DNA from: Xylona heveae TC161
Lineage: Eukaryota; Ascomycota; Xylonomycetes; Xylonales; Xylonaceae
DNA: 64,000 nucleotides
Reading direction: 5' to 3'
Assembly: GCF_001619985.1 (NCBI RefSeq)
Contig: NW_017264203.1
Coordinates: 906,081-970,080 of the forward strand
Under the pieces are notes generated by a model. The model was not told the DNA's origin and searched no databases. It was given only the letters and a program-made list of their open reading frames with translations. Positions 1-64,000 of the stretch are shown here, piece by piece (the first letter of the stretch is position 1; each line of letters begins with the position of its first letter). Both the position numbers and the translations under genes were made by a program.

Positions 1-2243
1 CGTGCGGAGGGCATTATTAAGAATGTGAATACGATCGAAGAATACAAGAATTTGGATAAGGCTACGGTTCTGCATCGTGCTGGTCGGATCGTAAGTTGGG
101 GTTTAAGTGGTCTTTCATGACTGAGGGTTTCTTGCTGATATGCCTCCATCAGATCTGGGAGGCCATCAATGACGGAACCATTTACTCATGTCCATCCCTT
201 CTAGCAGCTTTCTCGGTCATCTCATTTGCAGACCTTAAGCGATACAGATTCACGTATTGGTTTGCCTTCCCAGCTCTGCATTCTGACCCGCCCTGGAAGC
301 TTGACGATTCGCGTCCAACCGTGTCCGGTCTGTCGAAGCAAGAAACGCAAGCGCTGGTTGAGAAGGTTCAAACGTGGAGATATAGCGTTGATACCCGCCA
401 GCATGGATTTTTCCTCGCGAAAAAGGTGCGAGTCAGTTCTCAGGGTGAGTTAAATGAGAATGCGGAGGATGGAGAAGACAACCACGAGCATTTTCGTTCA
501 AGCTCACCAGGGGCGTCAGGGGAGGAGGCGAACTATGTCTGGGCGGTAGCGCCCCTGGGAGGCTATGAAAGTGGCTTCTTCAAGGATGTCGAGCCCCACA
601 ACCGCTTCGTCTGCTTCGCGGATCCTTCCACATATGCAAAGAACCCGGGCTGGATGCTCCGCAACCTGCTGGTGCTCATCCAGAGACGATGGCAATGCGA
701 CCGCGTCCAGATACTCTGCTACAGAGATGTACAATCCCGTCGCGACGATCCAAAGAGCATAATTCTCAATCTCATGACCGAAGGGACGCCGGCGGCGTTG
801 GGGGATTCTCACAAAATTCACAACAGATTACCGCCTATGCCAAAGGTCACAGGCTGGGAACGCAACAAAGAGGGGAAGCTACTGAGCAAGATTGTCCATT
901 TGGCCGAATACATGGACCCGCAGCGGTACGCCCAGACTCAACTTACTACTCTTTCATCATTGTGAATGTCGTCTGACGGAATGCTCTTTAGGCTTGCGGA
1001 CCAATCAGTAGACCTCAATCTGAAATTAATGAGGTGGAGAATAGCACCAAACTTGGATCTTGAGAAGATCAAGAACACGAAATGCCTGTTACTCGGCGCG
1101 GGTACTCTAGGAAGTTATGTATCGCGCAATCTCTTAGTATGTATTTTGGATATGACAATTCAGATGGAATAAGTCTAATGTATTATAGGGTTGGGGGGTA
1201 CGCAAGGTTACATTTGTCGATAATGCAAATGTGTCGTTTTCAAATCCCGTCCGCCAGCCGTTATTTGATTTCAAGGACTGTCTGCAGGGTGGGGCCAAAA
1301 AGGCATACCGCGCTTCTGAAGCTCTTTTGGAGATTTATCCTGGCGTGGACTCATCTGGACACGTCTTTTCTGTGCCCATGGCGGGCCACCCTATCACTGA
1401 TGACAAGAAGACACGTAACGATTTTGATTTGTTGCAGTATTTAATTGAGCATCACGATGTCATTTTCCTTCTTATGGACACGCGTGAGAGCCGATGGCTT
1501 CCAACGGTAATGGCAAAGGCGGCTGGAAAGATTGTCATGAATGCAGCATTGGGATTTGACACGTTTGTCGTCATGCGACATGGAATGAAGTTGGCACACA
1601 ACAGAGACCAAGAGCTAGGTTGCTATTTTTGCAACGACGTGGTTGCACCTCAAGATGTATGGCATAAATCTCCCTATATCCTGGAGTTTCCGCGCTAACT
1701 TGCTTTGGCAGTCTATCAAGGATCAAACACTCGATCAACAGTGTACTGTCACTCGTCCGGGCATTGCTGCTATCGCCTCCGCCATGCTTGTCGAATTACT
1801 TGTTTCTATTCTCCAACATCCAGATGGCGGTGCTGCGCCCGCTCCCAACTCTACAGACCAAGACCGAGGGGAGCATCCTCTTGGCCTTGTTCCTCACCAG
1901 ATTCGCGGATTCTTGTCCAATTTTCAAAATATGACGATCAAAGGTCGCAGCTACGACTGCTGCAGTGCTTGCTCTGATAGGGTGGTTGACGCCTACCGAA
2001 AAGGCGGCTTTGAATTTGTCCAGCGTGCGTTGAATGAGAAAGGTTACGTTGAGGAATTGAGCGGCCTAGCCGAGGTACGGTTTCTCTTTTTTCAGAAATA
2101 TGTACAAACCTTCAATCTTCTAACGATTATTGATTTTTTAGGTCCAACGGGCGGCAGAAGCGGCGGCCGCAGAGATTGAATGGGACGAGAATGAAATCGG
2201 CGATGACGGAGACGAAGACGAAGGGGAGGGACAGCTCATCTAA
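1..2243 (+). CDS. ATG7: Autophagy E1-like enzyme Atg7 (5' partial)
   Basis: Ubiquitin-like activating enzyme that adenylates Atg8 and Atg12 and passes them to Atg3 and Atg10 for autophagosome formation in the cytosol. Exons read 1-90, 153-925, 992-1136, 1189-1656, 1712-2074 and 2142-2243, giving 646 residues; roughly 50 N-terminal residues lie off the window edge, so the start is missing. Visible hallmarks are the Atg7 N-domain stretch [20 protein letters not shown], the ATP-binding loop GAGTLGS (about residue 323 of this piece), the adenylation-domain run [13 protein letters not shown], a CxxC-type pair in GCYFCND, and the catalytic cysteine in [11 protein letters not shown] (about residue 503). 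The tail is acidic ([10 protein letters not shown]), as in fungal Atg7. All introns are GT-AG. Identity is firm; only the 5' end is unknown. Confidence 0.96.
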
Positions 2244-2883
2244 ATCGATGCCTTGATGAGGGCTTCTATTCTCTGCATTCCGAGCTTGGCTACGCATCTT
2301 CACGACCGCGAATATCAAAGCGGCGTCCGCCTTCGCACGTCTATCATCTTTTTTTTTTAAAAAAAAAAGTCGTCGGATTCGTCATGTAACGATGCCGTTT
2401 TCACCTTCGAATTCCAGCCGTTCCTTTCTTCACGACCGAATTCTTGTTTATGGGCATCGCACAAGCATATTTACAGCAATTTGGGTACCCGTACTGATGA
2501 GTTTAGGAAGTTGTTCCAAGGCGTCCAGGTGGCATACCATACACGTTGAGCCTCTGCATGTGGCTTTTCCTCCAGTCCATTGCGTTTCCCAAAATATGTC
2601 TGATCTGTTTACATTTCATTATATTTGTATTATGAACCAAGAGATACCGGTGTTTAGCTCATTACGTTTATTTCCTTGCTTTGTTTTCCACGCCTCTTTC
2701 ACTCCATTGAGGTATAGCGTGCTTGATAGCAAGATATTCTAGTTGTACCAGTCTCGCCATTTGCGTTTAGCTATTATCCGTGATTTGATTTGATTTGATA
2801 AGTATATACACGTAACATCCAACTAAGGCCGAGAAAAACTACACCTGAAAATTTGGTCTACTTAGACATAGGCAGGCTATATA
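2244..2883. other. Convergent 3' intergenic region with T10A10 palindrome
   Basis: About 640 bases between the converging ATG7 and MRM2 stop codons. It holds a perfect 20-bp T10A10 palindrome at 2349-2368, which could serve as an AT-rich 3'-end signal for either strand. Small open frames here (for example 2392-2742) lack recognisable motifs and I do not call them genes. Confidence 0.6.
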
Positions 2884-5115
2884 CTATGCGTCTGAGGCCA
2901 CATCTTCTCTTTTGACCCCATCCTTTCTTCGTAACGCGACAAAGTACGCTTCTTTCGATTCCTGTATGCGTTGCCGGCGGAAGGCGTATGAGTCAGCATT
3001 TCATGAAATTTCTCTTCGCATGCCCCTTGCAAAGAATGACGCAGAGAGTTTGGCAACGAAGTCTTAGAAAAAAAAAGGGGGGGGGGGGGGGAAAGAAAGG
3101 CTCCGACACTCATGGATGTGATGGGAGGGGACACATTAACATTGCAGTGGAAGTGGGGGAAATGCAGAACATACGCTTCTAGATGAATCTGGTTTATCTC
3201 TATGTACTGACGCGAATAACTTTTTGAGTCGCTTCTCCATCGCCTTGTCCTCGGCGCCTTGATAGAATTTGCACACAAAGTGTCCGCCAATGCGCAGTGT
3301 ATCGTAGCAGAATTGGAGAGCGGCTGAACAGAGGTCCTAGATTGGTACTTTGTGTTAGGCCCAATATGTGAAGACAGTCAGAAGGACAGGGAGAGGGGGG
3401 AGAGATAATCCTAGAAGCTGAGAAGAAGAGAATGGGGAGGGGAAAGACTGCGGGCCAATGGGTAGGGGGAAAAGGAGAAAGAGAGAAAGCTAAAAGAGAA
3501 GGGGGAGGAGGGAAAGAATAAGAAAAAAGAGAGAAATGAACGTACCATACTACCGGCATGATCTCGAAAGGCGATGCCGCTCGTGTTCATCATCCTAAAA
3601 TAAGGGTCACTCAAACTCCTCTTACTAAATCCAGTGGTCTGGGCCCAGGGCGCGGACATGTCGCTAAGAACTACATCTACCATTCTTCCTGCGGCCTCGT
3701 CGCGGGCTCGACGGGCCTGTTTGGTTTCTCGGCTCGGTGTTTTGTTGCTTGCTTCACCCGCCTGGGCGGTTGTTTCCGATTCCGTGGCGCTGAGGTTAAC
3801 CGTATCGAGCATGCGCTCTTTGAGATCAACGTGTCTCTCGAAATCAATATATCCTCTCTCTCGCTCGGCAAGTTCTTCTTCAGTAAGCAATGGGCCCGTC
3901 GGGGTTGGAGTTGTAGTTGGTGTCCCGTCTTCAGAGTTCGGTGAAGGAGCGTTGGTTGAGCTTGCTGCCGGGCTGTCAAGATCACTCGACGGGTTGGGCG
4001 GTGTCGGTGAAGAAGATGAAGATGAAGATGTCGAAAAAATACTTTGTTGTCGAGGCCGGCCGCGGTCAGGGTCGAGTAGGAAGTGCTTGACCTCGGCCTG
4101 GACCTGGGGCGATAAAAAGTTGCCTTGGATCGTTGAAACGCCTCGGGGAGGTTGCGCGGGGATGATGTCGATACCGATAATTCGGCCATTAGGAGCGGTG
4201 CGGTCGACTGCGACCTGTGGAAGGCGGATATGTCAATGCTCACGCGCTTTAATCTTACACTTGAGGTAGATGACATTGCGATGATATATCATCGCGTCAA
4301 GTTCTCCGCCTGTGAGTCGTTGAGACGGTTGGTGAAAGCTATAAATCATGTGGAAACTTACTTGTGACCATGATCCTGGAGCGTAGCCCTGTAATAAATT
4401 GTAAGTAAATCAATGACCAAATTGAGAGATAAAATAATGATACGGTATCGGCTCCTTTGCGCGAATGCAGAGTTACAAAGCCGCAGCAAGATGATGGGGA
4501 CCAACAAGGGGGAAATACCAGATCGACAACAGTTTGCCCTTTTTTAAATATCTTATATTTCTCATTCATCTGTGCGATAAATCAATGTCAGCCATATTTT
4601 CTTCCACGCGAAGACCTTGAAGATAACAAGCTAATAGTGATTCCGAATCGCATATAAAGAAACAGAACACAGTTTCAAAAAGGGTCAAACTCCACCAATT
4701 TCTCCGGAATTGAGTCTCGACATTAGCATGTGTGCATCCAATATATCATCAGATGTTAAAACAAGAAGAGGGGGGGGAAATAAATAATAACTGTCGAATA
4801 AATACATATACATACCTCCAGAAGCTTGAATGCAGCACGGCTCTTCAGACCCTGCACTTTGGCTTCTTTGGCAAATTTGTCCCGCCCTTGACGAGTCTGC
4901 CACCTCTTTGACGACGAGGAAGCGCATCGTCTCTGGACAGACGTGCATACAATAGGTACATGGTTGTTAGGTGAGCTTGACTTGATTGGGCGACTGCTAC
5001 TGTGCAAGCAGCGGGTTGCAAATGTCTTGCTTTTCACTGCAGCTGTAGAGCATAAAGTGCCCTCGAGGAGCAATGCATCTGTTAGGCAGCGAAACACCTG
5101 ACGTGATAACATCAT
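2884..5115 (-). CDS. MRM2: Mitochondrial rRNA 2'-O-ribose methyltransferase, FtsJ/Mrm2 type
   Basis: SAM-dependent uridine 2'-O-methyltransferase of the RrmJ/FtsJ family, expected to act on mitochondrial large-subunit rRNA. Exons on the minus strand: 5115-4816, 4569-4519, 4388-4362, 4214-3546, 3336-3175, 2961-2884; 428 aa. The N terminus is rich in Arg/Ser/Ala with few acids, as in a mitochondrial presequence, followed by the family opening KRWQTRQGRDKFAKEAKVQG. Motif I (GYAPGSWSQ) is encoded alone by the 27-nt exon. VVLSDMSAPW, FVCKFYQG and ESKEAYFVALR supply the Asp, Lys and Glu of the K-D-K-E catalytic set. An insert of about 75 residues, Ser/Thr/Pro-rich then acidic, separates the first strands from the catalytic Asp. 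Every exon is a multiple of three and all introns are phase 0. The intron at 2962-3174 contains A9G15 (plus strand) at 3068-3091. The first ATG is used; the next Met is one codon later. Confidence 0.93.
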
Positions 5116-5870
5116 ACAAAAACCCCTCCTACTTCAAAGAAGCTGATGCCGGCAATAAGTCAGGGGATTGACACTCTTTTTCCCCTAAGACAGATATTGT
5201 TATCATCTGACGACAGCGTCCGCTGACTTTTGGTGTTCTGGGGTCCTCTAAATTTCAAACGTCGGATATCGGAGGCGGTGAGCCGACGCCTCTAAGAGGT
5301 CCCCCTAGCCTCCATTGCCCCACGGGGGACGCTTCAAATACTGAGAGCTCGAAACATATCTGCTAGCTAATCTAGTTATTTTATTTATAAATACTCTAAA
5401 CCTTGTACCGTTTAACTATAGTGTGTACTAAAAATAATATAGTGTGTATGGAATAACTCCCTAAGAATAATGAAAAAGCTAATTATAATAGTCCTTCCTC
5501 AAATCTGACATGGAATGTCTGCACAAACATTGAAGCCGATGGTTACAACCGCACAATTTCTGTTCCTTAGAGTGGTAGATTACACATGTTGCAAATGCGC
5601 TCTGAGACTGCATCTTTCAGGTTTTGTCAAATGAAAAGGCAGATAATTGAAACTCACAATCATGGCTGTACATTTGAAAGGGGTAAGGAGGTATTGAAAC
5701 TGCCTGCTGATGAAAATGAAAAGGAGAAAAAGAAAACGCAAGATAGAAACATGATAAATCAACCCAACGGCATTTACACAACCATGTGACCAATCAAAAA
5801 CGCCCCTAAACCCAGCCGCACTGAAAACTCCCAAGTAAACATCCAGGACTGATAGCTTCAAAAGGCTGAA
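5116..5870. other. Intergenic region with GC hairpins and AT-rich direct repeats
   Basis: Sequence 5' of MRM2 and 3' of the coiled-coil gene. Around 5255-5335 there are short GC-rich inverted arms: CGTCGG pairs with CCGACG, and GTCCCCC with GGGGGAC. This is followed by an AT-rich part in which the 11-mer TATAGTGTGTA occurs twice, at 5417-5427 and 5438-5448. The composition differs from the flanking genes and could be the relic of a small transposable element. No coding frame is convincing. Confidence 0.45.
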
Positions 5871-8270
5871 TCAAACCAATCCAGATTTTCTGTCCTTTTT
5901 CAAGGGTGAAAAACCTCCAAAGCCTGCGGCACCTCCAAGACTACCCCGCAGCGCGCCCTTTGGTCCTGCTAATCCTCCTTTCCCGAGGCCGAGACCTTTG
6001 GGACCTCCCAATAACGACTTTTTATTTGCTCGCACAGCTTCTCCGTCGTCTTCGTCGAATAAGGTCTTCCCACCTCCGAGCATCTTTCGCTTCTTTTTCT
6101 TTGGTTCAACTTCACTGTTGACCGTGATATTCATTGAACTCATATCCGTCTTCACCAGCTTCGAATCCATGACTTCACCAACTCCAGCTGGAGGGATATT
6201 CTCCTCGTTGCCTTCGTTTTCCGGACCATCTTCCAGCTCTTCTTCTGCGACCCCGTCAAGAGCTGGAGGAGCGAGTGTTCGTTTGCGGATGCCAGCCTTT
6301 GAGGGCTTCGAATTATTCGTCGCGGATGGCTTCGCAGTTTTTGAAACTTTTGGCTTCGTGGTAGTTTGCTTGCTGGTTTTCTTTGCCTTGGAGATGACAA
6401 TCGGTGAATTCTCCTGCTCCTTTTCCAGCTCGGCAACTCTCACACTCTCTTCCTGGTTTTCCTGGTCCTCGTCGGACCCATCTTCCTCGTTATGAACGGG
6501 TGTGTCGGGCAAAATGCTCGCTGTGCGATTGAGGAAGGGTGTGATGGAGAAAGTAGACTTCTCCCCTGGCATGGCGGAGACTCTCCTTTCAGGTTTGTTT
6601 CCCTGGGTTGGTCCTCCAGGAGTGCCAATCATGGCATCAGTTTCGAAGTGAGCAGTGGCAGCCTTTCTGCCAGGTTTTGACATCTTCCCGCTCTTTTCCT
6701 CTTTAGCAGGACGCGTCGTAGATTGGGCGACTGTCAGCTTTGTTTGCTGAAGATCAGCTTGAGCTTCCTTGAGCTGCTCTTTTGTAGACCGTAATTTGGT
6801 GCGAAATGCATCCAATTTTGTCTCAAGCATACCCTCTTTGACCTCCCACTCGTACCGAGCCTTCTGAGCTTCTCTTTCGGCTCTTTGCCGTTCACGTTTC
6901 TCCTTGGAAAGCTCTTCTCGAGCCTCGTTGATCTTCGCCTGCAAGGCGGTGTCTTGCGCATCGGCTTTATCCTTTTTGGATGCCGCCCGCTCGCCAGCCC
7001 GTCTTTCCATACGTAACTCCTCCCGCAAAGAGTCGACCTCTTTCTGCACTGTCTGCTTTTCTTGCTTTTCTTTTGCAAGCTCGTCGCGGAGAAGCTCCAA
7101 TTGAGCATAAATATCTGCGTCCTTTGCCTTGAGCTTCTCCTCCCTTGCCGAGATCTTCTCTATGGCACGGCGCTCCGATTCTAAACTTTTCCGTGCTGCG
7201 CTCAGTTCTCGTTCCAGAGACAATCTTTCGCGCTCTTCCTTCGTCATGCTTTGTCGAAGTTGTTCAATCTCCTCTCGCAGTATCAATACCTCATCCTGCA
7301 ACTTATCCTTCTTTTCTTGGGCCAGCGCACGCTGGGTTGCGTTCTTCTCCGCTTCCAGCTCAACTTTTACCGTGCTTAATTCTCTTTGCAGAGCCAGCTT
7401 TTCAGCAAGAGAGGATTGGTGGCTAGCTGCCTGGGATCGGAGATGGTCAATTTCAGGCTTTAATGTTTCGAGCTCCCTCTCTAGGGAAAGCTTTTCGGTC
7501 AGTAGCTTCGTAGACTTTTTGGATGCTCCATTTAAGGATTCCAGTTCTGCCTATTTTCTCATAAGCTATCATTCTCTTCGGTCTGGAAAATATGGTCCCA
7601 CCATTAGATTTTCTCGCTCCTGGATTTTCCCACGCAACTCAGCTTCGCTTTGTCGCAGCTTTCCCGTGAGCTCTTGCAACTGCTGACGTAGCTCTTCTGC
7701 TTGTCCATCTAATTCCTTGAATCGTTCATCGTTCTGAGCAAGTTTGCCCTTCAAATCGTCATTCTGGTCTTCCAGCAGGTGAAAACTAAGTCGCAGTCTC
7801 CTCTGTTGTTCTTCTCTCTCAATCGCGTCGACGTCTTTCGCTCGTCGCTCATACTCAAGCTCAAGTGTCTGCGTCTTGACAGCTTGTTGTAGCTGCAAGA
7901 GGTCGGTCAGTCGCATGGGTCAAACAGGATCAAATAAGAGAAAAACTTACTTCTTGGAGTCCTTGCTGCTCCATTTCTAATATCGGGTATCGCTTTGCAA
8001 AGTTCAAAGAATGAGGGAAACAACTTTTAAAGGCGACGGCCAATTCGAGAACCCTTGCGCCTTCGTCCAAAAAGCCTCCTATCCGTAATGTGTCTTTCCT
8101 GGGAGATGGAAATGAATTCTCCGCAATCACTTACTCAGATCTCTGAGCAGTTGGTCTTCTGCGTAATTACACAGGTCACGTCGAGCATGAATGGTACCTG
8201 TCGAGACCGTGATCAGGCAGACGCGTGATGGGTCTATAACAATCGGAACGAGGGAAGTAAACAAACGACT
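5871..8270 (-). CDS. Long coiled-coil protein of unknown function
   Basis: Not recognised by name. The readable exons are 8270-8135, 8078-7951, 7892-7602 and 7550-5871 (minus strand), at least 744 aa. The upstream coding end is uncertain: a GTAAGT donor near 8340 suggests one more 5' exon, but no frame there gives a clean ATG. The first ~100 residues look globular (YAEDQLLRDLRGFLDEGARV). About 450 residues of heptad-rich coiled coil follow, dense in Glu, Lys, Arg and Leu. A basic, Ser/Thr/Pro/Lys-rich region comes next, then a Gly-Lys tail with GGPKGLGLGKGG and FSPLKKDRK, a possible CDK or SPB-type site. The architecture suggests a nuclear, spindle or chromatin-associated structural protein. 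That is inference from composition only. The 51-nt intron 7551-7601 is the shortest one accepted here. Confidence 0.7.
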
Positions 8271-8430
8271 CTAATCGTCAACTCTTAGCGAACACCGGGT
8301 AACACTGCGTCATCCAGAAGAAGCTCCCCAAGCTACTTACGTGTACTGTATGTCGTCCTTCCCAGCACCAAGGGATTCTGATGATACTAACGGTAGTATT
8401 TCCTCCTAATTCTCATTCAATATCGGCGCA

Positions 8431-9597
8431 ATGAGGTTTCTTAGAAGCTTGGCATTATGCCTTTTGCCATTGACAGCTTTGGCGGCCAAGAAGTCGACGG
8501 GCGATACTTTCCACGATTTCCACGCCCGCTCGTTGTCCTCAGCACCCATCAAGCTTAATGATGCGCTCTTCGATGAGCTCACCTCGACGCCGCGGGACTA
8601 TACTACTGCGGTCCTACTCACCGCAACTGAGGCTCGCTTTGGCTGCCAAATGTGCCGCGAATTCCAACCTGAATGGGACGTTCTTGCCAAAAGCTGGGTC
8701 AAGGGTGACAAAGCCGGTGAATCGCGGGTAATTTTTGGAACCTTGGATTTCATCGACGGCAGAAATTCCTTTGCGAAGGTTTGTATTTAAGGTCTTGTTT
8801 TAATCGGTCTGAAAGGATGCTAATTGGACGGTTAGCTGATGCTCCAAACTGCACCTGTTTTGATGCTCTTCCCGCCGACGACTGGTCCCGATGCCAAGCT
8901 TGATGGCCAGCCTCTCCGTTACGAGTTCACAAGCGGGTATGTTAATATAATGGCAGCATCTTTTCGCTCAAATGTTGCTGACTTTTGTGTCCATTAGCCC
9001 CCAGACGGCAGAGACAGTCCACCGCTGGCTATCTCGTCACCTATCCGAGGGTCCAAGACCTCCAATCATCCGGCCAATCAATTACATTCGGATTATCTCT
9101 TTGACAACAATTGTCCTTGGACTCATTACCCTCTTTAGTGTCGCTTCACCTTATGTCTTGCCCATTGTACAGAATAGAAACATCTGGGCGGCTATCAGCT
9201 TGATCATGGTTCTTTTGTTCACCAGTGGACACATGTTCAACCATATCCGTAAAGTTCCTTACATTGCAGGCGATGGTAAAGGTGGGATCAGTTATTTCGC
9301 CGGAGGATTCTCAAATCAATTCGGCCTTGAAACCCAGATTATTGCCGCCCTATGTAAGTCTCATAATCCATGCTAATTGTCAAATCTCTCCGCTCTACTA
9401 ATCACTATCATATAGATGGCATACTCTCTTTTGCGGCCATCTCCCTCGCACTCAAAGCACCTCGCATCGCCAGCGCCAAGACCCAACAGGTCGCAGTGAT
9501 TGTTTGGGCAATCATTATGCTGGGAGCATACAGCTTCCTCCTAAGCATTTTCAGGACGAAGAATGCAGGATACCCGTTTTGGTTGCCTCCCTTCTAA
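8431..9597 (+). CDS. OST3: Oligosaccharyltransferase thioredoxin-like subunit Ost3/Ost6
   Basis: Subunit of the ER oligosaccharyltransferase complex that assists N-glycosylation of cysteine-rich clients through a lumenal thioredoxin-like domain. Exons 8431-8778, 8836-8936, 8998-9353 and 9416-9597; 328 aa. A cleavable signal peptide (RFLRSLALCLLPLTALAA) is followed by the thioredoxin fold with the redox motif FGCQMCREF (CxxC, around residue 72). Four hydrophobic membrane segments lie in the C-terminal half, including ISLTTIVLGLITLFSVASP and VAVIVWAIIMLGAYSFLL. Length matches the family (about 320-350). RFT1, another N-glycosylation gene, follows on the same strand. Whether it is the Ost3 or the Ost6 form cannot be told; filamentous fungi usually have one. 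Confidence 0.95.
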
Positions 9598-10040
9598 GGA
9601 AGCAAAAGTTAGATTTCGCTTTGCAAATAAATTGAACGGAGATTGGCATTGTCAGCTCTACTTATACACCAAGAATTCACTGAATATTGAAAAAGTATAT
9701 TCTCTCGCCAATAGATAAAAAAAATAAAAACAAAACAGAATTGTGATTTTGCAAGAGATTGATGCTAAATTGAGTGATTGAGGATGAAATAGCTTCGTAG
9801 ATGTGTAGCCATGAACATGAAATTTTGTTCCAATACAGTTCTGTAATGTGTAGAAACACCAAATTAGACAAGCACATTGCTGATTCCGCCTGATAACATT
9901 GATAATATATTCGATGAATGTTGGTTTCGCTGGGAGAGGGTAGGCCCGAGGCAAGTGGAATATCATTAGTCCAGTAGAGACATCGAACGTGTCGGGAACG
10001 TTGACGAGGCCACCTAAACAAACCCCGAAAGGAACCCGCC
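9598..10040. other. Intergenic region OST3-RFT1
   Basis: About 440 bases, AT-rich, serving as the 3' end of OST3 and the promoter/5' leader of RFT1. Minus-strand open frames of 158-168 codons overlap here (9658-10183) but have no codon bias or motif and run into RFT1, so they are treated as chance. No other element seen. Confidence 0.6.
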
Positions 10041-12041
10041 ATGGGGAAATTGTCAAAAGAAACCGCTGAATCCAATGTGAGCCAAAATGGCGAGAATAAA
10101 AATTTACTTTGGCGATCCGTACAAGGAGCGACATTTTTGATCCTCTTGCAAGTGGCGTCTCGGGCCCTTACCTTCATCGTCAATCAGATCCTCATACGTT
10201 TCCTCTCACCAGAGCTGGTGGGAATATCTACCCAACTGGAGCTCTATTCAATTTCAGTCCTCTATTTTTCAAGAGAGAGTCTTAGGGTTGCTCTACAACG
10301 ACAGACACCTGCTAATGAGCGGGCGAAAAATGGCGTCTCCAAAGAAGAACCCGCCACAGGGGATGAGCGATCACCATCGAAACAAGGCGGTTCAAGCGCA
10401 AATAAGAATTCATATTTAGATGCCTTTTCCCCTGCCGGAAAAGTTCAAACTCTGGTCAATACTTCATACCTAGCCGTTGCTTTAGGCATTCCTTTGGCAT
10501 ACATCATTGCTACATTCTACCTCCAATCGGATAGTGCAAAGGTAGCATACTTTTCCGAATCTTTATCGCTCTATGGCCTGGCTACCGTGATCGAGCTCCT
10601 TGCGGAGCCGGGCTTTGTGGTCGCCCAGGAAAAGATGGTCTTCAAAATCCGAGCATCTGCAGAAACAACAGCTACCATTGCGCGATGCTTTCTGGCCTGT
10701 GGACTTGTTGTTTGGGCCAGCACCAACAAGCACGACATTGGAGTTCTTCCGTTTGCTGCGGGTCAGCTGAGCTATGCTATGCTCCTTAATATCACTTACT
10801 ATTCTAAGCTATATGAAGCATCTTCCAGAGAGGGTTTCTCATTTCTGCCCAAGCCTCTGGCTTCTAGGTAGGTGATCGTGGCCGTATTGAGAGTCATTCT
10901 CCAGGACCTACTGACAACCCATGCCTAGCGAGAAATCATACCTCATCATGTCGTACTTTTCTCGGCCATTGTGTCTTTTGACGGGTAGCCTTTTCATTCA
11001 GTCAGCTGTCAAATACGTTCTCACGCAAGGAGATGCGCTGTTGATGGTGAGCTTGAGCTCTCTGCAAGAGCAGGGCGCCTTTGCCCTCGCATCAAATTAT
11101 GGCGGATTGGTTGCACGGATGCTCTTTCAGCCAATTGAGGAGAGCAGCAGGAACTTGTTCTCAAAGTTGCTGTCGTCGTCTTCTCCGGATTCGAGATCAT
11201 CCACGACCAAACAGCCTTCCACTGGCGTCGCCGGTAATCAAGACGCATCGCCTAGTGAAACTCATAACCCGCTTCGATCAGCTCAATCTATCCTTAACGA
11301 TATCCTGAAGCTTTATCTATTGCTTTCTCTGGTAGCGTGTGCTCTTGGGCCAACAATTGCGCCGCTGTTGCTACGTCTCGTTGCCGGATCACGGTGGTCT
11401 AGTACAAGCGCCAGCTCAGTCCTCGCTACATATTGTTACTACATTCCACTGCTCGCGCTCAATGGTATCACCGAAGCCTTCATCTCATCAGTAGCTACAA
11501 GCAAGCAACTGCACGCCCAGTCTATCTGGATGTGCGGCTTTTTTGTCATCTTCGCCGGTTCCAGCGTCTTCTTTATGCGATTTCTCCAATGGGGCGCCGA
11601 GGGTCTCGTGTGGGCTAATGCCATTAATATGGTCATGCGCATTGTCTGGAGTTGGACCTTTATTCAGCAATATTTTAGGCAGAATGGCGAGAGCCTGGAT
11701 ATCAAATCGGTCCTTCCAAATGGTGGATCACTCGCTGCAAGTGTTGGTGCCGCAGCGGAACTGAAAATGCTCCAGGAAAGATCATTCGGTGGCAGCTTGC
11801 TAGAAGACTTGATCAAAGCTGCAGGAGTGGCCGGAATAATGGCGTTGTCCCTGTAAGTTCTGTCCGCGCTTTCACCTGTGTTCGTTCTTTCATTCAATTG
11901 TTGGCCTGATTCTAGACTTGAATCTCGGAGGCTTTCAAAGTACCACATATTACTCCAAACTAAGATACTAACAATCTCAGGGCTTATTTCGAACGTCATT
12001 ATCTCATTCATTGCTATACCTTGCTTCGGCCAAAATCATAA
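10041..12041 (+). CDS. RFT1: ER dolichol-oligosaccharide translocation protein Rft1
   Basis: Polytopic ER membrane protein needed for assembly and flipping-stage handling of Man5GlcNAc2-PP-dolichol in N-glycosylation. Exons 10041-10867, 10929-11852 and 11981-12041; 603 aa. The signature N-terminal stretch GATFLILLQVASRALTFIVN and FLSPELVGISTQLELYSISV is near residues 30-75. IQSAVKYVLTQGD and GAFALASNYGGLVARMLFQP lie in the middle, with about a dozen hydrophobic segments overall. Two hydrophilic Ser/Pro-rich loops, at about residues 90-130 and 375-410, are longer than in yeast. The last exon adds only 20 residues after a phase-2 junction. It lies 440 bases downstream of OST3 on the same strand. 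Confidence 0.96.
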
Positions 12042-12479
12042 ACCTCAAATCAGGAAAAAAAAGAAAAACATACTCGGCTCCGCTCAAAGTAGCCTCACAC
12101 GGACCATTTGCTTACAATTCAGAGCTTTCAATCAAGTAGAAATCATCAACGTTGAATTATATATATATCCTAACCAATAGAAAGACTTTTCAAGACCATG
12201 CCTGTTCCCATCTGTCTTTAAACAAAAAATAACTACAATCCTAATCTCCCATCTTGCCCTCTATATGATATCCTCTAGAATGCACCTTATGTTTTTGTCT
12301 CAAAAAAGAGTAAGAGCGCTCGCGATACTCTAGATGCTCGCTGTTTTTAGGTGTCTGCCATCTAACTTCGCTCTAGCAAATATCTCGCTGAGATATAGAT
12401 TTTGACCCAAATGCTTCATGAGATGCAATATCCTCTACTGGTCCCTTGCTGGCAACAAATAATGGATGTAAGGGATTGT
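12042..12479. other. Convergent 3' intergenic region RFT1-DBP3
   Basis: About 440 AT-rich bases between two converging stop codons. Contains A/T runs suited to polyadenylation (around 12050-12066 and 12155-12180). No gene or repeat seen. Confidence 0.6.
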
Positions 12480-14833
12480 CTAATCATCAAAAGTAATCTT
12501 CTTCGCGGGCTTCATGTCCTCTGTATCTTTGAAGAAGGCACCGTATGCGTCGTGCGACTTCTTCTTGACCGTGGTGCCGAACTTGAGAAGCTCTTGCGGG
12601 ACAGGCTGGTTGGCGGCTTTGAGGACGTTGATCAAACTAGGAAACCCGTATCAGTATATATGTCTTGCATTACCCAGCAATACTGTAGAAAAGAAAGGAA
12701 GGAAGGAAGGAAGGAAGGAAGGAAGGAAGGAAGGAAGTGTGACGGGGGATGACGTACGCTCCAGACTGCGCTTTGTCGTGTTCCGTGAACAAGGTGATTG
12801 CCGCGCCGTCTTGGCCAGCTCGTCCGGTTCTACATGTGCAAGCAAAATCGTTAGCTACGCTTTCTTTGAGATTATACGCTCGAGATAGGACACTGCGCTC
12901 AATAACGCGGTTGCGATTGAGATTGATGTGCATAAGAGGCAAAAAACAAAGATTGAAGAGGATTGAAGAAAAAGAAAAAGAGGTCGACGTACCTTCCAAT
13001 ACGATGAACATAATCCTCCACAGTCAGGGGAAAGGTGACGTTAATCACCATTTTGACGGCAGGGATATCCAGACCTCTGGCTGCGACATCCGTGGCCACG
13101 AGAAGTGGGACTTTGCCCTGCTTGAAGGCATCCAAACTGGATGTGCGTTGTTGCTGGCTCAAATCGCCATGGATGCCAGCGACACGCAGGCCCTTGGCGC
13201 GAAGGAAGTTCTCGACGCGGGTAGCTTCCTTTTTGTACAGGCAGAATACAAGAATGCGGTCGTCGCGCTGAGCGCCGGACTGGTGTTGCTTGAGCAGTTG
13301 AAGCAGGCGCTGCTCTTTGCCGCGGGGGTCAACGACCTCGACGGTCTGCGTGATGCGCGTGTTGGCGCGCAATTCGCCCGTGGGGTTGTCGCCAATGGTG
13401 ATCTTGACGGGGTCGTTCATGAATGTAGCGGCGAGTTCACGAACAGATGGGGGCCAAGTGGCGGTGAACATGAGTGTCTGGCGGGCATTTGAAGCAGAAG
13501 TGGTGGAGATGATTTTGCGGATTTCTTGCTCGAAACCTGGATAATGTGGAAAAAAAACAAATTGTCAGCAGGTGGATAAGATACGTTTGATGTAGCGAAT
13601 GAAAGAGAATTAGGGATGTGGGTAGGTAGGAATGCGGGTGAAAGTTAACTGACCCTTGTCCAGCATCCGGTCAGCCTCGTCAAGGACGACATAATTGACC
13701 TGGCTGAGATTCGCGGCGCCCTCGTCGATCAAGTCGTTCAAGCGTCCAGGCGTGGCGACGACAATGGAAGCGGTCTTCAAAGCCCTGCGCTGCTCCTCCT
13801 TGGGCACACCACCGTAGACGCAGACCACAGAGAGCCCAGCTGGCGTGGCCAGCTTGACCATCTGGTCGTTGATTTGCTGAGCCAATTCTCGGGTCGGCGA
13901 GACAATGACTGCCCTAGGGCCCTTGGACTTCTTCGATAGAGATGACACTGCGCGTATGCAGGGAACGCCGAATGCCATGGTTTTTCCGGATCCGGTTTCA
14001 GCGACACCAATCATGTCCCGACCAGAAAGCAGGAATGGCCACGACGCGGCTTGAATGGGTGTAGGAGCGCTGAAGTTCTTGAATGGCTCCCGCTCCGATT
14101 CATTAGTGACAGGGAGGTATGCGAAAGATACAATGGGTCTGAGCGGGGCGGAGGCCTTAGGGTCCGTCACGGCAACAAAGTGTTTCGAGAGGAAGGAGTC
14201 AATCTCTGACTGCGGCAGAGCAGTCAAGGCTGGATCCTCGCGATAAGACTCGGACGAGGAACCGCTGGGCTTGGCAAGTTCGCTCGACGGGACTGCAGAA
14301 GTCTCCTTGGACGTTTTAGAAGACTCAACTTCCATTGGCGTGGTCGAGCCTGTTGCTACAGCGCTGGAATCGGTTGCACTCTCTTTCGCATCCTTCTTGG
14401 CGCGCTTGGAAGCCTTCCGGGCTTCCTTCTCTGCCTTGCGCTTCGCCTTTTCGGCCTTCTTCTCGCTCTCGGCGTCAGTAGATCCAGCTACTTCAGCACC
14501 GGCCTCCTCCTCATTTCCAACTTTGGGGGTGCTCTCTCCAGAGGCCGCGGCAGCTTCGGCCTTCTGAAGCTTTCTGAGGCGCTTCCGCTCCTTCTTGGCT
14601 TCCTTGTCCTCTTTCTCGGTCTTCTTGTCTTTCTTCTCGACCGCACTGGCGTCGGTCATTGAGACATCCTCAACAGTGTCCTCGGGTTCAGTTGACGCGC
14701 TCTTGCTCTTGCTCTTCTTGCTCTTCTTGTCCTTGTCCTTGCGGCTTTTCTTGCTAGCAGGAGCGTCGCCGTTCAGCATTTCCGCGGCATCGACGTTTCC
14801 CGCATCGGCGAGTTCTCTAACACGCTTAGCCAT
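12480..14833 (-). CDS. DBP3: DEAD-box ATP-dependent RNA helicase Dbp3
   Basis: Nucleolar RNA helicase for 60S ribosome biogenesis (processing of 27S pre-rRNA at A3). Exons 14833-13654, 13536-12993, 12829-12758 and 12636-12480 (minus strand); 650 aa. The first ~200 residues are a low-complexity Lys/Glu/Ser-rich nucleolar extension, longer than in yeast Dbp3. The helicase core shows the Q-motif region ([20 protein letters not shown]), motif I AETGSGKT, Ia [21 protein letters not shown] in the reading [17 protein letters not shown], and [15 protein letters not shown], which is split by an intron. The C terminus KKITFDD is short. Start: ATG at MAKRVREL; an upstream in-frame ATG at 14896 would add a poorly coding stretch. 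The intron 12637-12757 holds a (GGAA)10 microsatellite. Confidence 0.95.
12697..12736. repeat. (GGAA)10 microsatellite in a DBP3 intron
   Basis: Ten perfect GGAA units on the plus strand, so TTCC on the transcribed sense. It lies wholly inside the last DBP3 intron and forms an extended polypyrimidine run in the pre-mRNA. It is likely length-polymorphic between strains. Confidence 0.95.
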
Positions 14834-15364
14834 TTTGTTCAAAGGGCTGTTTGTGGAGGAAAAATGATAAATCCTTTGGCCGCTCTCGATCGGCACAATT
14901 TGTGGGATTGATTTTCTCCAGATTTGCCATTTTCTTTTTCCCCAAAGGCCCGATCACCGACGACCCTTAACCCATTTAGGATGGATGGGGTCTTTTCGGC
15001 TCAGGGTCTTTAGCGGAGATTTCCCTTCTTATCTTATCACTGATTTACTACTCTTTCACCACCATGAGGAACAACAATTGTAAGAAGCAAGGCAATTAAT
15101 AGCCTTGTAAATATACAGCGAATTTCTCTATAAAGAAATTTTTTAAATGAACTCACGGAGAGCAATTTAAAAATAATCCAGTACGTTTCCATAGGTATCA
15201 GGGAAATGGCAATTTCGATGTTGAAAAAAACAATACAGATTAATATATTGCGTGACGAATAAAACATAACACGAAATATGGAATACTTTCATTTTATGTC
15301 AAGCACCTCAGTATCTTGACAAACATAAATATCATTTATAAGAACAACACCAAATCACACAGAT
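14834..15364. other. Intergenic region DBP3 promoter / quinone oxidoreductase 3' end
   Basis: About 530 bases. The part near DBP3 (14880-15010) is its promoter and leader; 15040-15364 is AT-rich 3' flank of the next minus-strand gene. No gene seen. Confidence 0.55.
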
Positions 15365-16707
15365 TCAGTCAACAGTACATATGATTTTCCCCCTTGTCTG
15401 ATTGCTTTCCATCAATTTATGCGCCTCGACAATCCTCTCAAAGGGGAGAACTTTCTCAATATAAACCTTGAAACTGCCATCAACAAATTTCGGCAACGCG
15501 TGGTCTTGCAACGTATCTCTGAGACGGCCCTGATAAGCTTCGTCGCGACTTCGAAGAGTACTACCTTCAAAACGCAGGCGTTTGGCGACAAAAAGTCCAA
15601 TATCCACCGGTCCGTCTGTCCTGGTACCACTCATCATGCCCAAAGAAACGATGCGCCCATCCCTCGCACCGGCAATGAGATCTTGCTGGAAGTAGCTCTG
15701 TCCGACTGGATCGACGATAATATCTACCCCTTTTCCGTTGGTCGCCTGGAGAAGAGCCTGTGCCCAGTCTCCTGACCGATAATTAAATCCGCCGGTAGCG
15801 CCGAGCTCCTTCACACAGAAGTCAATCTTCTCCTGTGACGAAGCCGTCACGTAGATGGCAGACGCCCCGTCAGCCTTACTCAGTTGAATTCCTGCAATAG
15901 AGACGGCAGAGGCTCCAGCGTGCCAGAGGATGGACTTCCCTCGGCTGTATTCGCCCACGAGATACATGGCTTGCGAGGCTGTTATCCACGTCTTTAGATA
16001 TTAAGACTGCTCGTTAGCTTTGTTGATGGGTTTGTCGAGGGCCACGCGTGCAATTTTCAGTAAATGGATGTTAAAACAACGTACCTCTGGGATGCCTGCA
16101 GCTTGCTCCCATGAGAGAGATTTCGGTTTGTGGAGTAACATATGTGTAGACACAGCAACGTACTCAGCATAGGCGCCTGTACATACAATAAATCAGTGTG
16201 ATTGGTAAAATTGCGGGCACCTTCCAATATCATTTGAATAGACAAGGAAAGCAATGGGAAGGAAAAGCGATGAAATATGACATTACTAACCGCCATATGC
16301 TAGTCCAAAAACCTCGTCGCCCACTTTGAATGACCGTTCGGCATCCTCGTTTGTCCGACTCTCGATGATGCCGGAAAACTCGACGCCCATTGTAGCTGGT
16401 GCTTGTGATGGCACGGGGTATTTGCCTTCCCGCTGTAACAGGTCCATACGGTTCAATCCGAATGCTTTGACCTTTACAATTACCTCAGAACCTTTGGGAA
16501 CAGGTTTGGGTATGGTGTCCACAAAGAGAGCATCGGCAGGGCCAGACCCATTCTTGATACCTGTAAAGTCAAGTAAGCATACTTACCACAGTGAACGAAA
16601 GTAGCAGACATTGAAGGCAAATCAATAATTTCACATTGACAAGCAAACTAGTCAATGAGCAAAATCATGACTGGAGTATTACCAATTGCACGCATCGTCT
16701 CTCCCAT
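15365..16707 (-). CDS. Zinc-independent quinone oxidoreductase (PIG3/TP53I3-like MDR family)
   Basis: NADPH-dependent quinone or enone reductase of the medium-chain dehydrogenase/reductase superfamily. Exons 16707-16683, 16560-16291, 16176-16085 and 15991-15365 (minus strand); 337 aa, normal for the family. N-terminal GroES-like fold with VKAFGLNRMDLLQREGKYP and GVEFSGII. The Rossmann segment has WHAGASAVSIAGIQL in place of the usual glycine-richer HAGASGVG loop, then ATGGFNYRSGDW and IIVDPVGQSYF. The C-terminal EAHKLMESNQTRGKII is typical of PIG3-like enzymes. No structural-zinc cysteine set is present. The first coding exon is only 25 nt (MGETMRAI plus one base). Confidence 0.9.
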
Positions 16708-17656
16708 TTTTGTACTTTAGTTCCCAAAGCTTTCGAATATAGAAGGAAATGACAAAGCTGTCTATGTGACGAATTGTAACCTCTGCTGAAAGTGTAGTAG
16801 GACTATCGATTTTCACCCTCAAATTTTAGATCTCAGTAAGTATTACTAAAGATTGAACAAGGAGTCACAAAGAGATTTGTTGTATATTCCGGGCAAAGTC
16901 AAGATGCGATCAATTCATGTAAAATTTTTTTTTTGATTGGCCTTCCTCGGATTTAAATTTTGGCCTAATTCTAGGCAACTTTAGCGATGATCACATCCGC
17001 GTCATGAGGGGCAAGTCGTGACGTTGTCCCTCGGCTTTCATCTGTCATCTGTCTCAATTAAGTAGATTATTCATCTATGGCTACAGAGGCAAGGAGTTGG
17101 CTATCTAAGGTAGGTAGGTAGTACTGCAACCATCTACCCTATCCAATTGCAGGTAAATTATGAGCTGCAAAGCATCCGCCTCGATCTCCCCTAGCAGCCA
17201 GGGAGCAAAAGCTACCTAGCGGATTACCGAGGTTATTTCGGTGAACCATGTGTTAGCTAAACAAACGAAAACATCGGTCTCTGCATTCATGTAGTTTTTT
17301 TGATTAACTTACCATATTCCGAGAGTGTAAAGAGAGTAACCAGTAACCTCAAAAGCGATTCTCGATTCAATACCAGCTAAGATTATGGTCTGCAATGGCT
17401 TAGTAAAAGAGATACTGTTGTATTTGAAGTAATTAAATATTAAAACATTTTGAGAAGATTGACATGAGCTCAATATTGAGAAACAATTGCCGCCTTGTCA
17501 TTGCTCTAGCTAAAGTGCTTCTTAAAAAATCTCAACAGGAAAGAGCAAAGCGAAACCAAATTGAGTACAACATTGCCTATGTTAAAACGTTATTCTACGA
17601 GATCCAAACGCCTACTCCCATTTACATCTAATGATGCTGCCCAAGAAATTTGTCGA
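16708..17656. other. Intergenic region 5' of the quinone oxidoreductase
   Basis: About 950 bases, AT-rich (for example a T run at 16925-16934). Contains an AGGTAGGTAGGTAG tract at about 17109-17122, a type of short AGGT/ACCT array that recurs near 34010. Small open frames have no coding character. The 3' end of RPA1 lies at its right edge. Confidence 0.5.
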
Positions 17657-19762
17657 TTAGCCGTAGTATGCATAGTTATAGTCTTCCGTGTCGTAGAGTT
17701 GAATGATGCTGTTCAGCCTTTCGGATTCAGCAGCGAGATTCAACGGATTGGCAAAGGAGACTTGATATCGAACCCTGAAAAGTAGGAGAAACGTTGAATT
17801 AGTATTACAAGCTCACAAATTTGAATCCTGATACGCAGGCCTGCATTGACGTACCTCTGTTGATCCTGGAAATTGTCCATTTTCGCTCTGCACTTGAACA
17901 CCCATGTACGACAATTGGCTTCCTGAAACACTTCTTCGGCAGCCTTCTCGTCACTTTCCCGCAGCGCCATCAGCTGATCCGCACTCATTCCAATTATCAT
18001 CCGTCCAACATCGTCAAAACAATTGAGCCAAATCTGACCCGTGTGATCGCTGACGTTCAAACTCAGAATATATCGATACTCGGGCCGTGGGTACGATTTG
18101 TCGCATCGCTCACAACGCCATTCATCGGGCGAGACCTCGAAGACCTTCTTGTTGCATCCTTCTGAGAGGCAGGCGGGGTATGCTATGTTGTCCTGCTTGA
18201 CATATATGACAGTAGCCTTGGTAGTGAAATAATCCACGCTCTCAGAGTAACCAAGCTGCTCGTCTCGAATCTGAGCGATGCTTTTGTATACTTCATTGCG
18301 GGAACCTGCGCCCCCTGTTGCGGCAGCTAGCGAAGCATGCGACATGAAAGAGTCGGCGTGTCCTTGAGCATCGTACCATCCCTTCAGTCGATGCGCTTCG
18401 TCAATGTCAGGATCCACGGTCATGGAGCCGGAGCTTAACAAGCTCAGACTTCGGCCACCAAAATCAGAAACTTTGACACCTTTGAAAGCAATTACAGAGT
18501 CAGGTTGCACATCGAAATTTGTCGCGGTTCTACCCCAAATGGTCAAGCGGACAGAGAAATTAGTGTTGTCAACCAAGGTAAGGTCGCGTTTATCATAAGG
18601 TTTGCTCGTGGTCTTGGACACAATCTGAGAAACCTCGCCAACTTCTTTCAATACGCCAATGGTATCAATGGTGGTATCCTTTTCGACCGATTGGAGGTCT
18701 CCGATGTTGGTGAAGTTGAACCGTACTTGTGGAATGCTGTCTTGGTCTTCAGACTTCTCGACGACAGTCTCTCGCTCGAAAGTCAGTTCATAGTCGTTGT
18801 TCAGATTGGTAAATTGCTTCTTGGCCAAGTTAACGCGGCACGGACTGCTAATGTAATAAACGCAGCCTTCCTGAAACAAATCGTAAAACATGTCACACTG
18901 GTCATTAAAACCAGTCGCCTTGATCTCACCACTGTCGTCGAGTAGGTTGACGCTGAATAGCTTGCCTTCACCATTCTTGTTGTGCCATGTTTTAATGTCG
19001 GACTTGTGAGTGACACGAGCTTTGATGGTCCACTTGTGTCCGTATGGAGAAAGTGCCTCGATGGGATAAACATTTCCGTGGGAGAAAGAGGGACCACTCG
19101 AGGCGTGAGATTGTTGGACGCGGCTGGGGGCTTGATTGTAAGGGGCCGACACGTTTCCGTAGAAGCCATTGCTTGATATCACGGTTGGCTGCGGTGCGGC
19201 CTGTTCCGTTGGAGCAGGCTCCAGAGGTCTTGGCTCCCCCATCTTCTCGCACTCCCCATACTGCTCCAATACGTCCAAGTCTAACACGATAATAATCCTG
19301 TCTGGGTTAGCTTCTGCGGAAGGATACTCGTAAAGTGCCGTACTTTTTTCCTTTCACTTGGTTGGCTTGAAATGACTTCAGCCGACAGATTACACCCTTT
19401 CTGAGCTTTCCTTCATGAACGACATAATTCGCCTCTTGGAAATAGTCAATCAATCAACGTTATATGATCAATGTGGTCATGGAACCGAACGTACGAGTAG
19501 CAAGCATGCTTTGCACAAAATTCTGAATATCACTGAAGACTACCCGGTACCGCTCCGGAGAGCCCGGTTGCCCGGCAAGCGGCTTTATCTGCACACATTG
19601 AAGAATAGGATTCGCAACCGCATATTCAGGATTGTTCCCGCCGTCGAAGATTGCGCTAGACGCAGGAATAGTCAGTGCCCGCAGCCAAAAGTGTTACTCC
19701 ACCGAGAGAAGAACCTACTTTAGGGATCCTTGATCGATAATCGACGCTGCATCGGCAGCCAT
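17657..19762 (-). CDS. RFA1: Replication protein A large subunit (RPA70)
   Basis: Largest subunit of the heterotrimeric single-strand DNA-binding complex used in replication, repair and recombination in the nucleus. Exons 19762-19719, 19655-19495, 19434-19344, 19297-17855 and 17774-17657 (minus strand); 618 aa. The N-terminal OB domain (about 1-115) contains PILQCVQIKPL and NYVVHEGKLRKGVICRLKSF. A Pro/Gln/Ser linker follows. DBD-A begins near IEALSPYGHKWTIKARVTHK, and DBD-B contains LTIWGRTATNF and IAFKGVKVSDFGGRSLS. DBD-C carries the zinc ribbon C-x4-C...C-x2-C (CLSEGC ... CERC). The terminal exon gives VRYQVSFANPLNLAAESERL. A divergent promoter is shared with UBP14. Confidence 0.96.
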
Positions 19763-20312
19763 TTTGTACCAAGAACGATTGTTGCTGATTGCAAGTCGAG
19801 AGGAGTGCAGTGTCTGGTCCTGTGGCAAGTCTGCTGAGGACGTGTTTTTGATTTGGGAGACGCGAAGGGTTCGCGTTAAGTGCTCTCGTGCCGCGCTAGG
19901 CCCAACGCGGTAATAAGATAGGCTGCCTCACAACGCGGGGGCCCGGAAGCTTACCAAGCTTCATAAAAAAAAATCAATAATTCTTCACTAATAATTATGG
20001 AGGATCTATTTTGCATTGTCAGCCATTCTATATTTTGAAGGGAAATCAGAGCGAGGCTCTCAGCAACTTTGTTTTGGTAAAATATTAGAAGCAGCACCAT
20101 AGCATGGATAAAATGCTAAAAAGTACTTTAGATACTTCGGTGCAAACAAACCCCCACACCTCGCACGAATCCGGTGTTTTGCGGAACATTTTACTTCAGG
20201 CACCAAACCTCGCTAAGTGGGGGAGCTCATTTGTGACGTCTGTTCAACCCGTTCCTTTGCGTATCGTATTTTGTACCTTCCTGGACCATCTTGCGATATT
20301 GTGCCTTGAAGC
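19763..20312. promoter_or_regulatory. Divergent promoter region RFA1/UBP14
   Basis: About 550 bases between the start codons of RFA1 (minus) and UBP14 (plus). An inverted AAGCTTACC/AAGCTT segment at about 19945-19965 and A/T-rich stretches are visible. There is no clear TATA box and no gene. Confidence 0.5.
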
Positions 20313-22991
20313 ATGAGTTGTACGCACGTTAACGCTGCAGGTTTGTGCGCTCTTCCTTATCGTATTTGTGATAGAAGCTCATTATTATTCAGAACTTAGG
20401 CCTCCAGGGCCTAACCAGGCAGTGTACCGCGAGGACTGTACGCAGTGTTTTGATTCGATTGTGAGCTGCTTTCATGAAGTTGCCAAGTACTACACAGAGA
20501 TACTGACATGTTCTTCAAGGACGATCCTACAGGTCTTAATGTATGTCTCTACTGTTTCAACGGTGGGTGCACGGCAGAACGGCGCCACGCCTTATTACAT
20601 TATGAAACAATCAAACACCCTCTCGTGCTCAATGTCAAGAGGACGCGAAAACATGTCAAGGTAAGTCTTGAAGCCTTGCTTTAGCCGGTTATGTCTTTGC
20701 TTGGGATTTATCGAGCTCAAGCTGATCCGCGTACTTGCAAACCTAGCGTGATGAACCTCCACAGAAGATAACAAAGCTCGCTATCGCCGCGGAAACAGAA
20801 GCCGATCGCTACGATACTCAGCTGCAAGTGAACTGCTACGAGTGCGGCGTGAGTGACATAGATCAAGCTCAGGGCAGACTTCCTGCAGTGGTAGATGGTG
20901 TTATGAAAGCCATGACCTTTTCGCGTCAGGAAGAGGTCAAAGCGTGGGAGCAGGAAATCACACCGTGCGAGCATACTCTATGCCTGCAGCAGGAGCAGTC
21001 TAGGCAAATCGCTTCTCAAGGTCTGAAAGTCATTGCATTATCTTGCTAAAGAGGGGATGCTGACATTCTTTGTTTCAAGATTTGGGTCATTGTTCGATGT
21101 GTGATCTCAAGGAGAATCTTTGGCTTTGCTTGCAGTGCGGCAAGCTTGGATGCGGACGGGCTCAATTTGGTGGCGTTGGCGGCAATTCGCATGGCCTTGC
21201 TCATGCAGATGCCACAAATCATCCGGTCGCAGTAAAATTAGGGTCCATCACGCCAGAAGGGACTGCCGACATTTACTGTTACGCCTGCAATGATGAACGA
21301 ACGGATCCAGAGCTCGCTGCACATCTGGCCCACTGGGGCATCAATATTGCTGAACGAGAAAAAACTGAGAAGAGTCTGACGGAAATGCAAATAGAGCAGA
21401 ACCTGCGATGGGAGTTCTCCATGACAACAGAGGATGGGAAGGAATTGAAGCCGGTATTTGGGCCAGGCTTGACGGGCTTGAAGAATCTTGGAAACAGCTG
21501 CTATCTTGCCAGCATTCTTCAATGTCTATTCGCATTGCCGGTATTCAGGGAAAGATACTTTTCCCATGTCGATCTCGCTCCGGCCGCGTCTAAGCCCGCT
21601 GAAGACCTGGAAACTCAATTGCGTAAATTGGCCGACGGTCTCTTGTCTGGACGCTATTCTCGCCCCGATTCGGATGTGATTGCATCAGAACACTCTGCTG
21701 AGGTTCCCTATCAAAAAGGATTGGCTCCGGCCATGCTCAAGCACTTGATTGGCAGGGGTCATGAAGAATTCTCGACGATGAGGCAGCAAGATGCTTTTGA
21801 GTTGTTGATGCATCTTTTCAAGCTGATTACCCGTTCCTCCCACCCAAAACCTTTGAACGATCCGATTCAGGATTTCCGCTTTGTGATGGAACAGCGTCTA
21901 CAATGTCTGACCTGCAAAAAGGTGAGATATCGAACCGACGAAGTGGAAAATCTGAGTATTCCGGTCCCGGCTCGTAAAGTCTCAAGAGGGGCAGAGCAGG
22001 ACACTGAGGGAAAGGATGAGTACGAGTCAGTATCCTTAAAGGAATGCCTCGACACCTTCACTGCCGAGGAAATTGTCGAGTTCAAGTGCCCCTCATGTGG
22101 CAGCCAAGACGGTGTCAGCAAACGTTCACTTTTCAAAACCTTTCCCGCTGTGCTGGCGGTCAATGCCCGCCGTTTTCAGTTGGTTAACTGGGTACCCACC
22201 AAACTTGACATACCAGTCGTGGTTAATGATGAACCATTTGAACTCGACGAATACTTATCAAAGGGACTTCAAGCAGGGGAGGAAGCATTACCCGAGGATG
22301 CTGACGATAAAAGCGGCGCCTCCAGCTTCACTCCAAATGAGGCTGCACTATCCCAGCTTGAAGCCATGGGGTTTCCCCGTGTTCGTTGTGAAAAGGCTCT
22401 TCATGCGACTGGCAATACTGATGCGGAGGTTGCAATGAACTGGCTCTTTGAACACATGGAGGATCCTGACATTGATCAACCGCTTGACCTTGGTGGCTCT
22501 ACCGGGGCTTCCGTGAATCCCGAGCAGGTCGACATGCTAGGAAGCATGGGATTCAGTGCGCCGCAGGCTCGCAAGGCTCTTAAGGAGACAGGCGGGAATG
22601 TGGAGCGAGCGGTCGAATGGCTATTCAGTCATCCCGATGACCAGGGTGATTTTGGCGATGGAGCAGGTTCTTCGGAAGAGCCAACAGGTGCTCTAGAGAA
22701 GCCGCTCGCCGGTAGTGGGGACCTTCCCGCCAGGTTTCAACTTCAGTCAATCGTCTGCCACAAGGGCGGGTCAATTCACGCAGGGTAGGTGACCTTGAGG
22801 CTTTCTATAGATCATGTAACCATTGGGATGCTAATACTATCGCTAGACACTACGTTGCATTTATTCGCAAGGAGCTTCCGGATGAGATTGGCAAATCATG
22901 GGTATTGTTCAACGACGAAAAAGTCGTCAAGGCGGTTGATGTGGACGAGATGAAAAAATTTGCATATGTGTATTTCTTCCGGCGTATATGA
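20313..22991 (+). CDS. UBP14: Ubiquitin C-terminal hydrolase Ubp14 (USP5/isopeptidase T type)
   Basis: Deubiquitinase that disassembles unanchored polyubiquitin chains, keeping free ubiquitin available for the proteasome pathway. Exons 20313-20340, 20393-20460, 20520-20660, 20747-21020, 21080-22784 and 22847-22991; 786 aa. An N-terminal variant zinc-finger region (CLYCFNGGC, HALLHYETIKHPLVLNVK) is followed by the ZnF-UBP finger (CSMCDLKENLWLCLQCGKLG, about 175-240). The Cys box GLKNLGNSCYLASILQ has its catalytic Cys near residue 311. Two UBA domains follow (SQLEAMGFPRVRCEKAL about 590-630; VDMLGSMGFSAPQARKAL about 655-695). The His box GGSIHAGHYVAFIRK is split by the last intron. The short ATG exon (MSCTHVNAA) is chosen because it joins in frame to ELRPPGPNQAVYREDCTQCF. 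Confidence 0.95.
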
Positions 22992-23751
22992 GATAGAATG
23001 GAGCAATGGCGGGGGGAGCGTTTCAATGTAGTTGACTGGTGTACGGGAGAGAAAATGTGTAGCGGGATAGCTGAACAAACTAATCAAAAGAGCAAGACTT
23101 TGAGAGTTTCGTTTCTCTCCATCTGCCCAATCTTCTAATAAATCGAGATGCGCCGTGTGCACAAGCAAGATAGCTTTTCATGAGTAAGGGGTGAAAAGGG
23201 TCGATTATGCACAGCAAATATATCATTGGGCTACAGCTCAGTTATGACGTTAACAGAGTACTTGTATCATTTTTCTTTTGGTGGGTGGCTAGAACTAGAT
23301 GGATCGAGCGGATCTGTCAGCTACCTTAGGGAGGTGGAAAGGGTACAGAGGTACATTTGACGCATCAATTACGCTTTTCGTCTTCCGCGGCAATTTTCTG
23401 CTGTGGCGAAACAAATCAAAGGGCGAGCGTTAATCAGTGGATCTGATTACCCCCGCGGACTTGCAGTGGGGCTTACGCACGTGATCTCGGTTTTATCTCT
23501 CTTGGATCCGCTTGATGGACCCCCGAGTCCGAGCTCGCGTCTCTATTGGTGGAAAGCTCTCTGGTTGATCAAATCGTCACTGCACACCCTCCACCATCTT
23601 CACTCTTCGCTCCCATTTCTTCTTTCGCCCTCTCGCCTTTGCTCGACTTTCTTACAACCCATCTACCCACCAATCCATCAAAGCTCACTATCAAACAATC
23701 CATCAATTCGAGTCGATATTCTTCATCCATTCCATCATCATATCTTCAGCC
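22992..23751. promoter_or_regulatory. UBP14 3' flank and ISU1 promoter with CT-rich leader
   Basis: About 760 bases. The ISU1-proximal 170 bases are strongly pyrimidine-rich, as in leaders of highly expressed fungal genes. An ATTGG (inverted CCAAT) lies at 23545-23549, and ATCTGATTA at 23441-23449 resembles the GATA-type iron-repressor site with one mismatch. Iron control through the CCAAT complex or a GATA repressor is plausible for this gene but is inference only. Confidence 0.4.
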
Positions 23752-24595
23752 ATGTTTAGCAGAACTATTGCGACCGCTGCACCTCGCGCTGCGGGCCGGG
23801 TTTTTGCCTCTGCTACGCGCCCCAGCATGATTGCACCTCTTCAGCGTTCGGCTCCCGCAGCTGCCGTCTTCCAGACAAGACGAAGCTACCATGAGAAAGA
23901 TAAGTGTCCCATCTCGACAATTGGTCCCGATTAGCCTTAGATGAGTCTGGTTGCAATATTTTCCACTCGCATTTTGAGAGACGATATTTCAGCCAGCTCA
24001 AGTTGCCCATTGATATTCCGCGATATTATCCCCATCATCATCTCTTTCGAACGCTCAGCTAACATTTACATTACTGCTCGACCACTACAGTCGTCCTCGC
24101 AATGTCGGATCGATGAACAAGACCGATACCGATGTTGGAACGGGTTTGGTCGGTGCCCCGGCATGTGGCGATGTTATGAAGCTCCAGATCCGGGTCGACC
24201 CGAAGGACAACACTATTAGTGAGGTCAAGTTTAAGACTTTTGGCTGCGGCAGTGCAATTGCAAGCTCCAGTTACCTCACTGAACTCGTTCGTGGCATGAG
24301 TCTCGAGGATGCCGCCCGGATCCGAAACACCGAGATTGCCAAGGAGCTCTGCTTACCTCCCGTCAAGCGTGCGTTTCCTTTCAACTACCAAAATTTCTAT
24401 TTTTGCAATATTGTAGCTAACCTTTGAACAGTGCACTGCTCTATGCTTGCCGAGGACGCTATCAAGTCGGCCATCTCCAACTACTACACCAAGAACCCCA
24501 AGACTGCCACAACTAACCTCGGCGGCACTGGCGCTGCGATGCCCAAGATCGAGGTTGAGACCGTCAAAACCACCGACAGCCAGCCGAGTGCTTAA
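23752..24595 (+). CDS. ISU1: Mitochondrial iron-sulfur cluster scaffold Isu1 (IscU)
   Basis: Scaffold on which Nfs1-Isd11 and frataxin build [2Fe-2S] clusters in the mitochondrial matrix. Preferred exons are 23752-23899, 24075-24368 and 24432-24595; 201 aa. An Arg/Ala-rich presequence of about 45 residues leads to SYHEK, then VLDHYSRPRNVGSMNK. Cluster-ligand cysteines are in GAPACGD, FGCGSAIASS and LHCSMLAEDA, and the Hsp70-binding LPPVK motif is intact. The first junction only gives the invariant VLDHYS segment if the intron begins AT (ATAAGT) and ends AC. A GT-AG alternative, exon end 23903 to exon start 24091, is also in frame but deletes those six residues. The C-terminal tail is Thr/Gly-rich and longer than in bacteria. 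Confidence 0.95.
23900..24074 (+). other. Candidate AT-AC intron with U2-type signals in ISU1
   Basis: The 175-nt interval starts ATAAGT and ends TTAC. A CTAAC branch-like site lies at 24059-24063, 11-12 bases before the 3' end. Splicing here produces HEKVLDHYSRPRN, which matches the universal IscU N-terminal helix. The donor is not the U12 consensus ATATCCTT and the branch is not TTCCTTAAC, so it fits the rare U2-dependent AT-AC class. The overlapping GT (23904) and AG (24090) allow a frame-keeping competitor. Confidence 0.7.
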
Positions 24596-25379
24596 ATTAA
24601 TCGGTTTCATCTGAATATTTTAAATTGCATAAGGCTGCTGTAGAAATTGTTTGGTGGTTTTTGGCTTTCTCATGTGATTCCCATACGAATTTGCGGTTCC
24701 CTTTTTCTCACTTCTTTTTTTCACAAGTACGGCGCAGAATAGCTCGAGGCTTTACTTCAGCGGTTCAATTTGACTATTTTCTACATCCTTATGTTATTGC
24801 TCGGCTTTTCAATGCTACGATTTCTGGGGCATAGTATGAATTTGCCCGGTGGGGTTAGGCTGGAGTCGAAAAAAGGTGTCGGTGGCTGTGGCGACATCCA
24901 GTCTCTTTAAGAGTTGTGAAAAAGATTGGTATTGCTTTCCATCGGAGTGGTCGTTGTGGTGTTGTCGATGAGGAGTGGCCATCGTTAAATCGATATGATG
25001 GGGTCGGCGTATCAAATCTCTCTTATGACCATAAGCTTTATATTTATATTCCATTTGCTACGAGCTATCTTGGTTCATTGTGTAAACTATTTCTTTCGAT
25101 AAATGTCAAAATTTATTTCGACAATTCTTAAGATAACTGTCAATATGGAACAAGAAATGTTTCTGAATAAATGGCAAGGCAAAGGTGATTCATTTTGTTC
25201 TTTCGACAATAAAAAAGGCATCTCAGTCGAGTACGAAGATTTTTTTGAGTGAATAGAGAATCCATGGAGCTTAAGGTGAAATAAAATAAAATGAAATTGA
25301 TTTCCAGGGCTCCGCTGGTAATATGCTAGTGTAATGCATTTTAGTAAAGACAAAGAGACCTATGTTTGCTTCGTGCTCG
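24596..25379. other. Convergent 3' intergenic region ISU1-CSN3
   Basis: About 785 AT-rich bases between converging genes. The ISU1 side has T-rich candidate polyadenylation sequence (24695-24725). No credible coding frame or RNA gene seen. Confidence 0.55.
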
Positions 25380-27232
25380 CTAGTACTCCTCCATTAGATC
25401 CTCATCCATGGGCATCTCTTCCCAAGGCGGTTCTGGGCCAGAACCTGGCTGATCCTTGGTACCCATACCTCTTCTGGATCTGCGCGAAAAATCAACAAAG
25501 TCCTTTCGCAAGCTCATGCGTACATCCATTTCCTTGACCTGATCTGCCAGCGCGAGAACTCGAGCAGTGGTCTCCTGAAGCTCTTGAAACTGCTCTTCTT
25601 CAGACACGGCGAGCGGGCCAGTCGTTGAGTCAGACGCAAAGCATAGCACTGTGTTTGACGGTTGCTTCAGTTCAAGTCCGTCATTCGATGTGGCCGGGGG
25701 TTTGCTATCTCGACATTCAAGTGAGGCGTTGAGATGGCGGTCTCTGATAAGGGACAAAATGTACTCTTGCGCTCTAGCTGGATCAGCTGGAAGAGCAGAG
25801 GTGAGCTGGCCGACTTCTTCGAGCGATAATGCAGAATAAATTTCCTCCAGTTTGATGATTGCATAGCGCCTGCGCGACTCGAGAAGCTCGAGGGTGAGCC
25901 CTTCGTTGGAGTCCTAACATCATTATATCAGGTCAGTGATTTTGAGAGAGCGATATTAAATTAGTTTCGGCGGTCTCGAGCAGGAAGAATCAGAAAAGCA
26001 ATTGACGTACCGTTTGCCATATCTCCTTTCCCGCCTCAATTTCAGCTATCAGCTCATCTATGGAACCCTTGAAATAGGTGTCGACCAGGACATCGTAATG
26101 CCTGGCTGCAGCTCTATAGGCTTTCGCTGCAAGATGCGAGGTAGCTCTTGGCATTGTCTTGGCCTATCCATCGCACATGATTAGACTGCACTCTTGTATC
26201 AGATAATATTAAGACTGTTCCAACTCACATCTCCGCCCGATAGTAGACGAACTAGAACCCATCTCTTGTATGCTATTACCATCAAATTGCTCACAGCATT
26301 GTCAACCGGTGCCATGATGATGGAAGCGAGAGTTATCTCAGCCTTTTCCCATTGTCGAAGCCCAATGTAGATCTGCGCACACCAAAGACTATATTGTAAA
26401 AACTCTTGGTAAGTCACTGCCCCAGTCAGACCAGAGCCGGTCGTAATCGTAAGAAGGGCGCCAGGCCGAATTTCATTTATGGAAGCCTGAATAGAGACTG
26501 AAGGGATATAGTCTTCTGGCGTATCCGGGAAGTGTCTTATTATGTTATCAATGACGGGAAGGGCTGGCGGATATGATCCACCCAGTAAGCAGAGCTGTGC
26601 GAAGAGATTGTGATTAGACGTATAGGTTGAGGCTGTTGGATCGAGCCGGAGAATGGCTGTCTGAACTGGATCAATGGCCATCGCAGGCTGGCGCAGGCTG
26701 TTAGAAACAGTAAGAAGGTCCATTGACTGGGGGGACACCTACATTGTTCCAGTAGATAGCAGTATTTGTGGCCGTCTCCAACACTCTGCGCCACTCCAGC
26801 CCGGCATATCGCACCTGTATGGGATCGAATTGCTCCAAAAACTCGACGATTTTCGGCCAGAGTTTCCAATCAGGCAGGACCAGAGATACGCCAGGCCGCG
26901 CGCTATCCTCTGGGCTTAATGCAACAGCATGGATATGAGCGAGGAGAGTGTAAAGGTAAGGTATCGTGTGTCTAGAAGGAACGAAAACCTGTCGAGGAGC
27001 AAGAGTGTTAGCACCAAACCGCTACAAGGTGAAAGAACAGGACAAAATTGCTGCAACTCACGTTGAGCAGGTCGCCGCCGCCAGCGACCCCTCCTAGAAG
27101 TAGATTTGCTGGTGTCTGGTTGAGGATCTGGAGTATAGTCTTGATCTGCTTTTCATATTCTGCATCTGGTAAAGGCTGCGTTGGGGGCGGATGTGGAGGA
27201 AACGCCAGTAGTTGTGACAAAAGGGCCTCCAT
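25380..27232 (-). CDS. CSN3: COP9 signalosome subunit 3
   Basis: PCI-domain subunit of the COP9 signalosome, which removes Nedd8 from cullins and controls development and secondary metabolism in moulds. Exons 27232-27062, 26988-26743, 26687-26229, 26163-26011 and 25913-25380 (minus strand); 520 aa. Starts MEALLSQLLAFPPHPPP. The helical-repeat region includes WKLWPKIVEFLEQFDPIQVR and AMAIDPVQTAILRLDPTAS. The PCI-like part covers QYSLWCAQIYIGLRQWEKAE, AKAYRAAARHYDVLVDTYF and LEEIYSALSLEEVGQL. An acidic tail ends PMDEDLMEEY. The second intron (26688-26742, 55 nt) was set by a TTCTAAC branch and CGCCAG acceptor; a nearer CAG would leave an impossible 16-nt intron. Start codon: longer in-frame upstream ATG at 27409 rejected because that stretch lacks family similarity. 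Confidence 0.9.
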
Positions 27233-27984
27233 GTTGACGGTAAGGTTCCTTGCTAAGAAGGCAGTAGGTGAGTAGCAGGGTTCAGGGTTGGATTTAGAAT
27301 GGGCACTAGAAGTTCGATGTAAAGAGATGACAACCACGTTTGTTCCAGTTTCGTTCAGTTCCGCGATAGAATTTGAGGAAGACCAGTCCCAAATGTCGAC
27401 AACTTTCACCCGCGTTCAGTAACTGGCAGACACGGCTCCCTGGTAGAGACGTGAAATGCTCCACGCAATGGCTTTGACGAGTACCGTTGGCTTGGGCCGA
27501 AACATGAGTTAAGAGACAAAATCATTCATCATCATCGCAGCTCTAGTCTTAATTGAGAGAAAGTGAGGGTTGAGATAATTAGCGTAGCTTGTCTAGCTCA
27601 AGTTATTGGAATAGAGTCGTATGCCTCGCCCGTCATCAGCCTAAACATTATAGTGAATTAGCATAAGGGATTACCCAGCAACCACATCATTAGATAATAG
27701 TGATAAGATTAGATTCTCACTGATAACCATGATGCATCGGATCGTTAGTTCGCCACACCGTCCCCTTCGGTCCCGCCCTCCGATTGTCGTTTTGAACTTT
27801 TGACTCAAAAGCTCATTATCGCTTTCTGCTCACACATCGCGGGGTATCAATTGCCCAAACAAATTCTTTTCTTTCTCTCTCCTCACAAATAAGGTACTCA
27901 CTCTTGGAAACAATTTTTTATATGCCAAATTCACCCTTTTCTGATCGCCAGCTTTTCTAATCCTCCCGTCAAAGATCACCGATC
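27233..27984. promoter_or_regulatory. Divergent promoter region CSN3/PRO2
   Basis: About 750 bases between divergent start codons. The PRO2 side has a CT-rich leader (27858-27890). AT-rich centre with short repeats of TTAGATAATAGTGATAAG type (27690-27712), which contain GATA cores. No gene seen. Confidence 0.5.
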
Positions 27985-29485
27985 ATGTCTCTCACGAATG
28001 CAACCCCTCTTGAAGTTGCGCAGGCCGCATCTTTATCTTCCCGAACCCTTGCTGTCCTCCCAAATGACGCACGCAATGAGGCATTGACTTCGATTCACAA
28101 AGCTCTCTCAGATGCAAAAGAAGAAATTTTGGCAGCGAACGCTCGAGACCTGGAAACAGCAAACAAGGCGGTTCTCAATGGAGAACTTAGCCAAAGCGTT
28201 CTCAAGCGTCTAGACCTGGGCCGCAAGGGCAAATGGGAGGACATGCTGAAGGGCATTCTGGATGTCCGAGACCTTGAAGATCCGAGTACGTTCAGACAAT
28301 GTCACAAGAACAGGAGCTACTTTGGGAAATCTTGGCTAACTGGAAGGTCTAATGCGCAGTGGGCAAGGTCACACTACGGACGCTGCTTGATGACGGCCTG
28401 ACTCTTGAGCGAGTTACTTGCCCAATCGGTGTCCTTCTGATCATCTTCGAGGCGCGTCCCGAAGTCATTGCCAATATTGCTTCTCTGGCCATTAAGTCGG
28501 GCAACGCCGCAATTCTGAAGGGTGCGTACATCTAAACTTCTCATTATATGTCTTCATGTGTTACAGAATTGACAGTCTATTCCCAACAGGCGGCAAAGAA
28601 TCCACCGAGTCCTTCGTCGCAATTTCCACCGTCATCTCACAAGCCCTGGACACAACATCCGTCCCCAAAGGCTCCATTCAACTCCTCAAGACACGCGACG
28701 TGATCCCATCTCTACTTTCGCTTGACCGATATATCGATCTTGTTATCCCCAGAGGCTCAAATGACCTCGTGCGGTACATTAAGAATAACACTCGAATTCC
28801 GGTTCTTGGCCACTCGGATGGCATTTGCCATGTCTATATTCACGATGATGCGGACAAGGACACCACTGTCAAGGTTGTAGTCGACTGTAAGACGGATTAC
28901 CCTGCCGCATGCAACGCAGTGGAGACGCTTCTTGTCCATGAACATGTTTTGTCGACAGTCCTCCCTGCTGTTGCGGAAGCTCTCTTAGCTAAGGGTGTTT
29001 CCCTGCGATGCGACGAACATTCTAAGGCTGCTCTAGCTGCTGCTCTTCCCAAGCACCTCGCAGTGCTGCTGCAGGACGTCTCAGAGGCGGACTGGGACAC
29101 TGAATACACGGACCTCATTCTCTCGATCAAGACCATCCCTACAACAGACTCTGTCTCAAAAGCCATTGATCATATCAACAGACACTCTTCACATCACACG
29201 GATGCGATCCTGACTACGTCCGAAGAGACTGCCAACAAGTTTTTGGCGGGCGTGGACAGTGCTGACGTCTTCTGGAACGCAAGCACGCGCATGGCGGACG
29301 GCATGCGCTTCGGATTTGGCACGGAGGTTGGCATCAGCACGAATAAAATTCACGCCCGAGGTCCTGTAGGTCTGGAGGGTTTGATGGTCTACAAGTACCT
29401 GATCCGGGGAAATGGCCATGCTGCTGGGGATTATTTTGAGGGCGAAGGAGGAAAGAAGTGGAAGCATCAGCGTTTGGCATTCTAG
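27985..29485 (+). CDS. PRO2: Gamma-glutamyl phosphate reductase (proline synthesis)
   Basis: Reduces L-glutamyl-5-phosphate to glutamate-5-semialdehyde with NADPH, the second step of proline synthesis from glutamate, in the cytosol. Exons 27985-28285, 28360-28521 and 28590-29485; 452 aa, the expected size. The N-terminal NADPH-binding half has [20 protein letters not shown] and [17 protein letters not shown]. The catalytic cysteine is in [19 protein letters not shown]. The C-terminal [20 protein letters not shown] and [16 protein letters not shown] are strongly conserved. It is the monofunctional fungal type, not fused to glutamate kinase. Confidence 0.96.
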
Positions 29486-29861
29486 ATTACCCCCCTTATA
29501 CCTAAAAGTTGTAGAGTGTGCGTGACACCACAGGTCCTACTGTAATAATAAAAGTCTTTTCTGGAACATTTGGCTGAGAAGCAACCATTTAATGCATCCA
29601 CTCAAAAAATCCAATGGGTCTTTGTATGCGATCGATAGCACTTCTCAATGGGCGGTCACAGGTATCGGATCAGCGGAATGGAGAATATTTGTAGGACCGA
29701 CATCGGACAACATTTTGAATTCATAGCTGCTAGTCTGGGTACATGGGAACTTGTCCTTTCCGAGTCTCGATAAGCAAGTATGAAAAGAATCATAACCTTC
29801 CCTGTCCCAACGCCTCCTAGCAAGGTCAAGACAACGGCTTTCCTCCGACTGAAGTCGTCGC
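29486..29861. other. Convergent 3' intergenic region PRO2-RPL18
   Basis: About 375 bases between converging stop codons. AATAATAAAAG near 29545 is a likely PRO2 polyadenylation signal. No gene seen. Confidence 0.55.
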
Positions 29862-30741
29862 TTAGACCTTGAAACCCCGCGACCGTCTCCGGCCACGAGC
29901 ACGCTCGAACTTCCGACCCTTGCTCTCGACGTAGGGTTTCTAAAAGGATAATCAGCCTCTCGCAAAACTTTGTAAAACCATCCAAGTATAGAATTCCGAC
30001 GCACCTTGTGGCTGTGGGGGCCGAAACCGAAGTGCTTGACAGCCTCACGGGCGTTCTTGGGGCCTCTAAGGAGGAGGGTGTTGGCACCGGTGGGGGCACG
30101 TTGAGCGAGCTGGTCCAAGGTCAAAGTCTCACCACCGGCAGCCTCGATCCGGGCACGGGCGGTGGTGGTGAAGCGGAGGGCAGCAACGGAGAGCTTGGGG
30201 ATCGTCAAGAGACGGTTGTCATCGGTGACAGTGCCGACAACAACAACGGTCTTGCCCTTGTGGGTCTCACCGGCCTGTCTGCTGGCGGCGTTGGCGACAA
30301 TGCGCGACAGCGACACGGGGGGACGGTTGATCTTGGACATAAAAAGGCGACGGAGGACAGCCTTGTTGAAGTCGGAGTCGGTACGGCCTATTCAAGACGA
30401 AACTTTTTAGTCTTCTTTGATTTCCCGGGTTTCGTTGTCTTTGTCAATCGAGGTTCAGGCGGGTCTAAACGTACGGGCAAGGAAGCGGTAAAGCTTCACC
30501 AAGAGCTTAAGGTAGGGGTTGTCGCTCTTGGGCGCCTTCCGGTGGCTGTTCCGAACATGATGACGGTCCAAGTCGATACCTGAAGTTCGAAATCGAAAAA
30601 TTAGCCCTCCGATTCCCTAATCACCCATTCCATCCTTGTACGGCATCATTTCATCCAAAAAAATTCCCGTTTCGCAATTCCGAATCTTTCAGATGAAAAT
30701 CTCGCGCTCGTTCCATCGTCCACTGGGGTTCACATACCCAT
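29862..30741 (-). CDS. RPL18: 60S ribosomal protein L18 (eL18)
   Basis: Structural protein of the large cytosolic ribosomal subunit. Exons 30741-30738, 30579-30475, 30387-30005 and 29939-29862 (minus strand); 189 aa. The first coding exon is just ATGG, joined to [20 protein letters not shown]. This is followed by [56 protein letters not shown] and the basic tail [18 protein letters not shown]. Residue order and length match eukaryotic eL18. A start inside exon 3 (MSKINRPP) would lose the conserved N terminus, so the 4-nt exon is preferred. Introns near the 5' end are typical of ribosomal protein genes. Confidence 0.95.
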
Positions 30742-31801
30742 CTTGTCGGCTGGTTATCGCTATTGTCGTTGTCGTCGTGAAATTCGCTCGGGGCTTGTGG
30801 TTGAACTTCGCCGTCGCTTAGGTGTCTTGGCCGACGCAGAGTGCGATAGGGCTAGGGCAACTTCTTCCTCCATCGTTAGCTCGCTTCGACTCTTAATTCC
30901 CCCATGGCCTTGTCGCTAAGGTATCAGGTACGTCTCGTCCAGCATAATTTCAGTGGCGGGAGTGGGGTCCGCAACCCGTCACTTCGTTATGGAAAGATAC
31001 AGCCGAACCAGTCGCCTTTGGAGACCAATTGCAACCGACGGACCCTTTACGGAGTATGCAGCTGAACATGCGAAGGTTGATCCGCAGGACGAAAGGACTT
31101 CGAGAACGATGTGCATACCTGGCATACCACTTATTCACATATTATAATACAAATGATAGCGTATGCCCTATCCTGAGCGTACTGTCCTTTGTGCTCCGCT
31201 AAGAGGAGTTGTTCTCCTTCCCATTGCTTTTGTGGTCGAAAGCGCTCACCCTGCAAATATATGAAATCAGTGTGAATAGCTGGTGAGATTCGACCTGACA
31301 CAAATCTTAGTCAAGCTTTTTTTTTTTTTTTTTTTTATTTAAATTACAATCTATCGACCCGAGCGGCTCCAACAATCTGCCCTATCCTCTAAAATACAGA
31401 ATGCATGTAGCTCGATAGATACAGGATATATTTTATACTGGTCGCGGATGATAAAAACAAGAATTAGGTTCGTTCCTTGGATTGTACAGACGAGGGCCAA
31501 AAGTTGTGGCCCTCCGTGGTTATGGTTTCAAACGCTTAGCAGCCTGCCCTGAATGCGCCCGCTACCAAATATGCAAGCCGAAATATAAAAGAAGTGGACC
31601 AAGTCTCGGCGATTTCGAATGGCCATATGCTTTCAATGAATGAGCCGTCGACAGGGCTCGATGTACAGGAGGAGTCGTGACACTCTGGGAAATGCGTCGC
31701 GTGCCGTACCAAGACTGTCGGTCACAAAAGACGTTTGAGCATATCAATGACCTGGTGTATGTGCCACGAAACAAGAAGGGAGGGCGATTTTCGATCACTC
31801 C
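30742..31801. other. Intergenic region 5' of RPL18 and 3' of the carrier gene
   Basis: About 1,060 bases. The first ~200 are the RPL18 promoter/leader. A 20-nt T run lies at 31317-31336. The region 31440-31801 is 3' flank of the minus-strand carrier. Open frames of about 60-78 codons show no motif. No tRNA or snoRNA fold was recognised. Confidence 0.5.
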
Positions 31802-32992
31802 CTAGTAATCAGGCGTGCGAAGGCTGACGAAGAAGTCGCGCGTGAGCTCGAAGCTCAACCAGCTGCTAGCCATGCTAGGAGCAACCTTTAGCAGATTCGG
31901 GACAATGCCTTTGTACATTCCCCGAATTCCTTCTTGCGATACGATCATAGTCACTGCGTCCCACATGGATTTGTATTGGTATCCCATGCCAGTCATGGTA
32001 TTTATCTGAAATCGTCGCCTCAGCACATCACTATATCCCATACCGTTAGAAGGAGCTCTGCTATATTCAAATTCGTTGATACACTCACAATGGATACGTG
32101 CACGTTTGCGCAACGGCGCCTGAAATTCCACCTGCGGCCAATTTCCGAATGGCACTTGGGTGCTGGTCACCTTCCGGGGTGAAGAAGCCTCGCACAGCTT
32201 CATAAGTCATGAAATTAAGCCCAACCTAATAAGTGTTATTCCGGTCGATCTCATGATATATTTTTGGGTTCAGCCATACGTAAGGGGCGACACCAGCCAC
32301 TGTAGGGACGATCCCTCTGTACAAAGCAGCAATTCCACCTTCATTTTTATACATGGACGCCATTATCGCCCACATACCTGGAACATCCTTGACTGAATGT
32401 GGGCCAAGAGCAGCAAATGATGCTGTCTGGATTGATAGCCGGGTACGGACAATGTCCAAAGGATACGTGAATGAGACAGAAGTAATTCCGGCGAAACCAC
32501 CGCAGATCAAGCGTGTGAGAGGTGTGAGATCACCACCAGGGTAGGGCTCAGCAAACTAGGACGGTTGAATATCTCTCAGTATTGACGCTTGAAACAAATC
32601 AATAAGAGAAGAGGACACGATTGGTAATCGTTGCGAACGGTCCATTTCTCTTATGCAGGGCTGCTTACCTTTTTATAAACATTATAGCTTCCAAACTGGA
32701 CAGCTGAATAAGGAACGATACGGATGCAGTTTGTTCCGTTGCCGCGCATAAATCCTCTCCAGCCCTCCTCTCGCCACATCTTTGACAGGCCTTTCCAAAC
32801 GGAAAGCTTATACTCCTCTCGACCGACGCTCTGGATCTGAAAAAGAATCTTGAGCCGTTCTAACGGGGATACGACAGTCCGGGAGACAGCACCGGCGACT
32901 CCACCAGCAAGAAAGGCGGCCAGAATCGGCTGGGCCAGGGTGTTCCGAACTTGTGGCAGAGCCGGGCTCTTCTCCTCAGATACGCTCGACAT
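31802..32992 (-). CDS. Mitochondrial carrier family protein (SLC25A42/YPR011C-like)
   Basis: Inner-membrane solute carrier with three Solcar repeats. Exons 32992-32669, 32555-32280, 32225-32089 and 32030-31802 (minus strand); 321 aa. The three signature helices read SPLERLKILFQ, YPLDIVRTRLS and YPFDVLRRRFQ; each repeat also has the EG/G..GFMRGNG- or ALYRGIVP-type second half. The first signature starts with SPLER and the loop reads RGNGTNCIRIVPYSAVQFG. This fits the nucleotide/CoA-type subgroup (yeast YPR011C, a PAPS/APS carrier, and CoA carriers) rather than the ADP/ATP carrier. The exact substrate cannot be assigned. An upstream in-frame ATG at 33037 is possible; MSSVSEEK is preferred. Confidence 0.88.
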
Positions 32993-34840
32993 GGTCACGG
33001 CCTGTGAGCTGATTATTAGACTTTTTATGATTCCCAATTATAAAACCATAGCAGAGCACTCTCCCGGCCCTTATCTCCACCCTCGGCTGATGAGTGAGAT
33101 CCCCGCGATGCGTTTTGGGTGGGGCTTCACTCCCACTTACGGGTTCAGTAGCCGGTGAGCTTTGTTTGCGATCCAAACTCACGTCGCTGAAAGGTATTCC
33201 ACAAATCACGAATTCATACACGCCACAACTCGAATCAAAGCCACGGGGCAATCACCGGTTTCGACTCTCTTTCACAGTGACGGTTTGCGCCGTAGCGTAT
33301 TTGGTCGTGTGCTTCGGTTCAAAGGAAGTTGGCCCAGCTCGCGACTGAACAGTTGCGACGGACAGTCTGCACAATCTTCTGCAAAACGAGTTGTCTCCAT
33401 TCAATTGGAATTGCGGGGTATAGTGCTTAGGCAGTCAAAAGGCTTGAAAATGGACGTGCTATGAATGGCTGAGGCCCAAATGTTCGGACAAGATCCTAGC
33501 CAAGATCCTCGCGAGCATCAGGGGCGGTCTAAGCGACGACGAAAATTCGGCTGGACTATGGTGGTCTTTCCCCTGGTAATAAATGGGGGGACCTTTGAGG
33601 GGCTCCAAACACTGTTTCAGATCACCCTGAAACACTTCTTTCTTCAGCTTAAATCATTAGCAACAACATGAAATATTCTAAATAGGAATTTATAGTGTCG
33701 ACTGGATACCAATTACGTCCCAACGGTAAAATGCCTTGAATCCTGGCACCTGACCTTTGAGAACTTTTTGAGGCGGACTTCATCTGCCCAAGTGTCAATA
33801 CCATCCGATAATCGCACATCCGAATTCACATGTGAAGTAAGTATATACCTCAAGGAACTGAATGCTAACACCGACGATATTTTTGACCTGCTACTGGAGA
33901 GAAAGTAGGCTTATATTTGGTTCATTCTGCAGTAACTTGATGTGCCACTCGATCTCATGGGGATAGGTTTATATCTACCTTATAGTACTCACATGGCTTA
34001 GGCTATTACCTACCTAGGTACCTTGAGGTAAGTAATTACCTCAACAGTACATGGTGTACTATGGACGTCTGGTCCGGCGATTAATGATATGAGTTTGTGC
34101 AAAGATCATATTTGATTCAATGAACCTGTGCAGAGGTACAATACAAGTTATTTCGGAGAACGTGCTCCTCGGTTAGGGTTTCTCAATGGTCAGGCGCCCA
34201 GTTCTCTGCAGAAGAGCTTTATCAAAGCCATAAATGCAGCTCGAGACTATCGTCTCGGGGCAGCACTCGTGATGACTCGTTCTACTCGCTGCATCAGACT
34301 TGATCAGACCTGAGGCTTGATAACTGCAATCAGAAACAATCAGCTTTGCGGATTCTTATATGGAACACGGTGAAAAAAAAAAGGAGCTGACTTGGAATAT
34401 ACAATCCAAATCGAAGAAAAAGTAGAGTTGATTTAAGAGAGTAAATAGGTAAGATCTCTGCTATCAACCAGGAAGTCACCGTTTTGTAGACACAGAACAG
34501 CTAATAAACATGGGCTGGCTTGATACTCTTACAATGTTTACATGAGTGGCTGGTCGAAATAAGGTGGGACTCGTGTGGTAAGAAAACTACCTACTCCCGT
34601 GCAGTTCTGAAGTCATCATAGGTCACGTGACTGATCTGTGCGTTTCCGTTCGACGAAAAGTTCCCCAAGCCACCTTGGACTTTCTCTTCACCCTTTCATC
34701 ATCTGTCCATCTCATCAGCTTTTCATCCTTTTCTGGTCAACTCCATCGTTGCCGCCCTTTGTACCATTATCGGAATTATTCCGTATCTTTGAGTTTTTGA
34801 TTTTGAAGTGAAAGAACAACTCTTTGATTACCAAAACAAC
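32993..34840. promoter_or_regulatory. Long divergent intergenic region (carrier / SR protein)
   Basis: About 1,850 bases between divergent start codons. A cluster of ACCT/AGGT palindromes lies near 34005-34045: TACCTAGGTA (34011-34020), and a hairpin with 9-bp arms TTGAGGTAA/TTACCTCAA and a 4-nt loop (34023-34044). The stretch before 34841 is CT-rich leader. Open frames such as 33465-33671 have no recognisable product. No tRNA seen. Confidence 0.5.
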
Positions 34841-35935
34841 ATGTCTCGCGGTGGTACTACCCTTTACGTGACAGGCTTCGGCCACGGCACGCGCGCCCGC
34901 GATCTTGCCTACGAATTCGAACGGTACGTCCTGCGCCGCCGATGAAACGGGCCCCTCCTCCATCGAAATCGCTCCCATGATTCCACGTCGTTCGCGCATC
35001 CATACATAACGAGAATCGCGATCGTCGTTGTCTTTTTACGTTTTATTCGATCGAACGAGCGTCTCGGAGGAAACCATGTTTAATATCCCAAACCCCCCTT
35101 GACTGTCGTTGTGCATCCTTACGGCGGCTCCGACACCCATCCATCACGTTTCCCTCTGCGCTTTAACCTCCTCGAGCCTCACTTACGGTCCGATCTAACA
35201 TTTCCGCCTCGAAGGTATGGTCGCCTCGTTCGCTGCGATATTCCGGCCCCCCGGACTGCATCCAGTCGTCTGTAAGTCTTGAACCCCCTTCGTTTACTTG
35301 AATATATCCAGAAGGGTTAATTCTTTTCACAGGTTTGCTTTCGTTGAGTATGAGAGCCGTCGTGATGCTGATGATGCTTATCATGAGATGCACAACAAGC
35401 GCATCGGTCGGGATGACTTGTTGAAGATTGAGGTGGGTGTTTATATTTAACTTTCAAGTTCCAAAAACAGCATCCCAGCTAATCAAATTGGTCAACAGTG
35501 GGCCCGTACTCCCCCTTCTGCTTCGTGGCGCTTTGATTCCGGCCGTGACCGTCGGTACGGTGGTCGCCGTGACGCGACCCCCCCTCGCCGGAGCGCTCGA
35601 TCTGTCACCCCTCCCCGCCGTCGGGAGTACTCCCCTCGCAAAGAGGATCGCCGAGAGCGCGACTATGACCGCCGTGACCGGGACCGCTCGCGGAGCCCTG
35701 ATGACCGCGACCGCGAGGACCGCGATCGTGACGACCGTGACTTGCGGGACCGCGACTTGAAGGATGAGCGTGACCGTCCCGAGGAACGCGAGAACGGCGC
35801 CAACGGCGATGACCGGAAGGGTAAGCAGCAATGATCGATAATATCAAGGTTTTCCGTTGCCCATGCTCATTTGTGTACACAGCTCCTTCGGCGACGCCGC
35901 CTCCGGCGCACGATGACCTCGACACTGCCGAGTAA
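34841..35935 (+). CDS. SR-family RNA-binding splicing factor (fission yeast Srp1-like)
   Basis: Nuclear pre-mRNA splicing factor with one N-terminal RRM and a C-terminal Arg-rich tail. Exons 34841-34923, 35215-35271, 35333-35432, 35499-35820 and 35883-35935; 204 aa. RNP2 is TLYVTGF and RNP1 is LFAFVEYES, with the canonical LAYEFERYGRLVRCDIP helix between. The tail mixes RS and RD/RE dipeptides (PRRSARSVTPPRRREYSP then long D-R alternation), ending DDLDTAE. The 57-nt second exon and a 291-nt first intron, long for this region, make regulated splicing possible. Srp1/Rsd1-type assignment is by architecture. Confidence 0.9.
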
Positions 35936-36566
35936 ACTAATAATCCCTCCGAAGCTGGATAAGGTGGGCAAAAAGGGCGACACATGTCCCCTCGCTGATA
36001 CCATGACCCTTGCATTATCGGCAATTCCGTCCATAGAAGAGCTTTTCAACTTCGTCTGGGCCGAATCAATACTGCCCATGGACGTGAATGAAAAGTTTAG
36101 ATAGTTGCCACCCCTCTTCCCCCCTTTACCCCCCTCTCGCATTTTTTTTTATTAAATTTGCTTGCTTTCCTTTACGTATGTAACATGTCCCTTGTGTGAG
36201 GGCGAGGTTGGCAAGATAAATGGCTGTTTGATTGAAGATGGCGTAATAAGTTGTATTATAGTTTTTTTTGAATAGGTAGGAAAGAGAATCAATACTCGAA
36301 TTCTGCTGGATCAATTTATGCTGGCTGGGTTTATTATTCATATTGGCCACCTGTATCCGTAGCAAGGCTAATGAATACGTGCTTGCTTTCACCGTGATGT
36401 GGATTCAAATGAATGTAAACAATAATATGAAACTTCTACAGTATACTCGCTCATGAAACTTCAAAAAGCCAAATGGTATTTCCGATGCCAGCTAGAAAAA
36501 AAAAATACTGCTAGTACGCCCAAAGAATGAGATATACCGACTTTCCATGGTATACATGTAAAGTAC
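35936..36566. other. Convergent 3' intergenic region
   Basis: About 630 bases between the converging stop codons of the SR factor and the acyltransferase. AT-rich with T9 (36141-36149) and T8 runs. No gene seen. Confidence 0.55.
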
Positions 36567-39110
36567 TCAAAGGATAAGATACAAAGTGCACAGAAAACTA
36601 GGACCCGTAAAAATGCCCAACCAGAAAATGACATTTCCGAGAATCGTCTTCCCCTTGAGAAATCGCGTACGACTAAGCATGACGAGCGGAAGCTGCAGCA
36701 TTTGCATACCCAACAGGTATCCACGGAGTTTCTTGAAGATGCACCACATGACAAGTTCATGCACGCATGCTGAAAGAAGAAAAGTCACGAGAGTTGCAGA
36801 AGACCTTGACAACTTCAAGGCCGAAATGGAAGAGTGGTAGACATGTCGCAGTAAAAAGTTGTGGACGGGTCGGTTCCAGTCTCTAGCGAATTGGTCCCAT
36901 GAAACGCTATTCTACGGAGATTGTCAGTTATCAGTGTTTGACGAGGTTCGCAAACTTCAAAATCCAGAGAGATAATAGCATTCAAGGGAAGTGGAGACCC
37001 CAAAGAAAGTTGGAAGAAAAGAACAATTATACTTACCCACCAGTCACCATAGAATCCACGATCAGCAAAGCGTGTGAGTTCAGCGAGGACATTGAGCTAA
37101 GGTGATTCCCCCCAGTAGCGTCAGTGAAACATGTTCGTGAGAGAAAAGGAAGACTTTAAGGAGGACAATTACTTACAATGCATTCCCATATAACATACCA
37201 GGTGAGCAAATATTCGAGCATAAACGGAAAAAGCATGTCCATGAGTACCCAAGGGAACTCCATCAACCGTTGCTGCAGTGGAATGCCTTGCTCCTTCAGG
37301 TGTACAGTCTGCACCACCACCGGGTAAATGTACGCCTGGCTAACGACGAGCATGATGAGGAGCGTGCCGAATGTAGCGGCCGTCTTTTCTGCAACGTAGA
37401 GCCAGCTGATGGATGATTGACGGGGGTACTCGAGCTCGTACACAAGTGTGGGTAGAGCAATATACTCCATCAAATTTCCCAATGTAAGATTGTGAGGATA
37501 ACATTTGGCCCCTTGAGAACATTTTCCAGTTAGTTCTTCAGACAGTTCGTCAAGTTCCCAGTTGATGATTCGCTCAAAGGTCTGTATTTGCTCTGCATCG
37601 AGGGATGCGCCAGGCTCAATAGCAGAAGCAGCGTGGCCAACTTGGGTATGTTCTCCACGCAGGTCAGACGCACTCCGAGACTGAAGCGATCGTCGGCGCT
37701 GTTGAAGGTTGTATTCACGCTCAGCCCTAGCAGGGGATACAGATATTGAAGAAGCCCGGGCGTCAGGTTTTATGGATGGGTTTCCGCTCGGGGTAATGTC
37801 GCGCAGTAACTTTAACTTTCTCTCCAGAAAAGCTTTCCGCTTGTATACTTCGGATACTAAAGCCGCAAAAGTTGATTTGTCAGATTGTATCACGTCGCTC
37901 ATTAAAAGAATATGGACACTTACAATAACCATTGTAGAATGCATAGCTATGCTGTTTCATGAGCATCGCAAGGCAGTGCATGACAATGAAGACTGTGTGT
38001 GTCCAGGGCCAATCACGGAAAGAGCTCCAGCCAATGACTCCCGCCAAATACAGAGTTTGCCAAATCTAGGACCGGAAACATTAGTAACATGGCAAATTGT
38101 GGGAAGTCTAAATTGCCACAATCAATTATATTGGAACTTACATTCTGAATGATCCATCCCGTTTTGTTCCAGCTCACGTAATTTCGAAAGACGGCTACTT
38201 GGAGAAGCCAACAAAAAGCTGTTGCAGCACACATAATTCCATCGGTCAAACCTAAAACGACCACATCTCGCTCCATCATGATTTTCAAAATCTCATTATT
38301 TCCGAGTATGTTCCCATATATTTTCCAGTTCTGCGCAGCAATTTTAAGGATCAGCAGGGCAGTCCCCAGCCAGAACAACGTGAAAAAGCCATGAAACGGT
38401 GAGTCAGCGCTGATTTGATTTTGACGATCAAAGGCCGTAAATTGTTTTGTGAAGACCAAATCACGAAAGCGAAAGATAGGTCGCTTTTTGCCTTTGGCTA
38501 ATGCTTCAGCTGACTTTGCTTCTCGTTCGAGGCCATGGCGGAGGATCTCGCGCAATTCCGGATCATCAGCAGTCAAAATATATCCTCCACCTTCCTTTCT
38601 CTGTTCGAACGTAACTTGGACGCTCCGCCTCCGCTGGTGAGCTCGTTCGGGTATATTCGAAAAGTCCTGTGGTATCGGTTCCTGTCCTCTCTTCAAAATC
38701 TCATCTTTCGGCCTCGCACCAAGCGGCCAGCTTGGCTGCCTCGTCGTGAGGCCTTCAAGTTTGTTTCCGACTCCCCCACCCCTGCCTCCGGCCACAAGAC
38801 CAGCATAGTCAATTGATTGTGTGTCATAATCCTCAATGCTCGGAGTGCTCGGAGAAGAACTACTTCCGCTCTGTTGTTCGCGAAGGCGGGAGATTTCAAT
38901 TGGCAATGCCACTTGATCTATTTCAGAATCACTGAGGGTCGACTTTGGACTTGAAGGCCGTGAAGCACTTGGTGAGCTGGTGCGTTTAAAAAATGCGTTG
39001 CTGACCGAAGCAGGCGCATCAACATCTCTATTCCCACGCAAGTCCGCGGGCTCTGAAGCTGATGTCTCGGCCATGGTCGGGCTTGACCCTACCGCCATTC
39101 CACTTTTCAA
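36567..39110 (-). CDS. ARE2: Sterol O-acyltransferase (MBOAT family, ARE1/ARE2 type)
   Basis: ER membrane enzyme esterifying sterol (ergosterol) with fatty acyl-CoA for lipid-droplet storage. Exons 39110-38142, 38065-37924, 37856-37177, 37096-37037 and 36911-36567 (minus strand); 731 aa from the first ATG. Alternative starts at 39098 or 39074 (MAETSASEP) are as likely. A Ser/Pro-rich cytosolic N terminus of about 230 residues precedes multiple membrane spans. Signatures: RDWPWTHTVFIVMHCLAMLM with HSYAFYNGY, the FYGDWWN motif (cut by the last intron between WW and N), and the active-site His in LLSACVHELVMW. The long N terminus and central hydrophilic insert favour ACAT/ARE over diacylglycerol acyltransferase, but DGAT1-type activity cannot be excluded. 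Confidence 0.88.
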
Positions 39111-39569
39111 AGGTTCCCAGGATCTTATTTACAGAACTGGATCTGCTTCAATCATGACTGAGAATTTCGGACTTTTATGTTTGCAGATGAGACGATCATT
39201 AAATTCGTCGAGCTCATGTAGTAAGCAAAAGGTGCGGATAGCGACTTCCGGTATCAGATCTGACGTCAAGTCGCCTGATTGGTCAATAGAAAGTAGAAAG
39301 CACGGAGCTCGGGAGGTATTTCTCGGACTACCGGCCTCTACAATGGCCGACTCCGCGATGAGCTATAAATAGCCATCTCCATCCGCTTGGCCTCTCAGAT
39401 AGGATTAGAGTATTCAGAGAATAATAAACCGCAAATTTACGATGTAATCGAGTTCATTGCATTCGATGGAAACACTTATCATCACTTCTCTATTCTATGT
39501 CCATGCTGATGGTCTATACTATAACGACTTCTAGAGAGATATGTGCTCTTCAACCGATGACCTTAGATC
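39111..39569. other. Intergenic region 5' of the acyltransferase
   Basis: About 460 bases. The acyltransferase leader and promoter occupy 39111-39370. A TATAAATA on the plus strand (about 39363-39370) points away from that gene and has no obvious target. The rest is 3' flank of the dienelactone hydrolase. Confidence 0.5.
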
Positions 39570-40413
39570 TTACTCCACGCTTTTCAAGTAACTATCAAAC
39601 CATTGTACCGCTTGGTAATAGGCGTGCTCCTTTGCGATTTTGTTCGACTTGATGCTGATATCAGCACGCACCGCGAAGCCATGGGATACCCCGCCATACA
39701 AAGCTATTTGCCAAGCTTGGCCGGTCTTCGGGAGGATGACCTCGGCATGGTGACGTTTCTCGGGAGGGAAGATTGTGTCATGCTCTGTTAACATTTTAAC
39801 ATTAGCGGAATGAGATTGCACCTGGTATTAAGCATATCCCCTTGGACTCACCGGCTGCAGCAATAGAAAGGGGGCCCTTGATGGCAGCCAGCTCCGCTTC
39901 TTCCACGAATGAGGGATGGGCTACATATCCGACATTGATCTTTCCTTGGCCAAGAAACCGTGCGACGTACTTGGCACCAAAGCAGTACCCAACCGCGCCG
40001 ATGCGCTGACAGTTGAAGGTGTCTCGCATCTCACCGAGGGTGGCTTCAACGATAGGATCAACCAAATTCGTTGGATGCTTTTGCAGCCAAGAGGGGAGAT
40101 CATAATCGCCGGGACGATTCAAGGGAACCGCATCGCCCTCGAAGAGATCTGGCACAACAACAAAGTATCCGTCGGCCGCATACTGGTCTGCAAGAAGTTG
40201 TGCATTGATGGTGTTATGGCCGATAATGTCCGTAAGAAATAGGATCGCGGTGTGAGTGGACTTGTTGGCTGGGTAGGTGATATACGCTTCAACTTGCTTT
40301 TGGGAGACGGAGGACCTAGCTTTGAGGGTCGTAATGGTACCGACGGCCTTACCCGTATGTTTGACGCCACGCGCGCAGCAGTCTCCGGGAGGGTTGCTTA
40401 TCAGATTTGTCAT
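39570..40413 (-). CDS. Dienelactone hydrolase family protein (Aim2-like)
   Basis: Alpha/beta-hydrolase of the dienelactone hydrolase family, probably cytosolic; in vivo substrate unknown. Exons 40413-39852 and 39784-39570 (minus strand); 258 aa. The nucleophile is a cysteine in GAVGYCFGAKYV, the acid is the Asp in EHDTIFP, and the base is the His in SHGFAVRAD, giving a complete Cys-Asp-His triad. N-terminal CCARGVKHTGKAVG matches fungal homologues of yeast Aim2. VVVPDLFEGDAVP precedes the cap region. The single intron falls just before the catalytic Asp. Confidence 0.92.
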
Positions 40414-41053
40414 GACGATGGCTGTCTTGGTGACGTGTAACTCTCAATGTCAATTGAAGATGAATATTACATCCAGTGTCAAATAAACTATCCAAAAGAC
40501 TTCATACGGAAAAGAGGGGCAGCTTTGGCCGTAAACTTATGTAATGAAGCACCCAGCCATTTGAGTCACCTCGTCTAAACTATCACTAATCTTTGATTAA
40601 AAATTATTAAGCTTCCAAATGGCGTGATATCTGCGCTGTATCCAAGACTTTGATACGGGGGAATTAAGATATTGTAACATGAAGAGAAAGAAACCAAACG
40701 GAAACAGGTCAACGTAAGAAACACGTTCACTGAAATAATCTAACATATCGATAGCACAGTTATCCGCTTGCTAAAAAGATCGCTGTCGTAGTGCCCAAGT
40801 TTAACCGAGGATCTACTCTATCTTCAAGTCATAAACTACGGAGGTACAGGGGAGCATTATTCTCCACCTTTTTGCTAGCCAGGGTATGTAATCATTAGAT
40901 TAACTTCGAACTGGCAAATTTGAAAATAGCAGGTTACATAATTTGAATGATTATGATACTAGGTAGGATTCAACAGCGTCCGTATCGCAAATATCATCTA
41001 CACTACAGTTTTAAAACGGATAATTCGCTTTACATATAGCGTGGCTTCCATGC
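40414..41053. other. Intergenic region dienelactone hydrolase promoter / fimbrin 3' flank
   Basis: About 640 AT-rich bases. No recognisable gene, repeat or RNA. Confidence 0.55.
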
Positions 41054-43506
41054 CTATGACATCTTCTCGTGTGTAGCCATAAGCGATCCTGCAGTTTCAG
41101 AAAATGTTAGCCACTACATCTGCCAGTCGAATCCAAGGACCAAACAACATGCAATTGACCGGGTGATCCAGTCCTCAAGCCATGGGACAGCGAAGAAAGA
41201 AGGGTGACAGTGGGAAGAGCTTACCAATAAATGTAACAACCAGCCTCGATCGGACCTGGCAAATATCTTCAGGCACCAGCCAGATCGTCGCGCCCATCTT
41301 TCTGGCGATACTGATGGCGAGCTTCGCATTGGCATAGGCTTCATCGTCGGTTCGGCCAGGAGCGACAAGGTCATAATCGACGTATGAGCTCTTCATGCCA
41401 TTCAGCACGTCCAGCAAGAAATGACCGGTACCGATCGATGGATCCTTGAACGAGCGAATTGAAGATGATTTGCCGCCCTTGTGCGACATTTCATTTGCCC
41501 ATCTGACCATTTCAGAGTCCGAAATCTCGCGTTTGCCCAGGCGTTGTGCAAGCGCTGACAGTGTCTCTGAGATGTCCTTACGCATAAGCTGCCATACCAT
41601 ACCCAGTGTAAGTGTGCGCTGTCCGTCAGTGATATCGGCACCCTGAATACCGACGAGCGAGAAGCGATTCTGTTTTCCAAGCTCGACCGCATAGTTTGTG
41701 TTCTCGACAGCCTTGAAGCGCAGCATCTCTCCACCTGAGGCTGGCGGGCGGTTGACATGGCGCCAATTAACACTGCCTGGAATAACCTTGTCATAGGCTT
41801 GCAGCAAGACGGTGCCGTCCCGTAGGTCATCAAAGAGCGAATTGACCGCCGGCTGCACATCCAAGGAGTTGAGCCACAGCGTGAAGACACGCGCTTCACG
41901 CTCGCCCTCAGCGTCAAAGTCTTCAACTTCAAGCTTCTCTTCCTCAGTGATCGGATCCAGACCAGGATGAGTATTGAACAGGTTGGCAACGAAAGCAAGA
42001 TTTAGCTTTGGATTACCGGCAACCAGAGAGGTAGGGGTGAGGAACTTGCGGCAGTCAAGCTTATCGGAGTTATCCAGCACCTGCTCAGCGCGTTGAAGAA
42101 GGTCCCGGGTTTGCAGAGGTGCGCGAGAGCACAGATCTGGGGCCAGCTGATTGAGAAGGACCGTGTAATTTTCCCCGTCCTTGACGTCGGTCGAAAAGTT
42201 AGAAACTCTACAGAGGACGGCAAAAGTTAGTTGTTTTCCATGAAGAGCGACAGACAAACGGCCTTACCTTCGATCCCATTTTGCGTTCTTCAAATGGTAA
42301 TTAAACCACCGCAGCAAAATTTGTTCTGGCGGTAAGCGGAGAAATTGTTCAAGAGTCTCATCCTCTTCCAGTAGTCTATACAACTCTGGGTGTAACTTGA
42401 TGTCGATCTTTCCAAGCAGTCCGCGGCGAATAATTTGCCAGATAAGACCCAAGATTAGGTGTTCCCTGACCTCGATGATGTCCCCACTGCCAATGTTCAC
42501 AACTGAACAACCAATGCCTTTGGCTGAATTGATGACAATGTTATTGTTTTCAGTCATGTGAAATGCGTTAAGTGCCTTCAGCTTCTTGCTCGGGCGGTTG
42601 AGTACTCGTTCGTCGATTGTGTCGGGCACGCTGTCATTAATCAACTTTGCCAAAACCAGACCGTCTTTGCATTCGTCAAACATCTCAAAGGTGTCAGTGG
42701 GGAAGGGCAAGAGGTGGCCCACGTCGGGGTCACCCGCCAGCACAGCATTAATGTGGCGAGTAAATTCTGTACGTTCGTCCTCGTTGATGGTATGCGTCAC
42801 GTTCGACGATGATCCTTGTACTTGGATTTTGCCGCTCACGCTGCCCTTTGCGCCATGTCCGCGCGCAGGCAAAGCGCCTGGTGCAGCAGTTGGAGTTGAG
42901 CTTGGCGGCGCACGCTGGGAGGTTCGCACCTTCGAGATGAGCTTGAAGGAAAAACTTCAATCAGCATTTTTCGATCAGAACGATGACGGCTGACCAATTA
43001 GAACTTACGTCCACGTAATCATCAAGTTCTACTCTTCGGGAGCTGTCCAGTTCAACCTCCTTCAATGCTTGGCGCACAACGTCGTAGGGTTGCCTCTCCG
43101 ACTGCTGCGTGGCTTTGATTACTGTAGCTTCATCCAAGTAGCCCTTATCATCGACGTCGAGCTTGCGAAAAGCATCTTGCAAGCCAAAGATTTCGTCTTG
43201 CTGGAACTGAGGATATTTCCTGAAGAAGTCATCAGCAAACCAATCAATTTAAACCTGGTAAAAAATGCGCCTATTTCCTTCACGTCGGAAAATGTAAGAG
43301 CTGTCCAAACAGCATATACAATTCAGCTAGACCATTAATAAATATAAAACAATCCCTCCACGGAGCTCGACAGTGCTTTTTCAAACATTGGTCTCTGTAA
43401 TGTTCTCCAAAAAAGGGTCCAGGCCAATGAAAAGCAGATGATCTCATCGTACACAAAATGCAAATTGAGCTTCACGTCCATACCTTTGTAATTTAATGAC
43501 GTTCAT
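41054..43506 (-). CDS. SAC6: Fimbrin/plastin actin-bundling protein (Sac6)
   Basis: Cross-links actin filaments in cortical patches and the subapical collar during endocytosis and hyphal growth. Exons 43506-43484, 43219-43009, 42941-42268, 42207-41225 and 41088-41054 (minus strand); 641 aa, the normal fungal size. Begins MNVIKLQRKYPQFQQDEIFG, then EF-hand-like LDVDDKGYLDEATV and RRVELDDYVD. Four calponin-homology domains follow, with signatures DGLVLAKLINDSVPDTIDER, LLRWFNYHLKNA, FTLWLNSLDVQP and RTLTLGMVWQLMRKDI. The terminal exon supplies only GSLMATHEKMS. Both end exons are tiny (23 and 35 nt). An upstream in-frame ATG at 43626 is rejected because the 23-nt exon encodes the conserved family N terminus. 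Confidence 0.95.
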
Positions 43507-44538
43507 TTTGTTTGTTGCCGCACTAAACTCAGGCGTCGCTTTGCGAAAAGTATGGCAGTCTTCTTTTAGACCGAGCTCTGCAACTACTCTAAAACAAGTG
43601 GAAGACAGCAAGTCAGCAACGATCACTTGCCAAGATGGAATAAATGCACTTCGCCATATACATACACTGAATCAAAGGACCTGGGGTTCTGAGGCTGGGT
43701 CCTGAATTAGCTGCTGAAAGGGAAGAGATAGCTGTAGCTATGATGGGAATGTCGCAACTTGACGAAACGCGGGCACAAAGAAGCCTTCTTTCTCTCGCAA
43801 GATATACAGTGATATAATTGAAGAAAGTACGGATAGGATTAAGGCAGCAGAGTAAATAACTTACAATCAGAGCAGTAGCTGACGTTGACGTTGCTTGCCA
43901 AGAATGGCGTGTCGAAAGCGGAATGACGAAGGGGAGATGAACCGAGAACGGGGAAGAGATTACTATGGGGCGAAATTACTTGAGTTGGTACTGTTGTACT
44001 TGCTTGTTATGGCGGCTGCCTAAGGAGGTAAGAGGGGCACTTGCACCGCCACCGCGAATGTGGGGTCTCGAGCCGCTCAGGGTTCAAGCACGATAGATGG
44101 GAAAGGATCAAGGAGGGACGCAAGCTTGACCACGCTTCCTCAAATCATCTGAGATTTTTATTCAAATACTTGAAAAGTGAGCGCATTGCCCAGCGTAAAC
44201 CCATCAAGCGTCCTCTTCCTTCGTTCTTCGCCCGTTCTCTGTTCAAATGCACTTCTTGCCTGTTATTTCCCTTGATTGATGATAAGATAAGCATGGAATG
44301 GTCCCATCCGTTCAAAATCGACAACCAGCGATGATTCCCTCTTTTCTCTTCTTCTCAATGAAGCGTTTCCGATTTCATTATCCAATACAGGTTATGCGAA
44401 AAGGCTTTTCCATATTCTAAACCCAAGGACGACCAACTCCATTGCCAGTGAATGCCCTGTAATCGCCTCAAAGTTTTTCTACATACAGTTTACAGAATTC
44501 TACTACAAAGTCGAAACGAATATCTAATCACCCTCTTG
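43507..44538. other. Fimbrin promoter/5' leader and DDHD phospholipase 3' flank
   Basis: About 1,030 bases between two minus-strand genes. GTAAGTTATTTACT-like and GTACGG-type donors on the minus strand near 43820-43865 suggest a 5' UTR intron of fimbrin. No coding frame with recognisable similarity; a GGTTCAAGC-like box at about 44078 lacks the stems of a tRNA. Confidence 0.45.
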
Positions 44539-47500
44539 CTAGCGACGTAAATGGCGAGGTCCTGAGAGGAGCTGTGAGAGCATGAAGTGGGTAACATCTT
44601 CGTCACCCCAGTATGACAAGTGGCTTGCGATGCTGGCTATTAAGGAAATGTCAAAGACGCCCCTAAATTTTAGAATTTGTAAGCCCCTGTCGCGAATACT
44701 AGATGCTCAGGGCGACTAGAATGAAGAAACTTACTCTTGAATGCTGAAATCGACCCTGCCATTGCTGTTCAAGGCGCGTACTTTACTTTCCTCACGTCTG
44801 AGCTTTCTTCCTTTCTCCTCAGCTTCCTGCCAACTCGGATCAATCCCGTGCTCGCTTTGATGGCTCTTTCTTCGCTTCTGAAACCCGGAATATAATGTCT
44901 CGATTTCGGAATCAATCAGGGTTGGTGGATGATCGACGGCCGGATCAACATACAGGGCGCCTTCCGCTAGTCGCCGCTTCCTATCATCCTCCATAACTTC
45001 TTCCAGGCTGGACTGGACATTCTCTGCAGGAATCACACCTCCCCCAATACTATTGGTACCGGCAGCGGCCGAAAGTGGGACCCGCGAAAGTGGCACAGAT
45101 GGTGAATTTCGTGAGCTGCTTGCTGATGAAGTGTCCTTTGCCTCGTCGCCGGTAATGCCCAAACTTCGATTGAGTAGACTGCTCGCAATTCCAGTGCTTA
45201 AGCTTGACCAGAATCCGGAAACGCTCTGACCAACTCTAGCTCCAATTCCCGTGAGACCTTGGCCAATTGGTGCACCAAAAATGCCTCGCTTTGTGTATGG
45301 AAGCGGCTGCGGCTTGAGGGATGCCATCGCTGGAGATATAAGGGGCTCTATGCGATAGCTAATGGGATCTGTTGGGTGGAAAATATTAAACAACTGATTG
45401 CATTTTGGCGATGATATAGTGACGGGAAGAAGTGTTGTCTCCGACCACTTCGTGTCAGTTGTGCCCGAATACAGTGGAGCACTGAGGAAAGGATCTTCAA
45501 CTTCTTCGGAATCTGTGGGCGTTTCCGCAGGGGCGAAATTTGAGCTCTGCCGTGCAGCAATAGTGCGACCTCTCAGCATCTGGAATAGCCCAATTGGGGA
45601 GCCCAAACAGAAGAAATTCTCGACTTCAAAATTGAGCTGCAACTCTTGTTGAGGATGGTCTCGCATGCTAACATGCCTTTGACGAGCTTGTGCACGAAGG
45701 TGCTTTTCTTCTTTTTGGCGACACAGTATATCAAACATTATGGCGGAACCTAGGGAGTGCCCCACAAGGCTGACTTTTCCGTTAAAATTGGGGTTGCGCT
45801 CAAGAAAAAGTTTGTAAATGCGATTGCATTCGCGGAGAACGATGCCGGAAATGTGGCCTTTGTAAGCGCTTTGATAAAGCAGAATGTCCAGCGCAAGGTC
45901 AGTGATTAGACTCCGCACCGCTGGCACGCCTTCCACTGTGATGTCCGCTAAGCTCGGATATTCTTCCTCGTCTCCAAAATCATCCGCATCACCCAAATCA
46001 TGTTCTTTCCGATTGTTTTTCAGCCCCTGCTTGGGGAAATCTAAGAGGTGACGCCAGCAAACAGGGAGCACCTGCACGCGGCAATTTTTGGGTAACTTTT
46101 CAAGCTCATTATTTAGAGCTTGGAGATCTGCTGAGGACGAGTAGACAGCTTTCAGCGTTTTTCTCAGCACATTGACATCATGCACAAAATTAACGCTTTC
46201 CAATCGAAGACCTAGTCTTTGACCAATTCCATGAGTGACCAAGAGCAAGTGGCCGATTTCTCGACCTTGTTCTTCTCCATCAGTATCTCGATAATCATCT
46301 CTGATTTCTTTCTCATCAAGTTTTCTGACCTCCTCTTCTGCCTTTTCAGGGTCTTCAGGTTCGTTTGTCTCCACAAATGATGAGACCCTCCGCTCCAATG
46401 CCTGCCTTTGAGGTTTTGATGCAGGTTCTGGCGGTCCTGGAGCGAGATGTTCCGCCTGAATATCAGGAGGGGCTGAACGACATTTTAGTGCTTCGAGTTG
46501 TGGTGCACTCTCCTTCAAATCAATATCCTCAGCAAGTACCGTGCCCTTCGTCGCTGGCGTTCCATTTTGGGGTGGAGTCATGTCTTGCTTCGGCGATTTA
46601 GAGTCTTTCAGCTCTTTCACTTTACCCGGTTCGCTGTAACCCCTGATGACTTTAACACCGCCGAGATGGCCACCTCCAGCAAAACGCTGATACATACTGC
46701 TGCTCATTCGAGACATGAAATCATCACTCAGCAACCATGCAGTCCTGTCATCCTGGTATGTGACCACAGAATTCATATATGTACCAAAGAGTCTGTGTGT
46801 GTGAAGCTGATTTGCTGGCGCCGGTGATGCTCCTTTTGAGTTGGCCAAATCTGGATCGACTTCTCCAGACGGAACTTTTAGATTTTCTGAAGAAGGCTTT
46901 GGCGTCACAAACCTTGAGGATGGAGCGCTCCTGGCATTTTGGCCTTCGATGGAAGCCATCAATGACGAAGACCTAGATCTATTCGGGGTGCTCATGGGCA
47001 GATTACTTTGTTGGGCTGCTTGCCATGGCTTCACTCGTAGATATCCTTCCTCAAGCTGCGTCGCGAGGTTCTCATCACATGGGCGGAGACTCGAGCCCTC
47101 TTTGAAAAAATTTGAGCGTTTGCGTAACATTCGTGGAGAAGAAATCGAGATACTAACCTTGATAGAACCATGTGCCTCTCCTGACCTCGTATATAGGTCC
47201 CAGCCAGTACGCGGGAGCCAGCTCTCTCTGTTCAACATCCACATCAAAAAGGTAATCCTCGTGAACGGCTACTTTGGCCTTTGCGGCGCGTTCCTCGATA
47301 CCTCCATCATCCAAGCTCGTATTCTCATTGCGAGCGCCCTGCTTACCGGGTGTCGTGCCGAGATCGCCAGCATCAGCCCCCGGGAAAACAACCGATTGGT
47401 CGTCCTCTTCTTCCGCTAGCTTCTGGAATGTGACCTCTATTGCTTTAGAATCGTGGATGGAGAAAGGGACAAATTTTTTTGGCGGCGGAGCGGGTTTGGT

Positions 47501-48021
47501 GCCCTTTGACTCCTTTTGGTCCAGGAGCTGGGGCTTTCGTTTGGGGACCTGAAGAATAAATCTTTAGCTTCTATTCCATGGAGAGATTTCGATAGGGAGA
47601 ATCCGTAGATGCTTTGACAATAACTTACATCCACGGCATAATACCACCTGACGTCCAACCTGGGACAATCCTTTGGATATTTTCGTAGACTAAGTCTATG
47701 ACTGTGGCTTACCACATGATCACCACCTTGCTGCTGTCCTAATACCGGTTCTTTCGGACCGGGTGCGGGTGTAGATTTCGGTGTCGTGCTTCGCGAGCCC
47801 CACGGAGAAATAGCATTTAATCCGGCGGCAAGATAGGACTTATTTTCCGGCGTTGACATTTCGCCGGCGACGGGGCGATCCCGCCGTACGGCCTGCTTCG
47901 ATGCCCAGGCAGGTTTGGGTACGTGAGAAAGCTCTATTCCAGAGAAAAAGCTGGGTAGCCCACGGTTGAAGATGCGGACGATGCTTGGAAGGCGGGCCAA
48001 CTTGGAGGTGAACTTTGACAA
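44539..48021 (-). CDS. DDHD-domain phospholipase (phosphatidic acid-preferring PLA1 family)
   Basis: Intracellular phospholipase A1-type enzyme related to yeast Ddl1 (YOR022C) and animal DDHD1. Exons 48021-47629, 47548-47158, 47099-44735 and 44662-44539 (minus strand); 1,090 aa. The N terminus (SKFTSKLARLPSIVRIFNRG) is basic and amphipathic, so mitochondrial or Golgi-membrane targeting is possible. The WWE-like segment VRWYYAVDVPKRKP is followed by TYMNSVVTYQDDRTAWLLS. The lipase core has LLLVTHGIGQRLGLRLE and the nucleophile elbow GHSLGSAIMFDIL. The DDHD region includes NFFCLGSPIGLFQMLRG and FNIFHPTDPISYRIEPL, closing with RVDFSIQEGVFDISLIASI and SHLSYWGDEDVTHFML. The last exon restores this C terminus after an in-frame stop that is really a GTAAG donor. 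Long low-complexity inserts are present. Confidence 0.92.
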
Positions 48022-49180
48022 CGAGAATGTGATCTTTTGGTTTGAAGATTTGGCAAATATAACGAACGGATAAAAAACTAAGCAGACCAGTGAATAACTT
48101 AGATAATGTCGTTAATTATCGAATATATATTGAGGCACACCATAACCCCTGCGGAGGGACTGGTTTGGAATCCATCTGTTGTTGCCCGGAGTACCGAGCT
48201 TGTGATCACAGATACGTGGAGCGACAGAAACCAACGACGCTGAATCTAGGCTACCTGTCCTCCACAGCTTAATGGTCTTTGGCCATAACGTAAAGATTAC
48301 CACGCTAGGTGTAAGTTAACCTCTTGCAACCCTTGCCAGGGGCCCAAGCCACGGTATCCCGGAATGAGACTGAGGGGCTGCTGAGTCATCATCTAACCTT
48401 CTATCTCGCTAATCTCTGTTCTTTTAGCGGAACACTCTGCCTGTCTGCAATAATTTCACTCTTCAACTTCAGTCAAAGAGGCTTTTGCCTGGTCGACCTT
48501 TGCTGCGTCAAAAACGCCGACCAAAGGTCGTGATACCCAGTGCTCTTCAGCCAGGGTCATTGTTATGAGAGGGTGTGGGCGAAGGCAATCAAAAAAAAAA
48601 GAATTTTTGATTCTAATTCTCCGCCCCGGCATTCTGACGACTTTTACTCACAAGGAAATGTCATGTTAATTTTTCATCGTTCCTCATTGTCCTTTCGTTG
48701 CTTGGATCAGGATTCGAAGCACATTATATCTTGATTTGTACATTGTCTCAATTTGTTTTACATCAGAAGCGAGATGCTCGCCCTCTTCTTTGCATCTGAC
48801 ATCACAGATTCGTCTTATGATGTTTAGATTCACTCGGACGGCGGAGAATGATCATCCCTTTGCTTAGCTTTAGATGGATCACCCAAAGCGAATCAGTCAT
48901 GAACCCATGATCTGCATTCGGCGATGACGGAGCGGAGCCATAGTTAAGGCGGGAGACACAGATTGAGCATTGTTAAGCCCCAAATCTTCAACTCTTAATA
49001 GATGTCACACACAATGTTGGAAGTTGATGTTGCATAGCCACTTTGAAATAACAACAATTCATATTGAAGCTGAGTTCTTTGTCTGCATTGAATTCGTTCT
49101 GATTTTACAAAATCATTTTGCGAAATCCTTTTGCATGCGGTTGCGACACTCGCAGAGCATTCTCTCACATATGTTGCCCA
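48022..49180. other. Intergenic region between DDHD phospholipase and cupin genes
   Basis: About 1,160 bases: promoter of the phospholipase, then 3' flank of the cupin gene. An A10 run lies at 48591-48600. Short open frames show no motif. Nothing else recognised. Confidence 0.5.
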
Positions 49181-49946
49181 CTAACTCGAGAAGTCCCGAC
49201 TCCTTTTCTGCTTCGCACACCTTGCTAAACACTCTTTAGTTCCTGCGATGCTACCTGTACCGACCGGTGGGATTTTACTGGCGGTTTGATTCACATCTAC
49301 GCCAGAATACCCTAGAGCCACAGCAACGAGCTCTGGTGGGAGAGAAAACAAGCCATTAGCGATGTTATGCGTGCCGGCATCTTCGTTTGAAAGTGCGGAG
49401 ACTAGCTGGGCGTTGTCACAACCTGAAAGATCGTCAATAAACTGCGCTTGATCCATTATTCTGGAGACCAAGTTTATATTTCGTACCTCTGTTGACCATT
49501 GTGTGTATGCTGGCTGCCGGGAAAATGGTCATTTTCATCGGCGTCAGGGTATTCTCTACCAGTCTCGCACCATTCTCCTCGATGAAGAAGGTGTCCGTGG
49601 TACCTGCAACTGCAACGACGTAGTTGCTGGCCCGAGGGTGATAATGAGGTGGAAGCATCGAACAAGGTCCAAGGTTGATCATGGCCAGCGTCAGCCCGTT
49701 GCCCACGGCTGCAGGGAAGGTGGCGGCGTTGGCGTTAACGACCGACCCAGGAGAGAATGTGAATGAAGGTTGAGCTGAGTAGTCAAACAGCCAATCTGAA
49801 TTTTCAGGCAGCAAGTTCAGTCGATCGAGCTGCGTAGCGGCCGTCTTGAGTTGCGCCACGAGTGCTGGATCAATCGTTTTGTCAACGGCTCTCACCGCGG
49901 TAAGGGGGACGCTCAATGCGAAAGCACACCTTCCTGAGAAGATCAT
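49181..49946 (-). CDS. Secreted cupin protein (spherulin-1A/germin-like)
   Basis: Extracellular single-cupin protein of the spherulin/germin-like group. Exons 49946-49487 and 49422-49181 (minus strand); 233 aa. A short signal peptide (about 20 residues, ending TAVRA) is followed by the cupin barrel. The metal motif reads LPPHYHPRASNYVVAVAG, with two histidines but Asn where germins have the ligand Glu. The second motif ends FPAASIHTMVNRG. Enzymatic metal binding may therefore be reduced; a storage, stress or wall role is a guess. In-frame ATG at 50009 would hide the signal peptide, so MIFSGRCAF is preferred. TATA-like TTTATATAAA lies 145 bases upstream. Confidence 0.87.
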
Positions 49947-50090
49947 TTTGGTGAGGTGAGAAAGCTTTGAAGTTTTCAAAATCAAATATATCAAAATAGG
50001 CCGCCGCAATGGACTGAAGTTGGATCTTGATTTTTGAATTGGCGGGGGTTTGAAGTCAATCGGTGAGGTTAAAAGTGAGTTGGGATGAGC

Positions 50091-50100
50091 TTTATATAAA
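50091..50100 (-). promoter_or_regulatory. TATA box of the cupin gene
   Basis: Palindromic TTTATATAAA about 145 bases upstream of the cupin start codon. It is the clearest TATA element next to any gene in the window, consistent with an inducible gene. Confidence 0.5.
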
Positions 50101-51546
50101 TCTGGAGCTCGTTGAGGACTTATATCTCATCGCTGGCATCTATTACGATATAATTCCAACATTTTATCGAGAAGCATCGCCACAGCTCACCGCTCTTATT
50201 ATATCAATAGCCAAAGCAGATTTATACATAGCATGACACAGGGCCAATGACAGGCCTTTCTGTGCGTCATTCATGTGGCATGGCAACAGCATTTTGCTTC
50301 ACATCCAACACGCGCGTGATTCATGCGATGATTTCCGAAAATGCGGATGATGGTGCAGTAACTTACTGCGCTTTTCGCCCTTAGTACGGCGTTTTCCAAT
50401 ATTATTTTCGTCATTGTAAACGCCACTTCGTGTATGCGAAAAGCAAAATATGAGGGGCTTATAGCAGCCATGCTTCCCACATGAAGGCACTTCATTCTGC
50501 CATCCCTGTACGGGTCTGTGGCTATAAGCATTAGTAGAAACCGCCTTACATGTATGGGTGGGGGCCGCCCTACCAACGGCCTGGAAGTCTCCTGCTAGTT
50601 CCTTATAGGGATGCATTTCAACATATCATGGTGTCGTTCCAACAAAGTTGGAGGCGCAGTGAGCACAAATGGTCTTTCTTCACCGATACAGACATCCCCG
50701 CAGCACAACAGACCCCACGCCGCTCAGATATTGACCGTTTATTGCTCTCCAACGGTCCTCATCTTTCTGGCTGGCTTGGCATCAATAGAAATTCACTGCC
50801 AAAAAAAAAACATCGATCATTTTTGCTCTGGACTACGAACCTCCACTCAATTCCACATTGGAAGAAATAATGATCTCTCTTAATAGACGTATTACTGTAT
50901 TAATGCACTGTAGTGGATGCATAGTCTTACTCAGCCTCAATTAACTTTAGTCCCTTACTTCCCGTGACACTCAAGCGGTTGGTGAGGTGTTTCCCTTGCA
51001 AATATAAGAGAGGAGTAAGGTACGCCAATGCAATGTGACGCTATTCATGAACAAAAATACCTGACGAGGCATCGACCTCAACCTGCCACGGTATACAAGT
51101 ATCCAGCATTGCAGTTCAGTGTTTACCCTCGCCATCCCGTAACGCCAAGTCACGTGGGCGGTCATTTATGGGATTGTTTCAAAGATGCGGCTACCAAAAA
51201 TTACCGAGTTAGTTAAAGGGTGATAACTGTAAACAGACCTTGCCTAGCTCCTGTTCGGTTAAACTTTCCTTTGACCCTGAAACGCCAACGGTCCCTCGGT
51301 CTCCGCGTGAACTGCGTCTATGTTTGGGACGAGCTCATCGCTATCGTCATAGGCTCGCTGCTTCCAGATGCTCGACCCAGCTGTTTTTCACAGGGCAACC
51401 TTACATGACAACTCGTTTCATAAGGGACCGTCAATCTTCCAACTGCCCATTCCTAATCAATTATAAGCGTTCAGTCGCGCCCAAGACTAATCTCCAGATA
51501 AATCTACTATAATCAATCGCGTTGGCAACACTAGCTCCCGTATAAC

Positions 51547-51560
51547 AAAAAAAAAAAAAA
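51547..51560 (+). repeat. A14 tract in the SUB1 5' leader
   Basis: Fourteen consecutive adenines end seven bases before the SUB1 start codon, so the mRNA probably carries an internal oligo(A) next to its AUG. Confidence 0.85.
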
Positions 51561-51567
51561 TAGGAGG

Positions 51568-52400
51568 ATGCCTCCGAAGTCAAAGAAACGCGTCTCGCCA
51601 TCATCATACGATTCCGACGGTGGCTTTGTCGCTGCGGACGACGAGCCCGCGACAAAAAAAGCTAGAACCGGGCCCAAAGGTCCTGCTGCGTCAAGGTCAG
51701 AAGCGTCTGGAGGTACTTCGGCTCATCAGACCGATGATGAAGGGAACCCGTTTTGGGAGGTAAGAGATCCTCTGAAAACGACCTCTCGAGCTCATTTTCG
51801 CTTTTGAATGGCTTTATTGCAATTAGTTCCCCAAGCGGAATGAGGCAAATGACTTGGTCTGAATGATATGCTCTGAGTGAGATACTGAGATTGTTTGTGC
51901 AGCTATCCAAGAATCGCCGCGTGACGGTCTCGAGCTTCCGAGGGAAAACAATGGTCAGCATTCGAGAGTACTATGAAAAGGATGGGAAACATTTGCCAGG
52001 AAAGAAGGTACGGTCTTCCGTCTCCGGCCCCTTTATTCAAATTCATTTCATTCCATTTCCATCTTCTCTACTATGATATTTGCAGCAACATCAAACTTTT
52101 AAATAAGTCCGCGTTGTCGTCTGTTTTCTTTACAAGACTAATAAGAATGGCATTTTCTAGGGTATCTCTCTTCCAATCGAGCATTATACCGCCCTAATCA
52201 GCGTTCTCCCTGCCATAGAAGGTGTGCTTGTGGCTCAAGGGCAGAAGGTACCACGGCCAGATTATAATACTTCCGCTTCTCCTGGTGCGGATGAAGAGAA
52301 AGACACCGAGGGAAATGGAGAGAGCGATGAGGCGGACGAGGATAAAAAGTCGAAACAGAATTTTGAAGCCACAAGTGATGAGGATGAAAATGATGACTAA
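51568..52400 (+). CDS. SUB1: Transcriptional coactivator PC4/Sub1
   Basis: Nuclear single-strand DNA-binding coactivator of RNA polymerase II and III transcription. Exons 51568-51759, 51903-52007 and 52161-52400; 178 aa. The N-terminal Ser/Lys-rich region ([19 protein letters not shown]) has likely CK2 sites. The PC4 core covers [20 protein letters not shown], then [19 protein letters not shown] and [14 protein letters not shown]. The tail is acidic and Ser-rich ([10 protein letters not shown]). Both introns lie inside or at the edge of the PC4 core. Length is between human PC4 (127) and yeast Sub1 (292). Confidence 0.93.
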
Positions 52401-52681
52401 GTTGACGAAAATCGAAAGACAAATAGTTAGCCTGTACTGGTTTTGAAGCAATTGAACTACTTAGAATTGGATTTCCTAATGGCACCAGCTTGTTACAGCT
52501 CCGTCCATCATTTGGAATATAGCAGCACCACACCACATTTTGGATAGGAGAAAGAGAATCTCCTTGATCAATGGTAACATATCATTACTCTCTATATACA
52601 CTGGCACAAATTGGTGCAATGCTCCAAGCAAATGCCTTAATCATGAATAATCTATATCAGCAACGTAAATTTCTGCGACCG

Positions 52682-55600
52682 TTAATTCGTTTCCTGAACC
52701 TGCAGGCGACTGAACAAGCTTCCTCCTCTCCACGCATGCTTTGGGTCTCTCTCCTTCTTTGCGCGGCTCTCCTCGCCAACTTTGCCCCATCCTCCACCAC
52801 CCGGTGTCATAATGACAATTCTTTCCCCGGGTTGCATGAATGCCGTGTTTTTGGCCCCCATGTTGATGATCCTCGTCTCTTCATGGTCTTCGCCTCCACG
52901 GTGGTCAGTATCGGACTGGGCAACCCGACGAATCCACAAGTTTAGCCCGCATTCTGCATCGCCACCGCCGTTCAGACCATATGGATGGTAAACACGCCGT
53001 TCAGACAGAATTGAGACGTGAACAGGAATACGGAATTCGATATCACGGATGACGCCATCACCTCCTGGGTGCTGGCCAATTCCACCCGAACACGGGCGCA
53101 AACTAAACTCGCGAAGAATGACGGGGTATCGACGTTCGAAGACTTCAGAATCTGTGATTCGAGTATTGGTCATGTGGGTGTGAACACCGTGACTGCCGTC
53201 CCAGTCGGGACCCGCGCCGCTACCGCCTGCAATGGTCTCGTAATAGCCGAAACCCTTGACCTCTTCTTCACCATCCTGACTTCCGCCAATGCCAAATGTT
53301 AGGTTATTGCAGTCGCCTTGAGAAGCAGCACATGCTTGGAAGCATTTAAGAATGACATCGGTGAGTCGTTGACTCTGGGGGAGAGAGAGAGAATTAGTTA
53401 GATCTTCCGCTGCAGGAGTGTGAGAAAGGTAGTGCAATTTACCGTCAAAACATTTCCACCAACCACTGCTGCTCGGCTGGAAGGCGAGAGGAACGACTTG
53501 GGTGGAATGCGAACATCAATGGGCTTCATGCAGCCCTGGTTCAAAGGAATGTCTTCCGAGATGAGGCAACGAAGACAGTAGATGATGGCCGAGTACGTGA
53601 CGGCTCGAGGTGCGTTGATATTCCCTGCCCTACATTAGAAAAAAGTTGTTGCATTAGAACTGAGTGGCTCAGAACATACCGTAAACCTCTGGTCCAGTTC
53701 CTGCAAAGTCAAATACTGCTTCGCCCTTGTCTGCGTCAATCGATATCTTCAGCCTGATGGGGCTACCATCATCCATGTAATCAACCGCAGACAAGTCCTT
53801 CCCTTCAAAACGCTTGCTGACCTGCTTGAGAAGATTCCGGACGCTCAGTTCAGCATTATTTTGAATGTTGTGCATATAAAATTGAACAACTTCCTCGCCA
53901 TAGTCTTCAATCAGTGCACTGATCAGATTTATGCCTTTTTGATTGGCAGCGATTTGCGCCTTCAGGTCGTTGAGATTGTCTGCCAAGCACCTGGTGCCAC
54001 TGCATCCTGGATACTTGGATGGTTCCTTCTGCAAAAGTTCCGTGATACGCTCTTCATTGAAATTACCCTCGGAAACAAGCTTTTCGGATTTGATAGCAGC
54101 TCCTTCCTGGAAAAGCTCTCGAGAGTGCGGGGGCATAGAGCCAGGAAGAATTCCACCAATATCTGCGTGATGAGCACGCGAGGCGACATAGAAGACAATC
54201 TTCCCATCGTTGAAGGCCGGAGTAATGACAGTAATGTCGGGCAGATGCGTGCCTCCATATTCAGGATGATTCGAGACAAGTACATCACCGGGCTTAAGCT
54301 TCCCCTCCCACAACTTAGACTGCGTACGGACACAGGTTGACATGCTTCCAAGGTGCACTGGAAGGTGAGGAGCTATCGGTTGTTAGTGTGAAAGAATGTA
54401 ATAAGAAGCTATGTTGGACTCACCATTGGCGACTAATCCGCCATCTGCATCAAAGAGGGCGCAAGAATAGTCTAGTCTCTCCTTTACGTTCGTGGACACA
54501 CTCGTCTTTTGGAGCGCTCGTCCCATCTGCTCAGCAATGGCCATAAATCGGTTGGCAAAGATACTCAGCATAATTGGATCGACGTCCTTGGCGTTGACTT
54601 TCTTTGTCTGCACATTGTCGTCGCCAATATTGATGACGACGTGGGTATCAATCACCAAAGCTGAGGCGATGGGTGTGACAACAATAGTTTGAGTCCCATC
54701 GGCGATGATTGCAGGACCCTTTATACGGTCACCAACGTTAAGATCGTCGAGCTTGAAGATTGGGGTTTCTTGTCGGCCACCCTCAAAGTAGACACTATTA
54801 GTACCGTATCTCTTCTCGTTTGGCCCCAAGTCATTTATTTTAATCTCCTTCAGCTGCTGATCAACAGTCTTTTCTAAGCCTTTAAAACTCTGTCCAATTC
54901 CACGGGCTCGGACATCGTCAACAATGATATCGCGGCCGGGTAGGGTAAACCCAAATTCTTGCTGATGTTGTTTAATAAAGGCTCTTTCAAAGGCCCACTC
55001 GTCGCCATTGTATTCGTTTTCCACTTCCTCAACACTAGGCTTGATAATCATCAAGGCGGACTCGGTACCCCGGTAACGCATGTTCAAGTACTCCTCAAAG
55101 ACAATCTTATCATCGTTGAATCCTTGATCGTGTAGTGCCTTCACTGCCTTCCCCTTAAGACCATCCATGACCTCTTTCAAGTCTTCTCGGACGGTGGAAT
55201 CGTCGGACCAGACTTTTGAGCTTGGCACCTGCTGCTCATCAACAACATCGGCTAGACCCATGCCATATGCAGAGAGGACAGATGAATAGCGGTGGACCAA
55301 AATCTGGCGAATACCAAGGTTTTCGGCTATTGCTACAGCATGCTGACCCCCGGCACCTCCAAAGGTTGCAAGTCGATGCTGCGACGTGTCGTGGCCCTTA
55401 GCCTCCGTCAGCGACCGGATGGGTCTCGTCATGGTCTCGTTGGCGATTTTAATGAAGCCATATGCCACCTCATCACACGTCATTTTCTTGTCGTCTCTTC
55501 CGCCAGAAACCTCCTCATTAATTTGATCTGTGAGTTCTTTGAAAAGCTTCTCGCTTGCATCTTTATCCAAACCTTCATTCTCGTGTTTTCCAAAGATCTT

Positions 55601-56972
55601 TGGGAAGAAGTCCGGAAGTAAGCGGCCAAGGAAAAGATTGGCATCTGTGACGGCCAAAGGACCGCCCTTTCTGTAGCAAGCCGGTCCGGGATGTGCGCCA
55701 GCGGACTCAGGTCCGACCACGAAGAGGCCATTTCGGAAGAATAATCGCGAACCGCCACCGGCAGCAACTGTATTAATGTCGAGCTGCGGCGATTGAATTG
55801 TCACGCCCGCGGTGGTCGTCTCAAAGACATGTTCATATCTCCCCGCGCCATAACGGCTCACGTCCGTGCTAGTGCCTCCCATGTCGAAACCAATTACCGG
55901 TGTTCGAGTAGCAGGGTCGTACGAAGTCAACGCATATCCGACAACTCCACCAGCAGGGCCTGAGAGAATGGCTTTAAGCCCCGAAAACTGATCGACGTCC
56001 ACGAGACCTCCATCAGACTGCATGAACTCGCATCTCGCGCCCTTTGCCCCTTCCTCGGTCTTCAGACTGTGCGTTCCCAGGCCGCCTTCGAATCCCGCTT
56101 CAAACCCGGCAATATACTTCTTGATAGCTGGAGTTAGATAGGCATCGGCGCACGCAGAAGTTGCTCGAGGCACCAGCTTGATCATGGGCATAAGCTCGTG
56201 GCTCAAGCTAACATGGTTGAAACCCAGCTCTCTCGCTATCCGGCCAACCAAGGCTTCATGATCGGGAAATGTATAGCCATGCATCAGACAGACAGCAATG
56301 CTTCTAACGCCTTTTGAGTAGAGCGCTTGTAGCTGTGATTTTATCCTTTCTTCTTCGGGTCGTCTAAGTATCCGCACGGCCTCGCCTGAAAGGCCTCTTA
56401 CGACAGCAGCGTCATCGGGAGTCTGATCTCGGGGTGGTGTTTTTGTCTGATTCCGAAAAGGGTCCTCTGCATAATCTTCGAGTGTGACCCGTTCATCCAC
56501 CTCAATGACTTCTTCATAGAGTACATCAGGCTTCTTTATGGCCAAGTCGAAAATTCTCGGCCGTGACTGATTGCCAATCTCCAAACAATCTTTAAATCCC
56601 TTGGTCACCACCATGGCGATCTTCTCTCCTTTTCTTTCCAGCAATGCGTTGGTCGCCACTGTTGTACCCATTCGGATGCTCTCGATCTTGGACGTATCTA
56701 ACGCCTCGCCACGAGGGATATCGCGGCCGGTAAACTTTGAGAGAAGGCGTCGAATACCTTCGAGCGGCGCATCATCGTAATTAGACGGATCTTCGGATAA
56801 TAGCTTTATGACGATATCGTCTTTCATCTTCCCAGTCCCCGGGTTTCCTACACAGTCGGTGAAGGTCCCACCTCGCTGTTCGTCCCATTAGCAATCGGAG
56901 AGTCTCTGTCTTTCTCGGGTCTCAACTCACATCAATGGCAATACGGATTCCACCTTCTTGTATTGGCGCCAT
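52682..56972 (-). CDS. OXP1: 5-oxoprolinase (ATP-hydrolysing)
   Basis: Opens 5-oxo-L-proline to L-glutamate with ATP, completing glutathione turnover in the gamma-glutamyl cycle. Exons 56972-56931, 56875-54424, 54372-53680, 53624-53443 and 53374-52682 (minus strand); 1,353 aa, typical of the dimeric cytosolic enzyme. The hydantoinase A half starts [19 protein letters not shown] and has [34 protein letters not shown] and [18 protein letters not shown]. The hydantoinase B half has [36 protein letters not shown] and [19 protein letters not shown], ending with MTPGGGGWG. The first exon, 42 nt, ends just before the RGGTFTD phosphate loop. Confidence 0.96.
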
Positions 56973-58535
56973 ATTGTATACAGTGTCTATTAGATTTGTG
57001 ATAGGCAGAAATTGTCTCGATGCTTTGTATGACACAAAAGATAATCTGCACGTGTCCCCCTGCTGGGCACGGACAGAGAAAGAATAGACAGAGAGGCAAC
57101 ACCGCTCGAAGATGGGGTGAGGTTGGTTTAATTGATATTCGAGGAAGGAATTATGAATATGTGGAATGGCTTGCCGGTCTTATAGATCTCAGTGGTCCTT
57201 AAAGCATAGACAGAGGGGTTGCTCTGAACAGAGGCGGCGGAGCTTGTGCGATATATGATTGGACATTCAAACAACAAACCGATGACGGGAAACGATAAGC
57301 AACAACGACAGACACGGCAAGATCAACAATCTGCCGAGCGCAGATCACCGCTCTACAATGACCGACTTTTATTGGCTGAACACCACCCGCGACCCCTTTA
57401 TCGAACCGTGGGGCGAGGGGCGAGGGGCAGGCCTCCTCGCCATAACGCACGGAGTATTTCTCAAGCGATCCGATCGCCCAAGCGGACCAATCGGAACAAA
57501 CTCACATACAAAATAGTATGATATTTCACAAACTTTATATCTTCACGATTAATGGATGGTTTGGCCTAAATTTTTATATGCAGGTGCTCAATAAAACGAA
57601 TGCTCATCTGAGAGATGTGTGATAAGCTTTTCTTGAATGAAAGGGTTTAAAATTTTTATCTGTCATATTTCTATAGTACCATGTAATATAATAGAAACTG
57701 AACAGTATCCATATCCCCAATATCCAGACAATATAAGTTATGGCTGTTGAAACAATCGAGTCAATCTTCAAATAGGATGAGAAGGCGATCAGGTCGCTTG
57801 GAAAATGCGTTGCTGCTGCAATGTTTTTGTGATAATTGGTTCTCGAGTTTGAGTTTGCCCCCCCCCCCCCTTTCCTCACACCAACTGTATGCAAATACGC
57901 AGGCAATGGTGGTCTTGTGCTAATCGGCAAGTGAGAACTGGGTGACGAACCAACCAACCTGCGTATGCTACGACGCCACGACGAATCAATTGTTAATGAG
58001 AGAGATGAGCGGGTTAGAAGTGAGAATAGATTCTGGAGTGGCGATTGAGGTCGAGGTTGAGAGGAAGTGAGCTGTTGGTGGAGACTGAGGAGCAGTGAAC
58101 CAAAGGTCTTTAACTGCTTTGCTGACGGGAGTGAACTCGCCGCCTCATAGTCCTCGATGAGGTCTCGAGCATTTGATAGAATTTTTTCACGCTACCACTT
58201 GTCGAATCCAGGCTCATAGCATTTCCACTTCACAAGATATTGAATGGGATTTCCACGACCTCCCAATGCGATTACTTCGTCCAGCAGACGGTCAACGCCC
58301 AATCCTCCGTGGCCCTCGACGGTTCTGGCGGGAGGATATAACGGTTGGAATGTTTGTACGGTCCTTGTACGGCTCAGTGGATGATCTTACGTGTGCCACG
58401 GAGAAAATAGGATGAATCAGCCAGTTGCTGGGATGTTAAAGCTTCTATGCCAGTCGTCGGGCGAAAACTTTCTTTTCTTTTCCTTTTCTTTTTTTGAGTG
58501 CAGACGTGCGTTTGCACAAGTGCTTCTTGTATGAA
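56973..58535. other. Intergenic region with C13 tract and a retroelement relic
   Basis: About 1,560 bases. 56973-57500 is the 5-oxoprolinase promoter side; it contains a GGGGCGAGGGGCGAGGGGC direct repeat near 57411-57428. A C13 homopolymer lies at 57858-57870. A decayed chromodomain is at 58141-58296 (listed separately). No intact gene. Confidence 0.5.
58141..58296 (-). pseudogene. Decayed chromodomain, probable Ty3/gypsy chromovirus remnant
   Basis: On the minus strand one frame reads VDRLLDEVIALGGRGN, then the chromodomain core PIQYLVKWKCYEPGFDKW, a TAG stop (58192-58194), then REKILSNARDLIEDYEAA. The aromatic-rich YLVKWK.Y core followed by a conserved NARDLIEDYE-type helix is characteristic of the chromodomain at the integrase C terminus of fungal chromoviruses and of genes derived from them. 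Immediately upstream, YILPPEPSRATEDWALTV lies in a different frame, implying a frameshift as well as the stop. No long terminal repeat, reverse transcriptase or integrase core is visible nearby, so this is an isolated fragment. It could instead be a broken host chromodomain gene. Confidence 0.65.
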
Positions 58536-59366
58536 TTAGAGAGCAAGTCTTCCGGTGCCAAGCCAGTCCCTCCAGACACCTCCCACACTGGCTGCAACCT
58601 CTTCGGCGGTTCGATCCTCCGCATCGCGCAGAGCACGTATATCTAGTTTCCCTGATTGATCTTCTCTGAATAGGCCGAATTGCTCCGCAGCCTGGAGGAC
58701 CTGATTAGGGAAAATCTGAGGTTCTAAATTGGAAGCGACTAGTAACAGAAGCCACGCCACCTCGACTTTTTCGCTCAGCACGGCAACGTGCAGTGCAGAA
58801 TTAAACCCTCCAATAGGGTCTTGGTATCTTAAGACATCAATGGGAGCCCCTGATTCCTCCGCGCCTTGCTGTATTTCTTCACCGTCATTGTCTTCCTCGA
58901 TATCGCCGAGCAGGTCGACAATTGCTTCAATATCTCCTTCGCGGCAAAATTCCAGGAATGCGCGGCCTTTACGCTCACCTGGGTGTGTGTTCAGGTACGC
59001 CTCCTCGGTGAGCAAGGGAAGGATGTCAAGTCCTTCCTGAACACCTCCTTCATTTCGTAAAATGCAGAGTAGTTGATCTTCGCCGATCTGGGACGTAGAA
59101 AGTAAGAGCGTTCCGCAATGGGGGCAGATAGGAGTCGAATAAATGTCTAGTAAGCATTGCCTGACAAAAACTGTTAGAGGACGAAAGAGAGACGGTCATT
59201 GAAATGTGCCATACCAGTGGAAATGGCAGCCGCAACCCAACTCGACATCATCCGGGACTGTCGTAGTTGCGGCGGCTGAACTGCTTGAGCCAACCATTAA
59301 CTCGTCATCCTCATCCCTCTCCACTTCAACAACGAGAGGGTTTTGACACTCAATGCATACCGCCAT
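58536..59366 (-). CDS. RING-like zinc-binding protein with ankyrin-type repeats
   Basis: Conserved-looking fungal protein without a name I recognise. Exons 59366-59215 and 59160-58536 (minus strand); 258 aa. The first 75 residues carry a variant RING pattern: C-x2-C (VCIECQ), then GCGCHFHWQCLLD, then CPHCG. The spacing between the third and fifth ligands is tighter than in the classic RING. The rest has ankyrin-like helices: GRAFLEFCREGDIEAIVDLL, then FNSALHVAVLSEKVEVAWLL, with an acidic insert between. An E3 ubiquitin ligase role is possible but unproven. Starts at MAVCIEC; an in-frame ATG seven codons upstream (59387) also exists. It shares a divergent 490-base region with the PXA gene. Confidence 0.8.
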
Positions 59367-59857
59367 AACTGGTAAGGCGTCCTGCAAAAATATGATCTAT
59401 TAATCCGGGGTGGGGAGAGTTCTCTTTTTCTTTTCCCCAAAAGCTTCCGTAGCTTCTACAGCTACTAGAATAGCTGCTGTGTACCGAATGTCCTCCGTAC
59501 AGTGCAATCAGTAGGTAGATACGTGCACAATTTTGGTCAATATCTTGGACCTTTAGTGATTTTCTTTCCCTGTTCGCGTTCTGAATGAAAACCTCGCATG
59601 CTTGATCGCTAGGAGTACACAACCTTGCAATATCCCACACTCGCTTAAAGACAAGCTTTCCGACCAAAACATGATGCGGCTACCGAGTACGTGCGCCGCG
59701 CGGCTCCATCGCTCCTTGGTCCATACGGAGTAGAAACGTTCAACTCCACAGTCTGTCGTACCCTCCCCCACACGCTGCAGTGAATCAATTTTATGGACTT
59801 GTCGACTGGAAACCTGCCTAAGTTCGAGTTGAGGAACGTGGCAAAATCCTCGATGCT
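59367..59857. promoter_or_regulatory. Divergent promoter region RING-ankyrin / PXA protein
   Basis: About 490 bases between divergent start codons. Overlapping minus-strand frames across 59350-59956 have no motif and are treated as chance. No TATA box evident. Confidence 0.5.
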
Positions 59858-62800
59858 ATGGAGGTAGGGGAGCAACACCCTGGCGGCAGCGATCCGATCG
59901 CCGACGCCGTTTCGTCTGACGGCGATCATCAGCGACTGAACGGAAAGTTGCGCCAACTACCCGGAGTCGCATCAAAAGACATCGAGCAAGGTTCGACAAG
60001 TGCAAATGAAGGTCTTACAGACCAGGCGCTCAGGTTCTTTTCGAATGCTAGTAATGAGACGCTTGGGGCTTGTTTGGTTGGTCTCGGCGCCACAACATAT
60101 TTCGTGCTCGGCAGGGTGGGTTTAGTATTAATCGGGGTCGTTGGAGGAGTGGCCATACATGCCAGTTGGGAGGATGGCAGCACTGGGGCCTCTAGTGATG
60201 AAAAGCAATCAGGGGGTATGAGCACTCGACGAGAGCCGGGCGTAAAGATTGTAGAAAGACTTCTGGATTGGCGCGACAGGAAGAATGCAGAGGATGAGAA
60301 GGGGGAGCTTGCGACAGGTGTAAGCAAGAATAGAAGAGATCATTCCGAATACCATTACTCAAACCTCCCACCTGCTACGCGGTCGGCCTTGTCAGATCTC
60401 ACTGATGCCATTATTAGAGATTATGTGAAGTGGGTACTCATCTATGGTTCAGGGTTTAATTCTACCGCTGACTGTGAAGCTCTCAGATTCTGGTATTCAC
60501 CAATTCTCCCAGCTGAAGCATCATTTCCGGCCGCTTGCCAACAGACGCTGACGGGATTTATGCTCTCTGTTTCATCACATTTGTCACGGAAGAGACCCGC
60601 TGATTCGTTCCTTGATTTTCTCACAAACGCGTCTTCCATCATCATCGTGTTTTTCAACGAGTTGTCGAGCGCCATATCGGCTCCTTCTCCAATTCCGTTG
60701 CCCGCGCCGAAAGCCGTCCTGGACTATCTCGAGTCCAACCCGGATAGCAACCTTGCGAATCTACTTAGCCAAAAGCATCAACAACGAAAACTGGTCATGG
60801 TTGCCGAGGATGTCTTGCAGACTTTTCTTGAGCCAGCAGTGTATTCTTGTCTGCCCGCGCGGGTGTTCCTGCGGGAGATACTAGCAGGAGTTATACTGGA
60901 ATCGACTATTCAGACTTGTTCACAGCCAGAGTGGATCAATGGCTGGATCGTCTCGATGCTTGAAAAGGGGGAACCAGAGATCATGAATGCAATCGATGCC
61001 GGCGTCACCGGTACCGATGGCAAAGGACTTGAGACTGTGAAACGACAAGCAGAGACAACAAGGTTAGCTAGCGTGAAAGAAGATTCGCTAGAAGAGAGCG
61101 TGCGGAGGGGCGAGGGGACACAGCCCGAGACACATTCCAGCAAAGCTGAGGTGGCTATGGAGGCTGCAATGCGTGAAGCTCAAAGGCTGAATGAAATGAT
61201 AGCTGAAGAAGACGCTCGAAGACACCGCTCACGTGTTTCGGAAGAGAGCACAAGTAGGGATGGTCCAAAACCGGACTCCGCAAATCACGCAAGTCATTCC
61301 ATGACTCTGCCATCAGACAGCGGCATATTAGAACCTAACGAGGCTTTCAATGGCCGTTCTTCCGCCGAGGCTGCGCGATCTTTTATTGAAACGGCGAATT
61401 CAGAAAAGCGATCTACTCCATCGGCTTTTCCAGGCTTTGATACGCAACAGTCCGTTATAACAGAACACAAAGATGACAGTGCCATTGTCGAAAGTCCTTC
61501 TTCTGCAACCCTGAGTCTGGTCAATGCATCAATATCCTTAATTGATGATTCATTGTGCGAGGACGGAAAGGCTCTACGCTCCAAACCTGCGTCCGACTAT
61601 CTTATCCAAATTGAGCCTGCATCGCAGAAATTTCCGGGTTGGATGATAGCAAGAAATTACGTCGATTTTGAAACGCTTCATGAAGTTATGCGCCGAATTT
61701 CCATGATCGCCGGAATTCCAGAATTTGGAGAACGTTATCGGTGCATTCCAAGCTGGAAAGGAAACACAAAGTCCGATTTGCGGTTGCAATTAGAAGTGTA
61801 TCTTCGGACTGCTCTGACATATAGACAACTTGCTGAGAGCGAGGGAATGAAGAGATTTTTAAACAAAGATCAGGGACTTGATCGGATCGCGCAAGGAAAC
61901 AAAAGCGGGTTTCCCGGCCTCGGCTGGCCCAGCCCGGCGGCTTTCGAGACCATGGGGAAGGGAATGTTGGATGTGCTGTCAAGTGCTCCAAAAAACGCTG
62001 CAGATGGCGGGAAGACTTTGCTTGGAGGTGTGACTGGGGTATTTGGTGGGGTTGGCGGCTTTGGACAGAAGCGGCAATCTTCTGGCAATTTAAGCTCGGC
62101 TTTAAATAGGACAGGATCGATGTCGGCCCCTTCTCTTTCACGCACTGACAGTCAAGATTCGTTTTCTGGTCTTCGAAGAAGCAGAGACAGTGAAGATAAT
62201 GGTTGGAGAGCATCTGGCACATCTAGCATTCAACGAGAAATACTCCCGCATACAATGCCAGCAAGCCGAACTAGCAACGATTCTGCTTCGGGCTCCAACT
62301 ACTCAATGGTCCCCGATACATCTCTCCGTAGATCAATTTCAGGGGCATCTGAAATGAGCAGAAAGTTGGAGCTATCCACCGCGGAGCGTGGCACCCGCTT
62401 ACCTCCACCACCAAGTGAAATTTCAGATGATTATACCTCCCCTCCTACAAGCGAGGCTCAGACCCCGTCTCAAATTTCCAAAACTTCCTTGGCGCCCTCG
62501 CCCAAATCAGCAGGCGCTGTTCCAGATTCTTCTGAGCAAGGCCGAACCTCTGGTCAAAGGGCCTCTGCTGCGTTAGCCGCTACACTTCCAAGTCATCTCG
62601 AGGAGACGCCGGCTAAAAGTCAATCTCAATCTGCGCCTCTACCAATTAATGAACAAGAAACACAAGTGGCCGTGGAACTCATATTCGCAGTCATAAACGA
62701 GCTGTATACCTTATCGTCTGCCTGGAATATTCGTCGCACTCTCCTTACTGCAGCAAAAACATTTCTTCTGCGCCCAGGAAACCCAAATTTAGAAGCAATC

Positions 62801-63136
62801 CGTGCTCTACTACAGGAATCAGTTATCGAAGCCAATACTTCTGATGAGGGAATTGCAAGCCACCTCCGCAGTATTCGCGAGAACATCATGCCTACCGAAG
62901 AGGAGCGCCGGAAATGGCCCCCACCAAAGAGCGAAAAGGAGAAAGAGGATCTGCGCCGAAAGGCTCGTAAATTGCTTGTTGAACATGGCATGCCCCAGGC
63001 CCTCACTAGTGTTATGGGAGCGGCTGCCAGTGGTGAGGCGTTGGGAAGGGTATTCGATTGCTTGCAGATTGAACAAATTGCACGTGGTCTTATATTCGGC
63101 CTCCTCCTCCAGGCAGTCCGTGCTATTGCGCAGTAA
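59858..63136 (+). CDS. Membrane-anchored PXA/PX/nexin-C domain protein
   Basis: Intronless gene for a 1,092-residue protein of the sorting-nexin relatives that carry a PX-associated domain (as in Mdm1/Snx13-type proteins), but without a visible RGS domain. A hydrophobic hairpin-length segment at about residues 69-102 (ACLVGLGATTYFVLGRVGLV onward) should anchor it in the ER membrane. The PXA domain is about 168-390 (LTDAIIRDYVKWVLIYGSGF; AVYSCLPARVFLREILAGVI). A coiled or acidic linker precedes a divergent PX domain at about 575-670 (YLIQIEPASQKFPGWMIARN). A Ser-rich low-complexity region follows, then a sorting-nexin C-terminal domain at about 925-1085 (ELIFAVINELYTLSSAWNIR; FDCLQIEQIARGLIFGLLLQ). 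A role in organelle contacts or lipid-droplet biology is inferred from the family. Confidence 0.87.
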   Translation: MEVGEQHPGGSDPIADAVSSDGDHQRLNGKLRQLPGVASKDIEQGSTSANEGLTDQALRFFSNASNETLGACLVGLGATTYFVLGRVGLVLIGVVGGVAIHASWEDGSTGASSDEKQSGGMSTRREPGVKIVERLLDWRDRKNAEDEKGELATGVSKNRRDHSEYHYSNLPPATRSALSDLTDAIIRDYVKWVLIYGSGFNSTADCEALRFWYSPILPAEASFPAACQQTLTGFMLSVSSHLSRKRPADSFLDFLTNASSIIIVFFNELSSAISAPSPIPLPAPKAVLDYLESNPDSNLANLLSQKHQQRKLVMVAEDVLQTFLEPAVYSCLPARVFLREILAGVILESTIQTCSQPEWINGWIVSMLEKGEPEIMNAIDAGVTGTDGKGLETVKRQAETTRLASVKEDSLEESVRRGEGTQPETHSSKAEVAMEAAMREAQRLNEMIAEEDARRHRSRVSEESTSRDGPKPDSANHASHSMTLPSDSGILEPNEAFNGRSSAEAARSFIETANSEKRSTPSAFPGFDTQQSVITEHKDDSAIVESPSSATLSLVNASISLIDDSLCEDGKALRSKPASDYLIQIEPASQKFPGWMIARNYVDFETLHEVMRRISMIAGIPEFGERYRCIPSWKGNTKSDLRLQLEVYLRTALTYRQLAESEGMKRFLNKDQGLDRIAQGNKSGFPGLGWPSPAAFETMGKGMLDVLSSAPKNAADGGKTLLGGVTGVFGGVGGFGQKRQSSGNLSSALNRTGSMSAPSLSRTDSQDSFSGLRRSRDSEDNGWRASGTSSIQREILPHTMPASRTSNDSASGSNYSMVPDTSLRRSISGASEMSRKLELSTAERGTRLPPPPSEISDDYTSPPTSEAQTPSQISKTSLAPSPKSAGAVPDSSEQGRTSGQRASAALAATLPSHLEETPAKSQSQSAPLPINEQETQVAVELIFAVINELYTLSSAWNIRRTLLTAAKTFLLRPGNPNLEAIRALLQESVIEANTSDEGIASHLRSIRENIMPTEEERRKWPPPKSEKEKEDLRRKARKLLVEHGMPQALTSVMGAAASGEALGRVFDCLQIEQIARGLIFGLLLQAVRAIAQ

Positions 63137-64000
63137 ACGAAAGGGATCCGGCAGTGCACCCTTCATCAAAGGCGATCAACGAGAATTACGATTACGAGGA
63201 GCGGCGACCTTGATTCTGACTTGGTTCCGTTATCAATTATTAATTACTTAATGCAAAATGATATCTTATGGCAGGCACAAGGATAAAATCAGCAAAGATA
63301 CCACTGCTAATATCTAAGCCCTTGGGCATGCCGCATTAGTTATGGAGCCTCGCGAGATATACAACGTAATGAAAAATTAATGTCATATAATGTAATATAT
63401 AACTAAGTACTGACCAAAGACTGGCCAGCTGAGTTGGCTTGCTTCATGCTTTATACTTGCTCTTTGATACCATATGATCTTGTAGAGGTCGTGCAGGTTT
63501 TTAACAAGACATGATTAAATGTTGGAATATTGTATATTGTTTTAATTAGGTATGGTTCTAGGATATATAAAAAGGACAGCTGCAAAGAGCAAATTCTGCC
63601 TGAAAGCAGTTATGATTTCAATAAAAAAAAGGCTACATAAACAGCACGAAACAAAAACAAAAGTATAACCTGAAGAGATATGTTGTTGTAGGTTCCTACA
63701 ACTTTAACCCTGCCCGTGATCACGCTGGGGGGACCACCGGTGGCCACAGCCCAAGGTACGCTGGGGGCTAGCATCTCGGGTGTGTGGGTTGTATGGGCCA
63801 TGGACACCCTTTTGCTTTTCCCATACAAAATAATTTTTTAAAAAATTGCAAATGCGGGTTGGGTGGATGTGTGGGTCCTGGCAAGCGAGAAGGGGCTGCA
63901 GGGTATATGAAAGAGGGAGGTGCAGCTGAGGTCCCCGGCAGTAGTGGTCTTAAGTGACAGCTGTCGAGGCATCTCGCGGCATCGATCTCGATCGCCTACT
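63137..64000. other. 3' flank of the PXA gene and unassigned right edge
   Basis: About 860 bases. 63220-63650 is very AT-rich. 63700-64000 is more GC-rich, with a CCACCGGTGG palindrome near 63735 and GT-rich stretches. It may be the promoter of a gene beyond the window. No coding frame can be supported. Confidence 0.45.

Follow-up and report, generated by a model that had tools for sequence, protein, structure and literature searches.

A probable U2-type AT-AC intron in the ISU1 gene of Xylona heveae, apparently shared with other fungi and repeatedly mis-annotated

The window analysed here, a stretch of 64,000 nucleotides from the 24.3-Mb, 17-contig genome of Xylona heveae TC161, contains ISU1, the single match to the NifU_N profile in that genome. 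The gene, which yeast needs for life, has three coding exons, and a product of 201 amino acids results when they are joined via an AT-AC junction at the first intron. Frames elsewhere in the window match the RPA large subunit (17740-19287, minus strand), a UBP-type ubiquitin hydrolase (21070-22788, plus strand), COP9 subunit 3 (26199-26738, minus strand), an aldehyde-dehydrogenase-family enzyme (28556-29485, plus strand) and ribosomal protein L18 (29645-30340, minus strand). The features of ISU1 are:

23752-23899, plus strand: coding exon 1, from the targeting sequence to HEK and the first base of the V codon (sequence and homology)
23900-24074, plus strand: probable intron 1, AT-AC, 175 nt, phase 1; non-sliding, and no other junction restores HEK-V-LDHY
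23900-23905, plus strand: ATAAGT donor; together with the exon flank, complementary to U1 of this genome at eight of nine positions, all but +1
24059-24063, plus strand: predicted CTAAC branch site; its A (24062) precedes the end of intron 1 by 12 nt
24073-24074, plus strand: AC acceptor, with AG absent between the branch site and the acceptor
24075-24368, plus strand: coding exon 2, which completes the V codon and runs through LDHYSRPRN to PPVK, plus the first base of the next codon
24369-24431, plus strand: intron 2, GT-AG, 63 nt (sequence)
24432-24595, plus strand: coding exon 3, with its TAA stop at 24593-24595 (sequence)
23904-24090, plus strand: GT-AG alternative, the intron of the deposited model; keeps the frame and gives HEKDNRPRN

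Exon 1 ends in CATGAGAAAG, with its last base at 23899, intron 1 ends in ATTAC at 24074, and exon 2 opens at 24075 with TGCTCGACCACTACAG, so that the 23899/24075 join reads HEKVLDHYSRPRN; the overall structure is AG/ATAAGT...CTAAC-N9-AC/. The junction is fixed, since 23899 is G where 24074 is C, and 23900 is A where 24075 is T. These flanking bases bar any sliding, and HEK-V-LDHY is therefore obtainable solely from 23899/24075. When joins were enumerated over donors at 23860-23959 and acceptors at 24000-24079, with seven dinucleotide pairs reported, the sole GT-AG join retaining LDHYSRPRN removed the end of exon 1. Retention of the intron in the mRNA would lead to a stop after 60 codons. An earlier note on this DNA had placed an AT-AC intron with an ATAAGT donor at 23900-24074, and these coordinates proved exact to the base, as did its proposal that removing AT...AC regains the invariant N-terminal helix of IscU: HEK-V-LDHYS is restored, and by this join alone. 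Its branch site also stood as a CTAAC motif, but not at the 11-12 bases before TTAC that it had given, the branch A lying 12 nt from the end of the intron itself. On the plus strand of the window, ATAAGT occurs at a frequency of 1.4e-4, and AC ends preceded by CTRAY at 8-20 nt occur at 1.25e-3; from these window frequencies, the joint chance of both signals at a junction fixed by homology is about 2e-7, a post hoc figure.

A stwintron, in which one canonical intron interrupts a splice site of a second, could mimic AT-AC termini. Such introns are known in Pezizomycotina, according to the available part of one report (PMC5639578), and intron 1 is indeed longer than intron 2 (175 versus 63 nt). 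Against this, no nested GT...AG solution whose pieces are each about 30 nt or longer removes exactly 23900-24074, and under any nesting scheme the excised stretch would still begin with A and end with C. Given the 23899/24075 join, a stwintron with canonical termini is excluded, and we assign the reading as a whole a negligible probability.

The product of the AT-AC join scores 171.3 bits against NifU_N, versus 152.4 for the product of the GT-AG alternative. Through HEKVLDHYSRPRNVG, it aligns without gaps to the solved Isu1/ISCU chains shown, helix included; its best structural chain is 5t0v (E 3.4e-59), and its NifU_N region is collinear with Isu1/ISCU.

The deposited X. heveae protein, P0001, is the GT-AG product HEKDNRPRN, without VLDHYS, just as the earlier note had foreseen in expecting gene callers to pick the GT-AG sites and lose these residues. 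The GT at 23904 is formed by positions +5 and +6 of the ATAAGT hexamer. If this model were correct, 23904-24090 would be removed and ISU1 would lack VLDHYS, either as its only form or as a conserved alternative isoform. In its favor, the product equals the deposited protein, the frame is kept, and the same deletion is seen in the deposited models of Xylographa bjoerkii, Aureobasidium mustum and Cirrosporium novae-zelandiae. However, the missing helix residues are found in 119 of 120 homologs among the matches listed, the one protein without an intact motif being the deposited X. heveae model itself. Since the GT lies within ATAAGT and the AG within coding CTACAG, both sites would be expected to recur in relatives without needing any function. 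Other relatives, described below, are mis-read differently at the same spot, and two of them have a helix-bearing protein from a transcript-sized contig. Pairing with U1 also disfavors the GT donor, which in its own register matches the genome's own U1 at four of nine positions, versus eight of nine for ATAAGT. All told, we consider it very unlikely that the GT-AG model is correct.

The U1 comparison rests on two U1 snRNA genes in the X. heveae genome, both scoring under the Rfam threshold (E 3.8e-15 and 4.4e-13) and both starting with AUACUUACCUU. The two loci (G000:C1:2312246-2312402 and G000:C10:671201-671354) have identical 5' ends and differ mainly near the 3' end. Against this 5' end, AAG/ATAAGT pairs at eight of nine positions from -3 to +6, with the mismatch solely at +1. 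A U2 gene containing GUAGUA was found in the genome as well, and an Rfam scan of the window itself gave no matches at gathering scores. Introns 1 and 2 have the CTAAC branch motif in common, with the A 12 nt and 11 nt, respectively, from the intron end; in the available text of an RNA-seq study of Trichoderma longibrachiatum, branch distances peak at 11-14 nt (PMC4324775).

The AT-AC termini and phase 1 position would equally suit a U12-type intron excised by the minor spliceosome. The U12 donor RTATCC or RTATCCTT and a TCCTTAAC-like branch are nevertheless absent from intron 1, contradicting this reading at both signals. Searches of the X. heveae genome for U11, U12, U4atac and U6atac gave no matches, for families that were without a positive control, and a wide survey, in the part available, lists Ascomycota as without detected minor introns (PMC10639083). 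We regard minor-spliceosome excision as exceedingly improbable. The assignment of the intron to the U2-type AT-AC class rather than to U12, also made in the earlier note, is thus upheld by the U1 pairing, the CTAAC spacing and the lack of U12 motifs.

Taken together, intron 1 is very likely a U2-type AT-AC intron, shared among lineages, spliced by the major spliceosome so as to restore the IscU helix, and repeatedly mis-annotated. Splicing of the X. heveae transcript at 23899/24075, use of the major spliceosome and a single origin are each points that we infer. In the mechanism we propose, U1 would pair with AAG/ATAAGT at all but the first intron base and U2 with CTAAC, while a terminal A-C contact would take the place of the usual G-G contact; the major spliceosome would then excise exactly 23900-24074, and the N-terminal helix of IscU would be regained.

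To look for traces of the intron in other fungal ISU1 models, we assembled 223 proteins by targeted searches with the spliced protein, the mis-spliced stretch and the Xylographa form, keeping the best matches listed. In this targeted set, the residue following HEK is V in 209 proteins, D in 14, and nothing else; because the searches were aimed at anomalous forms, 14 of 223 is not a frequency. All 14 anomalous proteins carry the D, and all 209 others the V. The D footprint occurs in X. heveae and twelve further named records from Lecanoromycetes, Xylobotryomycetes and Dothideomycetes; models in related fungi are mis-read as well. A D after HEK implies that the last exon base, G, is followed by A and then T or C, since G/GT would read glycine; the termini of the relatives are thus deduced from codons, with the second donor base either T or C. 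The residue after D is K in nine proteins (AYAAR), N in three (AYAAY) and I in two (AYATH). A change of the first base to A in GTAAGT or GTATGT, common fungal donors, would yield exactly these K, N and I residues.

At the other end, LDHY is kept in eight of the 14 D-type models, and the residue before it is L in all eight, never V. Provided that the codon is divided in the way it is in X. heveae, the final base of the intron is then C or T rather than G. In four of the eight (P0127 LTSAA, P0139 LTPAA, P0164 LTSAA and P0207 LTSRA), the codons would allow CTAAC at the exact spacing seen in the window, where X. heveae reads LTFTL in that frame; in the other four (P0132, P0140, P0181 and P0208), CTAAC was not seen in that frame. 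P0208, on a 16-kb contig, appears to be a simple reading frame that continues through a 60-nt intron and runs off at intron 2. The models of two Xylographa species are mis-read differently: P0121 skips VLDHYS, and P0207 retains what is apparently the whole 69-nt intron as coding sequence. P0123, from Aureobasidium mustum, is without LHCSMLAED as well; these residues would follow PPVK, where intron 2 lies, and the model thus seems to be mis-spliced at both introns. In all, the ISU1 models of 13 named fungal records bear the mark of mis-reading, and HEKD before (L)LDHY or PRN offers a simple flag for it.

These footprints also bear on the possibility that a sequencing or assembly error masks a GT donor and an AG acceptor in X. 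heveae. Two base changes would suffice to give an ordinary GTAAGT...AG intron. Yet the errors would have to be independent and to fall at precisely both terminal bases, the footprints of 13 further proteins indicate the same non-GT start, and the last base is other than G in eight of eight readable cases, leaving such an error scarcely credible.

Several of the anomalous models have a near-identical partner in which the helix is whole. The deposited protein P0127, from Botryosphaeria dothidea, carries 27 additional residues where intron 1 lies; P0011, whose contigs do not exceed 1,173 bases, is identical to it at 193 of 193 positions elsewhere and reads HEKVLDHYNR. Similarly, Neocucurbitaria P0140 and P0090 agree at 189 of 189 positions outside the intron, and P0090 reads HEKVLDHY. 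For Alternaria alternata, P0164 and P0021 agree at 187 of 188 positions outside the intron, the longest contig of P0021 being 6,974 bases. Periconia P0173 and P0069 are less alike than the other three pairs and may represent two species. Contigs below 1.4 kb, the size of an mRNA, carry 74 of the 120 matches listed. P0011 and P0090 are probably translated transcripts; P0021 is less clear.

Outside Dothideomycetes, the carriers are Xylona (Xylonomycetes), two Xylographa (Lecanoromycetes) and Cirrosporium (Xylobotryomycetes). Those within Dothideomycetes include Aureobasidium (Dothideales), Botryosphaeria (Botryosphaeriales) and Alternaria (Pleosporales), and further carriers are Lasiodiplodia, Cucurbitaria, Neocucurbitaria, Periconia, Didymosphaeria and Aaosphaeria, which we take to belong to Dothideomycetes as well. 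Among the 120 matches listed to the spliced protein, X. heveae is the sole named record without an intact motif; the others may lack the intron, have a GT-AG one, or stem from models built with RNA guidance. In a check for absence of the intron among 24 picked proteins, mostly on long contigs, 14 had an uninterrupted HEKVLDHY frame that ran off at the site of intron 2, immediately past CLPPVK, and in three the frame ran off after LTELVS. Uninterrupted frames past HEKVLDHY imply that those fungi have no intron 1, which argues against its universal presence; they are probably Leotiomycete-like fungi and Teloschistales.

That members of four fungal classes show footprints at this one phase-1 position suggests an old intron, and one origin with later losses seems likely. 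A more speculative history, which we offer tentatively and think rather unlikely, is that the intron was ancestral to Xylonomycetes, Xylobotryomycetes, Lecanoromycetes and Dothideomycetes, began as a U12-type AT-AC intron, was taken over by the major spliceosome once the minor one disappeared, and became trapped thereafter. Under this proposal, trapping would follow because both terminal bases would need to change simultaneously. Such a pathway has been put forward for animal sodium channels in the available portion of one study (PMC2831892); if it holds here, the ISU1 intron would offer it a natural test, coming from a lineage that would have lost its minor spliceosome. As a further part of this speculation, inefficient AT-AC splicing might tune the output of the Fe-S scaffold.

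In animals, U2-type AT-AC introns include SCN4A intron 21 and introns of other sodium-channel genes, as the same available portion describes (PMC2831892), and at least 42 AT-AC introns of Caenorhabditis elegans were judged real in the part seen of another report (PMC3033335). Like the ISU1 intron, these have AT-AC termini and G at +5, and the major spliceosome removes them, or is taken to remove them, as we likewise assume for ISU1. The ISU1 intron differs in its host, a filamentous ascomycete, in its gene, a mitochondrial Fe-S gene with a housekeeping role, and in its unrelated position. U12-type AT-AC introns share its terminal dinucleotides, but their donor and branch motifs differ. For yeast, the available sections of one study give AT-AC as the most efficient junction after GT-AG, state that no standard intron normally uses it, and describe two Saccharomyces cases, an AT-AC protointron in SUT635 and, in RPL30, AT-AC as an alternative junction (PMC6726248). 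From those sections, the likeness is AT-AC use by the major spliceosome in an ascomycete; the SUT635 and RPL30 junctions are rare or alternative, whereas the ISU1 intron is frame-critical in an essential gene and recurrent across classes. Fungal surveys, in the portions available, report AT-AC at low frequency, as counts: it is less frequent than CT-AC in fungal annotations (PMC7072748), and accounts for 69 of 14305 junctions in T. longibrachiatum (PMC4324775). Neither of these portions names ISU1 or tracks one intron through classes. Among the matches listed to a literature search on fungal AT-AC introns or ISU1, drawn largely from outside subscription journals, the ISU1 intron is unreported. 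The U2-type AT-AC class is thus already known; its ISU1 member appears to be new, and would be unusual for its apparent conservation in fungi. If real, the intron would provide a genetic handle on how the spliceosome can accept A-C as its terminal pair and on why such introns persist.

A search for fungal DNA with the exon 1/donor junction gave 15 matches on viral contigs and 71 on bacterial or archaeal ones; none of these 86 matches encodes IscU at E 1e-5, and we take them as chance. For further short AT-AC introns, the X. heveae genome was searched with the pattern AGATAAGT-N25-55-CTAAC-N5-16-AC, whose scope is this donor and introns shorter than that of ISU1. None of its three matches had open frames of more than 40 codons before and more than 30 after the join (300-nt flanks), the signature sought, and no second case of this short form emerged. 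A reversed control pattern gave 28 matches versus these three, making AGATAAGT..CTAAC..AC about nine times rarer than its control, perhaps by reason of base composition.
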